In this document: positions 1 to 64,000 of the stretch, piece after piece
How the letters are laid out: every line of letters begins with the position of its first letter
Position numbering within the stretch: position 1 is the first letter of the stretch
From: Bacillota bacterium
GTDB taxonomy: Bacteria; Bacillota; SHA-98; UBA4971
DNA: 64,000 bases
Assembly: GCA_024653485.1 (NCBI GenBank)
Contig: JANLFY010000005.1
Coordinates: 62,001 to 126,000, forward strand
Direction of reading: 5' to 3'
Notes under the pieces: model-generated
Databases searched by the model: none
Seen by the model: only the letters and a program-made list of their open reading frames with translations
Told to the model about the DNA's origin: nothing
Translations under genes and position numbers: made by a program

Positions 1-2104
1 CAACGCCCCTGTCTTCGCTGGATCTTATGAGCCTTCCGAAGCCCTGGCGGAACCGCATCACGGCGCTGGGAAGGGCGTACGAGTAAAAGCCGCTTTCCCC
101 GGCCTGCTCCGCGGCCTGGACCTTCGCTTCCACCACCGGGTTCGTGGGCACTTGAAACGGCAGCTTGACCAGGATGACGCACGAGAGCGCCTCTCCGGGC
201 ACGTCCACGCCTTGCCAGAAGCTGTCCGCTCCTAGGAGAACGCCGGGACTTTCGCGGAAGTGTTCCAACATGACGTGACGCGGCATGTCGCCCTGTCTGA
301 AAACTGGGATCCCCGACCTCTCGAGACACGAACGAATCTTCTCGTGGGTGTGATGGAGCATGTCCATGGACGTGAACAGAACAAAGGCACGTCCCTTGGA
401 CGCCGTCACAATGTCCGATATTGCCCTTGCTGCCGCGTCTTGGAACTCCGGGTCATGGGGTTGTGGGAGGTCGCACGGAACAGCAAGCAATGCCTGTCTC
501 GGAAAATCGAAAGGCGAGTCGAAGACAGCCTCCACAGGAGGCTCATCGAGGTCTACGAGGCCCACCTCCTTCCGGAAGAACGCGAACTCGCGGCGCACGG
601 TCATGGTGGCCGACGTGAACACGGCCGACTCCACCCGCGAGAACAGGTGCTCCCCGAGGATCGGCCCGACCTCGAGCGGCGTCGCCACGAGGGCTATGTC
701 GTGCGGAGTCAACTCCGCCCAATACACGTGGCCGCAATCAGACCGGCGCATCACGAAATCGAGAGACGCGGCCTCCGCTGAAAGCCTCGCCGCCGCCCCT
801 TGGACGTCGGCCATGGCTTCCTGGAGGCGTTCGTCAGCGTCGGCCTCCAGATCCGCCAGGGTGTCGAGAATCGACGCAAGGTCTCGGGCGACCTCATCCG
901 CCCTTGCCACGACACGCTGCGCGCCGGGAACCACGTCCTCCCTCCACAGCCGTCCCTCGGTGACCCGCCCGACCAGCCTCACAGCGAGTTGGGTTTCGCG
1001 CTCGTGCTCGGCTCGCGCGCCACCTCCGGCCCTCCACTCGCCTTCGCGCCGCGCACGTCGGACACGCCCTTCCCAATCCGCCGACTCGTCGACCGCCCTG
1101 GCGAACGAATCGAAGAACCACGCGACGCTCTCGCCCAGACGTTTGACATTTGCGATCGCCGCGTCCAGTAGCCGCCCCAACGCTCCGAGGGTCGCGTCAT
1201 CAAGCCTTCCTGTTCCTCGGAACAGGCTCACCCGGAGCGAGGGAAGAAGCCCGGATTCGCTCGCGCGGCGCTCTCGTTCCGTCCCCACCAGATCTTGGCA
1301 GCACCTTCGCATTTGCACGAGGCTGGCCCGCCGGCCAAGCCTCTCTGCGGCCACATCGGGGACATTGTGGGCCTCATCGAAGACTACGAAGCGATAATCT
1401 GGAAGCACCCGGGCTCCGGGGCAGCCAGGGGACGTGGTCCTGAGCGCCAGGTCGGAAAACAGGAGATGGTGGTTCGTGACCAGCACGTCAGCTTCCTCCA
1501 TCTCCCGCCTCGCCCTCGCGAAATAGCACATCGACAGATGCGGACACTTTGAGCGCAGGCAGGACATGGAATCGGAAGCAACTCGGTCCCAAAGCTCTGA
1601 AGGTGCAAGAGTGCGAAGATCGGACTCTGAGTCGGAGGACGCCTCTGATAGGCGCGCCAGGAGCGCCTCCAACGCATGCCGGACATCCGGTCCTGCTGGC
1701 AGATGCGCGTCAGCTCCGTCGACAACGCACGCGAGCTTACGTCTGCACACATAGTTGGCCCTGCCCTTGACGAGCGTGAACTTGAATGGAACTTCGAGAG
1801 CCCGGGCCAGCGCTGGAAGATCCTTGCGAATCAGCTGTTCCTGGAGGTTTATCGTGTTCGTGGACACGATCACCTTCTCGTTGCTTGCGCGCGCCCACAG
1901 CACCGCCGGCACAAGGTAAGCCAGCGACTTGCCCGTGCCCGTGCCGCTCTCTATGACCGCATGGCGAGACGTGGAAAAGGCCTTCCACACCGCAAGGGCC
2001 ATGTCGATCTGAGGCCGTCTTTCCTCATAGCCCGCGAACGTCCTCGCCAGCGGGCCGTGGGCACCGAACACCGCCGCGACCTCGTCCCTGCCGCATCGCT
2101 CCAT
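1..2104 (-). CDS. dinG: DinG-family ATP-dependent DNA helicase (3' end beyond window)
   Basis: Superfamily 2, XPD-like 5'-3' DNA helicase, expected to act in DNA repair and replication-conflict resolution. Reading leftward from the ATG at 2104 the frame stays open to the window edge (701 codons). A Walker A motif ESGTGTGKS lies near residue 52. Fe-S cluster cysteines start with YVCRRKL near residue 120 and continue in a C-x4-C-x5-C group around 200. A DEAH box (VVFDEAHN) is near 250, and the motif VI stretch RFRQGFGRLIRS is a few codons from the edge. The C-terminus, probably well under 100 residues, is missing. There is no N-terminal exonuclease domain, unlike Bacillus subtilis DinG. The start directly follows the nfo stop, with an AGGTGG Shine-Dalgarno sequence inside nfo, so the two genes are translationally coupled. 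Family call is secure; substrate details are not visible. Confidence 0.93.
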   Translation of the reverse strand, partial: MERCGRDEVAAVFGAHGPLARTFAGYEERRPQIDMALAVWKAFSTSRHAVIESGTGTGKSLAYLVPAVLWARASNEKVIVSTNTINLQEQLIRKDLPALARALEVPFKFTLVKGRANYVCRRKLACVVDGADAHLPAGPDVRHALEALLARLSEASSDSESDLRTLAPSELWDRVASDSMSCLRSKCPHLSMCYFARARREMEEADVLVTNHHLLFSDLALRTTSPGCPGARVLPDYRFVVFDEAHNVPDVAAERLGRRASLVQMRRCCQDLVGTERERRASESGLLPSLRVSLFRGTGRLDDATLGALGRLLDAAIANVKRLGESVAWFFDSFARAVDESADWEGRVRRARREGEWRAGGGARAEHERETQLAVRLVGRVTEGRLWREDVVPGAQRVVARADEVARDLASILDTLADLEADADERLQEAMADVQGAAARLSAEAASLDFVMRRSDCGHVYWAELTPHDIALVATPLEVGPILGEHLFSRVESAVFTSATMTVRREFAFFRKEVGLVDLDEPPVEAVFDSPFDFPRQALLAVPCDLPQPHDPEFQDAAARAISDIVTASKGRAFVLFTSMDMLHHTHEKIRSCLERSGIPVFRQGDMPRHVMLEHFRESPGVLLGADSFWQGVDVPGEALSCVILVKLPFQVPTNPVVEAKVQAAEQAGESGFYSYALPSAVMRFRQGFGRLIRSSEDRGV

Positions 2105-2986
2105 CTACCACCTCACCGCCTCCGCTGCTATGCGACGCAGGGCAGCGAGGTTGCGCGCGTCATCATCGATGGTCGTTCGGGGCGTCTCAAGCACGAACGG
2201 AAGATCTGCGAGCCTTGTGCAGCCGAGGATGACGCGAAAGCCCTCCTCACCGATGCGGCCCTTCCCGATGTCCGCGTGGCGGTCGAGTCGCGACCCCAGG
2301 TCTCCAACGGAATCGTTCGCGTGCACCAGCGCAAGCCTGCTCGCGCCGAGAGTGGCTTCGAGTTCATCGAGGACCCGTGACAGCCCCTCGACCGTTCTGA
2401 CTTCGTATCCGGCTGCGAAGATGTGGCAGGTATCGAGGCAGATTCCGAGCGCCACTCCTCGCGCGCGGTCTATGATCTCCGCCTGCTCCTCGAAGGTCTT
2501 TCCGATTTCCGTGCCCGCCCCCGACACCATCTCCAGAAGAAGGCGCGGCCCCTGCCCAGGCTCGTTCGGAGGCGGCGGCTCATGGCGTGCAATATCGCAC
2601 GCCTCCACTATCGCCTGGGCTATCCGCGACGTTCCCGCCGCATCTCCTGATCCCAGGTGGCTGCCGGGATGAAAGACGAGCATGTCCGCGCCAAGTGCCT
2701 TCGCAAGCGCGATATCGTGGGCCAAGGCGTCGCGTGAAGCCGCGTGCGTGTCCTGCTTGGGAGAAGCGAGATTGAGTAGATACGGAGCGTGGAGAATCAA
2801 CGGCCGAATGCCAGCGGCTGCACGACCCTCTCTGAAGAGCCGGACCTCTCCTTCGTCCACGGGTCCCTGGCGTAGGCTCCGGGGGCTTCGCGAGAACATC
2901 TGAATCGTATCGCACCCTAGGGCCCGAGCCGAATCGAGAGCTCCAACCAAACCGCCCGCCCTATTGACGTGGGCTCCAAACCTCAC
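2105..2986 (-). CDS. nfo: deoxyribonuclease IV (AP endonuclease IV)
   Basis: Zn-dependent AP endonuclease of base-excision repair, cutting 5' of abasic sites. At 293 residues it has the normal TIM-barrel length. Metal-binding motifs occur in the family order: LILHAPYLLNLAS near residue 62, LVFHPGSH near 105, a glutamate in LLLEMVSGAG near 150, CLDTCHIFAAGYE near 185, LVHANDS near 218, GSRLDRHADIGKG near 230 and FVLETP near 265. The stop is immediately followed by the dinG start, giving a two-gene DNA-repair unit. The alternating GTG-ATG at the start leaves a one-codon ambiguity. No promoter is obvious in the 107 bp separating it from the upstream membrane gene, so it may be the tail of the spo0A-steA transcript. 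Confidence 0.95.
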   Translation of the reverse strand: MRFGAHVNRAGGLVGALDSARALGCDTIQMFSRSPRSLRQGPVDEGEVRLFREGRAAAGIRPLILHAPYLLNLASPKQDTHAASRDALAHDIALAKALGADMLVFHPGSHLGSGDAAGTSRIAQAIVEACDIARHEPPPPNEPGQGPRLLLEMVSGAGTEIGKTFEEQAEIIDRARGVALGICLDTCHIFAAGYEVRTVEGLSRVLDELEATLGASRLALVHANDSVGDLGSRLDRHADIGKGRIGEEGFRVILGCTRLADLPFVLETPRTTIDDDARNLAALRRIAAEAVRW

Positions 2987-3093
2987 GGCGCATCACCACG
3001 ACACCACCTATTCGCTGCATGGGACGGATCTCCTTCACCCGGTGGCAAGCAAGATCACGCGCACGGCACGGGCACCCCGCCGTCAGCCGGCTG

Positions 3094-3909
3094 TCACCTT
3101 CGACCTAGACCGTCGAGGAATCGGAGGACGGAGTTCCTCTCGATGAGGGCTGTCAATGAGTGACGCTCCGAGTAAGCGTGTAAGAGGCCCAGCAAGACGA
3201 GGATCACCGCTCTCGCGACAAGCGGCGTGGAAAGCACGACCCAGTAGCCGAGCGCGGCTCCGAGCGGGTTGCTCCCGGCATCCCCGAGCATGCTGCCCTC
3301 CCTCAGGTCGTCCTTCATTCCCGCGAGCACCGCCCCGGCAAGGGCGACAGGCACGAGCGCTGGAGCGGGCAGTCCCGTCACCAGCGAGAGCGCCGCCGCA
3401 CCAGCCACATAGGCCTTTGCGGCCCGGCCGGGCCTGAGGTCCAGGAGGTTGGAGAGATTGGCGGCCAGCGCAACGATCGCGGCATCCATGAGGAGCGTGG
3501 TCAAAGGGAGGGACGGGGCAGCAGCTCGAACGGATAACGCCGCGGAGATGACGATTGCGACGGCTTTGAGGATCCCTGTGGTGAGGGTCCCGCGTCTCAC
3601 GAGCGCCGCCGCGTGCCCCACCAAGCCGCGGTTCTCACCTGACCCGAAGACGTCGTCCACCACGCCAGCGAGCGTACATGCCGTCACAAGGAGAAGGCAT
3701 GGCATGGACGAGGGCTGGCCGCTGCCGCTCGGTGCCGCGACGGTTACGCAAGCCACAGCGGCACACAAGACAAGTGGGGCTCCCATTGAGGAGGGCACGA
3801 CGCGCCCTGCGTAGTTGGGCCGAACGTGGCCGAGGCGCACCAGCACGTCGCGCGCGGGCGGCGCGATGACCAGCGCAAGCGCGTACGCCAACACCAGACA
3901 CTCGAGCAC
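3094..3909 (-). CDS. MraY/WecA-like polyprenyl-phosphate sugar-1-phosphate transferase, short form
   Basis: Polytopic membrane protein (271 residues, about 8 hydrophobic segments) of the PNPT superfamily that couples sugar-1-phosphate to undecaprenyl phosphate. Recognisable elements are an Asp-Asp pair in AGVVDDVFG near residue 82, an NLLDLRPGR element near 155 (the usual N-x-x-D-G-x-D-G region), and MLGDAGSNPLGAALG near 205, equivalent to the GDTGSL motif. It is shorter than MraY or TagO (about 320) and the N-terminal first helices look reduced, so catalysis is not assured. The start is a GTG shortly after the glycosyltransferase stop. Its place as last member of a steA-steB-GT2 series suggests a lipid-linked glycan step connected with envelope assembly. 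Substrate is unknown; the function is inferred from family and context. Confidence 0.75.
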   Translation of the reverse strand: MLECLVLAYALALVIAPPARDVLVRLGHVRPNYAGRVVPSSMGAPLVLCAAVACVTVAAPSGSGQPSSMPCLLLVTACTLAGVVDDVFGSGENRGLVGHAAALVRRGTLTTGILKAVAIVISAALSVRAAAPSLPLTTLLMDAAIVALAANLSNLLDLRPGRAAKAYVAGAAALSLVTGLPAPALVPVALAGAVLAGMKDDLREGSMLGDAGSNPLGAALGYWVVLSTPLVARAVILVLLGLLHAYSERHSLTALIERNSVLRFLDGLGRR

Positions 3910-3930
3910 CGCTCGGTCTCACCTCGCAGC

Positions 3931-4635
3931 TCACGTCCTCGGGACGCGAAGAGCGCGACAGGCGAGGGCCCTCGTCACCCAATACAACTGCCTGCCCCTA
4001 TGGAGGAACCCTGCGAAGTCCCTGCCCGTCGCCCGGTGCGACATCTCGCAATCGACCTCCGCGATGCGGTATCCGCGCCTCGCCGCGTCGATCGTCATAC
4101 CGACCTCCACACCGAAACCGCTCTCAAACGGCGTGAGCGCAAGCACGACGTCGCGCCTTGCAGCCCGCTGCCCTGACAGAGGCGCAGACACCCAAAGGCC
4201 CGCGAGGCACCTGATGCCCGTCTTCGCCATGCCCTTGACTATGCCGAACCCACCCGCCGCGGTCCCTCGCCGTGTCCGCCTGAACCTAGCGATCGTCATG
4301 TCGACCTCGCCTCGCACTACCGGCGCGATGAGCTTTTCCACCTCGGACGCGCTATCCCCCAGATCGGCATCGAGGAAGGCCACTACGTCTCCAGTCGTCT
4401 GCCACACGCCTTCGGTGAGGGCCGCGCCTTTGCCCGACCGCCGTCCCAGACTCACGACGCGGGCTCCCGCAGCCTCGGCCGCCTGTGCGGTTGTGTCAAC
4501 GGACCCGTCATCGACGACCAGTACTTCGCATGGAAAGCCGCATGCCACGACGCCTGCGCGGGCCGCCCGGACGGTGGAGGCTACCGTGGACCCCTCATTG
4601 TAAGCGGGGATGATCACGGAGATGAGCCTGCTCAC
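3931..4635 (-). CDS. family 2 glycosyltransferase
   Basis: GT-A fold inverting glycosyltransferase of the DPM/GT2 type (234 residues). The N-terminus carries SVIIPAYNEG followed by EVLVVDDGSVD, and the metal-binding FLDADLGD motif lies near residue 90. A long C-terminal part has GFGVEVGMTIDAARRG, typical of polyprenyl-phosphate or nucleotide-sugar GT2 enzymes. There is no C-terminal membrane pair, so it is a cytosolic or peripheral enzyme. The GTG start (4635) overlaps the upstream steB stop in a GTGA arrangement, which decides it over an in-frame start about 40 codons further upstream. Neighbours are steB/steA and the MraY-like transferase, suggesting both transferases build or modify one lipid-linked sugar. 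The sugar donor cannot be read from sequence. Confidence 0.85.
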   Translation of the reverse strand: MSRLISVIIPAYNEGSTVASTVRAARAGVVACGFPCEVLVVDDGSVDTTAQAAEAAGARVVSLGRRSGKGAALTEGVWQTTGDVVAFLDADLGDSASEVEKLIAPVVRGEVDMTIARFRRTRRGTAAGGFGIVKGMAKTGIRCLAGLWVSAPLSGQRAARRDVVLALTPFESGFGVEVGMTIDAARRGYRIAEVDCEMSHRATGRDFAGFLHRGRQLYWVTRALACRALRVPRT

Positions 4636-5537
4636 TGAGGAATCCCCCACATTTCCGGGACGAGGGTTTCTGAAGCGCCTTTGATTCCGAAGTTGCCCTT
4701 TTGCACGGCCAGTGCGTGGACCAGGAGAAGCCGGCCAAGCGGAACGTCTGCACAATCCACTGTGGGAATGCCTTCCCTCCTATAGTCGGCGATGTGGGAG
4801 ACCTTCACGTCCCAGCTCTCAGCGCCCACGACCTCCACCCCGAGGTCCTTGAGCGCCCTCACCATCGGGATCCCAGCGTCAGCCGGGCCCGACGCGGGGT
4901 CGGAGCTACCAACCACCACGACCACGGCATCAGCGGAATCATTCGGGAGAAGCTCTTCCTGTCCGCGCAGAGTGGCATACCCCCACAGGAAGAGGGCGTC
5001 AGCGACTTGGCTCGCCTCGTGGAACGCCAGGTAGGCTGCGAGGGCGCGAGCGGCCTCGAGCCCTATGAGATCAGACTCGGTCTCGCTCAGCCCGAACAGC
5101 GATGCGGCCTCCCTCGCGTCCGTGCCTGCAGCCGGGACGAGGTCCTTGTTGACGTACACCACCCGAGCCACGCGTGCTCCGGCGTCTTCGAGGATGCTGC
5201 AGATCTTCTCCACTTCCTCTGGAGACATTGCGTCGTGGCACACTGCTATCGCTACGCGTTTGCCCGAGAGTCTTCCCCGAACGAGAAGCGACGCCGCCGA
5301 TTCCTCGAATTCCAGAGATGCGGCGAGGAGCCTCTGGGATGCGGCGAGACGCCCGCTCAGGTCCTCCTTTTCCGCCCTCATCCTAGCAAAGTCCTCCTCC
5401 AGCCTGTCGATCATCTGCTCCTGCCTCTCCACCAGAGCGCTATCGGTCACAAGCGCGCTTCCCACCAGGATACCGACCCCGAGCGCGAGGAACACGGCGA
5501 CCAGGGAAGCCAAGTGGTATTTCATGTCGACCATCAC
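4632..5537 (-). CDS. steB: MctB/SteB family membrane protein (copper transporter MctB-like)
   Basis: Member of the family annotated as 'copper transporter MctB' or SteB: one N-terminal membrane helix (residues about 6-28, HLASLVAVFLALGVGILVGS), a coiled coil (about 35-75), then a Rossmann-like extracytoplasmic domain of about 220 residues. MctB was described as a mycobacterial copper-resistance channel, while its corynebacterial relative SteB pairs with SteA in cell separation. Here steA lies directly upstream, which favours the SteA/SteB role. No copper-binding Cys/Met/His cluster stands out. The start is GTG 5537 or ATG 5534, both with AGAGGTGG upstream. The stop overlaps the glycosyltransferase GTG, so the genes are coupled. 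Confidence 0.85.
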   Translation of the reverse strand: MMVDMKYHLASLVAVFLALGVGILVGSALVTDSALVERQEQMIDRLEEDFARMRAEKEDLSGRLAASQRLLAASLEFEESAASLLVRGRLSGKRVAIAVCHDAMSPEEVEKICSILEDAGARVARVVYVNKDLVPAAGTDAREAASLFGLSETESDLIGLEAARALAAYLAFHEASQVADALFLWGYATLRGQEELLPNDSADAVVVVVGSSDPASGPADAGIPMVRALKDLGVEVVGAESWDVKVSHIADYRREGIPTVDCADVPLGRLLLVHALAVQKGNFGIKGASETLVPEMWGIPQ

Positions 5538-5589
5538 GGCGGTGCCACCTCTTCACGCTCCACCGCAAGACCGGGCTCAGGCCTCGACG

Positions 5590-6714
5590 TCAAAGCAAGC
5601 CTACGTCCAATCTCAGCCTGATGAGCAAGAGCCTGAGAATCTGCCTGACCATGTCCGACTCGGCGCCGGCAAGGGCCAGCGGAACCAGCGCCGCGATGAC
5701 GAGAAGGATGACATAGCCCACCCTCACGCGTCCCGTGTACAGCTTGCTCACGCCTTTCGCGTCCACGAGGAGAGAGCCTAGCTTCAGGCGGGTCAGGAAC
5801 GTGGACGCCATACCCGGCCTGCCCTTGTCGAGGAAGTCCTCCACACTCGTGTGGGTGCCGACAGCGACGATCAGTTCCGCGCCGTTCTCGTACGCGAGGA
5901 GCATACCCAGGTCTTCGCTGGTACCGGGGACGGGGCAAACGGCGGCTTCGAGGCCGAGCCGCTTGATCCGATCCAGGCCTGGCGCCCTGCCGTCGGAGTA
6001 CGCGTGAACCACCAGTTCACTGCCGCGTCGAAGGGCGTCGTCGGAAACGCTGTCCATGTCCCCCACGATGACGTCCGGGAAGAACCCCATCTCAAGGAGC
6101 GCATCGGCAGCTCCGTCGACGGCGATGATGGCGGGACGCACCTCTTCGATATAGGAGCGAATGGCCCGAAGATCCTCCTTATAGTCCCTGCCCCTCACGA
6201 CCACGAGCGCGTGCCTGCCCACAAGCCTCGTGCGGAGCGGCGGAAACGCGAGACCACCCAGGATCGCCGACTTCTCGCGGCGCGCGTACTCAATGGTGTT
6301 GGACACGAACGCGTCGAGCTCGCGAGCGAGCTCCTTCCGCGCCCGGCCGAGCTCGCGCTCCAAAGATGCGAGCGTCTGGATCCGGCCCTGGCTCACTACC
6401 GTTCCGTCCCTCACGACTGAGTTCCCCTCCAGCTCGATGAGATCGCCGTCCCTCACGAGGTCCAGGACCTCGCGGCCAACCTCGTCAACAATGTACACCC
6501 CCGCACGGCACAGCGAAATCGGCCCGGGATTGGGGTACCTGCCGCTCATGGATCTGCGCGCGTTCACCACAGCGCGAACCCCGGCTGCGACGAGGGACTC
6601 GCATGCCACCACATCGATGTCTTCGTGGTCAACGACAGCAATGTCGCCTGGGCGCAAGCGGGCCAAGAGGTTCTTCGTCCTCCGGTCCACCCTGGCTACG
6701 CCTTTGCACCTCAC
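5590..6714 (-). CDS. steA: SteA-like protein with thiamin-pyrophosphokinase-like domain
   Basis: Homologue of SteA, in actinobacteria a cytokinetic-ring-associated protein acting with SteB in cell separation. The protein (374 residues) opens with GVARVDRRTKNLLARLRPGD, a family signature. A thiamin-pyrophosphokinase-like domain contains AVDGAADALLEMGFFPDVIVGDMDS near residue 210. A single hydrophobic helix (VILLVIAALVPLALAG) near the C-terminus may anchor it to the membrane. I chose GTG 6714 because CGGAGGGC lies 8 nt upstream and the conserved family N-terminus begins there; an ATG at 6783 would add 23 unconserved residues. It is the first gene after spo0A, followed by steB, a GT2 and an MraY-like enzyme. 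Family call is good; a role in division or cell wall here is inference. Confidence 0.85.
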   Translation of the reverse strand: MRCKGVARVDRRTKNLLARLRPGDIAVVDHEDIDVVACESLVAAGVRAVVNARRSMSGRYPNPGPISLCRAGVYIVDEVGREVLDLVRDGDLIELEGNSVVRDGTVVSQGRIQTLASLERELGRARKELARELDAFVSNTIEYARREKSAILGGLAFPPLRTRLVGRHALVVVRGRDYKEDLRAIRSYIEEVRPAIIAVDGAADALLEMGFFPDVIVGDMDSVSDDALRRGSELVVHAYSDGRAPGLDRIKRLGLEAAVCPVPGTSEDLGMLLAYENGAELIVAVGTHTSVEDFLDKGRPGMASTFLTRLKLGSLLVDAKGVSKLYTGRVRVGYVILLVIAALVPLALAGAESDMVRQILRLLLIRLRLDVGLL

Positions 6715-6770
6715 GTGGACGCCCTCCGTGAATTCCCTGCTATCTCCCCCTCTCGTGAAATAGTATACTG

Positions 6771-6797
6771 AACCCCGGAACATATCATTCCGGGGTT
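6771..6797 (-). terminator. perfect 10-bp inverted repeat between spo0A and steA
   Basis: Arms 6771-6780 and 6788-6797 (AACCCCGGAA / TTCCGGGGTT) are perfectly complementary around a 7-nt loop. It lies 71 nt beyond the spo0A stop. Downstream on the minus strand there is no T tract, only CAGTATACT, so it could be a weak terminator, an mRNA 3'-end stabiliser or an operator. A TATACT hexamer at 6762-6767 immediately follows and could be the -10 of a steA promoter, although no matching -35 exists. Confidence 0.5.
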
Positions 6798-6868
6798 GTC
6801 CTTTCAAAACACATTCCAGGATTCTCCGAGAACTCTTGGGCGATGTCGAAAGCGCCGGCGGAGCAGGC

Positions 6869-7648
6869 TCAGCTCGCGCGCATCTCGAGACGAAGCTTGT
6901 CGGCAATCCGTGCTATGAACGCCGAATTGGTGGGCTTGCCTTTCTCGCTGCTCACCGTGTGTCCGAAAACGCTGTGCAGGAAGTCAATGTTCCCGCGTGT
7001 CCAGGCTATTTCAATCGCATGTCGGATTGCGCGCTCAACCCTGGGAGCGGTGGTATCGAATTTCTGGGCCACCCGTGGATACAGCTCCTTCGTCACCCCA
7101 CCTAGCAGCCCGACCTCGTTGACCACCATTATGATAGCCTCTCTCAGGTACATGTAGCCTCTGATATTGGCCGGGATTCCCATTTCATGGATGATCCGCG
7201 TTACTTCGGTGTTGAGGTCGCGCGGAGCATCTGTGGAACCTAGCTTTCTCTTCCTCGCGACCCCACCGCTTTGAGCCACCTGTCGGATCCGCTGGGCTAG
7301 CGTCTCCATGTCGAACGGCTTGAGGAGGTAGTAGTCGGCGCCTAGCTCTATGATGCTCTGGGTCATGTGTTCCTGCCCTATGGCGGTAAGCATCACGAAT
7401 CTCGGCCGTTTCGGCATGTCTTGCCTTGCGAGGCGCTCGAGCACGCCGATCCCGTCTAGATGCGGCATGATGATGTCGAGAACCACCACATCCGGGTTGG
7501 TGGTGGATATGCTGTCGATGGCTTCCAGGCCGTCATAGGCAAGCCCGACCACTTCCATGTCGGGCTGGGCGTCGATGAACTCCTTCAGGACATCGCACAG
7601 TTCATGGTTGTCGTCGACGATGAGAACGCGCGTCCGACCAGAAGCCAT
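6869..7648 (-). CDS. spo0A: Spo0A, master sporulation response regulator
   Basis: Transcription factor that triggers endospore formation when phosphorylated by the phosphorelay. The protein (259 residues) has an N-terminal receiver domain with acidic pair D12/D13 (LIVDDN), phospho-acceptor D58 (VVLDIIMP) and conserved K110 (YLLKPFD). A variable linker leads to the C-terminal Spo0A DNA-binding domain (about 145-259) with [20 protein letters not shown] and the recognition-helix region [23 protein letters not shown]. It lies directly after spoIVB, as in Bacillus and Clostridia. A good sigma-H promoter is visible upstream at 7713-7739, matching the known Spo0H control of spo0A in Bacillus. GGGGTGG precedes the ATG. 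This gene is the strongest evidence that the organism forms spores. Confidence 0.98.
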
Positions 7649-7712
7649 AGAACCACCCCATCCACAGGCTGACAGATACTGGCACAGTAGCCTCGTTCAT
7701 CGCTGCCATAGG

Positions 7713-7739
7713 ATTCTACGCCACCCCACGAAGTCCTGC
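7713..7739 (-). promoter_or_regulatory. candidate sigma-H promoter of spo0A
   Basis: On the minus strand, GCAGGACTT (7731-7739) matches the sigma-H -35 consensus RNAGGAWWW at 8 of 9 positions. After exactly 11 nt, GTAGAAT (7713-7719) matches the -10 consensus RNNGAAT fully. The expected start site is near 7706, about 58 nt before the spo0A ATG. Confidence 0.6.
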
Positions 7740-7766
7740 CCCCCTCGACGAAAATCCCGGCGCTTC

Positions 7767-9365
7767 CTATGCCGCCCGAGAGTACGGCTCGTCCTCCTGA
7801 ACCGGCAGGACGCTCGGCACGAGCGCGGGCCTGGGCCTGGTCGTCGCTGCCTCAGACTTGGCTGCACGCGTGAAGAGTCCGGCCTCCCTGGCAAGCCATT
7901 CCGCGAGCACGCCGTAGCCCCTGGTCTGGTCGGACACGAAGACGTGCGTGAGCACGCCAACGAGCTTCCCGTCCTTGACTATCGGGCTGCCGGACATGCC
8001 TTGCACGATTCCGCCTGTGATCGCGAGTAGCCTGGGATCCACCACTCGTATCACCATGCCTTTCACTTGCGGGGTTGCCTGCCTAGCCACCCGCTGGATC
8101 TCTACGCGGAACCTGTCAACGCGGCTGTTTTCCACCACCGTGTAGATGTCTGCGTAACCGGGAGTGACCTCCTCCGCCATGGCGATGGGGATAGCCGAGC
8201 TGAAGTGGGGATTCGACGGAGCCCTCGTGAGAGTGCCGAAGATGCCGAACTTGGTGTTCCTCTCTATCGTGCCGATAACGTCTTGTTCGCCGCTGAAGCT
8301 TCCAACCTTCTCCCCTGGTTGGCCCCGGTTCCCCTGATGGATGCCCAGGATGTGCGCCTGAACGATCCTTCCGCGCGTGACATCCGCTTCTCTGTTAGTC
8401 GCGGCGTCGGTTATCAGGTGCCCTAGGGCGCAGTACACCCGGGACTCAGGCTCGTAAAAGGATAGCGTCCCCACTCCCGCGGCGTTCTCGCGAACCCACA
8501 CGCCAATCTTGTACCGTGCCTGTGCCCCCTGCCTCACTGGCTCGGATGAGGCATCCTCCTCGACCTTCACGGGCTTCACGCGAACAGTGAACGTCCTCGA
8601 GTCGCGAATGATCTTGATCTCCACCGGTTTTCCGCTCCTTCCCGCGGAGTCGACCAGCCGTTCCACTTCAGACTTGCCTTCGACGGGCTGACCGTTTATG
8701 CTTACAATGACGTCGCCAACCTCGATCCCCCCTTCCCGTGCAGGGTAAGAGCGTCTGCCGTCGCTTCCGACCACAGGGTAATGCCCCACCACCACCACGC
8801 CCTTTGTTGACAGGAGCACTCCTATGGCGTGTCCACCAGGAACGACCCTCACCTCCGGTACGACGCTCACGAGGAGACGCTTGACCGGAATCACATCCAA
8901 GAGTCGAACCTCGAGGCTGGTATCGCCCTGGGCAAGAGGAACGAGTCTCACGCCCGCCCCACGCCCTCGAATGGCGCCCCCCGCGCTCGAGGATACGGCG
9001 TCCATACGCACGAGTTCTTCGCCCGTGAGCCGGAACTTCACGTCCAACGGAGCACGGACCCAGAGATCTTTCGTTGAACCAACGAGGACCGTGACCCTGT
9101 CGGGAAGCGTCCCGAAAGTCAGGCAGTATCCGATGGCACAGGCTAGAATCGCAAGGAGGAGCGCGGAACGCGCCCCTGACCCAGGCGAGCGGCCACGCCT
9201 GCCTCGGCGCCCCCCTTGTCCGTGGTCACAGGGTGCAGCCCGGGAATCGTCTGTATCGGCAGTGCCAGTGCCGTTCTTGACGCTGTCGACTAAGCTGAGC
9301 CCGTCGCTGCTCTCGAGACGTATTCGCTCGCTCTTCTCTCGTGCGGTGACAAAAGTGCCTTTCAA
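7767..9365 (-). CDS. spoIVB: SpoIVB sporulation signalling serine protease
   Basis: Serine protease of family S55 that is secreted by the forespore and activates pro-sigma-K processing in the mother cell. An Arg-rich cytosolic N-terminus is followed by one membrane helix (SALLLAILACAIGYCLTF), then a PDZ domain (GGIEVGDVIVSINGQPVEG). The peptidase domain carries catalytic His in ALGHLITDA and Ser in GMSGSPIV, with GVLTHVFVSDQTRGYGV as in the family. The start is uncertain: TTG 9365 has GGGGG nearby, whereas an in-frame TTG at 9419 lies inside a large hairpin. No in-frame ATG exists before the membrane helix. It precedes spo0A as in other spore formers. Together with sigK in this window, two components of the forespore-to-mother-cell checkpoint are present. 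The call is very secure apart from the start. Confidence 0.94.
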   Translation of the reverse strand: MKGTFVTAREKSERIRLESSDGLSLVDSVKNGTGTADTDDSRAAPCDHGQGGRRGRRGRSPGSGARSALLLAILACAIGYCLTFGTLPDRVTVLVGSTKDLWVRAPLDVKFRLTGEELVRMDAVSSSAGGAIRGRGAGVRLVPLAQGDTSLEVRLLDVIPVKRLLVSVVPEVRVVPGGHAIGVLLSTKGVVVVGHYPVVGSDGRRSYPAREGGIEVGDVIVSINGQPVEGKSEVERLVDSAGRSGKPVEIKIIRDSRTFTVRVKPVKVEEDASSEPVRQGAQARYKIGVWVRENAAGVGTLSFYEPESRVYCALGHLITDAATNREADVTRGRIVQAHILGIHQGNRGQPGEKVGSFSGEQDVIGTIERNTKFGIFGTLTRAPSNPHFSSAIPIAMAEEVTPGYADIYTVVENSRVDRFRVEIQRVARQATPQVKGMVIRVVDPRLLAITGGIVQGMSGSPIVKDGKLVGVLTHVFVSDQTRGYGVLAEWLAREAGLFTRAAKSEAATTRPRPALVPSVLPVQEDEPYSRAA

Positions 9366-9394
9366 GCGCGGCAACCCCCGGCATGATACATGTC

Positions 9395-9463
9395 GCAGGC
9401 ATCCAAAGTCGCAGGTCAAGGAGGCAAGTCTTTCGCGCCTCCTTGACCTGCGACTACGCCTGC
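9395..9463 (-). terminator. large nested hairpin between rsmB and spoIVB
   Basis: Core arms 9407-9425 and 9437-9455 are perfectly complementary over 19 bp with an 11-nt loop. An outer 6-bp pair (GCAGGC 9395-9400, GCCTGC 9458-9463) extends it past an internal bulge. It sits 150 nt after the rsmB stop and just before the spoIVB start. There is no proper U tract (only TTTGG), so it may terminate the rsmB transcript, isolate spoIVB from read-through, or act as a processing site. Confidence 0.6.
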
Positions 9464-9615
9464 AAGATTACCCTGCCCGGGAGCATCGTTTTTATGCCCG
9501 CAAAACTCTGCATGTCATGCTTTGGGATGTCAAGCGAAGGGCGGCCATCACCCAGCAGGCAGTGATGCCCATGACAAGCGATTATGCTTGTGCCAGCCAG
9601 AGATGAGGCTCGTTT

Positions 9616-11013
9616 TCACGGCTCGGGACGCCGCGCCAAGCGGGCGATGAAAAAGCCATCCATCGCGTGGATGTGGGGGAAAGTCTCGACGTAAGGCAGG
9701 CCTTGTCCGGGGAAGGCCTCCACGAACTCGCGCGGCAAGTACGGTGCAGCCGGCTCGAGCGAGAAACCCGGGTGCTCCCTGAGAAAACCCTCCACGATTC
9801 CACCGTTCTCCTCTGGCTCGATGCTGCACGTGCTGTACACGACTATGCCTCCGGGTTTCACGACCGCCGCAGCAGCCGCAAGGAGCCGAGCCTGCACGAC
9901 CGCAAGGTCTGAGATGTCGCGCAAGCTCCTGCGCCACCTGAGGTCCGGCCGCCGTCTCAACACGCCGGTGCCGGTGCACGGAGGATCCACGAGCGCCCTG
10001 TCAAACGGTCGTGACGTGGCTTCAGCGGCAAAGGCTTGAGGATCCGTAGCGTCCAGAACCACGGCCTTGATGGATCGGACGCCGAGCCGTCTTGCGTTTT
10101 CCTGAAGGAGTCTTACCCTGTGTGCGTGCACGTCCGCGGCGACGATCTCGCCCTGATCTCCCATGCGCTCCGCGATGTGGGTCGTCTTTCCCCCAGGTGC
10201 AGCCGCTATGTCGAGCACGCGTTCGCCCGGAAGAGGGTCCAGCACGTACGACGCGAGCATGGAGCTCTGGTCTTGGGCCAGGAACTCCCCGTTTGCGTAC
10301 GACTCATGAGAGAAGAGGCCCGCGCCGCCGCAGACCTCCACAGCTTCGGGCACGTAGGGCGACGGGCGAGCGTCGAACCCCGCCGTGACGAGTCCCGATA
10401 GGAGCCGTTCACGGGACGTCTTGAGAGCGTTCACCCTGATGGTCACGGGAGGACTTTCGTTGTTCGCGGCGCACAGGCGCGCCGTCTCTTCGAAACCAAA
10501 CCTGTGGACCCACCTGGAGACCATCCACTCCGGGTGGGAATATCTGACCGCAATATGGTCAACTGGCTCATCGGCCGCGTCTGGGAAATCGATCTTCCCG
10601 CTTGCCCCGACGAGCGCCCGCAAGACCGCGTTCACAAAGGCGCCGGCTCCTTCGTGCCCGAAGGCGCGGGCAAGTTCAACGGCTTCACTCACGGCGCTAG
10701 GCGCCGGAACTTGCGACAGGTAAAGAACCTGGTACGCACCAAGACGAAGCGCGTTGCGCACAACCGCGTCCATTCGCTCCACCGGCCGTGCTGCGAAGGC
10801 TCCGATCGCGTGATCTAGGGCCTTGCGCATCTTCGTCACGCCGTAGACCAGTTCGGTCGCAAGAGCGCGATCGCGCTCCGAAAGCCGCACGACCTTCAGA
10901 GCGCGATCCCTTGCGATCGCGGCGTACGCCCCTCTTTCATCGATGTCCATCAACGCCCGCAGGGCCGCCCCGCGAGCACTGCAGACCGCGTCCACCGTGA
11001 GACCCATCCCCAT
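9616..11013 (-). CDS. rsmB: 16S rRNA (cytosine-967-C5)-methyltransferase RsmB
   Basis: SAM-dependent methyltransferase for C967 of 16S rRNA. At 465 residues it has the full two-part layout: an N-terminal NusB-like RNA-binding domain (about 10-150, with ALATELVYGVTKMRKALDHAI) and a C-terminal Rossmann MTase domain. Motif I reads VLDIAAAPGGKTTHIAE. The two cysteines of the RNA m5C mechanism are in DPPCTGTGVLRRRPD and YSTCSIEPEEN. Its start lies 12 nt after the stop of the metallopeptidase gene, so the two are co-transcribed. It belongs to the priA-def-fmt-yugP-rsmB order common in Firmicutes. ATG 11013 and 11007 are equally possible starts. Confidence 0.95.
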   Translation of the reverse strand: MGMGLTVDAVCSARGAALRALMDIDERGAYAAIARDRALKVVRLSERDRALATELVYGVTKMRKALDHAIGAFAARPVERMDAVVRNALRLGAYQVLYLSQVPAPSAVSEAVELARAFGHEGAGAFVNAVLRALVGASGKIDFPDAADEPVDHIAVRYSHPEWMVSRWVHRFGFEETARLCAANNESPPVTIRVNALKTSRERLLSGLVTAGFDARPSPYVPEAVEVCGGAGLFSHESYANGEFLAQDQSSMLASYVLDPLPGERVLDIAAAPGGKTTHIAERMGDQGEIVAADVHAHRVRLLQENARRLGVRSIKAVVLDATDPQAFAAEATSRPFDRALVDPPCTGTGVLRRRPDLRWRRSLRDISDLAVVQARLLAAAAAVVKPGGIVVYSTCSIEPEENGGIVEGFLREHPGFSLEPAAPYLPREFVEAFPGQGLPYVETFPHIHAMDGFFIARLARRPEP

Positions 11014-11025
11014 GCCTACCCTAGC

Positions 11026-11718
11026 TCAATCCCTCCGGCTTCCCCGCAGGATCAGGAGCCGCAGGAGCTGGGTCACGGCGACCGCCGTGGCAGCGAGATA
11101 TGTCAGGCCCGCAGCGCTCAGCACCTCGCCGGTATGGCGCAGCTCGTCTCGGCTCACGTACCCGCCTCGTTCCAGGTACGCCAAAGCCCTCCTGCTCGCA
11201 TCGTATTCGACCGGCAGAGTCACGACCGAGAACGCCACGGCGCCCACGAAGAGCCATATCCCGAGGGTCATCAGCCATTCGAGGCCGGTGCCCGCGAAAA
11301 CGAATCCGATGAGGAACAGCGGAAACGCAAGGTTCGACCCGAACGTCGCAACTGGCACCAGGCTCGAACGGATGGCTAGCGGCACGTATCCGCTGGCGTG
11401 CTGGATGGCGTGGCCCGCTTCGTGCGCCGCCACACCGAGGGCCGCGAGCGAGCTTCCTCCGTACACCTCGGGAGACAGCCGGAGGACTCTCGTCCTGGGA
11501 TCGTAGTGGTCATGCAGCCTTCCTGGAATCTGCTCGACGCGTACCGAATGGAGCCCACTGTCATCCAAAATACGCCTGGCCACTTCCGCTCCGCTCACGC
11601 CGCTATGCGCCCTCACCCTGGAATAGGCGTTGAAGACGCCGTGTACCCGGCTCTGTGCCCACATGGCGAACAGGATCGCAGGGAAGATCAGAATATACGT
11701 CGGGTCCCAGAAAAACAT
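11026..11718 (-). CDS. YugP-like membrane zinc metallopeptidase
   Basis: Integral membrane neutral zinc metallopeptidase of the YugP family (DUF2268-like annotations vary), function unknown. The 230-residue protein begins with a hydrophobic segment (FFWDPTYILIFPAILFAMWAQ). The HEAGH zinc motif near residue 115 sits in AAHEAGHAIQH, and two or three more membrane helices follow. I chose ATG 11718 because GAGGAGGG lies 8 nt upstream; the frame extends 13 codons further without conservation. In Firmicutes it commonly sits between fmt and rsmB, exactly as here, suggesting a translation or membrane quality-control link that has not been demonstrated. It has its own promoter about 140 nt upstream. 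Confidence 0.85.
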   Translation of the reverse strand: MFFWDPTYILIFPAILFAMWAQSRVHGVFNAYSRVRAHSGVSGAEVARRILDDSGLHSVRVEQIPGRLHDHYDPRTRVLRLSPEVYGGSSLAALGVAAHEAGHAIQHASGYVPLAIRSSLVPVATFGSNLAFPLFLIGFVFAGTGLEWLMTLGIWLFVGAVAFSVVTLPVEYDASRRALAYLERGGYVSRDELRHTGEVLSAAGLTYLAATAVAVTQLLRLLILRGSRRD

Positions 11719-11852
11719 GGTGAAACCCTCCTCGAGACGTCTCTCGGACGCCGGCATTCAGCTCGCCCATCCAAGACCGCAGGATCGCTGCCGCGTCTTC
11801 CATTCCCGGACATCGGTCGCGTAGGTACCGTGGGTACCATAGTCCCCACTAG

Positions 11853-11880
11853 ATTATAACCGACCGCGGCGTCAGATCAA
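11853..11880 (-). promoter_or_regulatory. sigma-A-type promoter for the yugP-rsmB pair
   Basis: Minus strand TTGATC (11875-11880), 16-nt spacer, then a perfect TATAAT (11853-11858), upstream of the metallopeptidase. Two GGTACC palindromes separated by 3 nt (11824-11838) follow the expected start site and could be an operator. Confidence 0.6.
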
Positions 11881-11988
11881 ACCGGGCACACCGCGTCTTG
11901 TGAGCGTGCGTCCCGCCCATTCGCGGCGCCCTCAAGTCCCGAAAACGTCGGCACGCCAGAACGCGCATTGCCACGCAGAAAGCCAGTC

Positions 11989-12954
11989 TCAGCCCCCCAA
12001 GACCGTCCCCGGCTCCACCGGATGGCCCCGAAGATAGTCCGGGGCGGGCATGCGCCTGCCGCCCTCCGCTTGGACCTCGGTGGCGAGGTAAAACCCTTCA
12101 CCCGTTCTCACCAGGATGCCGTCGGACAGCCTTGCGCACACCGTGCCCGGAGGACCGCATACGCTGGGCAAGCCAGGTATCCCAGACGTGTCGCGCACCG
12201 GCCGCCCCTTGAAGATCTTCAAGATGGCACCGTGGAGTCTCGTGAACGCGCCGGGCTTGGGATTTCCGGCTCTCACGAGGTTGTGAATCGAGTGCGCAGG
12301 TCTTGACCAATCGATCTCGAACTCCTCGGGCCTGACTCGGGGCGCGCATGTCGCGTCCTCTTCGTCCTGCCTCATTCTCGGCGCCCTTCCGGATTCGATG
12401 AGAGACAATGTCTTCTCGAGGAGCCTCGCCCCTCTCTCCGCGAGCTCCTTCCGGAGCTCCCCCGCGGTCACATCCTCACCGATCTCGATCTCTTCCTGAA
12501 GGATGACGTCCCCTGTATCCCACCCTTCGGCCATGTACATGGTGGTCACCCCTGTCGACCGGTCACCGGCCATCAAAGCGCGTTCGATCGGCGCGGCCCC
12601 ACGGTACTTGGGGAGGAGAGAGGCATGCACGTTGACGCAGCCGTGTTTCGGGATAGCCAGGACCTCGGGAGGCAGGAGGAGACCGTACGCCACTACCACG
12701 ATGACGTCGGGCGCCGCTTCGCGCAAGGAGTTGAGAACGTTCTCGTCTTTCAGCGTTCTTGGTGTAAGCACGCGCAGTCCGCGCGACTCGGCGAATTCCC
12801 TCACTGGCGTAGGCGCAAGCCGCCTGCCTCGCGCCCTAGCCTTGTCAGGCTGGGTGACTACGCATGCCACGCTATGCCCCGCCTCGATCACGGCACGAAG
12901 GGAAGGGACTGCGAAGTCGGGGCTCCCCATGAAGACGACGACCATGTCACTCAT
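11989..12954 (-). CDS. fmt: methionyl-tRNA formyltransferase
   Basis: Transfers the formyl group from 10-formyl-THF to Met-tRNAfMet. The N-terminal hydrolase domain shows [12 protein letters not shown], the catalytic triad region [20 protein letters not shown] (Asn-His) and Asp in EGWDTGDVI. The C-terminal OB-like domain contains the [15 protein letters not shown] segment. Length 321 matches the family. The ATG at 12954 overlaps the end of def by 8 nt; a second ATG at 12945 is also possible. def-fmt coupling is the usual arrangement for enzymes adding and removing the formyl group. A 270-bp gap with a fresh promoter follows, so fmt closes the priA-def-fmt transcript. Confidence 0.95.
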
Positions 12955-13405
12955 CAACCCGCTCTTCCACGATGTCTGTAGCCTTATCGATGAAGAGTAC
13001 CCCGTCAAGATGGTCTATCTCATGTTGCAGAGCCCTTGCGAGGAGACCCTCGCCCTCCACCCGCCGGACCCCGCTGCCGTTCGGGCTGAGGGCTTCCACG
13101 ATCACCCTATCAGCTCGAGTCACCTCGCCAGTAACTCCAGGAATTGACAGGCATCCTTCGCGCGCCACCGCCTCCCCCATGCTGGCCACGACGCGCGGGT
13201 TGAAGAGCACCATGGGGCCCTCGCCCACGTCAACCACAATGAGCCTTACGGGCACGCCAACCTGGGGAGCGGCAAGCCCCACGCCTTCAGCCGCGTACAT
13301 CGTCTCCAGCATGTTGTCTGCAAGGACGAGTATCTCCTTAGTCACCCTCTTGAGAGGAAGAGACTGTTTTCTGAGAATCGGATCCTTGAACTTTCGTATC
13401 TCCAG
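12947..13405 (-). CDS. def: peptide deformylase, apparently with a non-canonical start codon
   Basis: Fe/Zn-dependent enzyme removing the N-formyl group from nascent proteins. Motif 1 is [10 protein letters not shown], motif 2 is EGCLSIPG and motif 3 is QHEIDHLDG, all intact. The conserved N-terminus ([17 protein letters not shown]) is encoded upstream of the first canonical start (GTG 13345), yet no ATG, GTG or TTG occurs in frame between it and the in-frame priA stop at 13483. I therefore place the start at CTG 13405, preceded by a strong AGGGAGGGGG purine run about 11 nt away. ATA 13399 and ACG 13411 are alternatives. A small indel in this very GC-rich stretch could also hide a normal start. 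Product call is certain; the start is tentative. Confidence 0.85.
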
Positions 13406-13480
13406 GACCGTTTCGTCCCCCTCCCTCCGCCCCGCGCCGCCCCGCGGCCCGATCGGCGACAGCCCAAAGCCAGCGTGCCC

Positions 13481-15769
13481 TTACAACACGCTTTCGGGAT
13501 CGACATCCACTTGAACCATTATATCACGGGAGCGAGCGGGGCACGCCGCGAGTCCTTCCCGGACAACCGATGCGGCGACCTCCACCGTGGCCCCCTTTAC
13601 AAGCACTTGCCACCTGTGGAGCCGCCTCACTCGCCTCATCGCGCAGGGCGCGGGCCCCAATACGCGTACGCCCGTCGTAGGTGGCTCTCCGGACCCCGTC
13701 TTCGTGGACGGGGGCAGTGAAACCACCTTCCTCGCTGCGACGCGCATAGCCGCTGCGAGGCCCCTTGCGTGCCGCTCCACCTCCTCCAGATCCTCCCCTG
13801 ACACAACCAGGAGCACGAGGCTCACGAACGGAGGATACGACAGCTCTCGCCTCGCGCGAACCTCTTCCTCGTAGAACCCAAGGTAGTCATGGTCCCTGGC
13901 GCGGCGAACCGAATAATGGTCCGGTGCGTATGTCTGAATGATGACCTGTCCCGGCGCTTCGCCTCTCCCTGCGCGCCCCGCGGCTTGGGTAAGCAGCTGA
14001 AAAGTCCTCTCGCCCGCTTTGTAATCTGGAAGGTTCAAGCAGGTGTCGGCGCTCACGACCCCGACTAGGGTGACTCGCGGGAAATCGTGGCCCTTCGCCA
14101 CCATCTGGGTGCCGACCATGATGTCGTAGTGCCCGTCACGGAACGCATCGACTATCCTCTCGTGGGCCATCCTCCCGCGCGTGGTATCCAGGTCCATCCG
14201 CACCACCCTCGCGTGCGGAAACACGCGCGCAACTTCCTGCTCTATCCTCTCCGTTCCCGCGCCGAAGTACCTTATGCAACTACTGCCGCACTTCGGACAG
14301 ACATTGGGCACGGCCTCTTCGTGGTCGCAATAATGACAGCGCATGCGCCCTTCCTCGGCATGGTACGTCAGGGCCACGTCGCACTCGGGACAGCGAAGGG
14401 CATGTCCACACTCTCGGCACAGCACGAACGTGGAATGGCCACGTCTGTTGAGGAAGAGTATCACCTGCTCGCGGCGGGCGAGGCGTTCTCGAACGGCTGT
14501 CACGAGCGCCCGCGAGAACACGCTCCTGTTGCCGCTCGCAAGCTCCTCTCTCATGTCCACGATCTCCACGGAGGGCAACGGCCGCATCTCCACGCGCGAC
14601 GTGAGAGCAAGATAGTCATACTCGCCCGTCCTCGCTCGGTAGAACGACTCCACAGATGGCGTCGCCGACCCGAGCAAGCATACGCACCCGACGACTCTCG
14701 CGCGCTCGCGCGCCACCTCCCGCGCATGGTATCTCGGAGATTCCTCCTGCTTGTACGAGTTCTCGTGCTCCTCGTCGATTACCACGAGACCCAGATCTCG
14801 CAGGGGCGCGAACACCGCAGACCGAGCTCCCACCACGATCCTTGCCTCGCCCCGCTCCGTCCTCCTCCATTCGTCGTATCTCTCGCCTGCTGAGAGCCGG
14901 CTGTGAAGGAGGGCCACGAGTCCTCCGAACCTCTCGTGGAACGCCCTGGCTAGCTGCGGCGTCAGCGCTATCTCCGGAACCAACACAATCGCGGATCTCC
15001 CGCGAGCCAGCGCCGCCTCTATAGCACGCATGTATACCTCTGTCTTGCCGCTGGCCGTCACACCGTGGAGCAGAATGGGTCTGGGGTTTGGCCTATCCAT
15101 CGCCGCAAGCACGGCGGACACGGCCTTTTCCTGGTCCGCGGTCAACCGGATGGGCGCCGTCGGCCGGTTGCTTCGAGGTGTAGCCCCACCCAGCGGGCTT
15201 CGCATTACCTCCACCCTCTTCGACACGAGAACCCCCTTGCGGATCAGAGCACGGACCGCATCAGGGCTCGCCGTGAGGTGCGCTCCCTGGCCGCCCTCAC
15301 TCACCTCTTGCCCGCCCCGTTCGAGGAGAACGCGCACTATGTCAGCCTGGCGTGGCGCGCGCCGCTCGACGCGAGCAATGAAGGCCTTAGCCTCTTCAGG
15401 GGATATGGCAAGCTCGACGAGGGTCTTGGTTCTCGCGGTCACCTTCCCACGCCGCACCGCTGCCGGAAACATCTGAGCGATGGCTTCAGCGGGCAGACAT
15501 ACGTAGCGCGAAGTCATCCAAGTCGCGAGGGTCATCATCTCCTCAGATAGCGGCTCCGCCTGCCGCGACACCTCGATGATATCCTTGACGCTCGCCACGT
15601 CCGGCGTCTCTACGAATCCCACCACGTAACCCACGAGCCTGCGACCGCCGAACGGCACGACGACTGCGCTTCCCACCCTCACGCTTTCCCTCAGGCGAGC
15701 GGGGACCCCATAATGAAACGGCTTCTGGGCCTTTACAGTTGGGACGTCCACGACTACCTCGGCAAACAA
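13481..15769 (-). CDS. priA: primosomal protein N' (replication restart helicase PriA)
   Basis: 3'-5' DNA helicase that reloads the replisome at stalled forks. Layout of the 762-residue protein: an N-terminal 3'-DNA-binding domain (FAEVVVDVPTVKAQKPFHYGVP), then helicase lobe 1 with Walker A GVTASGKT and the DEEH box in VVIDEEHENSYKQEESPRYHAR. The zinc-binding insertion has eight cysteines (CRECGHALRCPEC ... CHYCDHEEAVPNVCPKCG). Lobe 2 contains VGTQMVAKGHDFPRVTLVG and QAAGRAGRG. I chose TTG 15769 because GGGGAGG lies 7 nt upstream and the family N-terminus starts there; GTG 15832 would add 21 Lys/Arg-rich residues. def follows after 75 nt without a terminator. Confidence 0.95.
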   Translation of the reverse strand: MFAEVVVDVPTVKAQKPFHYGVPARLRESVRVGSAVVVPFGGRRLVGYVVGFVETPDVASVKDIIEVSRQAEPLSEEMMTLATWMTSRYVCLPAEAIAQMFPAAVRRGKVTARTKTLVELAISPEEAKAFIARVERRAPRQADIVRVLLERGGQEVSEGGQGAHLTASPDAVRALIRKGVLVSKRVEVMRSPLGGATPRSNRPTAPIRLTADQEKAVSAVLAAMDRPNPRPILLHGVTASGKTEVYMRAIEAALARGRSAIVLVPEIALTPQLARAFHERFGGLVALLHSRLSAGERYDEWRRTERGEARIVVGARSAVFAPLRDLGLVVIDEEHENSYKQEESPRYHAREVARERARVVGCVCLLGSATPSVESFYRARTGEYDYLALTSRVEMRPLPSVEIVDMREELASGNRSVFSRALVTAVRERLARREQVILFLNRRGHSTFVLCRECGHALRCPECDVALTYHAEEGRMRCHYCDHEEAVPNVCPKCGSSCIRYFGAGTERIEQEVARVFPHARVVRMDLDTTRGRMAHERIVDAFRDGHYDIMVGTQMVAKGHDFPRVTLVGVVSADTCLNLPDYKAGERTFQLLTQAAGRAGRGEAPGQVIIQTYAPDHYSVRRARDHDYLGFYEEEVRARRELSYPPFVSLVLLVVSGEDLEEVERHARGLAAAMRVAARKVVSLPPSTKTGSGEPPTTGVRVLGPAPCAMRRVRRLHRWQVLVKGATVEVAASVVREGLAACPARSRDIMVQVDVDPESVL

Positions 15770-15979
15770 GACACTGCCTCCCCGCGCAAGCTGTACCCTT
15801 GTTTTTCTACGCGAGGAAACAAAAACCTTCACACGTTGACGCGTGTGCCCTTCTCGTTAGTCTGCGCTCCGCGCATGGCGTGTATCCCGGTCTCATGCTT
15901 GTCCGTTGCCGTGTCACGGTCGCGCCGCGGCCTTGCTCGAGCGGCCCTGTCTTTCCTGTCTTTCCATGGCAATTGCCCT

Positions 15980-16534
15980 CTATCGCTTGGGATGCTCGGC
16001 TCCGCCCGGCGCCCGGGACTCGCAGCTCTCGAGGGACAGCATACCTCTCCTGGTGAGGCAGCGCAGCACCGCTCTCTCGAGCTTCCTCACGGCGCGGGTC
16101 GTCACGAATTCCCTGCGGGAAGTGGGGACAACGAGGATGGTGTACATACCAAGGAGGTTTCCTCCGAGGATGTCGGTGAAGATCTGATCGCCTATGACAG
16201 CGGTTTCGTTAGGAGAAGTTCCGAGCACGCCCAATGCGGCGCGGAATGCGGACCTCATCGGCTTGATGCCTCTCGCGGCCGGGATCCCGAGGGCGCGCGA
16301 GATGGCCTCTATGCGCCTGCGAAGGTTGTTCGAGAGCACGCAGACCCGGATGCCCCGTGCCTTCGCGTCGTCGAGGAAGGCAAGCACCCCCGCAGGGATG
16401 TCCGCGCTTCCCCAGTCGACGAACGTGTTGTCGATATCGAGCACCAAACCCCTAATGCCGCGGTCGGTGAGCCGCGAGAGGTCCACCCGATAGATGGATG
16501 GCACGTACAGGTCGGGGCACAACAAGGAGAGCAA
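15980..16534 (-). CDS. YqeG-type HAD family (IIIA) phosphatase
   Basis: Small HAD phosphatase of the YqeG family; the cellular substrate is not established (Bacillus homologues sit before the yqeH GTPase gene). Motif I reads LVLDIDNTFVDWG, motif II CVLSNNLRRR (Ser), a Lys in RGIKPMRSAFRAAL, and motif IV AVIGDQIFTDILGGNLLGM. The LCPDLYVPSIYRVD N-terminus is characteristic. I placed the start at TTG 16534, 7 nt after a CTGGAGGG Shine-Dalgarno; an ATG two codons upstream is too close to it. Length is 184. It is preceded by its own extended -10 promoter and lies between sigK and priA; the yqeH gene usually next to it is absent here. Confidence 0.9.
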   Translation of the reverse strand: MLSLLCPDLYVPSIYRVDLSRLTDRGIRGLVLDIDNTFVDWGSADIPAGVLAFLDDAKARGIRVCVLSNNLRRRIEAISRALGIPAARGIKPMRSAFRAALGVLGTSPNETAVIGDQIFTDILGGNLLGMYTILVVPTSRREFVTTRAVRKLERAVLRCLTRRGMLSLESCESRAPGGAEHPKR

Positions 16535-16571
16535 GCCCATCCCTCCAGGCAGCAACTGTGCCTATGGTGGT

Positions 16572-16580
16572 ATTATACCA
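16572..16580 (-). promoter_or_regulatory. extended -10 promoter for the yqeG-type gene
   Basis: Minus strand TGGTATAAT at 16572-16580 is a full extended -10 element (TGnTATAAT). No recognisable -35 is present, as expected for this class. It lies about 38 nt before the chosen start, downstream of sigK. Confidence 0.5.
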
Positions 16581-16666
16581 TGCGTGCCTGGTTTCGGCGA
16601 GGATGTTGGCCTTGCGGCCTCGAGGCGCAGGTTGCGGAATGCCGCGGTCGGTTTCGGTGTCTCCGG

Positions 16667-17371
16667 TCAATTGAAGCCCTCGGCGATCATCTGCCTTTGG
16701 AGCTTGAGGAGCGCCCTCTTCTCGATGCGAGACACGTAGGAACGTGAGATACCCAAGTGCCTTGAGATCTCCCTCTGCGTCCTCCGCAACCCGTCCCCGA
16801 GCCCGTAGCGCATCTCTATGACCTTCTTCTCGCGTCTGCTGAGTTCACGCACTTTCTCTGCCAGCTTCCCTTCCTCCACCGCGCCTTCGATGACGAGGGT
16901 CACCTCGTCAGGCTCGCTCCCTAGAACGTCGATGAGGGTGATCTCGTTGCCCTCCTTGTCTGCGCCAATGGGGTCGTACAGCAGGATCTCGCCCTTGCTC
17001 TTGCGAGTCGCGCGTAGATGCATCAGAATCTCGTTCTCGATGCACCGCGCGGCGTACGTGGCAAGCCTCGTCTTCTTCCTCTGGTTGAATGTATCTATCG
17101 CCTTTATGAGGCCGATCGTCCCTATGGATATGAGGTCCTCCTGGTCTTCCCCGGTTCCTTCGAATTTCTTCACTATGTGCGCGACGAGCCTGAGGTTGCG
17201 TTCTATGAGGATGTTCCTCGCCTCCTCGTCGCCCTTCTCCTTTCGAGCCAGGACCTCGGCTTCCTCCTTCTCGGAAAGGGGCGGCGGGAACACATTGCCG
17301 CTCGATATGTAGGACGCGAGGAACCATAATCCTCGCAGAAGCAATGCCGAACCTATCAGGAGATCTAGCAC
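16667..17371 (-). CDS. sigK: RNA polymerase sporulation sigma factor SigK
   Basis: Late mother-cell sigma factor. The 234-residue protein starts with a hydrophobic pro-sequence (LLIGSALLLRGLWFLASYISSGNVFP). Region 2 (RNLRLVAHIVKKFEGTGEDQEDLISIGTIGL, then TFNQRKKTRLATYAARCIENEI) and a region 4 helix-turn-helix (TQREISRHLGISRSYVSRIEKRAL) follow. The pro-sequence marks it as the SpoIVFB-processed sigma-K rather than sigma-E. The gene is continuous, with no skin-like element interrupting it as in Bacillus subtilis. The GTG start has GGTGGC 7 nt upstream. Processing should depend on SpoIVB, also encoded in this window. It lies downstream of an ABC export operon and a membrane microprotein. Confidence 0.95.
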   Translation of the reverse strand: MLDLLIGSALLLRGLWFLASYISSGNVFPPPLSEKEEAEVLARKEKGDEEARNILIERNLRLVAHIVKKFEGTGEDQEDLISIGTIGLIKAIDTFNQRKKTRLATYAARCIENEILMHLRATRKSKGEILLYDPIGADKEGNEITLIDVLGSEPDEVTLVIEGAVEEGKLAEKVRELSRREKKVIEMRYGLGDGLRRTQREISRHLGISRSYVSRIEKRALLKLQRQMIAEGFN

Positions 17372-17570
17372 GTGCCTGCCACCCCCTGCGAAAGACTCAC
17401 TAGTATAGATATGAACAGACCATCCGAAAGTGCGTGTCCATACCAGTGGCGTCGCCAGGAATAGCAGGCACCATCGTCACGCCGCGGCCGTGGCGTTTGG
17501 AGAGGCGTTTGGGCATCGCAAATCCGTTTCCGTCACGAGTTGGGCCCGCCGGATTCGCACCGACCCACGC

Positions 17571-17690
17571 TCACACGTCCTCATCAGCTCCCTTCTTGCT
17601 GCGGCGGATCATCGCGGTGAGGACCCTCACTTTGACGTACCCTCCTACGACCAGTACCGCTCCGATGACAACCCACCAATACCATGCCAT
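17571..17690 (-). CDS. 39-residue Trp-rich single-pass membrane microprotein
   Basis: Short gene with a perfect AAGGAGG Shine-Dalgarno (17701-17707) ten nt before ATG 17690. The product starts MAWYWWVVIGAVLVVGGYVK: an aromatic N-terminus running into a single hydrophobic helix (residues about 3-18), then a basic stretch (TAMIRRSKKG) and an acidic end (ADEDV). It lies 154 nt past the ABC permease stop and 200 nt before sigK, in the same direction as both. I do not recognise the family. Size, topology and position beside sigK invite comparison with small sporulation membrane proteins, but no similarity to SpoVM or CmpA is visible. The Shine-Dalgarno and the clean hydrophobic profile make it a likely gene. 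Confidence 0.6.
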   Translation of the reverse strand: MAWYWWVVIGAVLVVGGYVKVRVLTAMIRRSKKGADEDV

Positions 17691-17843
17691 TCAGGGAATC
17701 CCTCCTTCCGTTCATACTGCCGGCCGGCGCCTCGAGGCTCCTCTCCACGGTCCATCGGCGCAGCGCGGGCCATTGGGTGCGGGCCGCGCACAGCCGGTTG
17801 CGCGACGTTGAGCGCTCGCCGGCGCTCGGCCGAGACCCATCGG

Positions 17844-18866
17844 TCACCGGCATAGACCCACATGCTTCCCGAACTTGCCCGCCGCAAGCGCCAGGAAAGG
17901 CAGGGCGCACAACGCCGTCAACAGCATCGAAGGCATGAAATCACGCGTCACCAAGGATGGAGCATACATAGCTTTCAGGGCCTCCAACTGCCAGTAGTTC
18001 GGCAGGGCGTAGAAAAGGAACCGGAGTCCTCCGGGCACGAAGGTGGATCCCAAAGGAACGGCCAGGTACAACGGCATGGCTATCTTCAGCAACGCTATCG
18101 CGGTGATCTGGTTGTGCGCGAACATGCCTGTGAGCAACCCAACCAGAGTGGTCAGAGGGGCCGAGAAAGCCACGAGCGCGAGGAGGCGGAAAACGTCCGC
18201 AGAGCGTCCTACCATGACGCAGCCAGTCATGACGACTACGGCCGCGGCAAGCATGGTTGCGAGAAGGCCGCGTGCCGCCGCGTATTCGCTGACCCCCGTC
18301 GGGGACACCGCGAGTGCTCGGATAACCTTGGTATCCCTTTCGGCCACTATCGTGAATCCAGAGACCGTTCCGCAGAAGAACAAGGCCGCCATGATGAGTC
18401 CGACTGTGACCAGGTCGAGCACGAACCACCCCTCCGAGCTGAGTCTCTCTTCTCTGAATTCGGCTACTGGCGTGACATGGTTGATGTCTTCCAAGATGAT
18501 CTCGTACGTTTCGACGAGCTCCCGCGGCTCGTTGCCCTCGAGCACCAGGCACAGCCTGCCCTCGTCGTCAAGCACGCCTGCGGCAGCGTCCGGGCGCTCC
18601 ACCCGAGAGATCACGCCTCCACGCTCGAAGAGCTCCACGTCTCCGTATTCCCGAAGCCTACCTACCACTTCGGGACTCACAGCACGATCGACCGCAAACA
18701 ATAGGTGGGATCTCTCGGCCGCAGGGACAAGCAGCTTGAGCATAAGCGCCATGAGAACCGGAGCAACGATGATGTACACCACGATGTTGTCGCGCAGAGC
18801 CACGATGAGATGCTGTCGCATTAGTGCGAGAACCCGTTTCGCGGAGAAACCTCGAGGCGTGCTCAC
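17844..18866 (-). CDS. ABC-2 type transporter permease (second)
   Basis: Membrane subunit of an ABC exporter (340 residues): an N-terminal membrane helix (DNIVVYIIVAPVLMALMLKLL), a soluble extracytoplasmic loop of about 120 residues, then five C-terminal helices of the ABC2 type starting WFVLDLVTVGLIMAALFFCGTV. The loop-proximal ERDTKVIRALAVSP segment is the typical cytosolic coupling region. The GTG start (18866) overlaps the stop of the first permease in a GTGA junction; the open frame continues far upstream, but that part merely shadows the first permease. Paired with 18863-19918 and the ATPase at 19915, it forms a heterodimeric exporter of unknown substrate. Confidence 0.85.
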   Translation of the reverse strand: MSTPRGFSAKRVLALMRQHLIVALRDNIVVYIIVAPVLMALMLKLLVPAAERSHLLFAVDRAVSPEVVGRLREYGDVELFERGGVISRVERPDAAAGVLDDEGRLCLVLEGNEPRELVETYEIILEDINHVTPVAEFREERLSSEGWFVLDLVTVGLIMAALFFCGTVSGFTIVAERDTKVIRALAVSPTGVSEYAAARGLLATMLAAAVVVMTGCVMVGRSADVFRLLALVAFSAPLTTLVGLLTGMFAHNQITAIALLKIAMPLYLAVPLGSTFVPGGLRFLFYALPNYWQLEALKAMYAPSLVTRDFMPSMLLTALCALPFLALAAGKFGKHVGLCR

Positions 18867-19918
18867 GACCCGCCCTCCCTCATCAGGTTTCGTTCGGTCA
18901 AGACCGCACAAGCCGCATATGCAGCCACGCCTTCTGCCAGGAGCGTTCCCATCATCGGGAGAACCGGCCTTCCTGACGGAAAGAGAACCTCGACGATCGC
19001 AGCGGTCACCGGATACGATGGGATGAATTGCAGCCACCCGGGCGAGAACACCGGAAACACCATCGAGATCGCGGGAATCATGTTCAGCACGAGCAGGAGG
19101 ACCGCAGGCAAGAACCATTCCGAAAGGTCCTCGAAGAAGGAAGCGACTGAGATCCCGACCAACGTGTAAACGCCCGCTCCCAGGGCTAGCAGGGGGACGA
19201 TCACGCCGTAGTTCACCGCAGTGCCCATTGTCGCAAGGAGCAGCCCGCAGCCGTACAGGGTACCCACCAATGAGAAAACGAGGGTCTTTGAGATGACGTA
19301 GGCACTCGCTCCCCCTGGGCTTACCCGGTACGCCCTGATCGTGCCCTCGCGCTTCTCCTGGAAGATGAATACCGCGACGAACACGAAGCCGAGCACGACG
19401 ACCTCGAACGAGAGCAGTCCAGGAACGGCCGTCAAATTGGGAGGCACGGGCCGAGCTTCCGGCCGCAGGAATCTGACCCGAGCGGCCCCTTCGATGGCTC
19501 CCTCGCCGGATCCCCCGGTTACGCTGCGCATCATCGCGTTCAGCGCGGCTTTGAGGACGTTGATGCCCTGTGCGCTCACCCGACCGGAATGAACGATGGT
19601 CACCTTCGGGCAAGCGGCGGGTCCTGTGAAGAGGACCCCGACACTGTTCGCGTTCTTGCGCACCGCGCTTCGGAGCGCCTCTTCATCTGACAGGAAGCGT
19701 CCTGAGTCAGTGCCCGCTTCCCGCAGGACGCTCTCATACGATGCGCCTTCGGTCTGGTCCACGAAGTAGTAGGACTCGGCGGGTCGCCATTCCCTCGCGA
19801 GAACGAATCGCACTGTCACCGCCATGAGCACGATCAGGAACCCGAGGACCGGCATCAACGCGTTACGAAGCGCCAGAGTGAGGTCTTGCCTGAAGAGCAC
19901 GGTGACGCGCCTTGTCAC
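18863..19918 (-). CDS. ABC-2 type transporter permease (first)
   Basis: Membrane subunit (351 residues) with the same plan as its downstream partner: helix 1 (ALMPVLGFLIVLMAVTVRFVLA), a large extracytoplasmic domain, then about five helices from LLSFEVVVLGFVFVAVFIF. The coupling segment EKREGTIRAYRVSPG follows the second helix, equivalent to the R-A-L/Y-x-V-S-P element in the partner. ATG 19918 overlaps the ATPase stop (ATGA), giving tight stoichiometric coupling. Such exporters move antibiotics, lipids or peptides; nothing here fixes the substrate. It may be involved in self-protection or sporulation-stage export, which is speculation from its position beside sigK. Confidence 0.85.
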   Translation of the reverse strand: MTRRVTVLFRQDLTLALRNALMPVLGFLIVLMAVTVRFVLAREWRPAESYYFVDQTEGASYESVLREAGTDSGRFLSDEEALRSAVRKNANSVGVLFTGPAACPKVTIVHSGRVSAQGINVLKAALNAMMRSVTGGSGEGAIEGAARVRFLRPEARPVPPNLTAVPGLLSFEVVVLGFVFVAVFIFQEKREGTIRAYRVSPGGASAYVISKTLVFSLVGTLYGCGLLLATMGTAVNYGVIVPLLALGAGVYTLVGISVASFFEDLSEWFLPAVLLLVLNMIPAISMVFPVFSPGWLQFIPSYPVTAAIVEVLFPSGRPVLPMMGTLLAEGVAAYAACAVLTERNLMREGGS

Positions 19919-20769
19919 GCCAGCTCCCTCCCAGTGAGGCTGATGAAGATTTGCTCCAAGGTAGCTTCGCGGGAGTGGATGGTCAGAATGCGGCCCCGCT
20001 CGAGGAGCTCGTGAAGCAACGCACGGTCCTCCGCCCTCTCTGTGAACAACACCTGGGTCTTCATATCGGCACCATCTCTGTATTCTACTTTGATGGATCT
20101 CTCGCCGTATCTTAGCTTGAGGGCTCGCGGCGAGTCCATGGCCACGATCCGTCCTTCGTTCAAGAAGGCCACCCGGTCACAGAGCTCGTCTGCTACGAAC
20201 ATGTTGTGGGTGGTCAGAAAGACCGTGCACCCTTCACGCTGCTTCTGCCGGATGATGTCCTTGATTCGGCCAGCAAGGGAGGGGTCGAGTCCGGCCGTGG
20301 GCTCATCGAGGAAGAGAATGCTTGGGTTGTTGACGAGGGCGCGCACGAACACCAGGCGCTGCTTCATTCCTTTCGAATACGAACCGGCGCTCCTATGCGC
20401 GGCCTCGCGAAGGCCCACCATGTCCAGAAGCTTCATGGGGTCTTGGGTCGGGACGTCGAAGAGCCCTGCGAAATACGATAGGTTCTCGTAGCCTGACAAC
20501 TTCTCGTAGACATTTGGATGCTCGAAAGACACGCCTATGCTGTTGAAGAACCTGCGCCCGAGCCTTCTCACGGACACACCGTCGTACAAGACCTCTCCCC
20601 TTTGCAGCCTGAGCAGGCCGGTCATGATGTTCTGCACCGTGCTCTTGCCGGCCCCGCTCGGCCCCAAGAAGCCGAAGATCTCTCCCTTGGAAATCGTGAA
20701 GGACACATCGCTCACGGCGTACCGGCCTTCGCCCGTGTAGTCGTGGAACACGTGCGCAACTTCGATCAC
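19915..20769 (-). CDS. ABC transporter ATP-binding protein (exporter type)
   Basis: Nucleotide-binding subunit (284 residues) of the DrrA/CcmA-like class. Walker A is GPSGAGKST near residue 38, the Q-loop region is SFEHPNVYEKLSGYENL, the signature is the variant SYSKGMKQR, and Walker B is ILFLDEPTAGLD with the H-loop in TTHNM. The C-terminal 70 residues (VEYRDGADMKTQVLFTERAED...) form the accessory domain common in exporters. The start ATG 20769 overlaps the stop of the upstream regulator gene, and its stop overlaps the first permease, so regulator, ATPase and two permeases form one coupled block. Q replaces the usual first G of LSGGQ as K-G-M, which is common in this subgroup and not a defect. 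Confidence 0.92.
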   Translation of the reverse strand: MIEVAHVFHDYTGEGRYAVSDVSFTISKGEIFGFLGPSGAGKSTVQNIMTGLLRLQRGEVLYDGVSVRRLGRRFFNSIGVSFEHPNVYEKLSGYENLSYFAGLFDVPTQDPMKLLDMVGLREAAHRSAGSYSKGMKQRLVFVRALVNNPSILFLDEPTAGLDPSLAGRIKDIIRQKQREGCTVFLTTHNMFVADELCDRVAFLNEGRIVAMDSPRALKLRYGERSIKVEYRDGADMKTQVLFTERAEDRALLHELLERGRILTIHSREATLEQIFISLTGRELA

Positions 20770-21116
20770 GATGACCCCTCCTCTGGGTGGAGGTCCGCGC
20801 GAGACTCCCTCACAGAACGGATGATTCTCTCCATTTGGTCGACATAGGAGCGCAGAGCCTCGTAGCCCGCCAACGTCAGTGCAACGCTGGTCTCGGGCTT
20901 GTTTCCCTTGATACGTTTGTGGATCCGGACGTACCCGGCTGCCTCAAGGTTCCTCAGTTGGACGGAGAGATTGCCCCCCGTGAGCCCGAGGCCCTCCTTG
21001 AGCTCGTTGAAGAGAACCCGGTCTTTCGTCTGGCTTGCCAGATACGTAAGGATGAGAAGCCTCGCCCGTTCGTGGATCACCTTGTCTATGACGAAACCGC
21101 CCCTGTCCTCACTCAC
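20766..21116 (-). CDS. winged-helix transcriptional regulator (HTH_34/MarR-like)
   Basis: Single-domain 116-residue winged-helix protein. Helix-turn-helix part: RARLLILTYLASQTKDRVLFNELKEGLGLTGGNLSVQLRNLEAAGYVRIHK, then a wing (GNKPETSVALTLAGYEAL) and a C-terminal dimerisation helix. This is the pattern of small regulators that repress an adjacent ABC exporter. I chose GTG 21116, which overlaps the stop of the upstream membrane gene by 8 nt and has GGAGAG before it; an alternative start lies 16 codons upstream. The gene sits between that membrane protein and the ATPase. The palindrome at the operon promoter (21841-21855) is the obvious candidate operator. No sensor domain is visible, so its signal is unknown. 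Confidence 0.85.
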   Translation of the reverse strand: MSEDRGGFVIDKVIHERARLLILTYLASQTKDRVLFNELKEGLGLTGGNLSVQLRNLEAAGYVRIHKRIKGNKPETSVALTLAGYEALRSYVDQMERIIRSVRESRADLHPEEGSS

Positions 21117-21798
21117 GGCCGGGCTCTCCTTCGCGAGCCTGGATCCTCGCAGCGACAGTGCCATACACGAAGGCGGCTACGAACCCGAGACCGAATGTCA
21201 ACACCAGCCCCAGCAGAGGATCCAACCTATTCCCCAGGAACAGGACGACCAAGCCTGTGGCAATGAGCCAGTCGCCGCTCACCACCAGCTCCCTGAAATC
21301 GAAGACGTTGATGAGAGCGTTCATCACGAGCCCGAATAGGATCGCGATCGTGGGGACGACGTACGACACAAGCCCGCGGATGGTGAGGAAAACGACCACG
21401 CCCGCGCCCGCTACGACATGTGGCACGAGGATGAGAACCATCCGCTCGCTGTACACCTCTTTCAAGAGACGCAGAAGCGTGTACTCAGATCGAATCCTCC
21501 TGGCTGCAGCCATCAGCCCCGAGATCTTGACGCCCCCACCCGCGGCGAAGGCCGCAGCGCTCAGGACGATCAGAGCGGCACGAGCCCAAGCCGGTGACTC
21601 CGCGTAACTCCCGTAGAATCTGTAGAGAAGGTACAACCCTCCGCAGAGAGCCGTCATGGCGAGGCCGGTTATCAGGTACACAACTCGCATGACCTGAGAA
21701 ATCGGGAGCCACCTCATGATCCCGCCGCTCTTGGCTATGGCCGTCTTGATGAACTTTAGGTCCTCGATAACTCGCTCCGCCTCTAGACCTTCTTGCAT
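21109..21798 (-). CDS. polytopic membrane protein heading the ABC-export operon
   Basis: Uncharacterised 229-residue membrane protein. A cytosolic N-terminal helix (EAERVIEDLKFIKTAIAKSG) precedes two membrane segments (VVYLITGLAMTALCGGLYLL; AALIVLSAAAFAAGG). A cytosolic loop rich in Arg and Glu follows, then four helices ending near residue 215. No catalytic motif is visible. Similar proteins are found beside small winged-helix regulators and ABC exporters in Firmicutes, where they may act as sensor or accessory subunits; that is inference. It is the first gene after the operon promoter, with AGGAGG 11 nt before ATG 21798, and its stop overlaps the regulator start. Confidence 0.75.
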   Translation of the reverse strand: MQEGLEAERVIEDLKFIKTAIAKSGGIMRWLPISQVMRVVYLITGLAMTALCGGLYLLYRFYGSYAESPAWARAALIVLSAAAFAAGGGVKISGLMAAARRIRSEYTLLRLLKEVYSERMVLILVPHVVAGAGVVVFLTIRGLVSYVVPTIAILFGLVMNALINVFDFRELVVSGDWLIATGLVVLFLGNRLDPLLGLVLTFGLGFVAAFVYGTVAARIQAREGEPGRE

Positions 21799-21840
21799 GA
21801 CCAGCCCGACCTCCTGTTCGCATCAACCCGATCTCCTATT

Positions 21841-21892
21841 GTTTATGTCATAAACCTATCTATAGGATAGTAGAGTTTATGTCGCATGTCAA
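21841..21892 (-). promoter_or_regulatory. strong promoter and palindromic operator of the ABC-export operon
   Basis: Minus strand TTGACA (21887-21892), 17-nt spacer, TATCCT (21864-21869). A perfect 7-1-7 palindrome GTTTATGTCATAAAC (21841-21855) lies at or just after the expected start site, and an extra GTTTATG half-site (21875-21881) sits in the spacer. An AT-rich inverted repeat CTATC-TATAG-GATAG overlaps the -10. This layout suits repression by the winged-helix protein encoded in the operon. Confidence 0.65.
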
Positions 21893-22321
21893 GAGCTGTG
21901 CCTTCGCTGTCCGGAACGACTTCGCGGGGCTGTTGCGCCGCACGATCCTGCCGAGCCGGTCACGCATCCCTACCCCGCAAGTAAGCGTGACTGACGTGCC
22001 TCGAGCAGTCGTGCGGAACCCAGCTTTCGCGAATGCATGGACGAGCGCCTGCCAGACAGCGCGAAGCCATATTGCGCAGGCGAGGCTTTCTGCGCAAACG
22101 AGGCTTTCATCCGACAAGTAGCGAGTGTCTAAAGAGATTGGGAAGCGGAAGACCCTGGTGGTACGATTGGAGCGGACCAAACCTGCTTGGGGCGTCCAGG
22201 TCCAGGGGTCGGATCCGGAGTCGACGGAGAGGGTTCAGCCTCGAGCCGGCCTGGTGATATCGCGAGCGTCACCGTCGCCTCGCGCGGGGGATGCAGAGTC
22301 GACGTGGGAGGCGCGAGCGGA
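21893..22321. other. 429-bp intergenic stretch with an 18-bp tandem repeat
   Basis: Between the PfkB kinase stop and the ABC-operon promoter I see no credible gene or terminator. It holds one direct repeat: 22073-22090 and 22091-22108 are adjacent 18-mers differing at two positions. Open frames here lack Shine-Dalgarno sequences and recognisable content. Confidence 0.5.
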
Positions 22322-23338
22322 TCACGGAACTTGCGCGTCACGAGAGACGCCTCTACTCATGATGACCTTCGCCGCTACCACGTTTCCCCAGACGCCCCAA
22401 GAGGACAGCGGCGACCCGTACAGCAAGGCAGCGAGAAACCCTGCATTGAATGCATCACCGACTCCCGTGGTGTCCGCGGCTCTCACCGGGCGCGTGGGGC
22501 ATCTCAGGATCTCAGGTTCGGACTCGGCGCTATCCGGGCTCCTATCACCAGGCGACCAGTGGGCGGCCGTCCCACGCCGCAGTGCCACGATCGAACCGCG
22601 CCGCCCCAGCTTGACGCCTATGCACGGCACGCGCTGCAGGATGGCGCGAATCCCCGATTCCACTGCTTCGCACCCTGTGAGAGTCTGCAGCTCGCGACTG
22701 TTGCAGAGCAGCACTTGGGTGGCTTCAAGCATTCGCTCAACGGCACCGATGGCGAGCCGGCCCACGACGGGAGTGGGGTCGAAAGCGACCATGCCCCCCG
22801 TCCTTCTGACTCTTTGAGCGGCATTCAAGCACTTCTTGGCTTGCTCATCGTCCTGCAGACAGTACCCCGATACCATGAGAAGCGGGGTGTGGTCGAGAGC
22901 CCGTTCGAGCGCCGGCGTCATCTCCATCGGAGTGGACGAAGCCCCGCGGTACGAGAACATGGTTCTCTCGCCACCCGAGTCGGCGAATGAGATCACGTAT
23001 CCGGTGGTTCCTGTCGAGCGGATGTGCGACGAGTCCACGCCGGCGGCCGCGAGGTGGCGCGTGAGGTAACGCCCGTTCTCGTCGTCGCCCACAGCCGTGA
23101 CAAGGCAGCATGAAACCTTGAGCGAGGCAAGGCACACGCTCGCGTTGAGCCCGGCACCCCCCGGGCGCCTTTCGCACGAGCGGATCTGCGCGTCCCCGCC
23201 CGCCATCGGCATCTCGTCTACCTTGCACACGTAGTCTACGAGCGCGTCGCCGAGCACTACCGCAGGCGGGCGCTCGTAACTGTCTGGGATATCCATTGCC
23301 CCGAAGTCCGTCCACACGTCGCAACGCGCCTCGCCCAA
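22322..23338 (-). CDS. PfkB family carbohydrate kinase
   Basis: Ribokinase-like sugar or nucleoside kinase, 338 residues. The N-terminal PfkB signature reads RRPGGAGLNASVCLASL near residue 57, and the C-terminal catalytic signature AADTTGVGDAFNAGFLAALLYG contains the Asp base near residue 295. The GTVA-type glycine motif appears as KLGRRGSIV. The substrate is not determined; given the sugar-acid cluster, 2-keto-3-deoxygluconate, fructose or a related sugar are candidates. TTG 23338 is preceded by GAAGGAGG at 9 nt, a convincing start. It lies after a terminator at 23535-23574 and may be partly uncoupled from the rest of the cluster. No dedicated promoter is obvious. Confidence 0.88.
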   Translation of the reverse strand: MGEARCDVWTDFGAMDIPDSYERPPAVVLGDALVDYVCKVDEMPMAGGDAQIRSCERRPGGAGLNASVCLASLKVSCCLVTAVGDDENGRYLTRHLAAAGVDSSHIRSTGTTGYVISFADSGGERTMFSYRGASSTPMEMTPALERALDHTPLLMVSGYCLQDDEQAKKCLNAAQRVRRTGGMVAFDPTPVVGRLAIGAVERMLEATQVLLCNSRELQTLTGCEAVESGIRAILQRVPCIGVKLGRRGSIVALRRGTAAHWSPGDRSPDSAESEPEILRCPTRPVRAADTTGVGDAFNAGFLAALLYGSPLSSWGVWGNVVAAKVIMSRGVSRDAQVP

Positions 23339-23534
23339 TCGCCAACGCCTCCTTCCAGTAGAACGCGACGTTCCTCAACTCCCTGATGGGGGGTGAGGCC
23401 CGCGAGGAGGAAGTCACACCCGGGCTCGGACGTTCTCCTACTTGATCTATTGGCCTTGAGGACACGCCGCCGGCTCGAACCCGGCCCTCCGATGGGCCCT
23501 CAAGGCCCTGCAATCCCATGCCTCTCAGGAAGAG

Positions 23535-23574
23535 GGAGGGGGCGGCCATTGGATCACCCGAGACCGCCCCCTCC
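23535..23574 (-). terminator. hairpin terminator after the GntP permease gene
   Basis: Arms 23535-23545 and 23564-23574 (GGAGGGGGCGG / CCGCCCCCTCC) pair perfectly over 11 bp and can extend by a further wobble and GC pair. On the minus strand it follows the gntP stop by about 45 nt and is followed by CTCTTCCT. A second 10-bp inverted repeat (23452-23461 / 23498-23507) lies further downstream. Confidence 0.6.
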
Positions 23575-23618
23575 ACGTGCTCACGCTCCGGTTGCGAGGG
23601 CACCACACCTTGACCGGT

Positions 23619-24968
23619 CTACATGAACACCCAGCTCATCACGACTATGGCAACGAGCGCCGTAACCCCCGTGATGAGGGATGAGACCGTCTGACACTTG
23701 TAGCCGGTGGGGACGTCCATACCCGACAGCTGAGTCACGACCCAGAAGTAGCTGTCGTTTGCATGCGACACCACCATGGAGCCCGCTCCGATAGCCAGCA
23801 CGACCAGTGCCTTCGCCGTCTCCCCGCCCAGCCCCATCGGCGTGAGAAGCGGAGCCATAAGCGCCGACGTGGTGATCAGAGCCACCGTCGACGAACCCTG
23901 GGCTGTCTTGAGGGCAGCGGATACGAGGAAGGGGAGGAGAATGCCCATGTGCCACTTGCCAAGGGTCGCGCCCAGATAGCTCGCGAGGGGAGTCGCTCGG
24001 ATGACGTTCCCGAGCGCGCCTCCCGCGGCGGTGATGAGGATTATCCATCCCGCCGTCGCGACGCCCGCCCCTATCCAGTCACTCCACACCTCGCGGCTCA
24101 GCCTGGGCACTGTCAGCAGGGCGAGAAACGTGCCGATGAGGAGGGCGGTCACCGGGTGCCCTATGAAGTCGAAGAGGGTCTTCCATCCCGCTCGTCCCAA
24201 CGGAGCGCTGGGAAGGTCCGCGACAGACTTAAGGAGTATGAGGATCACCGGAACGATGATCGGCGCGAACGACTTGGCGGGAGAAGGCAGGCCTTTCTCG
24301 TCTACGTAAGCGTCTTTCAATGTGACGCCCGGCTCGTCTGCGACGGCGACGGAGTACCTTGAGGCAACCTTCTCAGCGAACCACCAACCGGCCAGCATCG
24401 CGGGGAATGCAGCGAGGACCCCATAGACGATAACGCGCCCCAAGTCCGCTCCGATTGTGCCCGCAGCAGCGATTGGACCGGGGGTCGGAGGCACGAGGGT
24501 ATGCGTTGAGTAGAGACCCATCGAAAGCGCGATCGCCATCGTTGTCAAGCTGGTGCGGGTCGCTGCGGCGAGAGCCTTGTTCAGGGGTGAGAGGATCACG
24601 AACCCCGAGTCGCAGAAGACGGGGATGGACACCACGTACCCGGTTAGAGCCATCGCGAGGGCGGCGCGGGCGCGTCCCACCAGGCGCAGCATGGTCCGTG
24701 CCATCGTCTCCGCTGCGCCGCTCTTCTCGAGTATTGTACCCATGGCCGCGCCGAGCGCGATCACTATGCCGATGGAGGAGACCGTGCTTCCGAATCCTGC
24801 GGTGATGCTGTCCACTATCGTGAGCAACGGCATCTTCGCCAGCAAGCCCATTATGAAAGACGCGAGGATCAGCGCTAGAAAAGCATGCATTCGTACGCTT
24901 GCGGTAGTGTAGATGATGAACACCACCACAGCGGCGAGCGCAAACAGCAACCAGGCCCCACCTGCCAT
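23619..24968 (-). CDS. gntP: GntP family gluconate:H+ symporter
   Basis: Secondary transporter of the gluconate permease family (449 residues, 12-14 hydrophobic segments). Family landmarks are FGSTVSSIGIVIALGAAMGTILEKSGAAETMA, PVFCDSGFVILSPL, THTLVPPTPGPIAAAGTIGADLG and GSMVVSHANDSYFWVV. It imports D-gluconate or a related aldonate with a proton. Position in a cluster with gluconokinase and 6-phosphogluconate dehydrogenase supports gluconate as the substrate. GGAGG stands 10 nt before ATG 24968. A 157-nt gap separates it from the dehydrogenase upstream and a terminator follows. Paralogues transport glycerate, 2-keto-3-deoxygluconate or idonate, so specificity is probable rather than proven. 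Confidence 0.9.
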   Translation of the reverse strand: MAGGAWLLFALAAVVVFIIYTTASVRMHAFLALILASFIMGLLAKMPLLTIVDSITAGFGSTVSSIGIVIALGAAMGTILEKSGAAETMARTMLRLVGRARAALAMALTGYVVSIPVFCDSGFVILSPLNKALAAATRTSLTTMAIALSMGLYSTHTLVPPTPGPIAAAGTIGADLGRVIVYGVLAAFPAMLAGWWFAEKVASRYSVAVADEPGVTLKDAYVDEKGLPSPAKSFAPIIVPVILILLKSVADLPSAPLGRAGWKTLFDFIGHPVTALLIGTFLALLTVPRLSREVWSDWIGAGVATAGWIILITAAGGALGNVIRATPLASYLGATLGKWHMGILLPFLVSAALKTAQGSSTVALITTSALMAPLLTPMGLGGETAKALVVLAIGAGSMVVSHANDSYFWVVTQLSGMDVPTGYKCQTVSSLITGVTALVAIVVMSWVFM

Positions 24969-25125
24969 TTCGCCTCAGCCTCCCTTTCATCTTTGGTCAC
25001 CGGACACTCGGATGCGGGAAAACAATCGGAGATCTCGACTAGCATCACCTCCTACTCACGAAGATGGGTCGCTAATCAAGAATTCGCCGCGCGACCTAAC
25101 GATCCTCCACAGGGTGCAAAGCCGT

Positions 25126-26178
25126 CTATTCCTCCCGGAGTCTTCCCGTGCTGTCTATGACGACTTTTATCCTTTCGGGCTCCCCCATGAGACGCATGGC
25201 TTCGTGGATTCGGTCGAGCGGCATACGGTGCGTGACGATCTTCTCCGGATCCACAAGGCCCTTCTCCATGAGGTCTATCGCTTTGGCCATGACGCGCGGA
25301 GTGACCGAAAACGACGCATCCATTCGGATCTCAGTGAAGTGTATCGTTGCGGGCGATACCTCTATCGTGCCTGGGACGATCACGCCGAACATGTTCACTC
25401 GAGTCCCTTTCCTGCATAGGCGGAACGCCAGCTTGGCGGCCTCGAGGACGCCCGCAGCCTCGAATACTATGTCCGGCCCTCCTGGGAGGATCCGCCCTAC
25501 CGAGTCCACCGGGTCTTCCTCGCTCGAGTTGATGACGTGGGTGGCCCCGCACCTGAGAGCGTGCTCGAGCTTGTACCGCTGGATGTCTATCAAGACGAGG
25601 CGGCCAGCGCCGGCAGCACTGGCTATCTGAGTGACGAGCAGGCCCATGGACCCGGCTCCTATGACCACCACGTCCTCTCCCACGCGAATCTCGCTGTATT
25701 CCACAAGCCCCTTGTACGAACCGGCGAGTGGCTCGGTCAAGGCCGCAGCGATGAAGGACAGCCCAGGAGGCTTTCGGAACACGCTGGTCACCGGGACGCG
25801 CACGTACTCCGCGAAGCCGCCGTCCAGCACTCGCTCGAAACCGTCGCCTCCGATGACTGCCCCATTCTCGCAGTAGTGCTGCATTCCGAGACGGCACATG
25901 CCGCACCGTCCGCAGAACACCGCCGGAGAGACGATGACCGCGTCTCCTTTGCGAAAGTCCTCCACCCCCGGACCCGTCTCGTCGACCATGCCCGAGATCT
26001 CGTGCCCCATGACGATGGGCGGCGTGTAGTTGCGTCTCGCCCCAATGAAGGCGGAGTAGTCGGTCTGGCACACACCGCACGCCGCCACCCGAACCACCAG
26101 CTCGCCCGGCCCTGGCCGCGGCTTGGGAACGTCTCTCAAGACGAGCTGATGCGGGCCCTCGAGGACAGCTGCCAACAT
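25126..26178 (-). CDS. zinc-dependent medium-chain alcohol/polyol dehydrogenase
   Basis: MDR-superfamily oxidoreductase (350 residues). Catalytic zinc ligands are in AACGVCQTDYS and VMGHEISG, and structural zinc cysteines are in CGRCGMCRLGMQHYC. The NAD(P)-binding Rossmann motif GAGSMGLLVTQIA is followed by an acidic residue (LVLIDIQ), which favours NAD. Such enzymes oxidise sorbitol, L-idonate, threonine or tagaturonate-related substrates. Beside gntP and gnd, an idonate 5-dehydrogenase-like role is conceivable, but the partner 5-keto-gluconate reductase is absent from the window. ATG 26178 has AAGGAGG upstream at good spacing; a longer frame overlaps gnd and is not used. Confidence 0.88.
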   Translation of the reverse strand: MLAAVLEGPHQLVLRDVPKPRPGPGELVVRVAACGVCQTDYSAFIGARRNYTPPIVMGHEISGMVDETGPGVEDFRKGDAVIVSPAVFCGRCGMCRLGMQHYCENGAVIGGDGFERVLDGGFAEYVRVPVTSVFRKPPGLSFIAAALTEPLAGSYKGLVEYSEIRVGEDVVVIGAGSMGLLVTQIASAAGAGRLVLIDIQRYKLEHALRCGATHVINSSEEDPVDSVGRILPGGPDIVFEAAGVLEAAKLAFRLCRKGTRVNMFGVIVPGTIEVSPATIHFTEIRMDASFSVTPRVMAKAIDLMEKGLVDPEKIVTHRMPLDRIHEAMRLMGEPERIKVVIDSTGRLREE

Positions 26179-26215
26179 CGAAGTCCCCCTCCTTGCGCGA
26201 ACTTGCGCCGCGTCG

Positions 26216-27817
26216 TCACACTCCGGGTTTCCACTGGGTGTGGAAGGAGCCCGGTCGATCAACTCTCCTGTACGTGTGGGCGCCGAAGTAATCTCGCTGG
26301 GCCTGGATGAGGTTGGCGGGCAAGTGTTCGCACCGGTACGAGTCATACCATGCCAAAGCGGAGCCCATGGCGGGCACAGGCAGCCCGCGCAGAACGGCGG
26401 CGCTCACGACCTTTCTCCACGCGCGCTGAGCCAAGGCCACGACTCGACGAAACTCCTCCCCGAGGAGCAGGTTGCAAAGGTCCGGGTCCCTTCTGAACGC
26501 CTCGGCCACACGGTCGAGGAAACGGGCTCTAATGATACACCCGGCTCGCCATGTCCGCGCCACCGTCGCAAGGTCCAGCTTCCAGCCGTATTCCACGGAT
26601 GCCTGTCTCAAGAGGGCGAAGCCCTGCGCGTAAGAACAAATCTTGGAGGCGTAGAGTGCCTGCTCAATGTGTCCTAGGGTGATCCGCATCGCATCCCGCT
26701 CGTCACCGCCCGGTCTCCCGCCTAGCCCCGCCCCGTCGTTCGGCGCCGGGCCCGAACATGCGCCGCGCTCCACTGCGTCCTCCTCCACCTGCGCCTCAGG
26801 CCAAGGGCCCGCAAGGCATCGCGACGCCAGCTCACGCTCGCCTTTGAGAGCCGACACGAACCGCGCGAAAACGGCCTCAGCGATCGTCGGGGCAGGTACG
26901 CCCAGATCCAACGACTCCAGGCTCGTCCACTTTCCAGTCCCCTTCTGCTCCGCCTCGTCCAGAATCACCTCCACCAGGGGGCGTCCCGTTTCCGCGTCGA
27001 CACGCCTCAAAACGTCCGCGGCAGCCTCGATGAGATACGATTCGAGCTCCCCGCGGTTCCACTCATCGAACACGTCCGCAGCCTCCGCCACACCTAGGCC
27101 GCAGACCTTCCTCATCAGATGGTACGCCTCAGCGATGAGCTGCATGTCCGCGTACTCGATCCCGTTGTGCACCATCTTGACGAAATGGCCCGCGCCACCG
27201 GGGCCCATGTACGATGCACACGCTTTGCCGTCCTCCCGAGCCTTTGCCGAAATATCCACGAAGACGTCACGCAGGAGCGACCAGCCTTCCGGGTCCCCTC
27301 CCGCCATGATGCTCGGCCCGCGTCTCGCGCCTTCTTCGCCGCCTGACACCCCTACCCCCAGGTACCGCAGGCCGAGCTCCTCCAGGGTCCTCTGCCTTCG
27401 CACCGTGTCCCTGAAATGCGAATTCCCACAGTCTGCTACCACATCCCCGGGTTCAAGCACCTGCGCCAGTTGCTCGATCGTGTCGTCCACCGCAGCGCCT
27501 GCCCTTACCATCAGCACGATGCGCCGCGGTGTCGAGAGAGTCTCCACCAGCTCAGCGATGGATCGCGCGGGAACCACCCTCGCGCCATACCCGGCTGCAT
27601 GAGCCTTCCTCACGAACTCCTCCATCGTCGCCAGCGTGCGGTTGAACACCGCGACCCTGTACCCGCGGTCAGCCATGTTGAGGACCAGATTCTGCCCCAT
27701 CACCGCGAGACCCACCACACCCACGTCGGCTTTCCCATTCGCCAAAGACGCGTCCGCTCCGCGGGCTTCCTCCGTTCGGTCAGCGCTGCAGCGCGCGCCA
27801 TTCTCCATGCCTTTCAT
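26216..27817 (-). CDS. gnd: 6-phosphogluconate dehydrogenase, decarboxylating
   Basis: Oxidises 6-phosphogluconate to ribulose 5-phosphate and CO2 with NAD(P). The N-terminal Rossmann motif is GVVGLAVMGQNLVLNMADRGY, with FNRT after it as in NADP-type enzymes. The substrate site GVSGGEEGARRGPSIMAGG and GPGGAGHFVKMVHNGIEYADMQLI carry the catalytic Lys and Glu region. The C-terminal GTGKWTSLESLDLGVPAPTIAEAVFARF and RAGCIIRARFL are typical. At 533 residues it is longer than usual (about 470) because of a 17-residue N-terminal leader and a roughly 35-residue Gly/Pro/Asp-rich insertion near residue 360. It is preceded by two ABC permeases and followed by the dehydrogenase. It supplies the terminal step for gluconate use in this cluster. 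Confidence 0.95.
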   Translation of the reverse strand: MKGMENGARCSADRTEEARGADASLANGKADVGVVGLAVMGQNLVLNMADRGYRVAVFNRTLATMEEFVRKAHAAGYGARVVPARSIAELVETLSTPRRIVLMVRAGAAVDDTIEQLAQVLEPGDVVADCGNSHFRDTVRRQRTLEELGLRYLGVGVSGGEEGARRGPSIMAGGDPEGWSLLRDVFVDISAKAREDGKACASYMGPGGAGHFVKMVHNGIEYADMQLIAEAYHLMRKVCGLGVAEAADVFDEWNRGELESYLIEAAADVLRRVDAETGRPLVEVILDEAEQKGTGKWTSLESLDLGVPAPTIAEAVFARFVSALKGERELASRCLAGPWPEAQVEEDAVERGACSGPAPNDGAGLGGRPGGDERDAMRITLGHIEQALYASKICSYAQGFALLRQASVEYGWKLDLATVARTWRAGCIIRARFLDRVAEAFRRDPDLCNLLLGEEFRRVVALAQRAWRKVVSAAVLRGLPVPAMGSALAWYDSYRCEHLPANLIQAQRDYFGAHTYRRVDRPGSFHTQWKPGV

Positions 27818-27893
27818 TCCTCTCCTTCACACCCCTCGCATCCGCCGTCGCGCGCCCCACGATCGAGCCCCGCCCTCTCCGCCCGACACCGCG

Positions 27894-28805
27894 TCATCCT
27901 TTGACCGCCCCGGCAGTCAACCCTGCAACGATGTACCTTTGAGCGATGAGCGCTATGACGAGGATCGGCACTGTGATGACCACGGCGGCCGCCATGAGCC
28001 CGCCCCAGTTGATCTCCGAGTACGATAGGAAGTTGAACACCGCTATGGGCAGGGTGCGGGTTCGCGCTCCCGTAAGGACCACCGCGAACATGAAGTTGTT
28101 CCACGAGAAAACGAATGACAAGATGGAGCTCGTCAGCACACCGGGGCCTGTCAACGGCAGTAGGACGCGCGAGAAAGCCCCCGCCCGCGTGGAACCGTCC
28201 ACCATCGCCGCCTCTTCCAGTTCCTTGGGCAGAGACTCGAAGAATGGCACCATCACCCAGATCATGAAGGGCAATCCGACGAGCATGTGGCTAAGGATAA
28301 GGGATGTGTACGTGTCCACCAACCGCAGCCTCGAGAAAAGTATGAACCAGGGAATGAGGAATGTTATCCCCGGAACGATTCGCGCAACCAGGATCACCAA
28401 TGCGAGCTTCCGTTGGCGGAAACGCGCTATGGAGTATGCGGCCGGCAACCCGAGGACTAGCGACAAAAACGTGGAACCCGCCGCGACGACGAGGCTGTTC
28501 CAGATGAAGTGCGTGAACTGATACTGCCGGAACACCTCCTGGTAGTGCAGCAACGTCGGTCTGAACACCCACGAAGGAGGCATCCGGATGATGTCCGCCT
28601 GCCGCTTCAGCGAACACACCGCCATCCAAAGGAACGGAAAGACGAATGGGATTATGATGACCAGAAGGAGAAGCACGTGCGCTATCTCTTTCCTCAGCCG
28701 ATCTCGCGACCTAACCTTTCGCGTCGCGCCTTCCCGCGCGCACCGCTCCGCAGCCGCCGTCTTGGCGTTGCCCCATGCCTTGTTCGCTCGCATCGTGAAC
28801 ACCAT
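27894..28805 (-). CDS. CUT1 carbohydrate ABC transporter permease (MalG-like)
   Basis: Inner-membrane permease of 303 residues with six predicted helices. A basic cytosolic N-terminus (about 40 residues) comes first, then VLLLLVIIIPFVFPFLWMAVCSL. The EAA loop that contacts the ATPase reads EAAMVDGSTRAGAFSRVLLPLTGPGV. The C-terminal end IVAGLTAGAVKG is the classic MalG-type terminus. The start is ATG 28805, with GGGGG close upstream, 12 nt after the partner permease. Together with 28818-29699 and the binding protein at 29800 it makes an importer; the ATPase must come from elsewhere, as with MsmK-type shared ATPases. Confidence 0.92.
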   Translation of the reverse strand: MVFTMRANKAWGNAKTAAAERCAREGATRKVRSRDRLRKEIAHVLLLLVIIIPFVFPFLWMAVCSLKRQADIIRMPPSWVFRPTLLHYQEVFRQYQFTHFIWNSLVVAAGSTFLSLVLGLPAAYSIARFRQRKLALVILVARIVPGITFLIPWFILFSRLRLVDTYTSLILSHMLVGLPFMIWVMVPFFESLPKELEEAAMVDGSTRAGAFSRVLLPLTGPGVLTSSILSFVFSWNNFMFAVVLTGARTRTLPIAVFNFLSYSEINWGGLMAAAVVITVPILVIALIAQRYIVAGLTAGAVKG

Positions 28806-28817
28806 GACAACCCCCGA

Positions 28818-29699
28818 TCACGCCTCCACTGGTCTTCGAGCCCAGCTCAGGACTATGGCCGAGCCGAGCACTATCGCGAAGAAGATCATCAGCAGCGCGG
28901 AGGCCTTCCCCATCTGGAAGTACTGAAAGCCAAGGACGAACGAGTAGATGTTTAGAGTCTCCGACGAAAACCCGGGACCGCCCTGGGTCATCGTATAGAT
29001 GATGTCGAAGGTCTTTAAAGCATCTATGGCTCTGAGCGTCATTGCCGCTACTATCGCCGGCCGTAGCAGGGGAAGCGTGACGTGCCGGACCGTCTGCCAA
29101 GGCGTTGCCCCGTCGACCAGAGCCGCTTCGAATGGGTCGCGGGGAAGCGCGGTCAACGCCGCAAGCACGATGAGGGTGATCATCGGCGTCCACTGCCACA
29201 CGTCCACGAGCACGAGCGACGGCAAGGCTTGCCGGGGAGAAGCCAACCAGTGTAGGGGCGGCAGACCCAGAAGGCTCAAGAAGTAATTCGCCACGCCTAT
29301 CGTAGGCTCGTATATGAGCAGCCACACCATCCCCACGGCCACGGGCGTCGCGACCATGGGAAGGAGGAAAACGGTCTTGACAAGGTTCCTGCCTCTCCCT
29401 TCCCGGTTGAGCGCAAGTGCGATGGACACCCCCAACAGCGTCTCCAGGATCACCGCAAGGATCGTGAAATAGAAGGTCCGCCACACAGCGCCTGAGAACC
29501 TGTCGTCGCTCAAGATGAGTGACGCGTAATTCGCTGCACCCACCCATGAAGGTGGCGCCATGGATGACATGCTCCACTCCGTTGTCGACAGCCTGAGCGT
29601 GTACGCAATGGGAAACACCATCATGACGAAAACGAACACCAGCGCCGGCAGCGGAAAAACGTATCGGAGGTTTCTATCGAGCCAACCACCCCGCAACAT
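28818..29699 (-). CDS. CUT1 carbohydrate ABC transporter permease (MalF-like)
   Basis: Permease of 293 residues with six helices from YVFPLPALVFVFVMMVFPIAYTL onward. The EAA motif is EAALVDGATPWQTVRHVTLPLLRPAI, and the segment TMTQGGPGFSSETLNIY before the last helices is characteristic of MalF/UgpA-type subunits. I chose ATG 29699 (GGGGGTGG upstream) since the frame upstream overlaps a strong intergenic hairpin. It lies between the binding-protein gene and the MalG-like permease. Substrate would be a sugar, polyol or sugar acid; the catabolic neighbours suggest an aldonate precursor or oligosaccharide, which remains inference. Confidence 0.92.
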   Translation of the reverse strand: MLRGGWLDRNLRYVFPLPALVFVFVMMVFPIAYTLRLSTTEWSMSSMAPPSWVGAANYASLILSDDRFSGAVWRTFYFTILAVILETLLGVSIALALNREGRGRNLVKTVFLLPMVATPVAVGMVWLLIYEPTIGVANYFLSLLGLPPLHWLASPRQALPSLVLVDVWQWTPMITLIVLAALTALPRDPFEAALVDGATPWQTVRHVTLPLLRPAIVAAMTLRAIDALKTFDIIYTMTQGGPGFSSETLNIYSFVLGFQYFQMGKASALLMIFFAIVLGSAIVLSWARRPVEA

Positions 29700-29722
29700 G
29701 ACCCACCCCCACGTGGCAACCG

Positions 29723-29756
29723 GCGAAGGGCCCCGGGCCCGGCAGGGGCCCTTCGC
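29723..29756 (-). terminator. intercistronic stem-loop between binding-protein and permease genes
   Basis: Arms 29723-29734 and 29745-29756 (GCGAAGGGCCCC / GGGGCCCTTCGC) pair perfectly over 12 bp with a 10-nt loop. No U tract follows. Placed after the binding-protein gene, it resembles stem-loops that stabilise that message and lower permease expression, as between malE and malF. Confidence 0.6.
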
Positions 29757-29799
29757 TCGCATCTTCCATCTCCGGCCGAGCGCACGCAGCTACCGACGG

Positions 29800-31092
29800 C
29801 TATTTCTCCTTGTCGAGCAGCGCCTGGTAGTCCGCATTCGCTTTCTTGGCCGCCGCGGCCACGTCGCCGCCTTCGATAGCGGTGACTATGACAGAGCCGA
29901 TAATGTCTCTTGCCTGGCCCACCGCAATGACATTGGGCCGGTCATACGGAAGGCCTATCTTGCCCGACTGCGCGATGACCGACACGAGCTGCGCAGGGAA
30001 GTTCTTTATCCCTTCCTCGCTCTCCCAGGCCGAGGTGCGCGCGCTGGGAACCTGCCGGTTTTGAGTCTTCAGGGTCGTCTCCTTGCTGGTAGCCCACTTT
30101 ATGAACTCCCATGCAGCTTCCTTGTGTCGCGACGTCGCGCTCATGGAGAGCCCCCAGGACACGATCGAGTACGGTCTCGCGCCCGCTGGTCCCGCGGGGA
30201 AGACCGCGAACCCGACTTTGTCGCCCACTTCAGACTGCGCCGGGTCGAGGAGGTTCGAGTAGAAGACAGATGCATCGGTGTACATTGCCGCCTTACCCTG
30301 GGCGAAAATGGCCAGGGCCTGCGGCCAGCTCATGTTCAGCACCCCTGGAGGACCGTACTTGCGAAGCAGGTCTCCGTAGAACGTGAAAGCCTTGATGGCT
30401 TCGGGAGTATCCAGCGTCGCTTTGCCGTCCTTGTCGAAGGCTCCACCGAAGCTATAGAGGTAGCTGGAGAATTGCGTCACGGCGGGTGAGCGCTGACCTC
30501 GGGATACTATGCCGAACATCCCCTTGCCAGGGTTGTGGAAGTGCTTCGCGGCCGCCTCGAGCTCGGCGAGCGTCGTGGGGACCTTGATATTGTCCTTCTC
30601 AAACAGATCCTTTCTGTAGTAGATGATCTCCTGCTCAGTTACGATTGGTATCCCGGTCACGAAACCTTTCACGGTCTCCGCCTGAACCGCCGCCGGGAAG
30701 AAGTCAGCGAAATCCCAGTCTGCCTGTGTGAGCCTGGGATCGTCGATCAGTTTCTTGAGGTCGGTGTACCACCCGTTCTTGTGGAATTGCTTGGCTTCCT
30801 GAAGGGGTCTCTGCATGAACACGTCGATGGTGGACGTCCCCGAGGCGAACTCCACGGTCAGCTTCTGAGTGAGCTGATCCTCGAAATAAGACTCCGCGTT
30901 CACCTTGATGCCCGTGGCCTGCTCGAATTCGGGGATGAGGGGTCGGATCGCATCAGCCCAGGGATGGTTCGCGAGGACGACCCTGAGAGCCGTCCCCTTG
31001 TAGGGCTGCTGCGCGCCAGATGCGGCAGTGCCGACAGCCCCCAAGAACACGACGGCAACGCACAAGGTGACGAACCTCACATGCCACTTCAT
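29800..31092 (-). CDS. extracellular solute-binding protein of the CUT1 sugar importer
   Basis: Family 1 (cluster B/D) binding protein, 430 residues. A Sec signal (HVRFVTLCVAVVFLGAVGTAASGAQ) ends at an A-x-A-like site. The only cysteine, near residue 11, lies inside the hydrophobic core, so there is no lipobox and the protein is not an obvious lipoprotein, which is unusual for a monoderm Firmicute. Mature features include ALRVVLANHPWADAIRPLIPEFEQATGIKV, FASGTSTIDVFMQ and the hinge region QEIIYYRKDLFEK. GGAGG precedes ATG 31092. A stem-loop separates it from its permeases. It captures the transported sugar or polyol outside the membrane; the ligand is unknown. Confidence 0.9.
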   Translation of the reverse strand: MKWHVRFVTLCVAVVFLGAVGTAASGAQQPYKGTALRVVLANHPWADAIRPLIPEFEQATGIKVNAESYFEDQLTQKLTVEFASGTSTIDVFMQRPLQEAKQFHKNGWYTDLKKLIDDPRLTQADWDFADFFPAAVQAETVKGFVTGIPIVTEQEIIYYRKDLFEKDNIKVPTTLAELEAAAKHFHNPGKGMFGIVSRGQRSPAVTQFSSYLYSFGGAFDKDGKATLDTPEAIKAFTFYGDLLRKYGPPGVLNMSWPQALAIFAQGKAAMYTDASVFYSNLLDPAQSEVGDKVGFAVFPAGPAGARPYSIVSWGLSMSATSRHKEAAWEFIKWATSKETTLKTQNRQVPSARTSAWESEEGIKNFPAQLVSVIAQSGKIGLPYDRPNVIAVGQARDIIGSVIVTAIEGGDVAAAAKKANADYQALLDKEK

Positions 31093-31229
31093 CGTGCTTT
31101 CCTCCCTTGCGTAGTGAACGTTCTCTCACGAGCTCCAGATTGCCTCGAATTCCCGGCGTACTGCTCCAACGCGGACGGCCGTCTCGTCAAGGCGTCCCAC
31201 CGCACCGAGCGTTCTCCCTACGGTTCTCG

Positions 31230-32588
31230 TCACCTCCTTCCGTCAACTCCTTCCGTCAAGGTCGGCAGCGTCTCTATCTGGAGAGGAGCGGGAGACGTGA
31301 GCGCCTCGAATCCAGGCCTGCCCGCCAGTGTCTCCCACATTGCCTCGGACACCCAGATTCTCTCCAGTTGCAGGGTGTTATGGACTCTCACCACCCGGGC
31401 CCTTTCCGGACTTGTGCCGGTCAACGTGAGGAGGGCGAGCGCGACGGCATCGCGGGGCGTCGGCACCACCACGGGCAGTCTCGCGGACGCGAGGACCCTG
31501 GAAGTCACCGCGTTCGTGTACATCTCCACGAAGTCCACGCCGTCCAACACTTCCTGGGTTGTGATGTCGGCTACGCCGATTCCGCTGGCATTGCCGTGGG
31601 AGTCGGAAGTGAGCCCAAGGACGACTATCCGCTGCGCCTGAAAACCGTCCTCGCCGCTCATCGTCGGCTCGGAGTACCGTCCTGTCACGTTGGGGTCCAT
31701 GCCATCCCCGCTGATGTCCTTCCCTATCTCATCCACTACCAGCACATCGCAAGAGTCGAAGAGAAACCGCCCCATCCTCTCCCGAGCTATCCGCAGTAGT
31801 TCGGGCTCGCGGCTCAGGATCTCTTCACTCGGTACCGCCTCTATGAGAGCCGTCTCTTGAGCGGCGTTTTCGACGGTGGCGACACCGAACAATACCCGTG
31901 CCCTCGCGAGGATCAACCGCGCCGCCGCGGGAAGCAGCTCTGGGAACCGGGAGAAGCCAGCCGCGTGGAGGACGCTGGCGCCCTTGTGCTTGCCCAGGCC
32001 TATGGCAAGCATTTTCACGAGGCCGCTCTCGATGGGGCCACGAAAACAAGTGTGCGGCTTGACCCTGTTGACGACTATGACCCCATCAGCCTCCCAGGCT
32101 TCTCGGTCGAAGTATACGGGCACGCCCGAGTCCAGGCGCCCCAGCTCCACTACGTCCATGGACGCCCGCACCTCGATCCCGAGCGCACGCTCGCTGATGC
32201 CGTAGTCGGCGAGGACCTGCCTCTGCCCTTCGGCCGTGGCGCCACTGTGGCTGCCCATCGCTGGAACGACGAACGGGACAGCGCCCTTCTCGCGCACTAT
32301 CTCGGCTACTTCGGACACGATCTCGGGCAGGCCTGCGATCCCACGACTTCCAACCGCGATAGCCACTCGCCCGCACGCGGGTATCCTCGCGCCAAGGCCC
32401 GATAGTTCCAGCCCCCGGCGAAGCGTCGCACGGACATCGTCAACCTTGCTCCGGTCGAACGCCTGGCGGACCCACAAGCCCGTGGGCATGGGCACTTCGA
32501 GGCTGCGGAAACCCTCCGGCCGTAACCCCACAAGCGATCTTTCCGGATAGAGCCTACGCTCGAGACGATTCCCATCAAGCGCAGCCAC
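31230..32588 (-). CDS. LarA-like (DUF2088) nickel racemase/epimerase family protein
   Basis: Protein of 452 residues with an N-terminal lactate-racemase-like (LarA, DUF2088) domain. GRVAIAVGSRGIAGLPEIV is followed by PAMGSHSGATAEGQRQVL near residue 115, which aligns with the G-x-H region of LarA. VNRVKPHTCFRGPIESGLVKMLAIGLGKHKGA near 190 holds His, Lys and His resembling, but spaced differently from, the LarA pincer-cofactor site. LarA superfamily members racemise or epimerise 2-hydroxyacids, one characterised group being D-gluconate 2-epimerases, so the gluconate setting fits. The different spacing means the activity and cofactor are uncertain. No larB, larC or larE maturation genes are visible. 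GTG 32588 has AGGAGG 7 nt upstream. Confidence 0.7.
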   Translation of the reverse strand: MAALDGNRLERRLYPERSLVGLRPEGFRSLEVPMPTGLWVRQAFDRSKVDDVRATLRRGLELSGLGARIPACGRVAIAVGSRGIAGLPEIVSEVAEIVREKGAVPFVVPAMGSHSGATAEGQRQVLADYGISERALGIEVRASMDVVELGRLDSGVPVYFDREAWEADGVIVVNRVKPHTCFRGPIESGLVKMLAIGLGKHKGASVLHAAGFSRFPELLPAAARLILARARVLFGVATVENAAQETALIEAVPSEEILSREPELLRIARERMGRFLFDSCDVLVVDEIGKDISGDGMDPNVTGRYSEPTMSGEDGFQAQRIVVLGLTSDSHGNASGIGVADITTQEVLDGVDFVEMYTNAVTSRVLASARLPVVVPTPRDAVALALLTLTGTSPERARVVRVHNTLQLERIWVSEAMWETLAGRPGFEALTSPAPLQIETLPTLTEGVDGRR

Positions 32589-32650
32589 GACACGACCTCC
32601 TGATGGCAGCCTCCGATGACGTCCTCACGCTGTTTCCGACCCCTGCCGCC

Positions 32651-34210
32651 TCAGTCACCGCGCCTCTGCGCGCTGTCGTCCATCAACTTGACGTACAGCG
32701 CCCTGTGCCTCGCCAAGCCTTCGAGATACCGCGAGTGCCTCGCGTCGTCAGGTGTGAAGACCATGCCGGTGGCGGCGGGAGGGTCCGCGCCGTCCCGGAA
32801 GGCCCCCAGCGCTCGCCACGCAACGAGCGCCGCCCCCCTCGCAGTCGGCTCCGGCTCTTGGGACTGCACAACCGGCCGCCCCAGCACGTCCGCAAGTATC
32901 TGTAGCCACACGCGTAATCGCGAGGCCCCTCCCGACGCGATGATAGTCCTCCCGTTTTCACCGGTGGCAGGGAGCCTGGCCGCTATCTCCGCGAACCTGT
33001 ATGCCACTGCCTCAAGGCATGCTCGCACTATCTCTTCGGGGGTGGTCGCAAGGCTCATCCCCGTAATGGTGGCACGCGCTCCGGGATGCCATCCCGGGCT
33101 GCGTTCACCCGCCACAAAGGGCAAGACCGTGAGAGAGTGCGAGTCCGGCGCCATTGCGGCCACGGTCTCCTCCCATGCCGCCTCCCCGGCCACGCCCTCC
33201 CTCCCATTCTCCTGGCCGGGTTGAAGACGAAGGAGGCTCGTGAGCCACGCGAGGATGTTGCCGCCCTCGCTCAGCGCACCCCCAACCAAGCTCCGGCGAC
33301 GGTCGACTTTGTACACCCACAACCCCGGGATCACGTGGGGATCGCCCTGTTCCACGACTCTGAGCGCGCCGCTCGTGCCAAGAGCGAGGGCGATGTTTCG
33401 TGAATCCCCAGCTCCGCTTCCGAGGTTGTGGGCGGCACCGTCTCCAATGGCCGGGAACCAAGGAACGTCCGCCAGCTCCGGCCAACGCTCTCTGAACCGA
33501 GCTTGTAGACCCGAAGCTGGCTCGTCCACGTCAACCAGGGGAGACAACTGCCCGGGTGAGATCCCCAGCAAGTCCAGGAGCGAGCCGTCCCATGCCAGAC
33601 GCGCCCGGTCGAGCAACCCGGCCCACGACGCCACCGAGAAACTGCATCGCGCCCGGCCGAACAGCTGCGACTCGAGGTACTCCCCGATCGTCATCCACCG
33701 CGCGACTCGGCCGAACAGTTCAGGGCGCGTTCGCCTCAGCCAGGACAGCCGCACCGTCAAATAGCTGGTGTGTAGAGGACACCCCGTTCGCTCGTACACC
33801 TCCACGTGAGGCACGACATCCCTGAGCCTGGCGGCGTCCTCTTCGCCTCTCGTATCCGCCCAGGTGAAAAGGGGGGTGATCGGCCGGGAGTCCTTGTCCA
33901 GCCCACACACGCTCGACACGAAGGTCGCAATGGCGACACCACGCACTGAGGCGTTCTTGCTTGACGAGCCCAGAGACGCCAGAGCCCGTCCGCGCTCGAG
34001 CGTGGCGTCCACACAACCCCACACGCTCTCCGCCAGCTCCGCAACGTCTATCTCGCTCGCTCCGCTTGCGGACACCCTCACTCTCACGGGCGCCCGCGCC
34101 AGGGTTGTCGTCACAACGCGCGCGTGCGCATCCACCAACACGCTCCTCACAGCCGAGGTGCCCACGTCTATCGCCATTACGAACGGCGGCGCCGCTTCGC
34201 GGGAGTCCAT
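32651..34210 (-). CDS. gntK: FGGY family gluconokinase
   Basis: Carbohydrate kinase of the FGGY family, 519 residues. The N-terminal ATPase lobe has VMAIDVGTSAVRSVLVDAHA. The substrate region FVSSVCGLDKDSRPITPLFTWADTRG matches the gluconokinase subgroup (which has a W-x-S-L-x-G-x-D element and TWADTR). The adenosine motif is AIGDGAAHNLGSG, ALGTSGALRVV follows, and the late signature is IIASGGASRLRVWLQILADVLGRPV. It phosphorylates D-gluconate to 6-phosphogluconate for the Gnd encoded downstream. Start is ATG 34210 (GGAAAGG upstream); GTG 34243 is an alternative. It is the second gene of the cluster after the GntR regulator, the order seen in gnt operons. Confidence 0.85.
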   Translation of the reverse strand: MDSREAAPPFVMAIDVGTSAVRSVLVDAHARVVTTTLARAPVRVRVSASGASEIDVAELAESVWGCVDATLERGRALASLGSSSKNASVRGVAIATFVSSVCGLDKDSRPITPLFTWADTRGEEDAARLRDVVPHVEVYERTGCPLHTSYLTVRLSWLRRTRPELFGRVARWMTIGEYLESQLFGRARCSFSVASWAGLLDRARLAWDGSLLDLLGISPGQLSPLVDVDEPASGLQARFRERWPELADVPWFPAIGDGAAHNLGSGAGDSRNIALALGTSGALRVVEQGDPHVIPGLWVYKVDRRRSLVGGALSEGGNILAWLTSLLRLQPGQENGREGVAGEAAWEETVAAMAPDSHSLTVLPFVAGERSPGWHPGARATITGMSLATTPEEIVRACLEAVAYRFAEIAARLPATGENGRTIIASGGASRLRVWLQILADVLGRPVVQSQEPEPTARGAALVAWRALGAFRDGADPPAATGMVFTPDDARHSRYLEGLARHRALYVKLMDDSAQRRGD

Positions 34211-34303
34211 TGCCTTTCCGCAGGCCTCTCCTTCATTCACCACGTGATATGCACCAACTCCAAGAGCTGTCGAGCGGGATCCCCCGATCTCCCCTCGATA
34301 CGC

Positions 34304-34987
34304 CTAACCAAGACTTGCCACGGACCTCGCGGGATCCTCGCCCTTTGCCCTGCTCATCTCCGAGATGATAGCGCGCCGCACCCCCTCAAGGTGCTCCTGA
34401 AGGAGCCTCTGCGCCACAGAGACGTCTCCCTTCCGCATCGCCTCCAGTATGGCGATGTGCTCGTCCAGCGCCTCGTCCACACGCGCGTTGAGATTGCGCA
34501 TGAGGTCCACTAGGGCAAGGATGCGTGCGGACAGGTCACGAAGACGCTTGTTGTTCGCCGCACCGATCATCTCCGTGTGGAACTTCCGATCCAGCTGCTC
34601 GAACATCCTGCGCCGCTCTTCGCCGCGCAGGGACCGGACGGCCCGGGTCTCTTCCAGAAGCAGTTCGATGTCTTGGGGTCGCATCACTCTCATCGCGCGC
34701 CGGAGGGCGTATAGCTCGATCATCTCCCGGATGTCCGCGATCTCCTCCACGTCCTGAGCTGACAGTTCCACCACGTAGTACCCAACGCGCGGAGCGAGCA
34801 TCACCAAGCCCTCCTCGACGAGGGCGTTGAGGGCGTCCCTGACCGGCGTGCGGCTCACGCCGAATCGTTCCGCCAGGGAGTCCACGGCAAGACGGGCGCC
34901 GGGAAGGAGCCGCAGGGAAACAATGTCCTCTCGAAGGATGCCCCGTATTTGCTCAACAAGGCTGGTACTGACTATGCGTTCGTCCAT
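34304..34987 (-). CDS. GntR/FCD family transcriptional regulator of the sugar-acid cluster
   Basis: FadR-subfamily GntR regulator of 227 residues. The winged helix contains SLAERFGVSRTPVRDALNALVEEGLV (residues about 37-62). The C-terminal FCD ligand domain (about 78-215) has metal-site-like residues in EQLDRKFHTEMIGAANNKRL and DEHIAILEAMRKGD. Such proteins usually repress operons for gluconate, galactonate or other hexonates and are released by the acid or its phosphate. It is the first gene of the cluster, immediately upstream of the gluconokinase. Its own promoter overlaps an AATAT-GTGAT-ATATT inverted repeat, so autoregulation is likely. The leader would be only about 11 nt. Confidence 0.9.
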   Translation of the reverse strand: MDERIVSTSLVEQIRGILREDIVSLRLLPGARLAVDSLAERFGVSRTPVRDALNALVEEGLVMLAPRVGYYVVELSAQDVEEIADIREMIELYALRRAMRVMRPQDIELLLEETRAVRSLRGEERRRMFEQLDRKFHTEMIGAANNKRLRDLSARILALVDLMRNLNARVDEALDEHIAILEAMRKGDVSVAQRLLQEHLEGVRRAIISEMSRAKGEDPARSVASLG

Positions 34988-35004
34988 GTTTCACCACCGA
35001 ATAC

Positions 35005-35033
35005 AATATATCACATATTATGCATTGGCTCAA
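35005..35033 (-). promoter_or_regulatory. promoter/operator of the gluconate cluster
   Basis: Minus strand TTGAGC (35028-35033), 17-nt spacer, TATATT (35005-35010). An inverted repeat AATAT-N5-ATATT spans the spacer and -10 (about 35006-35020), suited to a GntR dimer. The expected start site is about 11 nt before the regulator ATG at 34987. Confidence 0.6.
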
Positions 35034-35099
35034 CGCTCTCCCCAAGAATTCTCATGGAAATCGCCTCCCCTCCCACCGCCGCGTCACGCGGCTGGGATG

Positions 35100-35873
35100 T
35101 CAGTCCAAGCCCTTGGCCGCAAGGCGCTCCCTGACCACCCTTTCCAGCTCATCCAAGCCCGCAAGCCCTGCGAACGCAGGCTTTCCGTCAACGTAGAGGT
35201 TCTCCTCCCCAAACCGGAGGGCGTCCTCGCGTGTGTGGACGACATACTCTTCGGTGGTGACCCTGTCAGAAATGGATCTTGCGTGGGCAAGGCGTGTCCG
35301 GTAGTAGCGAGCCATCCACGGGCACCTCGCGTTGAGGACCGCCTCCACCCTCACCTCACTGCCTGAGGACTCCGCTTTCCGCACGACAGGGACGAACGTG
35401 ACCCTAGCGCCTGGGTCGGACGATCGCAGAAGGACGATGCCAGAGCCACCCCACCCAACCACGGCGAAGCCGAACCTCTCGAAGAACCCAGTGGGCATCC
35501 AGTCAGGGTAGGTAAGCACCGCCGTTCCCCGAGCTCTTTCCGAAGCCTTCAGGGCGAGCTCCATGAGGGATCTCGCGATTCCCCGACCTCTCGCCTTCTC
35601 GAGAACCCAAAGGCACCTGATGACCCACAGACCCTCCCCTTCCAGCGGAAGCGGGGCTGCCTCGATGGGCATGACCTCGACACGGCCGACAGGCTCTCCC
35701 TCCAGGAACGCTCCGAACACCCTCGCGCCCATCTCCAAGGCGTGCAGCTGTGCCGCGCGGCTCTCCTGCAGGAGCTTTGAGAGCTCGTCTGCACAGACTC
35801 CCGACGGGACGCACATCTGGTTCAGAGAGTCGATGTCCTCAGCCATGATCTCACCCAGTCTGACGCTCTCCAT
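35100..35873 (-). CDS. GNAT family N-acetyltransferase with C-terminal extension
   Basis: Acetyltransferase (257 residues). The GNAT core occupies about residues 1-150: VFGAFLEGEPVGRVEVMPIE forms beta strands and LWVLEKARGRGIARSLMELALKASERA is the acetyl-CoA pyrophosphate loop (motif A, R-G-x-G-I/A). FFERFGFAVVGWGGSG is motif B. The following 100 residues (VTFVPVVRKAESSGSEVRVEAVLNARCPWMARYY...) resemble the YoaP-type C-terminal domain with a Cys-Pro-Trp, perhaps metal-related. Substrate is unknown. ATG 35873 has AAGGAGG 10 nt upstream; longer frames run into the divergent promoter region. It is isolated between the gluconate promoter and the divergent penicillin-binding protein. Confidence 0.82.
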   Translation of the reverse strand: MESVRLGEIMAEDIDSLNQMCVPSGVCADELSKLLQESRAAQLHALEMGARVFGAFLEGEPVGRVEVMPIEAAPLPLEGEGLWVIRCLWVLEKARGRGIARSLMELALKASERARGTAVLTYPDWMPTGFFERFGFAVVGWGGSGIVLLRSSDPGARVTFVPVVRKAESSGSEVRVEAVLNARCPWMARYYRTRLAHARSISDRVTTEEYVVHTREDALRFGEENLYVDGKPAFAGLAGLDELERVVRERLAAKGLD

Positions 35874-36198
35874 GTACCGCTTACCTCCTTTCCACGCTAC
35901 AGTCCATCCTCCGGTTCCGCTGCGAAGCGGGTCCTCACGGGGCACCTTCCTCACGCGCCTCTTGCGGGAACCGCCGGCGGCCGAGAGGCCTTCCGACGAT
36001 CTGCTATCCGACGCAAACCCGCGCGCGTACGATTCTCCGCGGACGCGCGCAAGTCCTTTCGTCGCCGGGATCGCATGCCGAGTGCTCCGTATCCCGGCGC
36101 GACATAGTGCTGCCGCAGCGGGGAAACCTACACGCGTGAAGTTGGGACTAGGATGTTTCGGGTCCCATGCGAGTCCGCCCGCAAGAGGTGTTCCAACA
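35874..36198. other. divergent intergenic region between GNAT and PBP genes
   Basis: 325 bp with no gene that I can support. It must hold promoters for both directions, but no clear -10/-35 pair stands out. A 9-bp inverted repeat (CGCCGGGAT 36063-36071, ATCCCGGCG 36091-36099) lies about 100-135 nt upstream of the plus-strand start and may be regulatory. Confidence 0.45.
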
Positions 36199-37908
36199 TT
36201 GCCAGGGGAAAGAGCCCAACGCATTCGGCGCGGTCTCCCGCTCGTCCTCCTCGCGAGTTTCACCGTGCTGATGGTGAGGATGGCATTCGTCCAGCTCGTC
36301 ATAGGAGAGGATCTGGCGGAGCTCGGCCGTGACCAGCGAGCAGTGATTCTCGCAAAGGTCCCGGCGCGTGCCCCGATTTACGATCGCAACATGCGCATAC
36401 TCACGGGGGAGTTTGCGAGCAGGGCGGTGGTCGTGTTCCCGGACACAGTCAAAGCACGCGAGGCGGTGGCCCGAATGGTGGCACGTTTTACGGGCGGATC
36501 GTGGGAGGCTGTCCTGTCTCGTCTGGATTCCCCGGCTGCGATCTACACACAGGTGGCTGCGGAGCCCTTGAGAGACGGTCGAACCGATGGAATCGACCAC
36601 GCGACCCTGGACGAGGCGTTCCGCGACCCTGGAGTTGTCATCGTCGAACAGGCCGTGCGCTACCACCCAGACGGCATCGGGGCTCATGTCCTTGGTTACC
36701 TCGACCCTTCAGGCACGCGTGGAATAGCCGGCGTCGAACGCCTCTTGGATCGGTACCTCGCTGGAGGGATCCCCGGCAGGATCGCGGTCTACGCCGACGC
36801 CAAGGGTCGGCCGCTGCGCGGCCTTGGTGTGCGATGGCTACAAGGAGAGTTCGTGGGAGGCGGGGTGCGGCTGACAATAGATCGTGACATCCAAGCCCTC
36901 GTGGAGGAGGTCATGGATGACTCGATCGAGCGGGGAGCGGTCGTGGTGATGGATCCACGGACAGGCGAGGTGCTCGCCATGGCGAGCAGGCCGACCTTTC
37001 GACCTGGCGACATCGCGTCCGCCGTCGGTGACCCTGCGGCACCCCTGTTGAACAGGGCCATAATGGCATATCCACCCGGCTCAGTGTTCAAAGTCGTGGT
37101 GGCCGCGGTCGCCATAGAGACCGGCGCGGCTTCGCTCTACGACACGTTCTACGATCCAGGGTACGTTGACGTCGGAGCCACGCGATTTCGGTGTTACGCG
37201 CACGAGCAGGGCGGCCACGGCATGATCGATCTCTTGGATGCCACCGCATACTCCTGCAACACGGCCTTCATCACCATCGGTCTACGAGTAGGCGCAGCGA
37301 GGCTGCTGGACTTCGCCGAGCAGCTGGGATTGGGCTCGACAACCGGGGTCGCGCTCCCGGGTGAACAGGCCGGCGTCATCCCGGAGGCGCAGTCGCTGTC
37401 GCCTCAAGACGTCGCGAACCTGGCCATAGGCCAAGGACGGCTCAGTATGACTCCGTTGCAGGTCGCCACGGTAATGTCCGTGATCGCCAACGGCGGACTG
37501 CTTCAGCGTCCCAGGCTCGTAAGGGAGGTGCTGCCCGGCAAAGCGCCCGACCGCCGTGCCTCCGGCCTTGTCGTGGAGCCCGCCGAGCCGGTGAGGGTGT
37601 TCTCTGAGGATACATGCCGACAGGTGGCCTCGATGCTCGAGGCCGTGACCAGACGGGGCACGGGGACCGCAGCGTGGGTGGAGGAGGGTGGTTCCGCCGG
37701 AAAGACCGGATCCGCGGAGACCGAGAAGGAGGACAGGACTGACTCGCCTACGTCCCACGCCTGGTTCGCGGGGTTCGCCCCTCTCTCGGAGCCAAGGCTC
37801 GTTATCGTGGTTTTCGTCGAAGAGGGCATGTCCGGCGGCAAGGCCGCGGCGCCCGTGTTCGCGCGCATCGCCCGCCGCGCTCTCGAGATCTATCGTCCCT
37901 CGGAATGA
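36199..37908 (+). CDS. penicillin-binding protein, class B transpeptidase
   Basis: Peptidoglycan D,D-transpeptidase, the only plus-strand gene here. One N-terminal membrane anchor (GLPLVLLASFTVLMVRMAFVQLVIG) is followed by a class B dimerisation domain (RAPIYDRNMRIL, then YLDPSGTRGIAGVERLLDRYL). The transpeptidase domain has SxxK in YPPGSVFKV, SxN in YSCNTAF and KTG in GKTGSAET. At 569 residues it is close to SpoVD/FtsI or PbpA-like proteins but lacks PASTA domains. The start is TTG 36199, with AGAGGTG 8 nt upstream; GTG 36136 is an alternative, and frames further upstream are not conserved. It converges on mltG, so its 3' end faces a lytic transglycosylase gene. A role in septum or spore cortex synthesis is possible but not shown. 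Confidence 0.9.
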   Translation: MPGERAQRIRRGLPLVLLASFTVLMVRMAFVQLVIGEDLAELGRDQRAVILAKVPARAPIYDRNMRILTGEFASRAVVVFPDTVKAREAVARMVARFTGGSWEAVLSRLDSPAAIYTQVAAEPLRDGRTDGIDHATLDEAFRDPGVVIVEQAVRYHPDGIGAHVLGYLDPSGTRGIAGVERLLDRYLAGGIPGRIAVYADAKGRPLRGLGVRWLQGEFVGGGVRLTIDRDIQALVEEVMDDSIERGAVVVMDPRTGEVLAMASRPTFRPGDIASAVGDPAAPLLNRAIMAYPPGSVFKVVVAAVAIETGAASLYDTFYDPGYVDVGATRFRCYAHEQGGHGMIDLLDATAYSCNTAFITIGLRVGAARLLDFAEQLGLGSTTGVALPGEQAGVIPEAQSLSPQDVANLAIGQGRLSMTPLQVATVMSVIANGGLLQRPRLVREVLPGKAPDRRASGLVVEPAEPVRVFSEDTCRQVASMLEAVTRRGTGTAAWVEEGGSAGKTGSAETEKEDRTDSPTSHAWFAGFAPLSEPRLVIVVFVEEGMSGGKAAAPVFARIARRALEIYRPSE

Positions 37909-38028
37909 CTCCAAGTGCGTCGGCGACAGGCGCTGGGCAGTCAGCGTCGCTCACTCACGTCACCTAAGGCCGGCCCCTGCGGGCGCGTCGGAAGGCGTGC
38001 GTGAGCTTGACGCCTACCGAGCACACGC

Positions 38029-39252
38029 TCAGTCTGCCGCCCGTTGCCTGAGAAGGCTGAGGGCCCGCTGATGCTCGCGGAAGGTGCGGCTGAAGACATG
38101 TCCGCCGTTGTCGTCTGCGGCGAAATAGAGGTACTCCACGTCTGCGGGGTGAAGGGCCGCACGAATCGACGACAGACCCGGCGACGATATGGGGCCGGGA
38201 GGCAAGCCAGGCACTATGTAAGTGTTGTACGGCGAGTCCACCTTGAGATCATCGAAGGTGAGGCGCTCCTTCCACGTCCCCAGGGCATACTGAACCGTGG
38301 CGCACGATTGGAGTGGCATGTGCCTTCGCAGTCTGTTATAGAACACCGCAGCCACGACAGGCCTGTCCTCGGGGAGTCGAGCTTCCCTCTCTACCATGGA
38401 GGCTATGGTCAGCACCCCATGGAGGCCGAGACCCCTCGCGGCCTCGGCCGCGTCGTCCGTGGCGTACTCCGGAAGCACCACCTCGGCGAAACGACATACC
38501 ATGGCCGCGATGATGGCCTCCTCGGGGACTCCAAGCTCGACCTCGTAAGTGTCAGGGAAGAGATAGCCTTCCAGGTTCCCAGATAGCTCCATGCTGCCGG
38601 CATCCACCCGGAAGCCTTCCACTTGACCCGTGGCGAGGGCAAGGAACCTCGCCCGCGAGACGAGCGACTTCCTTTGGAGCAAGCTCGCAATCTCAGTGAG
38701 GCGATACCCTTCGGGGATCGTGAACCTCACTCGCTCCACGCGGCCTTCCGCAAGGGCCTCCAGGATCCCTAAGGTCCCCATCCTCGAGCTCAGACTGTAA
38801 GTCCCCGCTTTGAGCCCATCCTGGACACCGGAGAGCCGCGCAGCGGCCCGAAACGCGAATTCCGATCGGATCAGCCCTTCCCTTGCGAGCAGCTTCGCGA
38901 TGTCTGAAGACGTCAGCCCTCTCTCGACCCGTACAGTCACCATCTTCCCTGAACCGAAAGGAAGGACAAGAAAAGCGGCCCACGTAAGGCAAAGCACGGC
39001 GAGGGCCATCACCGTCGCCGCCGCATACCACGCTCGCACCCCGGGTTTCGCCCGAGTCCCGGGGCCGGTCCCGGGAACGGCGCATGATGCGCCGGCGACG
39101 ACGGCGTCCTCAGCGCCATCGTCCGTCGTTCGGACCTCAGTACCGGCCGCTTGGTGCTTCCTCGTCCTCCCCGCCGCGTCGGCGTTCCTCCTACCGAGAG
39201 GAGCGAACCAGCCTCCCGGCTTGCCTTGCCCTCCTCGGATGCCGCCTCTCAC
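38029..39252 (-). CDS. mltG: endolytic murein transglycosylase MltG
   Basis: Membrane-bound lytic transglycosylase that cuts nascent glycan strands and sets their length. A long, low-complexity cytosolic N-terminus (about 70 residues) precedes one membrane helix (AAATVMALAVLCLTWAAFLVL). A LysM-like subdomain follows (VTVRVERGLTSSDIAKLLAREGLI) and then the YceG catalytic domain. Conserved features are LEGYLFPDTYEV, the catalytic Glu in ASMVEREA, FYNRLRRHMPLQSCATVQYAL and SPYNTYIVPGLPPGPISSPGL. Length is 407. The GTG 39252 start has AGGAA upstream but could be further in. It ends the ruvX-DUF1292-mltG series common in Firmicutes and faces the PBP gene. Confidence 0.93.
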   Translation of the reverse strand: MRGGIRGGQGKPGGWFAPLGRRNADAAGRTRKHQAAGTEVRTTDDGAEDAVVAGASCAVPGTGPGTRAKPGVRAWYAAATVMALAVLCLTWAAFLVLPFGSGKMVTVRVERGLTSSDIAKLLAREGLIRSEFAFRAAARLSGVQDGLKAGTYSLSSRMGTLGILEALAEGRVERVRFTIPEGYRLTEIASLLQRKSLVSRARFLALATGQVEGFRVDAGSMELSGNLEGYLFPDTYEVELGVPEEAIIAAMVCRFAEVVLPEYATDDAAEAARGLGLHGVLTIASMVEREARLPEDRPVVAAVFYNRLRRHMPLQSCATVQYALGTWKERLTFDDLKVDSPYNTYIVPGLPPGPISSPGLSSIRAALHPADVEYLYFAADDNGGHVFSRTFREHQRALSLLRQRAAD

Positions 39253-39283
39253 ACGATCACGTTCCTGACGCTAGTCCGCGTTC

Positions 39284-39679
39284 TCAGTCCCTGTCTTCGT
39301 CCTCGTTCTCGTCGTCCTCAGAATCCAAGGCGTCATCTTCGTCTTCGTCCAGGTCCGAGTCATCCTCGTCTTCCTCTTCGAATTCGTCCTCGTCCTCACC
39401 CTCGTCGCAGGCTTCCTCCAAGTCCGCGCAGAGGGCTCCCGTCACTTTCTCGTATTCGTCGTCGTCCAGATCGACCAGGACCTCCTCGCCGTCCTCATCC
39501 GTCTCGACACGGAAGATGCACGCCTCGACCTCTTCGTCCTCCCGCGCCTCGCTGTCCGCGTCCGCGGGCACCAGAACTACGTAGGTATTCCCCTCAAACT
39601 CCATGACGTCTTCCACTGCGAAGGTCTCTTCCTCGCCATCCTCGTATACAAGGGTTACGACATCGTCGATCTCTGGCAC
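39284..39679 (-). CDS. DUF1292 family protein with long acidic tail
   Basis: Small protein of the DUF1292 (YrzB) family, function unknown. The family core runs over about residues 1-85: EIDDVVTLVYEDGEEETFAVEDVMEFEGNTYVVLVPAD and a second ACIFRVETDEDGEEVLVDLDDDEYEKV element. The last 48 residues are almost entirely Asp and Glu, much longer than usual for this family and likely disordered. I chose GTG 39679 since GAGAGGTG precedes it; ATG 39715 would add 12 residues. It lies between ruvX and mltG, its standard position in Firmicutes. The acidic tail suggests interaction with basic partners such as ribosomal or nucleoid components; this is only a guess. Confidence 0.85.
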   Translation of the reverse strand: MPEIDDVVTLVYEDGEEETFAVEDVMEFEGNTYVVLVPADADSEAREDEEVEACIFRVETDEDGEEVLVDLDDDEYEKVTGALCADLEEACDEGEDEDEFEEEDEDDSDLDEDEDDALDSEDDENEDEDRD

Positions 39680-39783
39680 TTGGGCCACCTCTCTTTCACA
39701 TCCGAGTGTATCCATCTTGGGTCGTCGGGTCAATGCCCACCTTGGTCGCTGTCAGCCGCTATGCTCCCCACTGAGGCTGGCTT

Positions 39784-40329
39784 TCATTCCTCCCCCGCCC
39801 CCGGCCCTTCGGCCCCACCATCACGCTTTCCTTCGCCGGAAATGCCATGAACGCACGACCCCTGGCTCGCGCGTGTCTCTTCGTCGCCCGCACCGTCTTC
39901 ACCGTCTTCTCCGACAGCCTCTCGGCTGTTGTCGAGATAGCCCTGGAGGATTACTGCGGCCGCGACCGAGTCCACGAGGCCCTTGCGGCGGCGCCTCGAG
40001 ACGTCCGCCTCGATCAGGGCACGTTCAGCCGAAACAGTGGAAAGCCTCTCATCCCAGAAAACCACCGGCACCCCGGTGCAAGCCCCTAGGGCTTGCGCCA
40101 AACGTTTCGCTCGAGCGGCGCTTTCTCCGAGAGAGCCGTCCATGTTCTTCGGCAAGCCCACCACTACCTTGCCAACCTCGTTGGCACGCATTATCGATGA
40201 CAGGTGCTCCACGTCCTCGCCGAGCGACCTCCTCCGGACCACCCCTGCAGGCTGCGCGACGACCGCCATCGGGTCTGAGAGGGCGATGCCGATGGTTCTC
40301 GTGCCGACATCAAGACACATGATCCTCAA
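39784..40329 (-). CDS. ruvX: RuvX/YqgF Holliday junction resolvase-like nuclease
   Basis: RNase H-fold protein YqgF/RuvX, implicated in Holliday junction resolution and pre-16S rRNA 5' processing. The first catalytic Asp is in IMCLDVGTRTIGIALSD, the Glu in VVFWDERLSTVSAERAL and the last Asp in KGLVDSVAAAVILQGYL. The core is complete by residue 140. The remaining 40 residues are a low-complexity Gly/Glu/Asp tail absent from most homologues, whose coding sequence runs up to DUF1292. ATG 40329 starts 7 nt after the aldo/keto reductase stop. The neighbours ireB, DUF1292 and mltG are the usual ones. Confidence 0.93.
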   Translation of the reverse strand: MRIMCLDVGTRTIGIALSDPMAVVAQPAGVVRRRSLGEDVEHLSSIMRANEVGKVVVGLPKNMDGSLGESAARAKRLAQALGACTGVPVVFWDERLSTVSAERALIEADVSRRRRKGLVDSVAAAVILQGYLDNSREAVGEDGEDGAGDEETRASQGSCVHGISGEGKRDGGAEGPGAGEE

Positions 40330-40335
40330 AGCACG

Positions 40336-41307
40336 CTAGACCACCTTCATGCAGAACTCAGGACACGCCACCTGGCAATAACCGCAGAGCACGCACCGCG
40401 TCGTGTCCACCACGGCCCGCCCCGAACCACGCGATATAGTGAGCGCCCCGTGCGTGCACCTGGCGACGCATGTTCCGCAGCCGGTGCACCACGGCTCAAT
40501 GATGAGCGCCTTGTTCTGGCGTGTGCGAGAGCGGAGCGCGTCGTCGGGGGTTCGACCCTCGAAGATGGCGAGGTCCATGCATAGCTCATCGAGGGTCTTC
40601 ACTCCGACGGCTACCGAATCGACGAAGGGCAAGGCCAGCGTCCATGCGAGCGAGCCCTCCACGTCGCCGAGCAGGGCGCCGCCGCCCAACGCTTTCATGG
40701 AGTAGATGCCTTTCCCGGCAAAGCGCGCCTCCCGCACCGCCTCCAGCATGTCGGAGACCGTCCCATCGGCTATACCGATTCCCGACCTGTTCAGAAGGGG
40801 ATGTATCACGTCTATTTCAGGCATCAAGGTCGCGGCTCTCACACAAGCCACATGATGGGTTGACACACCGATCGCCCGCACCTGCCCGGCCTGTCGCGCA
40901 CGAACCAAGTACCGCAGGGCTTCTTGGTGCCCTTTCAAGGTGAGCGCCGACTCCTGCTCGTGAAGAAGAAAGATGTCTATGTGGTCTAAGCCCATGGACC
41001 GGAGCGCCCGCTCCACCGCCAGCCTCATCCCGTCATAAGTATAGTCGTAGGACTTGGAAGCGACCACGATTCGTTCCCGGTCGGAGGCCGACAGCCCGTC
41101 GTCTCCTGCGATCGCCTCACGGACATATTCGTATGTACCGTATAATTCGGCTGTGTCGATGAAATTGACCCCGGCTTCCACCGCCGCACGTATGAGCGAT
41201 GCCCCCTGTTTCAAAGGCAACTTCGCCTGCAACGGCCCCATGGTCAAGGTGCCCAAGCACAACCTCGAGACGTGAAGTCCTGTGCTCCCGAGCGGTCTAC
41301 GTTCCAT
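40336..41307 (-). CDS. aldo/keto reductase fused to a 2[4Fe-4S] ferredoxin domain
   Basis: Oxidoreductase of the AKR superfamily, 323 residues. The TIM-barrel part has the tetrad residues Asp and Tyr in NFIDTAELYG, Lys in VVASKSYDY and His in IFLLHEQES. The C-terminal 55 residues form a bacterial ferredoxin domain with two Cys motifs (C-TGC-GTC-VARC and C-VLC-GYC-QVAC), consistent with two 4Fe-4S clusters. Such AKR-ferredoxin fusions are frequent in anaerobes, with unknown substrates; electrons may pass between NAD(P)H and ferredoxin partners. ATG 41307 precedes the conserved MERRPLGSTGLHVSRL start. It interrupts the ireB-ruvX gene order, so it may be a lineage-specific insertion. Confidence 0.87.
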   Translation of the reverse strand: MERRPLGSTGLHVSRLCLGTLTMGPLQAKLPLKQGASLIRAAVEAGVNFIDTAELYGTYEYVREAIAGDDGLSASDRERIVVASKSYDYTYDGMRLAVERALRSMGLDHIDIFLLHEQESALTLKGHQEALRYLVRARQAGQVRAIGVSTHHVACVRAATLMPEIDVIHPLLNRSGIGIADGTVSDMLEAVREARFAGKGIYSMKALGGGALLGDVEGSLAWTLALPFVDSVAVGVKTLDELCMDLAIFEGRTPDDALRSRTRQNKALIIEPWCTGCGTCVARCTHGALTISRGSGRAVVDTTRCVLCGYCQVACPEFCMKVV

Positions 41308-41369
41308 GATCCGCGCTTCCGATCCCTCTCCGACCCTGATATCGCCCGACTTGACGATATGTGGCGGCT

Positions 41370-42656
41370 CTAGAGGCTCTTCGCCTCCGGCCGGCGCACG
41401 ACCACCCGTATCCACAAGGGGAAGCGTGGTAAGCGTCCTGCGACGCCCCCAGCGGGCTGTATTGAGAACCCGGCTTCCCCATGCCGCTCCGAAAGCAAGG
41501 ACTCGGCCTCACTGATGCTCATACCCGCGAGCTCCATCGCTAACTTGTCTACATCGACGCCTTCGGCGACAAGCGCGCGAGCGGCGGCTCGGATGACAGC
41601 GGTCTCGTCATCTACCCTCTTCACCTTACCCAGCCTCACCTCCACTTCAGGCGAGACCACACGAGCCTTGCCATCATCGAGCCCCAAACAGAATAGACCT
41701 CTCGCCACCCTCAACACGTCCTCTTCTCTCACGGCAAGCGCTTTGGCGTGGGTCCGGCAAGACGCGCGAAGCTGCGTGGACGGAGTAAGAGGAGCCTGGC
41801 TGAAAACCGGCTCCCCCAGTTCCGTGACGAGCGTCTCCCCAAGAACTCGAAAGCCCGCCGGCGCTCCTTCGACAAGCCTCGAGACGGCTGTCTTGGCAGC
41901 TTCCGCCGCGAGCCTCTTCCTGGCAGTCATGAGGTCGAGCGCGGACACCGCCGGTGTCACCGCATCCTCGCCACCCACAGTTGGCTCAGGATTCATCACT
42001 TTGAGGTGGGGCTTTGCCCCGTCCACCACCACCGTGATGCGCCCCGCCGCTACGTTCCCGTGCATCCCAGGCTCCTTCGCCTCCACGCTCGTCTTCGCCA
42101 TCCCAGGATCAGCGTCAACGGTCACGCCCATGTAATGCCTCACGACGGACGCAGGAACGACTATGTCGGCCAGAGTGCGGAACCTCACGCCCGCCGCTGT
42201 GGCCACCACGGTGTCCCGAGGAACGCTCACGGGCCTCGGCGCATCGTTGATGAAAACCACGACCCCGCGCGCTTTCGTTGCTCCCGATCGGACCAATCCT
42301 GAAGCAGGCACCGTTGCTGATACCGTGAAAGAGGCCTGTACGACACGGGCCGGCACACAAGCGCCCTCAACGTCGATCTCGGTTGCGGCCATCGACGCCC
42401 TTATCTCGAACTCGCGGCGCACCTCCGATTCAGGTGCGGAGATCGCCACGGTTGCTCTCGGCCAAAGCATATACAGCGTCGCAAAGACGGACAAGGCGGT
42501 CAGGCCGACGACCGAGGCAAAACCTCTCCCCAGCCCCACCTGCGTCGGCAACCTACCGCCCGACCTCCCGAACCGGCCCGCCTTTCCGCGACTGCGTCGA
42601 GGCGTCTCCCGTGCGTCCCTGGTCCCCGTTTCGAAAGCCTCAGCCGACCTTGTCAC
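41370..42656 (-). CDS. membrane-anchored baseplate J-like domain protein
   Basis: A 428-residue protein with a basic cytosolic N-terminus (RRSRGKAGRFGRSGGR), one membrane helix (GFASVVGLTALSVFATLYMLW) and a long extracytoplasmic part. The part around residues 130-230 (GVVVFINDAPRPVSVPRDTVVATAAGVRFRT ... VTVDADPGMAKTSVEAKEPGMHGNVAAGRI) has the pattern of the phage baseplate J/gp47 domain, including the VPAGT-like and G-x-x-GNV segments. No other phage genes are nearby, so this is a chromosomal Firmicutes family, often next to ireB or ruvX, rather than prophage debris. The GTG 42656 start follows the ireB stop by 2 nt. Function is unknown; the location suggests an envelope role. Confidence 0.7.
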   Translation of the reverse strand: MTRSAEAFETGTRDARETPRRSRGKAGRFGRSGGRLPTQVGLGRGFASVVGLTALSVFATLYMLWPRATVAISAPESEVRREFEIRASMAATEIDVEGACVPARVVQASFTVSATVPASGLVRSGATKARGVVVFINDAPRPVSVPRDTVVATAAGVRFRTLADIVVPASVVRHYMGVTVDADPGMAKTSVEAKEPGMHGNVAAGRITVVVDGAKPHLKVMNPEPTVGGEDAVTPAVSALDLMTARKRLAAEAAKTAVSRLVEGAPAGFRVLGETLVTELGEPVFSQAPLTPSTQLRASCRTHAKALAVREEDVLRVARGLFCLGLDDGKARVVSPEVEVRLGKVKRVDDETAVIRAAARALVAEGVDVDKLAMELAGMSISEAESLLSERHGEAGFSIQPAGGVAGRLPRFPLWIRVVVRRPEAKSL

Positions 42657-42658
42657 GC

Positions 42659-42973
42659 CTATCTTCCTTCGAGATAGTACCTGACGAGTTCCTCGATGAT
42701 CTCGTCCCGCTCCAGCTTCCGCACGAGGTTTCGGGCGCCTTTGTGGCTCGTTATGTAAGTGGGGTCCCCCGACATCAGATACCCGACGATCTGATTCGTA
42801 GGGTTGTACCCCTTCTCCTTCAAAGCCTGGTAAACCTCGAGCAGCAGCGCTCTGGCGCTCACCACGTCCTCAGGAACGACCCGAAACGTCTGAGTCTCAT
42901 CAAAGGGCCCCTTCATCTCGGCGTCACGCCCCCCTGGCGCCGGCTTTGCCGAACGCCCCCCGTATTGACCCAC
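42659..42973 (-). CDS. ireB: IreB family regulatory phosphoprotein (UPF0297)
   Basis: Small cytosolic protein of the IreB family; in Enterococcus IreB is a substrate of the IreK Ser/Thr kinase and regulates cephalosporin resistance. The core [77 protein letters not shown] is complete, including the Thr-rich DETQTF phosphorylation region. The first 19 residues from GTG 42973 are not conserved; ATG 42916 may be the real start. It lies just after alaS, as in nearly all Firmicutes (B. subtilis yrzL), and is coupled to the baseplate-J-like gene. No PASTA kinase gene is in this window. Confidence 0.92.
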
Positions 42974-43001
42974 CGAGCGTCTGTCCTGGATGACCCCGCG
43001 C

Positions 43002-45692
43002 TCAGTGCAGTAGCGCCCGCTCTATCGTAGCCATCGCTTTCCCCAGCGCGTCCTTCAGCTTGGTGACGTCCCTTCCGCCCGCCTGTGCCATGTCAGGACG
43101 TCCGCCACCGCCTCCGCCAGCAACTTCAGCCGCGGCCTTGACGATGTCGCCCGCGCGCAGGCCTCTGTCTATGAGATCTTTGGTGACCGTCGCCACAAAC
43201 AGCACCTTACCCGAGGATCGAGACCCGAGGACCACGGCACCCGAGTGGACCCGAGCTCGAAGACCGTCTGCCAGCTCGCGCAGCGCGGCCGGGTCGAAGA
43301 TCTCCGTCTCGGCCACGACGATCTTGGCTCCATCGACCTCGACCGCGCCCGCGAGGAGCGCGTCCACCTGCGACAGAGTCATCTTCGCTCGAAGTGACTC
43401 AATCTCTTTCTCACGTGCGCGGAGCTCCTGGGCCATCCTGGCCAGTTTCTGCGGAAGCTCCTCGGGTCGGCTTCTGACCTCTTCCGACGCCCTCTCCAGC
43501 AGCGTCTGCTGCGACCTCAGGAACTCGAGGGCGGCCCTTCCTGTCACGGCTTCCACACGTCGAACCCCTGCGGCCACCGCGGTCTCCGACAAGATCTTCA
43601 CAAGCCCGATCTCGCCCGTGCGGCCGACATGCGTGCCGCCACACAGCTCGTTGCTGCAATCAGCTATCCCAACGACACGAACCCGTTCACCGTACTTCTC
43701 GCCGAACAATGCCATGGCCCCTATGGCCTTGGCCTCATCGAGCGTCATTTCCACCGGTCGGACAGGCACGTCTGCCAGCACCCAGCCCAGGACCATGTCT
43801 TCCACCTTGCGAATCTCTTCGTCCGTCATTGCCGAGTGATGGGAGAAATCAAACCTGAGCCGGTCGTCAGCAACGAGAGAGCCGGACTGGAACACATGAT
43901 CACCGAGAACTCTCCGGAGCGCGGCATGCAGGAGGTGCGTGGCAGTGTGGTTTCGGGCTATCGCGAGGCGGCGTTCCCCGTCAACCTCTGCCTTCACCAC
44001 GTCGCCCACGGCGATGCCGCCGTCCTCGACAGTGGCGTTGTGCACTGTGATAGCATCCGACGCCCGAACGGCCGTCGTGACCCGGGCCCTTCCAGCTTGC
44101 CCCGTTATGGTCCCCGAGTCTCCCACCTGCCCGCCGGCTTCCCCGTAGAAGGGCGTGACGTCGAGCACGATCTCCACGGTTTGCCCTATGTCCGCGCGGC
44201 TCACAGGCTCGCCGTCGACGAAGAGCGCTGACACCCTCGCGTCCGTCGAAGTCGTCTCGTACCCAACGAACTTCGTGGAAAGCCCGGACAGAGCTTGTGC
44301 CTTCGCCGTGGACAGATCGCCCATGTACCCGAGATCCTGCCGTGCAGCGCGCGCCCGCTCGCGTTGCTCTTTCATGGCGGCGGCAAACCCCGCCTCATCC
44401 ACGGTCATGCCGCTCTCTTGGGCGATCTCCCGCGTGAGCTCCGCAGGAAAGCCAAACGTGTCGTAAAGCCTGAACGCTTCCTCCCCGGGGACCTCGTTCT
44501 TTCCCGCACTCCTGAGACCCTCAATGACATCCTGAAGGATGCTGGTACCCTGGTCTAGTCTGTCAATGAACCGCTCTTCCTCGATGGACAGGGTCTTGCG
44601 TATGTGATCTCTTCTCTCCACGAGCTCCGGGTACACTCCGCCCATGACGGAGGTTATGACGTCCGCGACGTCGGCGAGGAACGCCCGCGTGATGCCAAGG
44701 AGCCTTCCGTGGCGCACGGCGCGCCGAATCAGCCTTCGTAGAACGTATCCTCTTCCTTCGTTGGCAGGCAGCACCCCGTCAGCCACCAGAAAGGTCACAG
44801 CTCGCGCGTGGTCGGTGATGATCCTCACCGAAACGTCTGCGTCTCTTCCGTGCTCGCTGTCGCCTTTCCGCCGGCCTCGCTCCCCGTACACGACTCCACC
44901 CAACTCAGCGACCGCACGAGTCACGGGAGACACGGCGTCTGTGTCGAACACCGTGGGCACGCCCTGCATGACCGCGGCTACCCGATCAAGCCCCATCCCG
45001 GTATCGATGCCCTTCCGCTCCAGTGGAATGTAGTTGCCCGCCTCGTCGTGATGGAACTGTATGAATACGAGGTTCCATATCTCCATGAACCTGTCACAAT
45101 CGCAGCCAAGCTCGCATCCGGGCCTTCCGCAGCCGAACTCCTCGCCCCTGTCCACGTGTATCTCGGAGCACGGGCCGCAGGGACCTACGCCTATCTCCCA
45201 GAAGTTGTCCTTCTTCCCAAAGCGCTTAATGCGCTCCGACGCGACCCCCACATCCTTGTTCCAAATCTCGAATGCTTCGTCATCGTCAAGGTATATCGTC
45301 ACCCACAGCCTGTCCTCCGTCAGGCCCAGGTGCCTGGTGACGAACTCCCAGGCCCATGGGATCGCTTCTTTCTTGAAGTAGTCGCCGAACGAGAAGTTGC
45401 CCAGCATCTCGAAGAACGTTAGGTGGCGAGCCGTCTTCCCGACGTTATCTATGTCCAGGGTCCGCACGCACTTCTGACACGTCGTCACTCGCTGCGATTC
45501 GGGCTTCGCCGTGCCAAGGAAATAGGGCTTGAAGGGGACCATGCCAGCCCCTGTCAGGAGAAGCGTCGGGTCGTTCCTCGGTATGAGCGAGGCACTGGGC
45601 AGAGGCTTGTGCCCTTTCCCGATGAAGAACTCCCTGTACATGTTCCGAATCTCGCTGGTGGTGAAAGCCCTAGTCCCCGGTCTGACCTGCAC
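43002..45692 (-). CDS. alaS: alanyl-tRNA synthetase
   Basis: Class II aminoacyl-tRNA synthetase (896 residues) with editing and C-Ala domains. Motifs: [28 protein letters not shown], motif 2 region [36 protein letters not shown], and motif 3 in [17 protein letters not shown]. Editing and zinc residues are in [19 protein letters not shown] and [18 protein letters not shown]. The C-terminus has the Gly-rich [18 protein letters not shown] chose GTG 45692 because GGGAGG sits 9 nt upstream, whereas ATG 45701 directly abuts it. A near-consensus promoter lies at 45725-45753. No T-box leader is present, unlike many Firmicutes alaS genes. The next gene is ireB. Confidence 0.97.
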
Positions 45693-45724
45693 AGCCCACA
45701 TCCTCCCAGATCCAAGTTACCTTT

Positions 45725-45753
45725 ATCATAGCGAATCGAACAGGGGGTGTCAA
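45725..45753 (-). promoter_or_regulatory. sigma-A promoter of alaS
   Basis: Minus strand TTGACA (45748-45753), 17-nt spacer, TATGAT (45725-45730). The start site should be near 45718, giving a leader of about 26 nt, too short for a T-box. Confidence 0.75.
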
Positions 45754-45826
45754 CGCGACGCCCGCCGCGCCGCCAGCGCTACGCAGCCACAACATGAACG
45801 GAGTCGGCCCATCCCACTCCCGGGGG

Positions 45827-46897
45827 TCACGAGACCAGCCTGTCATGGAGGTATCTGAGTATGACCTTCACGACTGCCGCGGCTGGCACTGCCAGGAGGA
45901 TCCCTGTGACCCCGAAGAGGTGACCGCCCGCGAGGACGGAGAATATCACTGCAACTGGATGAAGGCCCACCTGCTCACCGAGGATGTTCGGTCCGACCAC
46001 GGCGCTCTCGAGCTGGTTCACGAGGACGAACAGGATTATCACATAGATCACGAGCACCGGCGACTCCAGCAGGGCGGAGATGACGGCGGGGATGGCCCCT
46101 ATCACGGGGCCGAAATAGGGCACGATGTTGAAGATCCCGGCAACGATCCCGATCACCAACGCGAAGTCCACCCCGATGATGGACAGTCCCAAGAAAATGA
46201 GCACGCCGACCACCGCAGACACCAGGATCTGCCCCCTGACGAACGATCCCAGTGCCTGATCCACCTCGATGAGCAAGCCCACCACTTCGCTGCGCCATCT
46301 CGAGGGTATCCACGACAAGAGCCACATCTTGATCTCGGGGAAATCCATTGTGAAGTAGAAGGCCAGGACAGGAACGAGAATGAGCATGGTCATCTTGGGC
46401 AGGAGGCCGGGAAGAGCGCTCACGAAACGTCTCGCGAAGTCCGCCACCCCTTCCTCGGCCCTTCGGATGCCGTCGTCCACCGCGCCTTTCAGAGGCTCTG
46501 GTATGTTGAACCTGTTGAACCTCGTGTAGAACGCGACGAGCCTCGCTTGAACCCGCTGAGCCTGTTCGGGCAGCACGTCGGTGAGAGTCTCGAGCTGCGT
46601 GAGTAGCCTGGGAAACAGGTATACGCCCACAAGAGTGACGCAGAGCGTGAAGCCCACGTACACTACCAGGGTGCCGGCGCTTCTTGGCGCTCCCCGCTTT
46701 TCCAAGTAGGTTACCAGGGGATTCATGAGATACGAGAGGCCCAACGCGAGAACGAACGGCGCGAGCACGGCCCTCACCCGGAACAGGAACAACGCTACGG
46801 CCGCGACCAGGAGCACGTGGAGGAGCCATGGCAGGGCCCGGGACACCCATTCACGCCCTCGGGGGGTGACACTCCTATCTGCATCGTTCTCAGGCAT
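45827..46897 (-). CDS. AI-2E family transporter (YrrI/PerM-like)
   Basis: Membrane protein of 356 residues with about eight helices, family AI-2E/PerM. Typical features are an N-terminal helix pair (LLVAAVALFLFRVRAVLAPFVLALGLSYLMNPLVTYLEKRG), a central amphipathic soluble region (about 110-160), and the conserved late block IVAGIFNIVPYFGPVIGAIPAVI with QLESAVVGPNILGEQVGLHPVAVIFSVLAGGHLFG. Some relatives export autoinducer 2 or act as Na+/H+ antiporters; the substrate here is unknown. The gene is located before alaS as in B. subtilis (yrrI) and other Firmicutes. alaS has its own promoter. Confidence 0.88.
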   Translation of the reverse strand: MPENDADRSVTPRGREWVSRALPWLLHVLLVAAVALFLFRVRAVLAPFVLALGLSYLMNPLVTYLEKRGAPRSAGTLVVYVGFTLCVTLVGVYLFPRLLTQLETLTDVLPEQAQRVQARLVAFYTRFNRFNIPEPLKGAVDDGIRRAEEGVADFARRFVSALPGLLPKMTMLILVPVLAFYFTMDFPEIKMWLLSWIPSRWRSEVVGLLIEVDQALGSFVRGQILVSAVVGVLIFLGLSIIGVDFALVIGIVAGIFNIVPYFGPVIGAIPAVISALLESPVLVIYVIILFVLVNQLESAVVGPNILGEQVGLHPVAVIFSVLAGGHLFGVTGILLAVPAAAVVKVILRYLHDRLVS

Positions 46898-46981
46898 GCG
46901 CGAGGCTCATCCCTCTACCTGCCGCCCACTGATCTCCTCTGGTGGAAACGCGCCGGGGCGCGTCAAGGCACCCCGGCTTGC

Positions 46982-47245
46982 CTAGTCGGCTCTGCCGAGC
47001 CTGAGGCGCCTCCCGGCTGCGCGGGTTTTCTCGCCCGCACCGACGATGCTCCTGCCCACCTGCGTGACCATTCGCCCCGCGGCTTTCGTGACCATGGCGC
47101 GCGCGGAACGAGCGGCGCGCATGTCCTCGGAGTCGGCGCCCATAAGAGTCCGTGCGCGAGCCCTGCGTGACCTGACATAGAAGTAGGCTCCTATGGCGGC
47201 GCCCGCCGCGCTACCAGCTATGATCGATCGCCAAAACCTGTTCAT
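46982..47245 (-). CDS. small basic single-pass membrane protein (YtxH-like)
   Basis: An 87-residue protein with an N-terminal hydrophobic stretch (SIIAGSAAGAAIGAYFYV, residues about 8-25), followed by a long, strongly basic tail (RSRRARARTLMGADSE ... AAGRMVTQVGRSIVGAGEKTRAAGRRLRLG). I know no named function. The GAAIGA-plus-amphipathic-tail plan recalls YtxH-type envelope or stress proteins. The Shine-Dalgarno GGGAGG before ATG 47245 lies inside a 6-bp hairpin (GCCTCC 47253-47258 / GGAGGC 47265-47270), so translation could be structure-controlled. Its gene sits between mnmA and the AI-2E transporter. Confidence 0.7.
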   Translation of the reverse strand: MNRFWRSIIAGSAAGAAIGAYFYVRSRRARARTLMGADSEDMRAARSARAMVTKAAGRMVTQVGRSIVGAGEKTRAAGRRLRLGRAD

Positions 47246-47336
47246 GCCAAACGCCTCCCTTTCAGGAGGCTAGTATGCCCCAATAAGGTGAGAATAATGG
47301 CCCAAGTGACCCAAGCCGCCCTCGCGTCGCCGGCGC

Positions 47337-48584
47337 TCACCTGCGGTCGGCTCCGGCTCGTCGCCATGATGCGCGTAGCCGTTTGGATATGACACCACCG
47401 CCTACCACGACGTCCCCGTCGTAGAACACCACTGATTGCCCGGGCGTGGCGGCTCTCTGTGGGGTTACGAAGCGCACCTCCACCGTCTCCGCCGCCTCGG
47501 CCGGGCCCGCTTCGCCCACTTCATCACGGAGGGGGCCCACTTGACTTAGCTCAGGGCCTGCTCGCTCGTCCCACCGCGCCGCGGCCTCTGACACCGGCGC
47601 CACCGTCGCGCTGACGCCCGGAGTGCGGTACCTGATCTTGGCCTCCACTCTTATCGGTGCTTCGAGCCTGTCGAAGGGTATCCAGTTGAGGCCTTGCGCC
47701 ACGAGCCCCGCGTCCAGGAGATCGCCGGCTTTGCCCACTACCACGGCGTTCTCGGCCGGGTCGATGTCGACGACGTACAATGGCTCCGCCGAGGCGATCC
47801 CGAGGCCTTTACGCTGGCCGATCGTATAGAACGCCACGCCCTCGTGCTCGCCAACGACGTTCCCATCGAGATCGAGGATGGGCCCGTGCTTTGCGATCCC
47901 TGGGAGGTATTCTCTCAGGAAGCGCCTGTAGTCGTTGTCCGGAATGAAGCATATCTCCTGGCTCTCACGCTTTTCCGCAACGGGAAGCCCAAGAGACGCT
48001 GCCATGCCGCGGACCTCGTCCTTGGTGAAGTCGCCGATTGGAAAGAGCGTGTGGGCAAGCTCGTCCTGGGTCATCGAGTACAGTACGTACGTCTGATCCT
48101 TTTGCGGATCCTTGGCTCTGAGCAGCAGCCACCGCCCCGTCTCGGGGTCCTTGCGAACCCTGGCGTAATGTCCCGTGGCGACGAAGGCGGCTCCCATCTC
48201 TCTTGCCTTGCGGAGAAGATGCCCGAACTTGATGCGCTGGTTGCACCTTATGCAGGGATTCGGCGTGCGGCCGGATGCGTACTCTCGCGCGAAGTATGTT
48301 ATTACCTCTTCCTCAAACCTCTCCCGGAAATTCAGCACATAATACGGAATGCCTATAATGGCGGCTACCCGGCGCGCGTCCTCGATCGCTGCCAGCGAGC
48401 AGCATCCGCCTTCGCTCTCGCCTACCGGCAGAAACCCCGGCCACACCTGCATGGTCGCACCGATGACCTCGAAGCCCCTCTCTTTGAGCACGGCCGCCGC
48501 GACGGAGCTGTCGACCCCGCCGCTCATCGCGACGAGCACGCGCTCCCGCCCGCCCACCTTCTCAGCCCCAGGCGCGCGACTCAC
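47337..48584 (-). CDS. mnmA: tRNA-specific 2-thiouridylase MnmA
   Basis: Introduces 2-thiouridine at position 34 of tRNA Lys/Glu/Gln using sulfur delivered from the cysteine desulfurase. The PP-loop AMSGGVDSSVAAAVLKE is at the N-terminus. The catalytic cysteine pair is in TPNPCIRCNQRIKFG and SQEICFIPDNDYRRFL, and TGHYARV and YTIGQRKGLGI are family blocks. A 30-residue Ala/Glu-rich insertion lies near the C-terminus before EVRFVTPQRAATPGQSVVFY. GTG 48584 overlaps the iscU stop (GTGA); GTG 48557 would match the usual N-terminus more closely. Directly behind iscS-iscU, it is placed to receive sulfur from IscS (YrvO-MnmA pairing in Bacillus). Confidence 0.95.
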   Translation of the reverse strand: MSRAPGAEKVGGRERVLVAMSGGVDSSVAAAVLKERGFEVIGATMQVWPGFLPVGESEGGCCSLAAIEDARRVAAIIGIPYYVLNFRERFEEEVITYFAREYASGRTPNPCIRCNQRIKFGHLLRKAREMGAAFVATGHYARVRKDPETGRWLLLRAKDPQKDQTYVLYSMTQDELAHTLFPIGDFTKDEVRGMAASLGLPVAEKRESQEICFIPDNDYRRFLREYLPGIAKHGPILDLDGNVVGEHEGVAFYTIGQRKGLGIASAEPLYVVDIDPAENAVVVGKAGDLLDAGLVAQGLNWIPFDRLEAPIRVEAKIRYRTPGVSATVAPVSEAAARWDERAGPELSQVGPLRDEVGEAGPAEAAETVEVRFVTPQRAATPGQSVVFYDGDVVVGGGVISKRLRASWRRAGADRR

Positions 48585-49006
48585 CGACTCTCGCCAGCCA
48601 CAAGCCTCTTCTCGCCCTCGGGGGCGACGGCGCGCTTTTTCGCCAAGTAGTCCTCGATTGCCTTGTGGAGCGCGTCCGCCGCAAGGTTCGAGCAGTGCAT
48701 CTTGTTGGCGGGGAGTCCGTCCAGGGCCTCCGCCACCGCCTTGTTGGATATCTCCATGGCCTCTTCGAGCGTCTTGCCCTTGACCAGCTCCGTCACCATG
48801 CTGCTCGTGGCAATGGCCGCGCCGCACCCGAAGGTCTTGAACTTGGCCTCTACTATCCTGTTGTCCTCAACCTTTATGGACAGCTTCATGACATCGCCAC
48901 AGATCGGATTGCCAACCATACCCACTCCGTCGGGATTCTCCACTTCCCCCACGTTCCTTGGGTTCGTGAAGTGGTCCATCACCTTCTGTGAGTACACGCG
49001 CTTCAT
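48581..49006 (-). CDS. iscU: Fe-S cluster scaffold protein IscU/NifU-type
   Basis: Scaffold on which Fe-S clusters are assembled, 141 residues. Three cluster cysteines are present, in GNPICGDVMKLS, FKTFGCGAAIATSS and NKMHCSNLAADALHKAI. The IscU-type LPANKMHCS region (LPPVK in proteobacteria) and the absence of an SufU-type insertion mark it as the NifU N-terminal/IscU class usual in Clostridia. The C-terminal tail (AKKRAVAPEGEKRLVAGESR) is a short unconserved extension. ATG 49006 has GGAGAGG upstream. The gene lies between iscS and mnmA, forming an Rrf2-iscS-iscU set. Confidence 0.95.
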   Translation of the reverse strand: MKRVYSQKVMDHFTNPRNVGEVENPDGVGMVGNPICGDVMKLSIKVEDNRIVEAKFKTFGCGAAIATSSMVTELVKGKTLEEAMEISNKAVAEALDGLPANKMHCSNLAADALHKAIEDYLAKKRAVAPEGEKRLVAGESR

Positions 49007-49224
49007 CCCCTCTCCTCTCCGAGTCGCGACACGGGCAGACCGCGACGAATCTCGCGCCACGAAGCGGCCATCGTCCGCTCCGCTGCGATCGCGGGCACTT
49101 CCCGCATCCGCCCCGTCGCCGACCTTCGCTCCACCGTCGTCCTACGCCATGTCCCGCCGCGCCCCATCGCATCGAGCCGCTGGCTGCTGGCAAGCGCCGG
49201 GACGTGCCGCCACGCATGCGCCCG

Positions 49225-50448
49225 CTAGTGCTTGGCGGCGGGCTCGGGCGCTCCGGCGCACTTGTCGCAAGCGCCTGTCGCCGATCCGAGCTCTTGTCCG
49301 AACGGGGACATCGCCCGCAGCTTCTCCACTATCGCCGGCAAGTGCCCGAGGACGTAGTCAACTTCCTCTTCCGTGTTGTAGCGGCCTAGCGTCAGCCTGA
49401 GCGAGCCGTGCGCGACTTCGTGGGGAACGCCCATGGCTAGCAGCACGTGAGATGGCTCGAGCGACCCCGACGTGCACGCGGACCCGCTCGACCCGCACAC
49501 GCCAAGCATGTCTAGGTTCAGAAGAAGCGATTCGCCCTCGATGAACTCGAAGCAGAAGCTCGCGTTTCCTGGGAGCCGCCTGGTCGGATGTCCGTTCAGC
49601 CTCACATGCCCGATGCGGTTCATTACCCCTTGAATCAGACGGTCGCGCAACCGGGATACCCGCTCCATCTCGGCGTCCATTTCCTCGGCGGCGAGCTCGA
49701 GCGCTTTCGCGAGTCCCACGATGCCCGCCACGTTCTCGGTGCCCGCCCTTCTGTTGCGTTCCTGTGCGCCGCCGTCGATATACCGCTCCATCCGCACGCC
49801 CCGCCTGACGTAGAGCGCCCCAACACCCTTTGGGCCGTAGAACTTGTGTGCTGAGAGAGACAGCAGGTCCACGCCCAGGCGCTTCACGTCGATGGGTATG
49901 TGCCCCGCGGTCTGGACGGCGTCGGTGTGGAGGTAAACGCCGTGCCTTTTCGCGATCTCCGCTATCTCCTCGATGGGCTCGATCGTGCCCACCTCGTTGT
50001 TGGCGTGCATTATCGAGATGAGAATCGTCTTGTCGGTTATGGCCGCCTCAACGTCAGCGGGGTCGACCATCCCGTATGCGTCCACTGGGAGGTATGTCGC
50101 GCGGAACCCGTGCTTTTCCAGGCGCTTCACGCTATCGAGGACCGCGTGGTGCTCGATGGACGACGTTATTATGTGGTTGCCCCTCTCCCTGTTGGCGAAG
50201 GCCACCCCTTTGATCGCCGTGTTGTCCGCCTCGGTGCCGCTCCCCGTGAATACTATCTCCTTCGGGTCAGCTCCCAGGATCGCCGCGACCCTTTCGCGCG
50301 CTCCATCCAAGGCGGCTCTTGAAACGCGGGCTATCCCGTAAATGCTCGACGGGTTTCCGTACTCGTCGCCAAGGTACGGCAACATAGCTTGGACCACTTC
50401 CCGGCGGGGCTGGGTGGTGGCCGCATTGTCAAAGTATATAGTCCTCAC
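49225..50448 (-). CDS. iscS: cysteine desulfurase IscS/NifS with CxxC tail
   Basis: PLP enzyme converting cysteine to alanine and enzyme-bound persulfide for Fe-S clusters and tRNA thiolation. The N-terminus [15 protein letters not shown] is followed by [13 protein letters not shown]. The PLP Lys is in [21 protein letters not shown] (near 206) and the active-site Cys in [20 protein letters not shown] (near 330). At 407 residues it carries an unusual C-terminal tail after the family end, containing [18 protein letters not shown] with a C-x-x-C pair. The tail could bind metal or relay sulfur. No promoter is evident in the 176 bp upstream, so it probably depends on the Rrf2 gene promoter at 51221-51249. 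Confidence 0.96.
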
Positions 50449-50624
50449 TTGATATCAGCTCCTGCTCACTGTGGTACTCAAGGGCTGGGAGCGTCGACCG
50501 TCTAGCGCCTCTGCTCCTCGGGACCCTTGCCTGCCTCGAGCGGCATGGGGTTCAATCTCTATCTCGGCGTCACCAACTCATAGTGTTGCCACCCGACCTC
50601 TCGCTTACCGCGACACCGCACGGC

Positions 50625-51146
50625 TCAAGAGACGCCCTCCGATCGGGCCCGGGCATCCCCTCGTGTTCCCACGGATACGCTAGCGCAGCCCGGCGCCGCT
50701 TTGCACGATCCGCACCGTCCGGCGGCGAATCCCGCAGCCTCGTCGCAGAGGTCACTGAGGCTGATGGAGTCAAGCACCCTGTTCATGCAGTCCTTGAGCT
50801 TCTTCCACACGAGACGCATAGTGCACTCATCCGCTCGCTCGCACGTTTCCGCCGGGTCTCCGTCGGCCACGCATTCAGCTGGGTCTATGGGTCCCTCGAG
50901 CACCCTCACTATGTCGCCGATGGTGATCTGCGACGGAGGCCTCGCGAGCTCGTAGCCGCCCTGCGCACCTCGCGAGCTCGTCACGAGGCCGGCGCGCCGC
51001 AAGCCCGCCATGAGCTGCTCGAGGTAGTGCTCGGAGACATCCTGACGCTCCGCGGTGGATTTCAGGGAAACGGGGCCTTCACCGTAGCGGAGGGCAAGGT
51101 CGTACATTGCCCGCACGCCGTACCTGCCCCGCGTGGACAGCCTCAC
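50625..51146 (-). CDS. Rrf2 family regulator, IscR/CymR-like, Fe-S type
   Basis: Winged-helix regulator (173 residues) controlling the isc genes or sulfur metabolism. The N-terminus MRLSTRGRYGVRAMYDLALRYG and the recognition-helix region SEHYLEQLMAGLRRAGLVTSSRGAQGGYELARPP are typical. Three cysteines (about 92, 102, 108) in ECVADGDPAETCERADEC match the [2Fe-2S]-binding region of IscR, which CymR lacks, so an Fe-S sensing role is favoured. The C-terminus carries five further cysteines, including CGSCKAAPGC, beyond the usual family end. The start is GTG 51146 with GGGAGG 9 nt upstream; GTG 51155 is too close to it. Its promoter overlaps a palindrome at 51188-51212, implying autoregulation. Confidence 0.9.
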   Translation of the reverse strand: MRLSTRGRYGVRAMYDLALRYGEGPVSLKSTAERQDVSEHYLEQLMAGLRRAGLVTSSRGAQGGYELARPPSQITIGDIVRVLEGPIDPAECVADGDPAETCERADECTMRLVWKKLKDCMNRVLDSISLSDLCDEAAGFAAGRCGSCKAAPGCASVSVGTRGDARARSEGVS

Positions 51147-51187
51147 CGCTCTCACCCTCCCTGTGTCAAAGTCCCGCCCGGGAAAGG

Positions 51188-51249
51188 AATTCCGACTAAA
51201 CTCGTTGGGATTTCAACACCACTATAGCATGATCGGGGAGTCGTGTCAA
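51188..51249 (-). promoter_or_regulatory. promoter and Rrf2-type operator of the isc operon
   Basis: Minus strand TTGACA (51244-51249), 17-nt spacer, TATAGT (51221-51226). A 25-bp imperfect palindrome at 51188-51212 (AATTCCGAC - 7 nt - GTTGGGATT, 7 of 9 paired) covers the expected start site. The AAT-x-CC-x-AC half-site resembles operators known for CymR/IscR regulators. Confidence 0.7.
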
Positions 51250-51362
51250 CGGCGCCGCCTGTGTCATCGCGCTCTAGTCGCGGCTCCTCCGCCCACCCGC
51301 CTCGAACGTACCTCAGCCGACCGGACAGCTCGTGCGTCCCGCGCGGCGCTTCAGATGCCGCG

Positions 51363-52703
51363 CTATTCGTTCGCTCTCACTGCCCCTCGCCATTTGGCGA
51401 GACGGTCCGCGATCTGCCTTTCGTACCCGTTCGACGACGGTTCATAGTACACCCTACCGAGGAGGGTATCGGGAAGATACTGCTGCGTTACGAAGTGACC
51501 TGGGAAGTCATGGGGATACTTGTACCCGACGCCGTGGCCAAGCCGAGCGGCACTCCCGTACGAGGCGTCCCTTAGGTGAGCAGGCACCTCTCCCGACCGT
51601 TCTTTCCTCACGTCCTCGGTCGCGCGCCCGATGGCGACACACGCTGCATTGCTCTTCGGGGCGGTGGCAACGTAGATGGCGGCCTGGGCCAAGGGCAGCT
51701 TTGCCTCGGGCCATCCCACAAACCTCACTGCCCAGCATGCGGCACACGCGACGAGAAGGGCGTGCGGGTCCGCACACCCCACGTCCTCGGCTGCCTGTAC
51801 CAGTATTCGCCTGGCGATGAATTCGGGGTCCTCGCCAGCTTCCACCATCCGTGCAAGCCAGTAAATCGCCGCATCAGGGTCTGATCCCCTCATGCTCTTG
51901 ATGAAGGCGGATATTGTGTCGTAGTGCGCGTCGCCGTCGCGATCGTATGCGAGAGCGCGTCTCTGGATGGAGTCCTCCGCCACCTGGAGAGTGATCCGCC
52001 GGACGCCGCGCGCGTCAGGAGGCGTGGTGAGAACCGCGAGCTCGATGGCGTTCAAAGCGGATCGCGCGTCGCCGTTCGCCATGCTGACTATGTGATCGAA
52101 GGCGTCATCATCGATCTCAACGGACAACCCTCCCAATCCGCGCTCGCTGTCTTCGAGGGCACGGCGGAGGATAGCGGCAATGTCCGCATTTGTGAGCGGT
52201 TCCAGCCGGAACACCCGCGACCTGGACACGAGGGGCGCGTTGACCTCGAAGAAGGGGTTCTCCGTGGTGGCTCCGATGAAGATGACGATTCCGTTCTCCA
52301 CCGCGGGAAGGAGCACGTCTTGCTGGGATCGGTTGAACCTGTGAACCTCGTCGATGAACAGAATGGTTCTCTTCCCGTGCATCCCCAGCCTTTGCTCCGC
52401 CTCGGCCGCGACCCGTCTTATGTCGGCTACGCCTGCCGTGACCGCGTTGACCTGCTCGAAGTGGGCTCTTGTCATGTTCGCGATCACCATTGCAAGGGTT
52501 GTCTTGCCGGTCCCCGGCGGCCCATATAGGATTATGGACGCAAGCCGGTCCGCCTCGATGGCCCTCCGAAGAAGCCTGCCAGGGCCAATGATGTGATCTT
52601 GTCCGACGAACTCGTCCAGGTTCCTCGGACGCATCCGCGCAGCGAGCGGCGCATCGCGCCGCAACGTCTCCCTAGCCTCGCGACCGAACATGTCGACGTC
52701 CAC
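51363..52703 (-). CDS. rarA: replication-associated recombination protein RarA (MgsA)
   Basis: AAA+ ATPase of the RarA/MgsA/WRNIP1 family, working at stalled replication forks. Features of the 446-residue protein: PLAARMRPRNLDEFVGQDHIIG at the N-terminus, Walker A LYGPPGTGKTTLA, Walker B ILFIDEVHRFNRSQQDVLLPAVE, sensor 1 FIGATTENPFFEVN and sensor 2 region NGDARSALNAIELA. The C-terminal tetramerisation part contains MRGSDPDAAIYWLARMVEAGEDPEFIARR and a YKYPHDFPGHFVTQQYLPD block. I chose GTG 52703 (GGAGG upstream); GTG 52715 abuts the Shine-Dalgarno. It lies between the candidate 6S RNA and the Rrf2 regulator, as in B. subtilis. A weak promoter (TTGAAA-17-AACAAT) is visible about 90 nt upstream. 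Confidence 0.95.
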   Translation of the reverse strand: MDVDMFGREARETLRRDAPLAARMRPRNLDEFVGQDHIIGPGRLLRRAIEADRLASIILYGPPGTGKTTLAMVIANMTRAHFEQVNAVTAGVADIRRVAAEAEQRLGMHGKRTILFIDEVHRFNRSQQDVLLPAVENGIVIFIGATTENPFFEVNAPLVSRSRVFRLEPLTNADIAAILRRALEDSERGLGGLSVEIDDDAFDHIVSMANGDARSALNAIELAVLTTPPDARGVRRITLQVAEDSIQRRALAYDRDGDAHYDTISAFIKSMRGSDPDAAIYWLARMVEAGEDPEFIARRILVQAAEDVGCADPHALLVACAACWAVRFVGWPEAKLPLAQAAIYVATAPKSNAACVAIGRATEDVRKERSGEVPAHLRDASYGSAARLGHGVGYKYPHDFPGHFVTQQYLPDTLLGRVYYEPSSNGYERQIADRLAKWRGAVRANE

Positions 52704-52952
52704 GTCCGGATACACCTCCGGTAGCCTCGTCCGGTAGCCCCCGATCGGGCGCTGCTTCTCGTGAGCCGCGTCGGGTGGGGCGAGCGTGTGTTCCCATTGT
52801 CATTGTTGCACACCAGAGCCCGTGTTTCAATGCACCGCACGCTACACGCGCACGCTTCCGACGCGAGGCTTGCGGAGGGTCTTGAGTGGCAGGGATTACC
52901 GCGGCGCGGTGTGCCGCGGCACGGCCTTCGACCATCGCGTGAGCGCAACGAG

Positions 52953-53166
52953 AAGAAAAAGAAGACCCCACCGTGCCGTCTTACCGGTAACATCTCATAT
53001 CCCTGCGCCCTGCAGGTGGGTGCCCTCCCAGGTGGTTTACGTGTCCGCACCACCGCGGCATACGCGCCGCACCCGGAGGCCGGGCTCCCTTTCATATGGT
53101 GTTGGAACAGAAGTTACCAGCACCACATCGCACACGGTAGGGTCCATGGCTCTTCATTTGTGCACC
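52953..53166 (-). ncRNA. candidate 6S RNA (structured transcript between aspS and rarA)
   Basis: A promoter TTGAAA (53196-53201), 17 nt, TATCAT (53173-53178) begins at the aspS stop codon. A T-rich tract (TTCTTTTTCTT, 52952-52963 on the minus strand) ends the unit. The sequence just before that tract (52964-52976) pairs with 53132-53144 over 13 bp including two wobbles. Inside it, 53113-53120 pairs with 52984-52991 (8 bp, one wobble) and 53094-53098 with 52996-53000. This leaves an asymmetric internal loop of 14 against 4 nt. A rod with closed ends and a central bubble, about 190-215 nt long, in the aspS-rarA gap where B. subtilis has 6S-1 RNA, fits 6S RNA. The terminal part contains several small hairpins. 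I cannot confirm conserved 6S bases. Confidence 0.5.
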
Positions 53167-53172
53167 ACGGTA

Positions 53173-53201
53173 ATGATACCACAGGACTCAGCGGATTTCA
53201 A
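53173..53201 (-). promoter_or_regulatory. promoter of the aspS-rarA intergenic RNA
   Basis: Minus strand TTGAAA (53196-53201) overlaps the last codons and stop of aspS; 17-nt spacer; TATCAT (53173-53178). A purine start site is available at 53165-53166. No gene begins within 450 nt downstream, which points to a non-coding transcript. Confidence 0.6.
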
Positions 53202-55012
53202 GATTCTTGCGCGTCACCGGCAGCGGCAGCTCTCTCCGCGTCTACGACCTCTATGTGAAGCTCTTTGAGCTGTTCTCGGGATACCGGTCCTGGCGCCCCT
53301 GTCATCGGGCATACGGCGCGCTGCGTCTTGGGGAACGCGATGACATCTCGTATGGTCTTGCGGCCTGCGAGGAGCATCACTACCCGGTCGAACCCAAGCG
53401 CGATGCCGCCGTGAGGTGGCGCGCCGTACTCGAACGCTTCCAGCAGGAACCCGAACTTGTCCTGCGCTTCCTGCGGTCCGAGGCCGAGAGCCCTGAATAT
53501 CCTCTCCTGAATGTCGCGCCGATGCACCCTTATGCTCCCACTCCCGAGCTCCACTCCGTTCATGACAAGGTCGTACATGTTGGCGCGCACTTCCAAGGGA
53601 CTCGTCTCGAGGAGGTCAAGATCCTCGCCCAGTGGGGCCGTGAACGGGTGGTGAACCGCCACGATCCTCCCCTCCTCCTCGCTGAACTCCAGCAGGGGAA
53701 AGTCGACGACCCATGCGAATCCGATCGTGTCTTGGGGAATCATGCCCAGCCTCGATCCCAGGTGAAGGCGCAACCGGCCCAAGACGTTCTGAACCACGGG
53801 GCGGGGCCCGGCTGAGATCAGGATGAGATCCTGGTCTGCAGCGCGAGTCAGCCGCGCTATCTCCTGAAGCTCCGCATCGGACAGGAATTTGCCGACGGCT
53901 GAGCGGAACTGGAGACCGCCCCCCTCGCCCTGGGACACCGCGATCGACACGAGCCCCTTGGCACCGAACGTCTTCGCCAATTCCTCGAGCTCATCGATGT
54001 CCCTGCGCGAAAAGCCCGCGCAGCCCGGCGCCACTATGGCAGCCACCTTGCCGCCTCCCGCCACGGCGTCGCGGAACACCCTGAACGCTGATCCCCCCAC
54101 AGCCTTGCCGATGTCGAACAGCTCCATGCCGAACCTCGTGTCGGGCTTGTCCGATCCATACCTTTCCATGGCTTCCGCGTAGGACAGCCGCGGGAAAGGC
54201 GTAGCCACGCGGAGCCCCAGGGTTTCCTCCATGCATGCGGCCATCATGTCCTCAGTTAGGGCTAGCACGTCGTCGCGATCCGCGAAAGACATCTCGATGT
54301 CTATCTGCGTGAATTCCGGTTGCCGGTCGGCCCTGAGGTCCTCGTCTCGAAAGCACCGCGCGATCTGGAAATAGCGGTCGAACCCGGCCACCATGAGAAG
54401 CTGCTTGAAAAGCTGCGGCGACTGCGGCAGGGCGTAGAACTTGCCTGGGTTGAGCCTGCTGGGCACGACATAGTCCCGCGCTCCCTCGGGCGTGCTCTTG
54501 ATGAACATCGGCGTCTCAACCTCGATGAACCCCCGCGAATCAAGGAACCGCCGCACGGCCATGGTGAGCTTGTGCCTGAAGATGAGGTTGCGCTGCATGT
54601 CAGGCCTGCGGAGGTCGAGGTACCTGTACCGAAGCCGGAGCAACTCGTCCGCGTCGAGATCCTCCGCGATGTAGAATGGAGGAGTCTTCGACTTGGATAG
54701 GACCTCGACCCCATCGGCCACGACATCGACCGTCCCGGTGGGGATCGACGGGTTCTCGGTCCCGGGCGGGCGCCTTTCGACCGTGCCCCAGACCAAGATG
54801 ACGTCCTCGCTGCCCAGTTTCTCCGCTGTGTCGTGGGCGTCCCTCGCCACCATTGGGTTGAACACGATCTGGACGAGCCCTGAGCGGTCCCTAAGGTCGA
54901 TGAACACGAGACCTCCCAGATCCCTTCGCCTGGCAACCCACCCGGCCACCGTAACCCTCTCCCCAACGACACGCTCGGAAAGCTCCCCTGCCATGTGCGT
55001 CCTCTTCTGCAT
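53198..55012 (-). CDS. aspS: aspartyl-tRNA synthetase
   Basis: Class IIb synthetase of the bacterial type, 604 residues. It has an N-terminal OB-fold anticodon domain (RTHMAGELSERVVGERVTVAGWVARRRDLGGLVFIDLRDRSG), motif 1 in FIEVETPMFIKSTPEGARDYVVPSR, motif 2 in FQIARCFRDEDLRADRQPEFTQIDIEMSF, a GAD insertion domain (KAVGGSAFRVFRDAV) and motif 3 in GGIALGFDRVVMLLAG. ATG 55012 gives the family N-terminus (KRTH); GTG 55033 and ATG 54994 are alternatives. It follows hisS after 190 nt, the conserved hisS-aspS pair. A promoter for the downstream RNA lies inside its last codons. No T-box is seen. Confidence 0.97.
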   Translation of the reverse strand: MQKRTHMAGELSERVVGERVTVAGWVARRRDLGGLVFIDLRDRSGLVQIVFNPMVARDAHDTAEKLGSEDVILVWGTVERRPPGTENPSIPTGTVDVVADGVEVLSKSKTPPFYIAEDLDADELLRLRYRYLDLRRPDMQRNLIFRHKLTMAVRRFLDSRGFIEVETPMFIKSTPEGARDYVVPSRLNPGKFYALPQSPQLFKQLLMVAGFDRYFQIARCFRDEDLRADRQPEFTQIDIEMSFADRDDVLALTEDMMAACMEETLGLRVATPFPRLSYAEAMERYGSDKPDTRFGMELFDIGKAVGGSAFRVFRDAVAGGGKVAAIVAPGCAGFSRRDIDELEELAKTFGAKGLVSIAVSQGEGGGLQFRSAVGKFLSDAELQEIARLTRAADQDLILISAGPRPVVQNVLGRLRLHLGSRLGMIPQDTIGFAWVVDFPLLEFSEEEGRIVAVHHPFTAPLGEDLDLLETSPLEVRANMYDLVMNGVELGSGSIRVHRRDIQERIFRALGLGPQEAQDKFGFLLEAFEYGAPPHGGIALGFDRVVMLLAGRKTIRDVIAFPKTQRAVCPMTGAPGPVSREQLKELHIEVVDAERAAAAGDAQES

Positions 55013-55223
55013 TAGCCTCACTTCTCCGTGCATCCGCCTGGAGTCTTGGTCCAGCGGTTGATACCCTGTGCCTCGTCGCGATAAACCTCGCCCGGCGCCG
55101 ACCCGCGACCGGGCGCGCCGGGCCTTTCAGAGGTTCCCCTCGTCTGTCGCCTACCTTCACTCTCCCACCCTGAAGACGGCCTGACGCCGGGGGCTGGATG
55201 GTCGCCGCCGGTCGTCCATCACC

Positions 55224-56516
55224 CTACCGCCAATCTACCGCGCCGTTCCCGCCTTCCGAAAGGACTCTCACGAGTTCGGAGAGAGCCACCCTGGACTGCT
55301 CGCCGGTGGACATGTCTTTCACGGTCGCCATCCGAGCCTCCAACTCCTCCGCTCCAAGGATGACGACCTTGCGAGCTCCACACCTGCCAGCATGCTTCAT
55401 CTGAGCCTTGAGGCTCCTATTCATGTAGTCGAGGTCCGCGGGCACCCCCCGCGCGCGAAGGGCGTTCACGAGCCTGAACCCCTCTGCCCTGGCCTCCATG
55501 CCCACGATTGCGACGAAGACCACGATGCCCGCGCCTGTTTCCGCCTCCACCGGCGGTGAGCCCAACGCACGGAGAACCATGACTGCTCTCTCGATCCCCG
55601 CCGCGAACCCCACCCCAGGGGTGTGCTTCCCGCCGAGGTCCTCGGCGAGCCCGTCGTACCGTCCCCCGCCGCCCAGCACGTCCTGGGCGCCGAGGCTGCC
55701 GTGGACCACCTCAAAGACGGTCTTGGTATAGTAATCGAGTCCGCGCACGATGCGCGAGTCGATCTCGTGGTCAAGCCCCAGATTCTCAAGATACCTCGTA
55801 ACATCGTCGAAGTGCTTTCTGCATTCTTCGCACAGGAAGCCGAATATCGTGGGCACGTTCCCCGAGATCTCGCGGCACGTCTCATTCTTGCAGTCAAGGA
55901 TGCGGAGCGGGTTGCGCCCCAGCCTACGACGACAATCAGGGCAAAGATCGTCCGCCCGTGCCTCCACCGCTCTCGCTAGGGCTTCCTTGTAGCGAGGCCG
56001 GCACTGGGGGCAGCCTATGGAGTTGAGATGAACCACGAAACCGGATAGCCCGAGACGTCTGTACACATCGACGAGTATCGAGACGACCTCGGCGTCGAGG
56101 GCAGGGTCGGGCGAGCCTATGGCCTCCACACCGAATTGCGTGTGCTGTCTGAACCTCCCCGACTGGGGACGCTCGTAACGGAACATGGGACCGATGTAGT
56201 ACATCTTCACCGGCTGCGGCAGCGTCCTCATGTTGTGCTCCAAGTACGCGCGCATACACGGGGCCGTGCCCTCGGGGCGCAACGTCATGCTTCGTCCGGC
56301 CTTGTCTTCGAAGGTGTACATCTCCTTCTCGACTATGTCAGTGACAGCGCCCACCCCGCGCTCGAAGAGCTCAGTGTGCTCAAAGATGGGTGTACGGATC
56401 TCTCCGTATCCCGCAGCTCGACACACTTCGCGCACCGCTCTTTCCACACGGAGCCACAACTCCGACTCCCCTGGAAGGATGTCGGCGGTACCCCTCGGCG
56501 CTTTCAACTCGCCCAT
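55224..56516 (-). CDS. hisS: histidyl-tRNA synthetase
   Basis: Class IIa synthetase, 430 residues. Motif 1 region: APRGTADILPGESELW and RTPIFEHTELFERGVG. Motif 2: MTLRPEGTAPCMRAYLEH ... MYYIGPMFRYERPQSGRFRQHTQFGVEAIG. Histidine-specific motif: RGLDYYTKTVFEVV. Motif 3: GVGFAAGIERAVMVL. The anticodon-binding domain starts near residue 325. A CxxC-type cysteine group (CPQCRPRY, CPDCRRRL, CKNETC, CEEC) in the insertion domain could bind zinc. GGAGGCCGGCCG precedes ATG 56516. The 143-bp upstream gap shows no T-box or clear promoter, so it may be read from the SurA_N/TPR gene promoter. Confidence 0.97.
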   Translation of the reverse strand: MGELKAPRGTADILPGESELWLRVERAVREVCRAAGYGEIRTPIFEHTELFERGVGAVTDIVEKEMYTFEDKAGRSMTLRPEGTAPCMRAYLEHNMRTLPQPVKMYYIGPMFRYERPQSGRFRQHTQFGVEAIGSPDPALDAEVVSILVDVYRRLGLSGFVVHLNSIGCPQCRPRYKEALARAVEARADDLCPDCRRRLGRNPLRILDCKNETCREISGNVPTIFGFLCEECRKHFDDVTRYLENLGLDHEIDSRIVRGLDYYTKTVFEVVHGSLGAQDVLGGGGRYDGLAEDLGGKHTPGVGFAAGIERAVMVLRALGSPPVEAETGAGIVVFVAIVGMEARAEGFRLVNALRARGVPADLDYMNRSLKAQMKHAGRCGARKVVILGAEELEARMATVKDMSTGEQSRVALSELVRVLSEGGNGAVDWR

Positions 56517-56659
56517 CGGCCGGCCTCCTCGATCTCAGCAGATTCTGCCACATCAGGCGCGGGACGCACGGACGTCTCGACTCCCCGGCGCTCCCGACCA
56601 CCTGGGGCGTCAGACGCTTCGGTCCCGGTGGCATCTGAACCGACAGACACCGCCCCGAA

Positions 56660-57814
56660 TTAGCTCCCGTTCGGAGACCCGGAGCCTGATCCGGTAGGAG
56701 CCTTTGCCGCACCGCTCCTGCGTTCCAGCAACCCTCTGATCTCCGATACTTTCTCGTTCTCAGCTTTGGCATCGTCATTCATGCCCATGCTCTGAAAGAG
56801 CGACTCGAGGCGAATGTGCAGGAGGATGTCAAGCCCGCCGTGTTCGGAGGCCGCTTTGAGCTCATGCCTGGCTTTCTCGCGAGCGCCAGCGTCCCGGTAC
56901 ACGGTTCCCAGGAGGAGCCTGATGTACGGCTCCTCCGGATAGACGTCCCGCGCCTTTTCCAGAGCTTGCGTCGCCCCGGCGAGGTCTTTCTTTCCGAGGT
57001 GTGCTTGGGCGAGCCCGACATAGAGATAAGCGTTGTCAGGCTGTTTCTTGATGGCCTCGCCGTACTCGGCGATGGCTTCGTCATATGCTCCCTCTTGGAG
57101 CTTTTTCACGGCCCGTATCTCAGGGTCGAATATCTCTATCTTGGCGTTCTTTCGCAGGCCATCAAGCCACGCGACGAGGGCGTCCTGCCTCGCCTCGGCC
57201 TCGAGCCGTTCTCGTATTCCCGCCCTCTTTCCTTCGAACTCCTGTCCCTCCGCCGGCTTGCCCGTCTCCTTAGTATACGCCGCCTTGACAGCGTCTTCAG
57301 ACACGGAGACACTGGACGTCACGAGCGAGAACATGGTCTGCACGGCCAGAGAGTCCCGAATCTGTCTCTTGAGATCGCTCGCCGTGAGATTGTTCTCTTT
57401 GAGAGCTGCGCGGAACGCCTCGTCATTCGGAAATGCGTCTCTCTGCCGTTTGAGCTCGGCCTCGACTTGCTTGGCAGGGACCTGGATTTTCTCCTTCTTT
57501 ATGGCCTCGCTGATGAGCACGCTGTTTATGAGCTGTTCGACCGCGGACGCTCGGATCGGCCCCCTCGTCTCCGGAAGAACCCGGCCCGTGTTCTCGTATT
57601 CCTCCAGAAGAGCATCCTTGAAGCGGCTGTCCACGACCTCCCAGCCTATTCTCTTGCCGTCGACGCTAGCGACTATCCCTGCCTCGCTTTCGGACGGGCG
57701 TCTCATGAAGACTGTCCCTGTGTACGCAAGCCCTCCGACAAAAGTCACCGATATGACTATGATGATAGCTTTCGCCAGTCTCGAGCCCTTCTTCCCCCGA
57801 AAGCCCCGGAACAA
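56660..57814 (-). CDS. membrane-anchored SurA N-domain/TPR protein
   Basis: A 384-residue protein. A short cytosolic start leads to one membrane helix (AIIIVISVTFVGGLAYTGTVFM), then a SurA/PrsA N-terminal-like chaperone region (about 40-180: GKRIGWEVVDSRFKDALLEE ... VEQLINSVLISEAIKKEKIQVPAKQVEAELKRQRDAFPNDEAFRAALKENNLT). Three TPR repeats follow (about 220-345: YDEAIAEYGEAIKKQPDNAYLYVGLAQAHLGKKDLAGATQALEKARDVYP). The parvulin-type isomerase domain expected between these is absent. It probably acts as a foldase-like or scaffold protein outside the membrane. TTG 57814 has GGAGG 8 nt upstream; ATG 57820 is too close. A promoter TTGACA-18-TAGAAT lies at 57849-57878. Confidence 0.8.
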   Translation of the reverse strand: MFRGFRGKKGSRLAKAIIIVISVTFVGGLAYTGTVFMRRPSESEAGIVASVDGKRIGWEVVDSRFKDALLEEYENTGRVLPETRGPIRASAVEQLINSVLISEAIKKEKIQVPAKQVEAELKRQRDAFPNDEAFRAALKENNLTASDLKRQIRDSLAVQTMFSLVTSSVSVSEDAVKAAYTKETGKPAEGQEFEGKRAGIRERLEAEARQDALVAWLDGLRKNAKIEIFDPEIRAVKKLQEGAYDEAIAEYGEAIKKQPDNAYLYVGLAQAHLGKKDLAGATQALEKARDVYPEEPYIRLLLGTVYRDAGAREKARHELKAASEHGGLDILLHIRLESLFQSMGMNDDAKAENEKVSEIRGLLERRSGAAKAPTGSGSGSPNGS

Positions 57815-57848
57815 GAGCATCTCCTCCAATCATAGGCAGTACGCTGTG

Positions 57849-57878
57849 ATTCTAACCGACCCCCGGCGCGCCTGTCAA
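57849..57878 (-). promoter_or_regulatory. promoter of the SurA_N/TPR gene, perhaps hisS-aspS
   Basis: Minus strand TTGACA (57873-57878), 18-nt spacer, TAGAAT (57849-57854). The start site should lie about 30 nt before the gene. No further promoter or terminator is clear before hisS. Confidence 0.65.
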
Positions 57879-57958
57879 TCACGTCGCCAAGACGCGTTCA
57901 CGACCTCGTCACCGGCTTTCCCTTCCGTGCGCCGCTTGCAGGGAGCCCTGACCGGGCC

Positions 57959-58582
57959 TCACCATCTCTCCGTGCCGACCGTGGTCGAAGGACCATGCCC
58001 CGGATACACGACCGTGTCATCGGGAAGTGAGAAGATCTTTTCCGTGATGGACATCACGAGCAAGTCGTACGAGCCTCCCGGGAAGTCGGTGCGCCCCACG
58101 CCACCTCCCGCGAAGAGCGTATCCCCGCAGAATACGACGCCGTCACCCACCAACGAAATGCTGCCCGGGGTGTGTCCAGGCGTATGGACCACTCGAAGTC
58201 TCACAGAGCCCGCCACCACCTCTTCACCCTCGGCCAGGAGCCTGTCCGCTCTAGGGCCTTCGACCCGCAAGCCCGGAGGCATGGCGAACGCTGAGAGGTT
58301 CACAGATGGGTCCGCAAGGGCCTCCGCATCCAGCATGTGAACGGCTATGGCGGCTCCTGTCGCTGCCTTCACGGCGCCGTTCGCTGCTATGTGGTCCGCG
58401 TGACCGTGCGTGTTCACGACGACCCCGCACGTGAACCCATCCGCCCTCAACGCCTGGATGATTCTCTCGGGTTCCGCGCCGGGATCTATCACCACGGCCT
58501 TGCGCTCATCCTCGCACCCCACTATGTAGCAGTTCGTGCCGAGCTGCCCCACGCGCACCGTCCGTACAATCACTGAGCTCAT
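57959..58582 (-). CDS. MBL-fold metallohydrolase (glyoxalase II-like, YqgX type)
   Basis: Metallo-beta-lactamase fold hydrolase, 207 residues. Metal site HxHxDH is in VVNTHGHADHIAANG, further ligands are His in RVVHTPGHTPGS, Asp in VVFCGDTLFAGGVG-like sequence (GDTLFAGGGVGRTDF) and a final His in VVYPGHGP. The short length without a C-terminal helical domain matches YqgX/YcbL rather than classical glyoxalase II, so a hydroxyacylglutathione- or bacillithiol-adduct hydrolase is possible. The gene lies between dtd and the SurA_N/TPR gene, a frequent Clostridia arrangement (relA-dtd-MBL-hisS). Confidence 0.9.
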   Translation of the reverse strand: MSSVIVRTVRVGQLGTNCYIVGCEDERKAVVIDPGAEPERIIQALRADGFTCGVVVNTHGHADHIAANGAVKAATGAAIAVHMLDAEALADPSVNLSAFAMPPGLRVEGPRADRLLAEGEEVVAGSVRLRVVHTPGHTPGSISLVGDGVVFCGDTLFAGGGVGRTDFPGGSYDLLVMSITEKIFSLPDDTVVYPGHGPSTTVGTERW

Positions 58583-58653
58583 CCGACCTCCCTTGGCCCC
58601 ATGCCGTTCGGCACCGCTGCAGCGAAGTCGCCCGCGCGGGGTCCGGCTGGACG

Positions 58654-59103
58654 TCAGAACAGCTTCCTGCTGTCCAGGAGTATAGTGACAGGGCCGTCGT
58701 TCTCCACGAATACCGTCATGGCCGCCTGGAACCGACCGGTCTCGACGACGAGACCCGTCCTTCGCAATTCAGTCACGAACGTGCCGTACAGCTCGAGTCC
58801 TTTCTCGGGCCTCGCGGCCTCAGTAAAACTGGGACGGCGTCCCCTGCGACAGTCCCCGTACAGAGTGAACTGCGACACGGCAAGCACCGGCAAACCCAGA
58901 TCGAGGCAAGAGAGGTTCATTTTCCCCGCTTCATCGTCCAGGATGCGGAGACCGGCCACTTTCTCCGCAAGGTACCTTGCGTCCTCCTGAGAATCGTCAG
59001 CGCCCACGCCAAGGAAGACGACGACTCCCCGCCCTATCCGTCCTACTACCTCGTCGCCCACCACTACTCGAGCCGACTTGGCTCGCTGCACAACCGCCCT
59101 CAT
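58654..59103 (-). CDS. dtd: D-aminoacyl-tRNA deacylase
   Basis: Removes D-amino acids (and glycine from tRNA-Ala) mischarged on tRNA. At 149 residues it has normal length. Conserved motifs are [15 protein letters not shown] at the N-terminus, [20 protein letters not shown] with the Ser-Gln active-site region, and [11 protein letters not shown] carrying the Gly-cisPro element. ATG 59103 lies 19 nt after the relA stop, so the pair is co-transcribed as in most Firmicutes. The conserved order recJ-(apt)-relA-dtd is kept here except for apt. Confidence 0.96.
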
Positions 59104-59122
59104 GCTCCTCCACGATCCCTGT

Positions 59123-61303
59123 CTACACCGACTGCAACTGCTGGACGCCCGTGTGGTGCGCCCTATGCACGTCGGTTACTCCGTGAACGCGCCTCACTCT
59201 GTTCACAATGGAGTTCAGATGGTCGGTGTCCGTGATCTCGACCACCATGTTCACCACAGCCATCTGGTCCTTCGTCGTTCTGGCGTTCACGGCGCTGATA
59301 TTGGCTCGAAGCTCGGTGATAGCCGACATTATGTTGGAGAGGAGCGCCACTCTATCGTGAGCCTCGATCTCGAGCTCCACGGGATAGGAGTTGTCCTCGG
59401 CAAACTCCCATTCCACCTCAATGGTGCGCTCAGGCGAGCCCAGGAGCCACGATATGTTCGGACAATCGCTCCTGTGCACCGAGATGCCCTTCCCTCTCGT
59501 GATGTAGCCGATTATCTCGTCCCCGGGCACGGGGCTGCAGCACTTGGCCATTCTTACGAGGACGTTGTCCACGCCCTTCACCTTGACGCCCTGCCCCGAC
59601 CGACGCTTCCGCCGCGAGACAAGCTGAGTCGGCTCCTTTTCCTCTTTGTCCCTAGCAAGCCTCTCAGGAACGAGCCGAGTCACCACCATGGCAGGCGACA
59701 TCTTGCCATCGCCGATCGAGGCAAGCAAGTCCTCCGGGTCTGCGAACCCCAGGCGCCTCGCTGCCAAAGAGAGCCTATCCACCTTGAGGTTGTCGCGAAC
59801 CTCAAGACCTTGTCTGCGCAGCTCCCGCTCGATGAGTTCCCGGCCTCGCGGCACGGCCTCCTCGCGGTGCACCTCCCTGACCCATTGGCGGATCTTGTTG
59901 CGAGCTTTCGATGTCTTGACGAAAGCGAGCCAGTCGCGGCTGGGCGCCCCCGGTCCCTTGGATGTGATAATCTCCACGATGTCTCCGTTGCACAGCTGGT
60001 GGTCGAGGGGCACCATCCTGCCGTTGACCCTGGCGCCTGTGCATCTGTGTCCGATGTCCGTGTGCACGGTGTAGGCGAAGTCCACCGGGGTGGACCCTGC
60101 GGGGAGGTTTTTGACGTCGCCCTTTGGGGTGAATACGAAGACTTCGTCTTTAAAGAGGTCTATCTTCAGGGTCTCCATGAAGTCATGGACGTCCTTCATG
60201 TCCCGCTGCCACTCGAGGAGCTGGCGCAGCCACGAGAGCTTCTCCTCGAACTCGCTCACGGTGCGCGTGCCTTCCTTGTACCTCCAATGGGCCGCGATGC
60301 CGTACTCCGCGGTACGATGCATCTCCCAGGTTCGGATCTGGATTTCGAGCGGTTCTCCGGCGGGACCGATGACGGTCGTATGCAGCGACTGATACATGTT
60401 GGACTTGGGCATCGCGATGTAATCCTTGAACCGCCCGGGCATCGGCTTCCACAACGAGTGGACTATCCCCAGCACCGCGTAGCAGTCCCTCACGCTGTTG
60501 ACAATGACCCTTATGGCAATGAGGTCGTATATCTCCTCAAAGGCCTTTCCCTTCAGCTTCATCTTCTCGTATATACTGTAGAAGTGCTTCGCCCGTCCTT
60601 GCAGTTCGCACGGCACATGTGCCTCGTCGAGGGCCCTCCTGAGCACCGCGCTCGCCTGTTCTATGAGACCCTCCCGCTCCTTTCGCTTCCTCGCGACCTT
60701 CTCGACGAGCTTGTAATACTCGCCTGGCTCGAGGTACCGGAGCGCCAGGTCTTCGAGCTCCCACTTGACTCTCCACATGCCCAGCCTGTGGGCCAACGGT
60801 GCGTATATCTCGAGAGTCTCCCTGGCTATCCTCGCCTGTCTCTCCCACGGAAGATGCCCCAGGGTGCGCATGTTGTGCAGTCTATCGGCCAACTTGATGA
60901 GGACAACCCTGATGTCCTGGGCCATCGCCAGGAACATCTTTCGAAGGTTCTCCGCCTGTTGTTCCTCCCGTGACATGAATGGCAGCCGGCCCAGCTTGGT
61001 GACTCCGTCGACGAGAACGCTCACCTCTCGTCCGAACTCGGCCTTGATCTGATCGAGAGTGACGGGCGTGTCCTCTATCACGTCATGGAGCAGGCCCGCC
61101 GAGATCGTTGTGACGTCCATCTCGAGCTCCGCGAGGATCGCGGCAACCCCGAGGGGATGGAAGATGAAAGAGTCCCCCGAGTCACGCCTCTGCCCGGCGT
61201 GGGCATGAGCCGCAAACTCATAGGCCTTCCTCACCCCATCGAGATCTCCCTCGGGAGCGTACCGCCTTATTCTCTCGATGATGTCGCCTATGCCTTGCTC
61301 CAT
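59123..61303 (-). CDS. relA: bifunctional (p)ppGpp synthetase/hydrolase Rel
   Basis: Stringent-response enzyme of the long RSH type, 726 residues. The HD hydrolase domain ([12 protein letters not shown] ... [12 protein letters not shown], with TKLGR) looks intact. The synthetase domain has [50 protein letters not shown] with [10 protein letters not shown]. The TGS domain ([41 protein letters not shown]), a zinc-finger region ([27 protein letters not shown]) and a C-terminal ACT domain follow. Both activities are expected. The ATG at 61303 is chosen; TTG 61318 would add five residues. A promoter (CTGTCA-17-TATAAT, 61406-61434) lies at the recJ 3' end. Confidence 0.97.
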
Positions 61304-61405
61304 CTCGACCACCCGCAACCGACATCGCTCCCGGACGAAGAGTCCCTGACCGCCAGCCGCGCCGCGCCCGGAGGGCGCCTGTCGGCCGCCCTTTTCACAC
61401 CTTCA

Positions 61406-61434
61406 ATTATACAACAAGCGTCAGCTTCTGACAG
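61406..61434 (-). promoter_or_regulatory. promoter of relA-dtd
   Basis: Minus strand CTGTCA (61429-61434, within the last codons of recJ), 17-nt spacer, TATAAT (61406-61411). The leader of about 95 nt is GC-rich with hairpin potential. Confidence 0.5.
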
Positions 61435-63160
61435 CCTCCCGCAACTCTTTTACATTAAGCTGAACTTGCTTGGCGCCATTCCACTGATTGACCTCGATGG
61501 TGTATAGGACGTCCAGCTCCCTCGCTCCCCGCGCGAAAAGCACGGGTGCCTTGCTCCCAAGCCCAAACCCTATCGCATCGAGCACGACCCCGTCCTGAGC
61601 GAGTTTCATCTTGAGGTGCCTCGCTTCAGCCCCTACGCCTCGGTACTCGACGGGCCGCACTCCCGTCGATAGAAAGGTCGGAACGGGGTTGCCCTCTCCG
61701 AACGGGGCCATCATGCCAAGACCCTCCGCCGCGGCGAGGTCGATCTCGCCGAACCTCACCTCTAGATCGCAGACGACCTTTCGAGTGAGGTCCTCCGGAG
61801 TCAACGTGCTCCGGCCTATCTGGTTCAAGCGCTCGCGAAGCGCATCGACGGCACTACGGGACAGCGACAGCCCCGCCGCTCGGCGGTGGCCTCCGAATTC
61901 CTTGAGCAAGTCTTTGCACTGAACGAGGCCCCCGTATAGATCGAAAGAGTCGATGCTCCTGCCTGAGCCGCGCCCTTCATCACCTTCCATGCTTATCAAT
62001 ATCACGGGGCGCCAGAAGCGTTCCACGAGACGCGAGGCGACCACTCCGATCACGCCCGGATGCCAGCCTTCGCCCGCCAAGACTATCACGGCGTCCTCCG
62101 CTTCGCCGTCCTCAGAGGTCTTCACCATTGATGCGGCCTCGTCCAGTATGGCCTGCTCCAAGGACTGCCTTTCCTGATTCGCCTTGTCCAGGATTGACGC
62201 GATGCGCTCCGCGTCGTCCGGAGAGGCGGCGGTGAGCAGGTCCACACAAAGCGAAGCGTCTCCAAGCCTCCCCGCGGCGTTCAGCCGTGGGCCAAGGAAG
62301 AAGCCCACGGCGGCGGCCCCGATCTCTCGTCCCGTCAGGCCCGACACCTGGATGAGCGCCTGAATGCCCGGGTTGGGAGCGGTGCTCAGCCTGGCAAGGC
62401 CGTGCTTTACAAGGATCCTGTTCTCGCCGGTCAGGGGGGCCACGTCCGCTATCGTGCCCAACGCCACGAGTTCGAGCAGCTCGTCAGAGGGCACGGGCGC
62501 GTCAAGGGTGCCCGCGTGAGCCCTCAGGAGCGCCGAGGCCAGCTTGTAGGCGACGCCCACCCCGGCGAGGTCAGGGAACGCGTAGGTCTGGTCCCTTCTC
62601 TTGGGGTTCACCAGCGCGTGAGCCCTCGGGAGCACGTGGGAGGGCTCGTGATGGTCGGTGACAATTACGTCGATTCCCCGCTTTGCAGCGAGGTTCACCT
62701 CCTCCACCGCTGTGATGCCGCAGTCCACGGTGATGATGAGGGATACGCCGGCGGACGCCGCTCTCTCTACAGCCTCCAGATTCAGCCCGTATCCTTCATG
62801 GAGTCTCCCGGGGATGTAGTAATCCACGTTGGCGCCGAGAGTCCTCAACACGTCCAGCAAGACGCACGTGGACGTGATGCCGTCCACATCGTAATCGCCG
62901 TAAATCCGGATCCGCTCACCGTTCCTCAGAGCGCGAAGCACCCTGACCACCGCCAGTTCCATGTCCGGCAGGAGGAACGGATCCAAGAGATCCCCCATGT
63001 CCGCCCTCAGGAATTCCTGGGCAGCCGAGGGGCTGGCGTAACCCCGAAGCAGCATTACCCTGGCCACGAGCAGCGGAATCCGGAGCTCCCTTGCAAGCGC
63101 CTTGCTCGTCTCTTCAGAGTCTCTAGAAAGACCCGCGACGCTCCATACGCGACCTGCCAA
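61421..63160 (-). CDS. recJ: single-stranded-DNA-specific exonuclease RecJ
   Basis: 5'-3' ssDNA exonuclease of the DHH superfamily, 579 residues. Motif I is RIYGDYDVDGITSTCVL, motif II VSLIITVDCGITA, motif III DVIVTDHHEP, and motif IV includes NPKRRDQTYAFPDLAGVGVAYKLA. The DHHA1 domain contains GEGWHPGVIGVVASRLVERFWRPVILIS with GSGRSIDSFDLYGGL and GGHRRAAGLSL. The C-terminal OB region includes VVCDLEVRFGEIDL. I chose TTG 63160 because GGAGG lies 9 nt before it, although ATG 63166/63178/63181 are also in frame. A terminator (63319-63352) separates it from lapA, and a TATAAT element (63306-63311) is available upstream. No apt gene follows. Confidence 0.95.
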   Translation of the reverse strand: MAGRVWSVAGLSRDSEETSKALARELRIPLLVARVMLLRGYASPSAAQEFLRADMGDLLDPFLLPDMELAVVRVLRALRNGERIRIYGDYDVDGITSTCVLLDVLRTLGANVDYYIPGRLHEGYGLNLEAVERAASAGVSLIITVDCGITAVEEVNLAAKRGIDVIVTDHHEPSHVLPRAHALVNPKRRDQTYAFPDLAGVGVAYKLASALLRAHAGTLDAPVPSDELLELVALGTIADVAPLTGENRILVKHGLARLSTAPNPGIQALIQVSGLTGREIGAAAVGFFLGPRLNAAGRLGDASLCVDLLTAASPDDAERIASILDKANQERQSLEQAILDEAASMVKTSEDGEAEDAVIVLAGEGWHPGVIGVVASRLVERFWRPVILISMEGDEGRGSGRSIDSFDLYGGLVQCKDLLKEFGGHRRAAGLSLSRSAVDALRERLNQIGRSTLTPEDLTRKVVCDLEVRFGEIDLAAAEGLGMMAPFGEGNPVPTFLSTGVRPVEYRGVGAEARHLKMKLAQDGVVLDAIGFGLGSKAPVLFARGARELDVLYTIEVNQWNGAKQVQLNVKELREAVRS

Positions 63161-63318
63161 TGCCATCTTCCTCCACATCATCTCGCGCCGCCGCTCTCCG
63201 GCCCGCTGCGGTCGGCTCTTGGAGCGCTCGGCAGTCTTCCACGGCCATCCGCGAGGAGCTGCCACGCTAAGCCGGACTTGCCCACCGATTACGCCCACCT
63301 ACTGCATTATAAGCAAGA

Positions 63319-63352
63319 AAGGCACTTCCTGGCTAGTCCAGGGCAGTGCCTT
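63319..63352 (-). terminator. Rho-independent terminator after lapA
   Basis: Outer arms 63319-63326 and 63345-63352 (AAGGCACT / AGTGCCTT) enclose inner arms 63328-63332 and 63338-63342 (CCTGG / CCAGG), with a 5-nt loop. On the minus strand it is followed by TCTTGCTT, a U-rich end. Confidence 0.75.
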
Positions 63353-63448
63353 CTGTGCGGCGACACGAGTCCTTCGGTTGGTGGCATCGCCCCCGGCTCG
63401 CTGAGGTGGGGTCTCGTCCGGGTGCGGTTTCACTCCCGTCGCATACTC

Positions 63449-63961
63449 TCAGGCGCCGGATTTCCGTTCAACGTGGTCGGCTGCGTGGCTTGCCAGCGCG
63501 TCGGGCTCGGCTCCGACCCCAGGGTCGACGCCTCCCTGGGGCGGCGGAAGAACCTCCATAACCTGTGTAGCCTCCAGTTCGACTTCGAGATCCTCCATCC
63601 GCTTCCTGGCGCTCTCTAGCTCATGCGTTCTCGCGCGCACCTCGTTCTCCAGTCTCGCGACCTCGTCTTCCAAGTTCGCGGCCTTGCCTCTAGTCGTCTC
63701 GAGTTCGTGAGTAAGCCGCTCGGCCCTTCCGCGGAGCGACCTCAGACTGAGCCTGAGGCCGATTTCTCGCACGGCGCCCAGTAGAGCGATGACCAAGGCT
63801 CCAGCAGCGGCGGAACCGAGAATGACGAGCGCGAGAGAAACATCGGTAAGGCGCCACCTGAGGAACGTGACTGTAACCGGCATGGAGTTCTGGATGGCGA
63901 ACACCGCTACGAGGAGAGCAAACGCAAGTCCGATGACCGTTACTACCTGCAAAGAGCTCAT
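63449..63961 (-). CDS. lapA: LapA domain membrane protein with coiled coil
   Basis: LapA/YrvD-like protein (170 residues): two N-terminal membrane helices (VVTVIGLAFALLVAVFAIQNSMPVTVTFL and LALVILGSAAAGALVIALL) separated by the conserved PVTVTFLRWRLTDVSL turn. A predicted coiled coil follows (about 75-130, rich in Glu/Arg with Leu heptads: LTHELETTRGKAANLEDEVARLENEV) and then a Pro/Gly tail. In E. coli LapA acts with LapB in lipopolysaccharide control; in Firmicutes its role is unknown but it is regularly found before recJ, as here. ATG 63961 has GGGAG upstream. A terminator follows the gene. Confidence 0.88.
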   Translation of the reverse strand: MSSLQVVTVIGLAFALLVAVFAIQNSMPVTVTFLRWRLTDVSLALVILGSAAAGALVIALLGAVREIGLRLSLRSLRGRAERLTHELETTRGKAANLEDEVARLENEVRARTHELESARKRMEDLEVELEATQVMEVLPPPQGGVDPGVGAEPDALASHAADHVERKSGA

Positions 63962-64000
63962 CTCCCGCGCCGAAGCAGGCGACCGACCCGAAAGGGGGTT

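Follow-up and report, generated by a model that had tools for sequence, protein, structure and literature searches.

A conserved SteA–SteB locus with a MraY-like transferase in Bacillota and Actinobacteria

The steA locus and its gene products

The window, a stretch of 64,000 nucleotides from a Bacillota genome, carries on its minus strand the gene order spoIVB, spo0A, steA, steB, a GT2 glycosyltransferase gene, a gene for a MraY-like PNPT enzyme, and nfo. The sporulation response regulator gene spo0A (6869–7648; TIGR02875, 377 bits, and PF08769) is a neighbor whose adjacency is optional, and steA (5590–6714; NF040608, 490 bits, with PF12555 SteA-like_C and PF04263 TPK_catalytic) follows it after 154 bp. 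The steB gene of the MctB family (4632–5537) lies about 52 bp further on, and its stop is overlapped by 4 bp by the start of a GpgS/ArnC-like GT-A/GT2 glycosyltransferase gene (3931–4635; PF00535, 92 bits). Another 21 bp separate this gene from that of the PNPT (3094–3909), a 271-residue protein of a subfamily without a name, which was assigned from PF00953 together with a fold match. The earlier note had described these four genes behind spo0A, the last three tightly spaced or overlapping, and this arrangement is confirmed. The PNPT gene stops at 3094, and steA starts with the GTG at 6714, where the NF040608 profile also begins. The ATG at 5534 may be an alternative start for steB. The deoxyribonuclease IV gene nfo (2105–2986; TIGR00587) lies 3′ of the PNPT gene in the family of the window and in some others, and is not part of the module. 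No intrinsic terminator was found in the spo0A–steA gap; the strong minus-strand hairpin there (6766–6797; core CCCCGGAATGATATGTTCCGGGG, −18.8 kcal/mol, z −1.85) has no T-run and is a weak hint that steA is transcribed separately from spo0A. The window genome and its close relatives each give two Spo0A_C-domain matches.

SteA is a cytosolic protein with a TPK-like nucleotide pocket (PF04263, 34 bits) that scores 489.6 bits against NF040608 (cut-off 150) over profile positions 2–366 of 369. The pocket residues G216, D217, M218, D219, and S220 of the GDMDS region are invariant, a single C-terminal transmembrane helix spans residues 332–350 by a transmembrane scan with which PF12555 agrees, and the closest solved structures are the SteA cores PDB 9hmy and 9hmz. 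SteB (PF11382, 136 bits, cut-off 25.6; profile matches to PDB 9m9z, 9hle, and 8au6) has an N-terminal transmembrane segment (TM-like over residues 1–19) followed by an extracytoplasmic domain. In Mycobacteriales, SteAB activates RipA, and GDP and UDP bind to and stabilize CgSteA (PMC12977500, PMC6705760); a SteB-independent role through MtrAB has been described for the Mycobacterium tuberculosis homolog (PMC12338722). The RipA regulator SteAB of M. tuberculosis (Rv1697-Rv1698) and Corynebacterium glutamicum (cgp_1603-1604) has in common with the present proteins the SteA and SteB families, the gene order, the TPK-like pocket and C-terminal helix of SteA, and the N-terminal helix of SteB, and many relatives of the window locus also have recN upstream and NUDIX-xerD downstream. 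Unlike the SteAB-RipA system, the block described here contains a PNPT and a GT2. No RipA-type coiled-coil NlpC/P60 hydrolase was found in the window genome, and since the only NlpC/P60 protein found there shows SH3-like repeats and lacks a long coiled coil at its N-terminus (domains assigned by reading), RipA is not transferable as a target to this organism.

The GT2 protein has a GT-A Rossmann fold with a conserved DxD motif (AF2 model, pLDDT 93.8). Its top Foldseek match is GpgS of M. tuberculosis (4dec; E 2e-16, TMq 0.77, 32% identity in the structure alignment), followed by ArnC and MpgS. The fold and the motifs DxD, GKG, PLSG..A, and G(V/I)E are common to GpgS (glucosyl-3-phosphoglycerate synthase), ArnC/DPMS, and the window protein, but in contrast to GpgS the latter has about 234 residues, no transmembrane segment, and a score of 119 bits against the GpgS equivalog NF010496, below its cut-off of 262. 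Apparent steB–GT2 gene fusions at two relative loci (L045, L117) were rejected as out-of-frame extensions in GC-rich DNA, where the calling of open reading frames was mechanical.

The PNPT scores 22 bits against PF00953, under the Pfam cut-off of 27, and has no match in NCBIfam (MraY/WecA models, TIGR00445 included), which holds no model naming the subfamily. Its AF2 model (63-row alignment; pLDDT 95.7, pTM 0.93) was matched by Foldseek to MraY (6oyh, E 3.7e-5; 8cxr, TMq 0.72) and also to DPAGT1. In common with MraY are the fold (TM 0.6–0.7), the DD pair, the NxxN(L)xD loop, and the MxGDxG motif; the residues DD85/86, N151, N154, D157, and D210 are invariant in 63 sequences, and in the profile alignment DD85/86 and D210 fall on the aspartates that we take to be catalytic in MraY. 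Unlike MraY, the PNPT has about 270 residues and lacks the C-terminal HHH loop, in whose place stands E..SL..xIE...L..LD.LGR. The MraY segment TDGLDGLA, which presumably comprises uracil-site residues, is changed to LDLRPGRA, and for this reason the donor nucleotide is uncertain. The superfamily fold is also shared with the polyprenyl-phosphate GlcNAc-1-phosphate transferases DPAGT1, WecA, and TagO (TM about 0.6 for DPAGT1); the window PNPT has no sequence-level match to them, and one of its 63 relatives matches TIGR02380 weakly. The protein is thus modeled as a polytopic phosphoglycosyl transferase, with polyprenyl phosphate as the probable acceptor. The word shortened, which had been applied to it, is apt beside MraY (structures of about 300–376 residues) and does not hold as a truncation, about 270 residues being normal for the subfamily.

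Distribution in Bacillota and relation to sporulation

The surveys covered GTDB species genomes, many in draft form (299 Bacillota and 217 Actinomycetota), counted without correction for shared ancestry. SteA, GT2, and PNPT occur together in all 30 fetched relative neighborhoods, two of which miss SteB. Among the 299 Bacillota genomes, SteA is present in 188, the PNPT in 187, and both in 186, with three discordant genomes (two and one, respectively) and 110 that have neither (Fisher 5e-79, uncorrected for phylogeny). Within families otherwise having both proteins, single genomes lack the two jointly (G138 in f77, G293 in f17, and G089 in f35). Of 125 scorable Bacillota genomes among the matches listed, 121 have the PNPT gene no more than 3 kb downstream of steA and in the same orientation, and the remaining four have the two on different contigs. 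The partnership of SteA homologs with GT2 and PNPT genes, for which a neighborhood survey had been proposed, is therefore conserved far beyond the window genome, and an arrangement that recurs in every relative neighborhood and across two phyla is far from chance. The block stays together when moved (G304, L166), and the pairwise identities of SteA track those of GT2, PNPT, and SteB (r 0.83–0.85) more than those of Spo0A (0.66). Downstream of the PNPT gene, many Bacillota have the order DUF3866, NUDIX, SpoIIM-like, XerD (L079, L082, L086, L103, L108, L118, and L132), and DUF3866 also moves with the block (L166, L090). Of these loci, L082 is the block as carried by Thermoanaerobacterium saccharolyticum, a non-pathogen.

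Only one gene lies in the steA–PNPT gap of 20 Bacillota genomes among the matches listed. A true loss of SteB in these roughly 20 genomes was rejected: its gene has mostly moved (18 genomes have SteB elsewhere), and in G281 and G128, which retain SteB, it is the GT2 that is missing and gives a false impression. No SteB was found in G021, where the gap is not scorable. At L149–L163, from several families, SteB stands behind polA-mutM-(ytaF)-coaE-membrane lytic transglycosylase (SLT)-NAPRTase, in many cases with a solute-binding lipoprotein just before it; this location is a lead to a possible hydrolase link.

The location of steAB downstream of spo0A in Clostridia has already been published (2026; PMC12977500). 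In the present survey, spo0A lies at most 6 kb upstream of steA in at least 73 of 92 scorable Bacillota genomes among the matches listed, a lower bound where contigs break. Spo0A and SpoIVA are both present in 184 of the 188 SteA genomes, and SteA occurs in 1 of the 38 genomes with neither, so that the association of the module with sporulation in Bacillota is real, phylogeny not being factored in. These counts would suit a spore-specific envelope pathway, whose four genes act in asymmetric septation, in the cortex or germ-cell wall, or in engulfment, and owe their retention to sporulation. This explanation is nevertheless unlikely, because the SteA–PNPT pair is found in 88 of 217 Actinomycetota genomes, 61 of the 245 Bacillota genomes with Spo0A and SpoIVA have no SteA, the association is uncorrected for phylogeny, and two Bacillota keep recN-steA-steB-GT2-PNPT without local spo genes. 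These are Peptostreptococcus canis (L098), from a genus that we take to be non-sporulating, with no spo0A or spoIVB at the locus, and G217 (L164), with no spo genes. Moreover, G055 has spoIVB-steA with spo0A missing, and in G304 spo0A is 577 kb from the block on one chromosome. The module therefore requires neither sporulation nor a place next to spo0A. The earlier note had suggested an uncharacterized division or spore-envelope pathway of spore formers; what stands is an uncharacterized conserved module of SteA, SteB, and lipid-sugar enzymes that within Bacillota is nearly confined to genomes with sporulation genes, and what is left without support is its specificity to spore formers and its tie to spo0A, the block being found also in Peptostreptococcus, in G217, and in Actinobacteria. 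The spoIVB-spo0A pair looks interleaved in an older recN-steA-steB-...-NUDIX-xerD neighborhood. At six Peptostreptococcaceae loci (L125, L092, L095, L103, L114, and L132), a gene of about 400 codons lies between spo0A and steA, and that of Romboutsia (L125:5565-6845) is poly(A) polymerase/CCA-adding enzyme-like.

Actinobacterial loci and SteA genomes without the PNPT

A scan of named genomes found recN-steA-steB-PNPT in Geodermatophilus, Glycomyces, Actinomadura, Nocardiopsis, Rarobacter, Phytoactinopolyspora, and others. At these loci, a protein of the family of the lipid II flippase MurJ (PF03023) usually comes after the PNPT, with CTP synthase later; it stands 3′ of the PNPT or at the same locus in 15 named actinobacterial loci and in L177–L180 and L183, and the Bacillota loci read showed no such gene next to the module. 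The GT2 is missing from the block in many Actinobacteria. Both GT2 and PNPT genes lie downstream of steB at L127, L176, and L182, and the Coriobacteriia-like loci L138 and L139 have GT2 and MurJ on the other strand and the PNPT further on. Among the 217 Actinomycetota genomes, 98 have SteA, 91 the PNPT, and 88 both, with SteA alone in 10, the PNPT alone in 3, and neither in 116; the two genes are within 15 kb of each other in 82 of the 88 and on different contigs in the other six. In this phylum the PNPT gene is usually the one immediately after steB. As 16 of 17 actinobacterial sequences form one supported clade of the PNPT tree, old vertical descent fits better than recent transfer. The core of the module is SteA with a distinct MraY-like PNPT, usually joined by SteB. 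Bacillota and some Actinobacteria add to this the GpgS/ArnC-like GT2, and many Actinobacteria have the MurJ-family flippase next to the PNPT.

Ten Actinomycetota genomes have SteA without the PNPT. Six of their loci read recN-steA-steB-pyrG-NUDIX-xerD, which, with steB optional, is presumably the order of M. tuberculosis and C. glutamicum; steB was not detected at the PNPT-less locus L174. SteA scores 292–355 bits at these six loci versus 457–520 bits at PNPT-bearing ones, with a model that is Bacillota-built. Emb arabinosyltransferases, a mark of arabinogalactan, number two or more in five of the ten genomes and are missing from the other five, so the view that Emb alone explains the loss of the PNPT was rejected. 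Conversely, no Emb was found in the 33 PNPT genomes tested and no PNPT in five sampled SteA genomes with Emb; C. glutamicum, among the control genomes, was positive for SteA and Emb. The absence of the PNPT from all five Emb-bearing SteA genomes, together with the MurJ-family flippase beside the PNPT in Actinobacteria, would agree with a role of the PNPT in making the linkage unit for a secondary wall polymer (an analog of teichoic acid or of the arabinogalactan linker), with SteAB only timing septal deposition and the mycolata having swapped in the arabinogalactan linker. We consider this quite unlikely, given that a conserved polymerase, ligase (LCP), or ABC exporter was not noticed at the locus and that the five further PNPT-less genomes are also without Emb.

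A proposed septal-envelope module

The least probable explanation, that steA, GT2, and PNPT genes are merely frozen in an old recN-...-xerD neighborhood with no functional link, fits the equally conserved recN upstream and CTPS, DUF3866, NUDIX, and xerD downstream, but is hard to reconcile with the coupled presence and absence of SteA and PNPT (13 discordant genomes in Actinomycetota beside the 3 in Bacillota), their joint loss within otherwise positive families, and the movement of the block as a unit (L166).

We favor, at about even odds (a probability near 0.5), the reading that Bacillota and Actinobacteria have in this block an ancestral module of the septal envelope or of division, with SteAB as the link between peptidoglycan hydrolysis and a pathway for a polyprenyl-linked glycan. 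The enzyme classes, co-occurrence, and synteny are those observed above, and the chemistry, product, coupling, and phenotype are proposed from them. The PNPT would transfer a sugar-1-phosphate from a nucleotide sugar to polyprenyl phosphate at the inner face of the membrane, the GT2 may extend the lipid-linked sugar or supply a further one, and a MurJ-type protein, where present, would flip the lipid-linked product. A coupling of SteA to the PNPT and GT2 is something that we purely infer: the SteA dimer would read the nucleotide state of the pathway through its TPK-like pocket and, via the transmembrane bundle of SteB, license peptidoglycan hydrolysis once the material of the septum has been laid down. 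The module would serve division in spore formers, and probably also the sporulation septum or engulfment, which would explain its retention mainly in sporulators.

More tentatively, the SteAB of mycobacteria and corynebacteria could be a derived remnant of a septal checkpoint common to Bacillota and Actinobacteria, a possible though not a probable history. The MraY-like enzyme, with the GT2 and a MurJ-type flippase, would there make and export a new polyprenyl-linked glycan, and SteA would sense a nucleotide by-product or donor to license separation. In the tuberculosis bacterium and its relatives, SteAB has been studied for its control of septal wall hydrolysis, and if the ancestral partner of SteA was a membrane lipid-sugar transferase that is missing from arabinogalactan lineages, the likely signal is a nucleotide sugar or its product.

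A partnership of GT2, PNPT, or MurJ with SteAB was not found in the literature searched, which covered few subscription papers, and is apparently undescribed, whereas the adjacency of steAB and spo0A is already known. That literature also yielded no locus-tag papers on the block in Clostridioides difficile, and neither a mutant nor biochemical or localization work for the PNPT or the GT2. The C. difficile glycolipid enzymes UgtA and UgtB were rejected as candidates for the GT2 and PNPT genes, the text consulted giving no link to the spo0A locus. If the ancestral partner of SteA was such a transferase, the finding also names an unstudied PNPT subfamily, with spore formers that are not pathogens, and soil actinobacteria, as hosts for its study. 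Two records, titled Armatimonadetes (L126) and Lutibacter (L109), carry the Bacillota-type block; in the PNPT tree they fall within clades of Bacillota, and they are probably misbinned or mislabeled.

Follow-up and report, generated by a model that had tools for sequence, protein, structure and literature searches.

A Probably Autoregulated IscR/CymR-Type Rrf2 Regulator With a Cysteine-Rich Tail at the isc Locus of a Bacillota Bacterium

Results

Genomic Context of the Regulator

On the minus strand of the window (the whole stretch of 64,000 nucleotides of Bacillota DNA analyzed here), the genes run in the order rarA-rrf2-iscS-iscU-mnmA, and rrf2, the gene for an Rrf2-type transcriptional regulator, is preceded by a promoter and a putative operator. 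The regulator gene is present in all 13 genomes of what we term the family, which spans two genera (six genomes of the window's genus and seven of a sister genus). The features of the locus are as follows, with counts for the 13 family members and the 132 other proteins of the comparison where these apply:

47337..48827 (open reading frame limits; the domain begins further in), minus strand, mnmA/trmU, tRNA 2-thiouridine synthase (NF001138, above cut-off)
48581..49060 (open reading frame limits; the true start may be further in), minus strand, iscU/nifU scaffold (TIGR03419, above cut-off)
49225..50448, minus strand, iscS/nifS cysteine desulfurase with a C-terminal C-x2-C tail of its own
50625..51146, minus strand, Rrf2 regulator of 173 aa with the IscR/CymR fold, GTG start at 51146 behind GGGAGGGTG
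50685..50747, minus strand, codons C134 to C154, the Cys-rich C-terminal region, containing C145-x2-C148 and C148-x5-C154
50787..50789, minus strand, codon C120, specific to the family (Cys in 12/13 members and in 0/132 others)
50823..50873, minus strand, codons C92 to C108, with the putative Fe-S ligands C92, C102, and C108 (C-x9-C-x5-C)
51188..51212, minus strand, putative operator AATCCCAACGAGTTTAGTCGGAATT, an imperfect 25-bp palindrome with a conserved footprint
51221..51226, minus strand, -10 hexamer TATAGT, separated from the -35 hexamer by a 17-bp spacer
51244..51249, minus strand, -35 hexamer TTGACA, invariant in 13/13 family promoters
51363..52715, minus strand, rarA, the upstream neighbor

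In all 13 family genomes, iscS lies downstream of the regulator, which is the first gene of the isc operon and has its own predicted operator. The original prediction had described the gene as syntenic with the Cys-poor CymR of Bacillus, and this is supported. iscS adjoins the CymR gene in 23 of 30 sampled loci; neighboring genes were recognized by short motifs in limited flanking DNA, such that a missing neighbor does not equate to an absent one. The 30 CymR loci are taken to represent Bacilli because the tree described below places the CymR proteins of B. subtilis and S. aureus in their midst. Separately, a 6S RNA is encoded between aspS and rarA (52961-53146, minus strand; RF00013, 94.2 bits against a gathering threshold of 46.4), the only match to Rfam at the gathering threshold in the window.

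The regulator belongs to the Rrf2 superfamily (TIGR00738, 141.2 bits, above the cut-off of 73.3), and its scores for both equivalogs are below their cut-offs: 149.9 bits for CymR (NF047409, cut-off 195) and 126 bits for IscR (TIGR02010, cut-off 207.55). Its best sequence match in the PDB is the IscR of Thermincola potens (4cic, 158.1 bits). The AlphaFold model has a mean pLDDT of 83.7, with low values in the cluster loop and the tail, and adopts the winged-helix Rrf2 fold (Z 17.3-18.8 against 2y75, 3t8t, 4hf1, and 4cic). The matches to CymR of Bacilli, which shares this fold, reach Z 18.8 (2y75) and 17.3 (3t8r), and those to the IscR of E. coli and T. potens range from 16.5 to 17.7 (4cic: 17.3, rmsd 4.2), where values within one Z unit of each other count as tied. 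A second, distant Rrf2 protein occurs in the window's genome (contig C13, 5330-5773; L164); it also has three cysteines, is 28% identical to the regulator, and scores above the cut-off for the superfamily model alone.

Promoter and Operator

The arrangement TTGACA-17-TATAGT upstream of the Rrf2 gene was borne out at its predicted position, and it is conserved in each of the 13 family promoters: in their alignment TTGACA does not vary, and the -10 element is TATAGT, TATATT, or TATCTT. Counted from a transcription start placed by inference near 51214, the 25-bp site extends from approximately +2 to +26, which would put the operator at, or just downstream of, the start of transcription. The symmetry of the site is imperfect, with 8 of 12 possible pairs formed. 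As at least eight pairs are formed by 0.45% of the 25-mers of the window, and another 25-mer in the same intergenic stretch (51243) likewise reaches eight, symmetry by itself was rejected as proof of an operator. A promoter (at most one mismatch per hexamer) with such a palindrome in register was found at one place in the window, compared with two occurrences in 20 mononucleotide-shuffled windows. We accept the operator because its footprint is conserved across relatives, which is decisive where symmetry is not. In the alignment of family promoters, both half-sites are conserved in their outer parts while the flanks vary, and a single genome (G008) deviates inside the left half-site. The predicted palindrome thus stands as a conserved site, its symmetry being weak evidence alone, and conservation in 13/13 family promoters supports its placement on the regulator's own promoter. 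The Rrf2 regulator probably acts at its own promoter via this DNA site.

Beyond the family, a matrix built from the 13 operators was used to scan the 250 bp upstream of each orthologue, with the 99th percentile of 1,320 mononucleotide shuffles as the threshold. A site was found upstream of 75 of the 132 orthologues outside the family, comprising 74 of the 102 that have the three cluster cysteines (the other 28 have no site above threshold) and 1 of the 30 that lack them, counts which ignore the kinship of orthologues that are not phylogenetically independent. When the association of operator and cluster cysteines is reduced to phylogenetically independent pairs, one to four remain, without significance. 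The site could in principle be bound by another regulator, such as the second Rrf2 protein of the window's genome, which also carries three cysteines. This is very improbable, given that the site lies upstream of the isc-locus rrf2 gene in many Bacillota and that none was found upstream of that distant paralogue (best score -7.7).

A Candidate Second Target: cysE and cysK

A search of the six genomes of the window's genus, allowing at most two mismatches, matched only the rrf2 promoter, and the reversed-pattern control gave no match in any of the six. With the symmetric consensus and at most three mismatches, the only matches shared among these genomes are rrf2 (6/6) and cysE/cysK (5/6), the genome missing the latter being the window's own; controls gave one forward and one reverse match in one genome (G002) and none in the other five. 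Three further matches in this search are singletons not common to the genomes, all inside an open frame as printed. One singleton, in the window's genome (L269; contig C3, 87860-87884; three mismatches), lies upstream of the probable start of a gene read by eye as secD.

The cysE and cysK genes of the window's genus are divergently oriented (gene names at this target rest on curated NCBIfam cut-offs). The cysE promoters of the other five genomes (G001-G005) carry the site in AAACCC-type variants, 5 bp behind TATAAT, compared with a distance of 8 bp from the -10 element at rrf2. Their matrix scores range from 6.7 to 16.2, against a best background score of 2.3 in three 20-kb stretches, and in the window's genome one half of the cysE site has decayed and the score (-0.7) falls within background. 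A strong cysE match was also obtained in three of the seven sister-genus genomes (G007, G010, and G012), each with a related site upstream of cysE-cysK, the one in G010 being weaker, in a pattern search that is noisy in this genus (0 to 2 control hits per strand). A similar search of 12 distant genomes yielded 20 strand hits versus 15 control hits, several of the former being rrf2 promoters, so single matches in these genomes prove little. Among them, a distant genome with a three-Cys regulator (G040) has a zero-mismatch site from this noisy search approximately 24 bp upstream of a cysK open frame, with no promoter identified; a zero-mismatch match in another (G032, L255) was set aside, as it lies close to the end of a contig and no target gene could be read there. 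These sites suggest that in close relatives cysteine synthesis, via cysE/cysK, is probably under the control of the regulator as well, and this two-target regulon may not hold in the window's own species, where the cysE site is degenerate. A second conserved target was not foreseen in the original prediction and is new here.

Cysteine Content of the Regulator

The regulator has eight cysteines (at residues 92, 102, 108, 120, 134, 145, 148, and 154), in agreement with the claim of three IscR-like cysteines plus five more at the C-terminus. Comparisons were made among 145 nonredundant proteins (155 with identical copies included), drawn from 30 loci, the best 80 of 593, hand-picked regions, and the best 30 loci of a CymR-queried search, which favors Cys-free proteins in the sample; distant paralogues are also included (e.g., L158, L159, and L164). 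The three putative cluster ligands proved to be conserved, each being Cys in 13/13 family members and in 102/132 other proteins. They occur in equal counts across the set, with all three present in 115 proteins and the motif lacking in 30. We infer that the protein is an Fe-S regulator, and it probably senses iron-sulfur clusters. Like the window protein, E. coli IscR (4hf0, 4hf1, 4chu) combines the Rrf2 fold with three cluster cysteines; its ligands, as given in PMC8593673, are C92/C98/C104 plus His107, in contrast to the C-x9-C-x5-C spacing here and the Arg111 that occupies the His107 column in 13/13 family members (Lys in T. potens 4cic).

For the extra cysteines, the prediction fared unevenly. 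C134 is Cys in 13/13 family members and in 37/132 others, C145 in 12/13 family members, and C148 in 11/13, with His in one more. A tail C-x2-C behind the cluster motif is found in 11/13 family members and 0/132 proteins outside, and C120 is likewise a family feature, as listed above. The C-x5-C spacing, to which attention had also been drawn, is present in five of six members of the genus and in none of the seven of the sister genus, and was rejected as a conserved motif. In the only family member where C120 is missing (G006), C145 and C148 are missing as well, and another (G008) keeps C120 and C145 with His at position 148, a possible ligand. The co-variation of C120, C145, and C148, which amounts to one or two events, suggests a single four-ligand site. 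In the model, C120 lies in a well-modeled helix (residues 107-127), and beyond residue 141 the tail is without regular structure at low confidence (block means 53-59); its sequence is variable beyond C148.

The cysteine desulfurase of the family also tends to end in cysteines: C-x1-2-C occurs in 11 of the 12 readable IscS tails (that of G012 is cut off) and in 8 of 61 IscS tails outside the family. The IscS of G006, the genome whose regulator is without its tail cysteines, has no cysteine in its own tail. A strict pairing of the two tails was rejected, as the 8 of 61 tails outside the family lack a partner, which leaves the joint absence in G006. Taken as a whole, the second set (C120, the tail C-x2-C, and the more common C134) may bind a metal or sense a thiol or persulfide state.

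Relationship to CymR

CymR of Bacilli differs from the window protein in two respects: it is without the three cysteines in 28 of the 30 sampled loci, and it ends in [YF]M[FYL]YI in all 30, the window protein being the opposite on both counts. A terminal Ile peptide of this kind is described as the CysK-binding mark of CymR and CysE in two sources (PMC12895370, PMC4961446), and the docking-type peptide, [YFL][YH]I, is absent in 13/13 family members. Among the 145 proteins, 39 have both the three cluster cysteines and such a C-terminus (mostly MYYI or MFYI), 30 have the C-terminus without the cysteines, 65 have the cysteines alone, and 11 have the cysteines plus a C-x2-C tail. The presence of a CymR-type peptide in many three-Cys orthologues had not been foreseen; those with both features include proteins of Moorella mulderi (L045) and Desulfosporosinus acididurans (L042).

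In a phylogenetic tree of 149 rows and 111 columns, in which 72 of 145 inner branches are open and deep support is weak, the CymR group (32 rows, support 94) is nested among three-Cys proteins, and the window's family forms a group of 13 rows (support 96). The tree was rooted by one long E. coli branch, for which a version of the sequence without its cysteines was used. The presence of the cluster cysteines requires four changes on this tree, and two Cys-free rows (L068 and L147) fall outside the CymR group. Of the two alternatives offered originally, an IscR-like replacement or the ancestral form, the latter is favored by the tree and by the counts of character states: vertical descent with loss of the cluster cysteines toward CymR fits better, within the weak deep support, and horizontal replacement is not supported by this tree. 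Two proteins within the CymR group (L246 from G079 and L248 from G058) retain all three cluster cysteines and end in FMFYI or YMFYI, which makes them possible intermediates. Elsewhere, a three-Cys Rrf2 protein with a YMYYI tail (L012; G015, contig C4) is encoded directly downstream of the apparent end of cysK, with no iscS recognized within 1.5 kb on either side.

Discussion

The reading that we favor, and consider likely, is that of an IscR/CymR-type Rrf2 repressor that governs the isc locus of Bacillota, its own gene included, and couples Fe-S assembly to cysteine supply; in this family its C-terminal tail is Cys-rich rather than of the CysK type. According to this reading, a dimer with an Fe-S cluster held by C92/C102/C108 would bind the site at 51188-51212, just downstream of the transcription start, and would keep rrf2-iscS-iscU(-mnmA) from being transcribed while clusters are abundant; repression would end once the cluster is lost. 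The same protein in the family would probably repress cysE/cysK too, such that the supply of sulfur is tuned jointly with the assembly of clusters. The promoter, the conservation of the operator, its presence at cysE/cysK in relatives, and the cysteine pattern are features of the sequences themselves, from which repression, the cluster, DNA binding, and the role of the tail are predicted.

The components of this reading have precedents. E. coli IscR autoregulates the isc operon. The Thermincola IscR (L019, L050) resembles the window protein in having three cluster cysteines and iscS next to its gene, and the T. potens protein is listed as a characterized cluster-binding regulator in PMC9338935 and is also cited in PMC5411485. 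An IscR-like regulator with a CymR-like motif is already known from the clostridial isc locus, and in C. acetobutylicum a division of labor between two paralogues has been proposed, with CAC1675 acting as IscR and CAC2236, beside cysK, as CymR; the same source reports that CymR controls cysteine-synthesis genes and that the IscR and CymR motifs are alike (PMC3828012). In C. perfringens, expression of rrf2-iscS-iscU-trmU, which has the same gene order, is reported to rise 3- to 6-fold on cysteine limitation (PMC2940859). Compared with T. potens IscR and the clostridial IscR (e.g., CAC1675), the Cys-rich tail, C120, and the candidate second target at cysE/cysK are particular to the window's family. 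The IscR/CymR-type family is known, and the Cys-rich tail is an unusual addition to it. According to a review, Fe-S assembly in Gram-positive bacteria has been the subject of very few studies (PMC8593673), and in our own search of the literature, made mostly without subscription papers, no paper was found on the Cys-rich tail of this family, on a cysE/cysK operator of a three-Cys isc-locus regulator, or on cluster cysteines and a CymR tail in one protein.

The regulator might instead be a CymR-type cysteine regulator without a functional cluster, in which the three cysteines form a thiol/redox switch or bind zinc, with cysteine or OAS as the signal. Such a protein would account for the CymR equivalog score being the best of the two, for a top fold match to B. 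subtilis CymR (though this is tied within one Z unit, with IscR next at 17.7), for the absence of the E. coli IscR His ligand, and for a cysteine-synthesis target in the relatives. We nonetheless judge it unlikely, as the family has no CysK-docking-like C-terminus in any of its 13 members, the three cysteines are retained or missing together across the 145 proteins, and the closest sequence in the PDB, T. potens IscR, is among the regulators listed as cluster-binding in PMC9338935.

A separate question, compatible with the favored account of the operator, is whether the extra cysteines are functionally neutral, the tail being disordered and Cys-rich by chance in one family, and here we see the matter as evenly balanced. 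The low-confidence, unstructured model of the tail, its variability beyond C148, the restriction of C-x5-C to one genus, and the two of 13 family members in which the tail is missing or altered are all in keeping with neutrality. C120, however, lies in a well-modeled helix and is nearly invariant in the family while being absent from the other 132 proteins; the single member without it has lost C145 and C148 too, and the other deviant retains C120 and C145 with a possible His ligand at 148, a pattern that is suggestive only, given the few independent events.

An autoregulated repressor of the isc locus could also be fitted into a broader evolutionary scheme, which we offer tentatively and regard as somewhat unlikely in its entirety. 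The isc-locus regulator of Bacillota would ancestrally have had two inputs, a three-Cys cluster and CysK via a Y-M-[YF]-Y-I peptide, and would have controlled both isc and cys genes. CymR would then have dropped the cluster, and the window's family would have dropped CysK docking and built a four-ligand site (C120, C134, C145, and C/H148) that may receive its load from the Cys tail of IscS or read that tail. If the regulator's own tail does bind metal or persulfide, it would represent a sensor element of a novel type. Descriptions of IscR and CymR usually treat the two as distinct regulators, the one a reader of Fe-S clusters and the other a reader of cysteine; here, one orthologous group spans both, and the origin of CymR, as well as a direct link between cysteine supply and cluster assembly in anaerobes, become testable in named organisms with both features.
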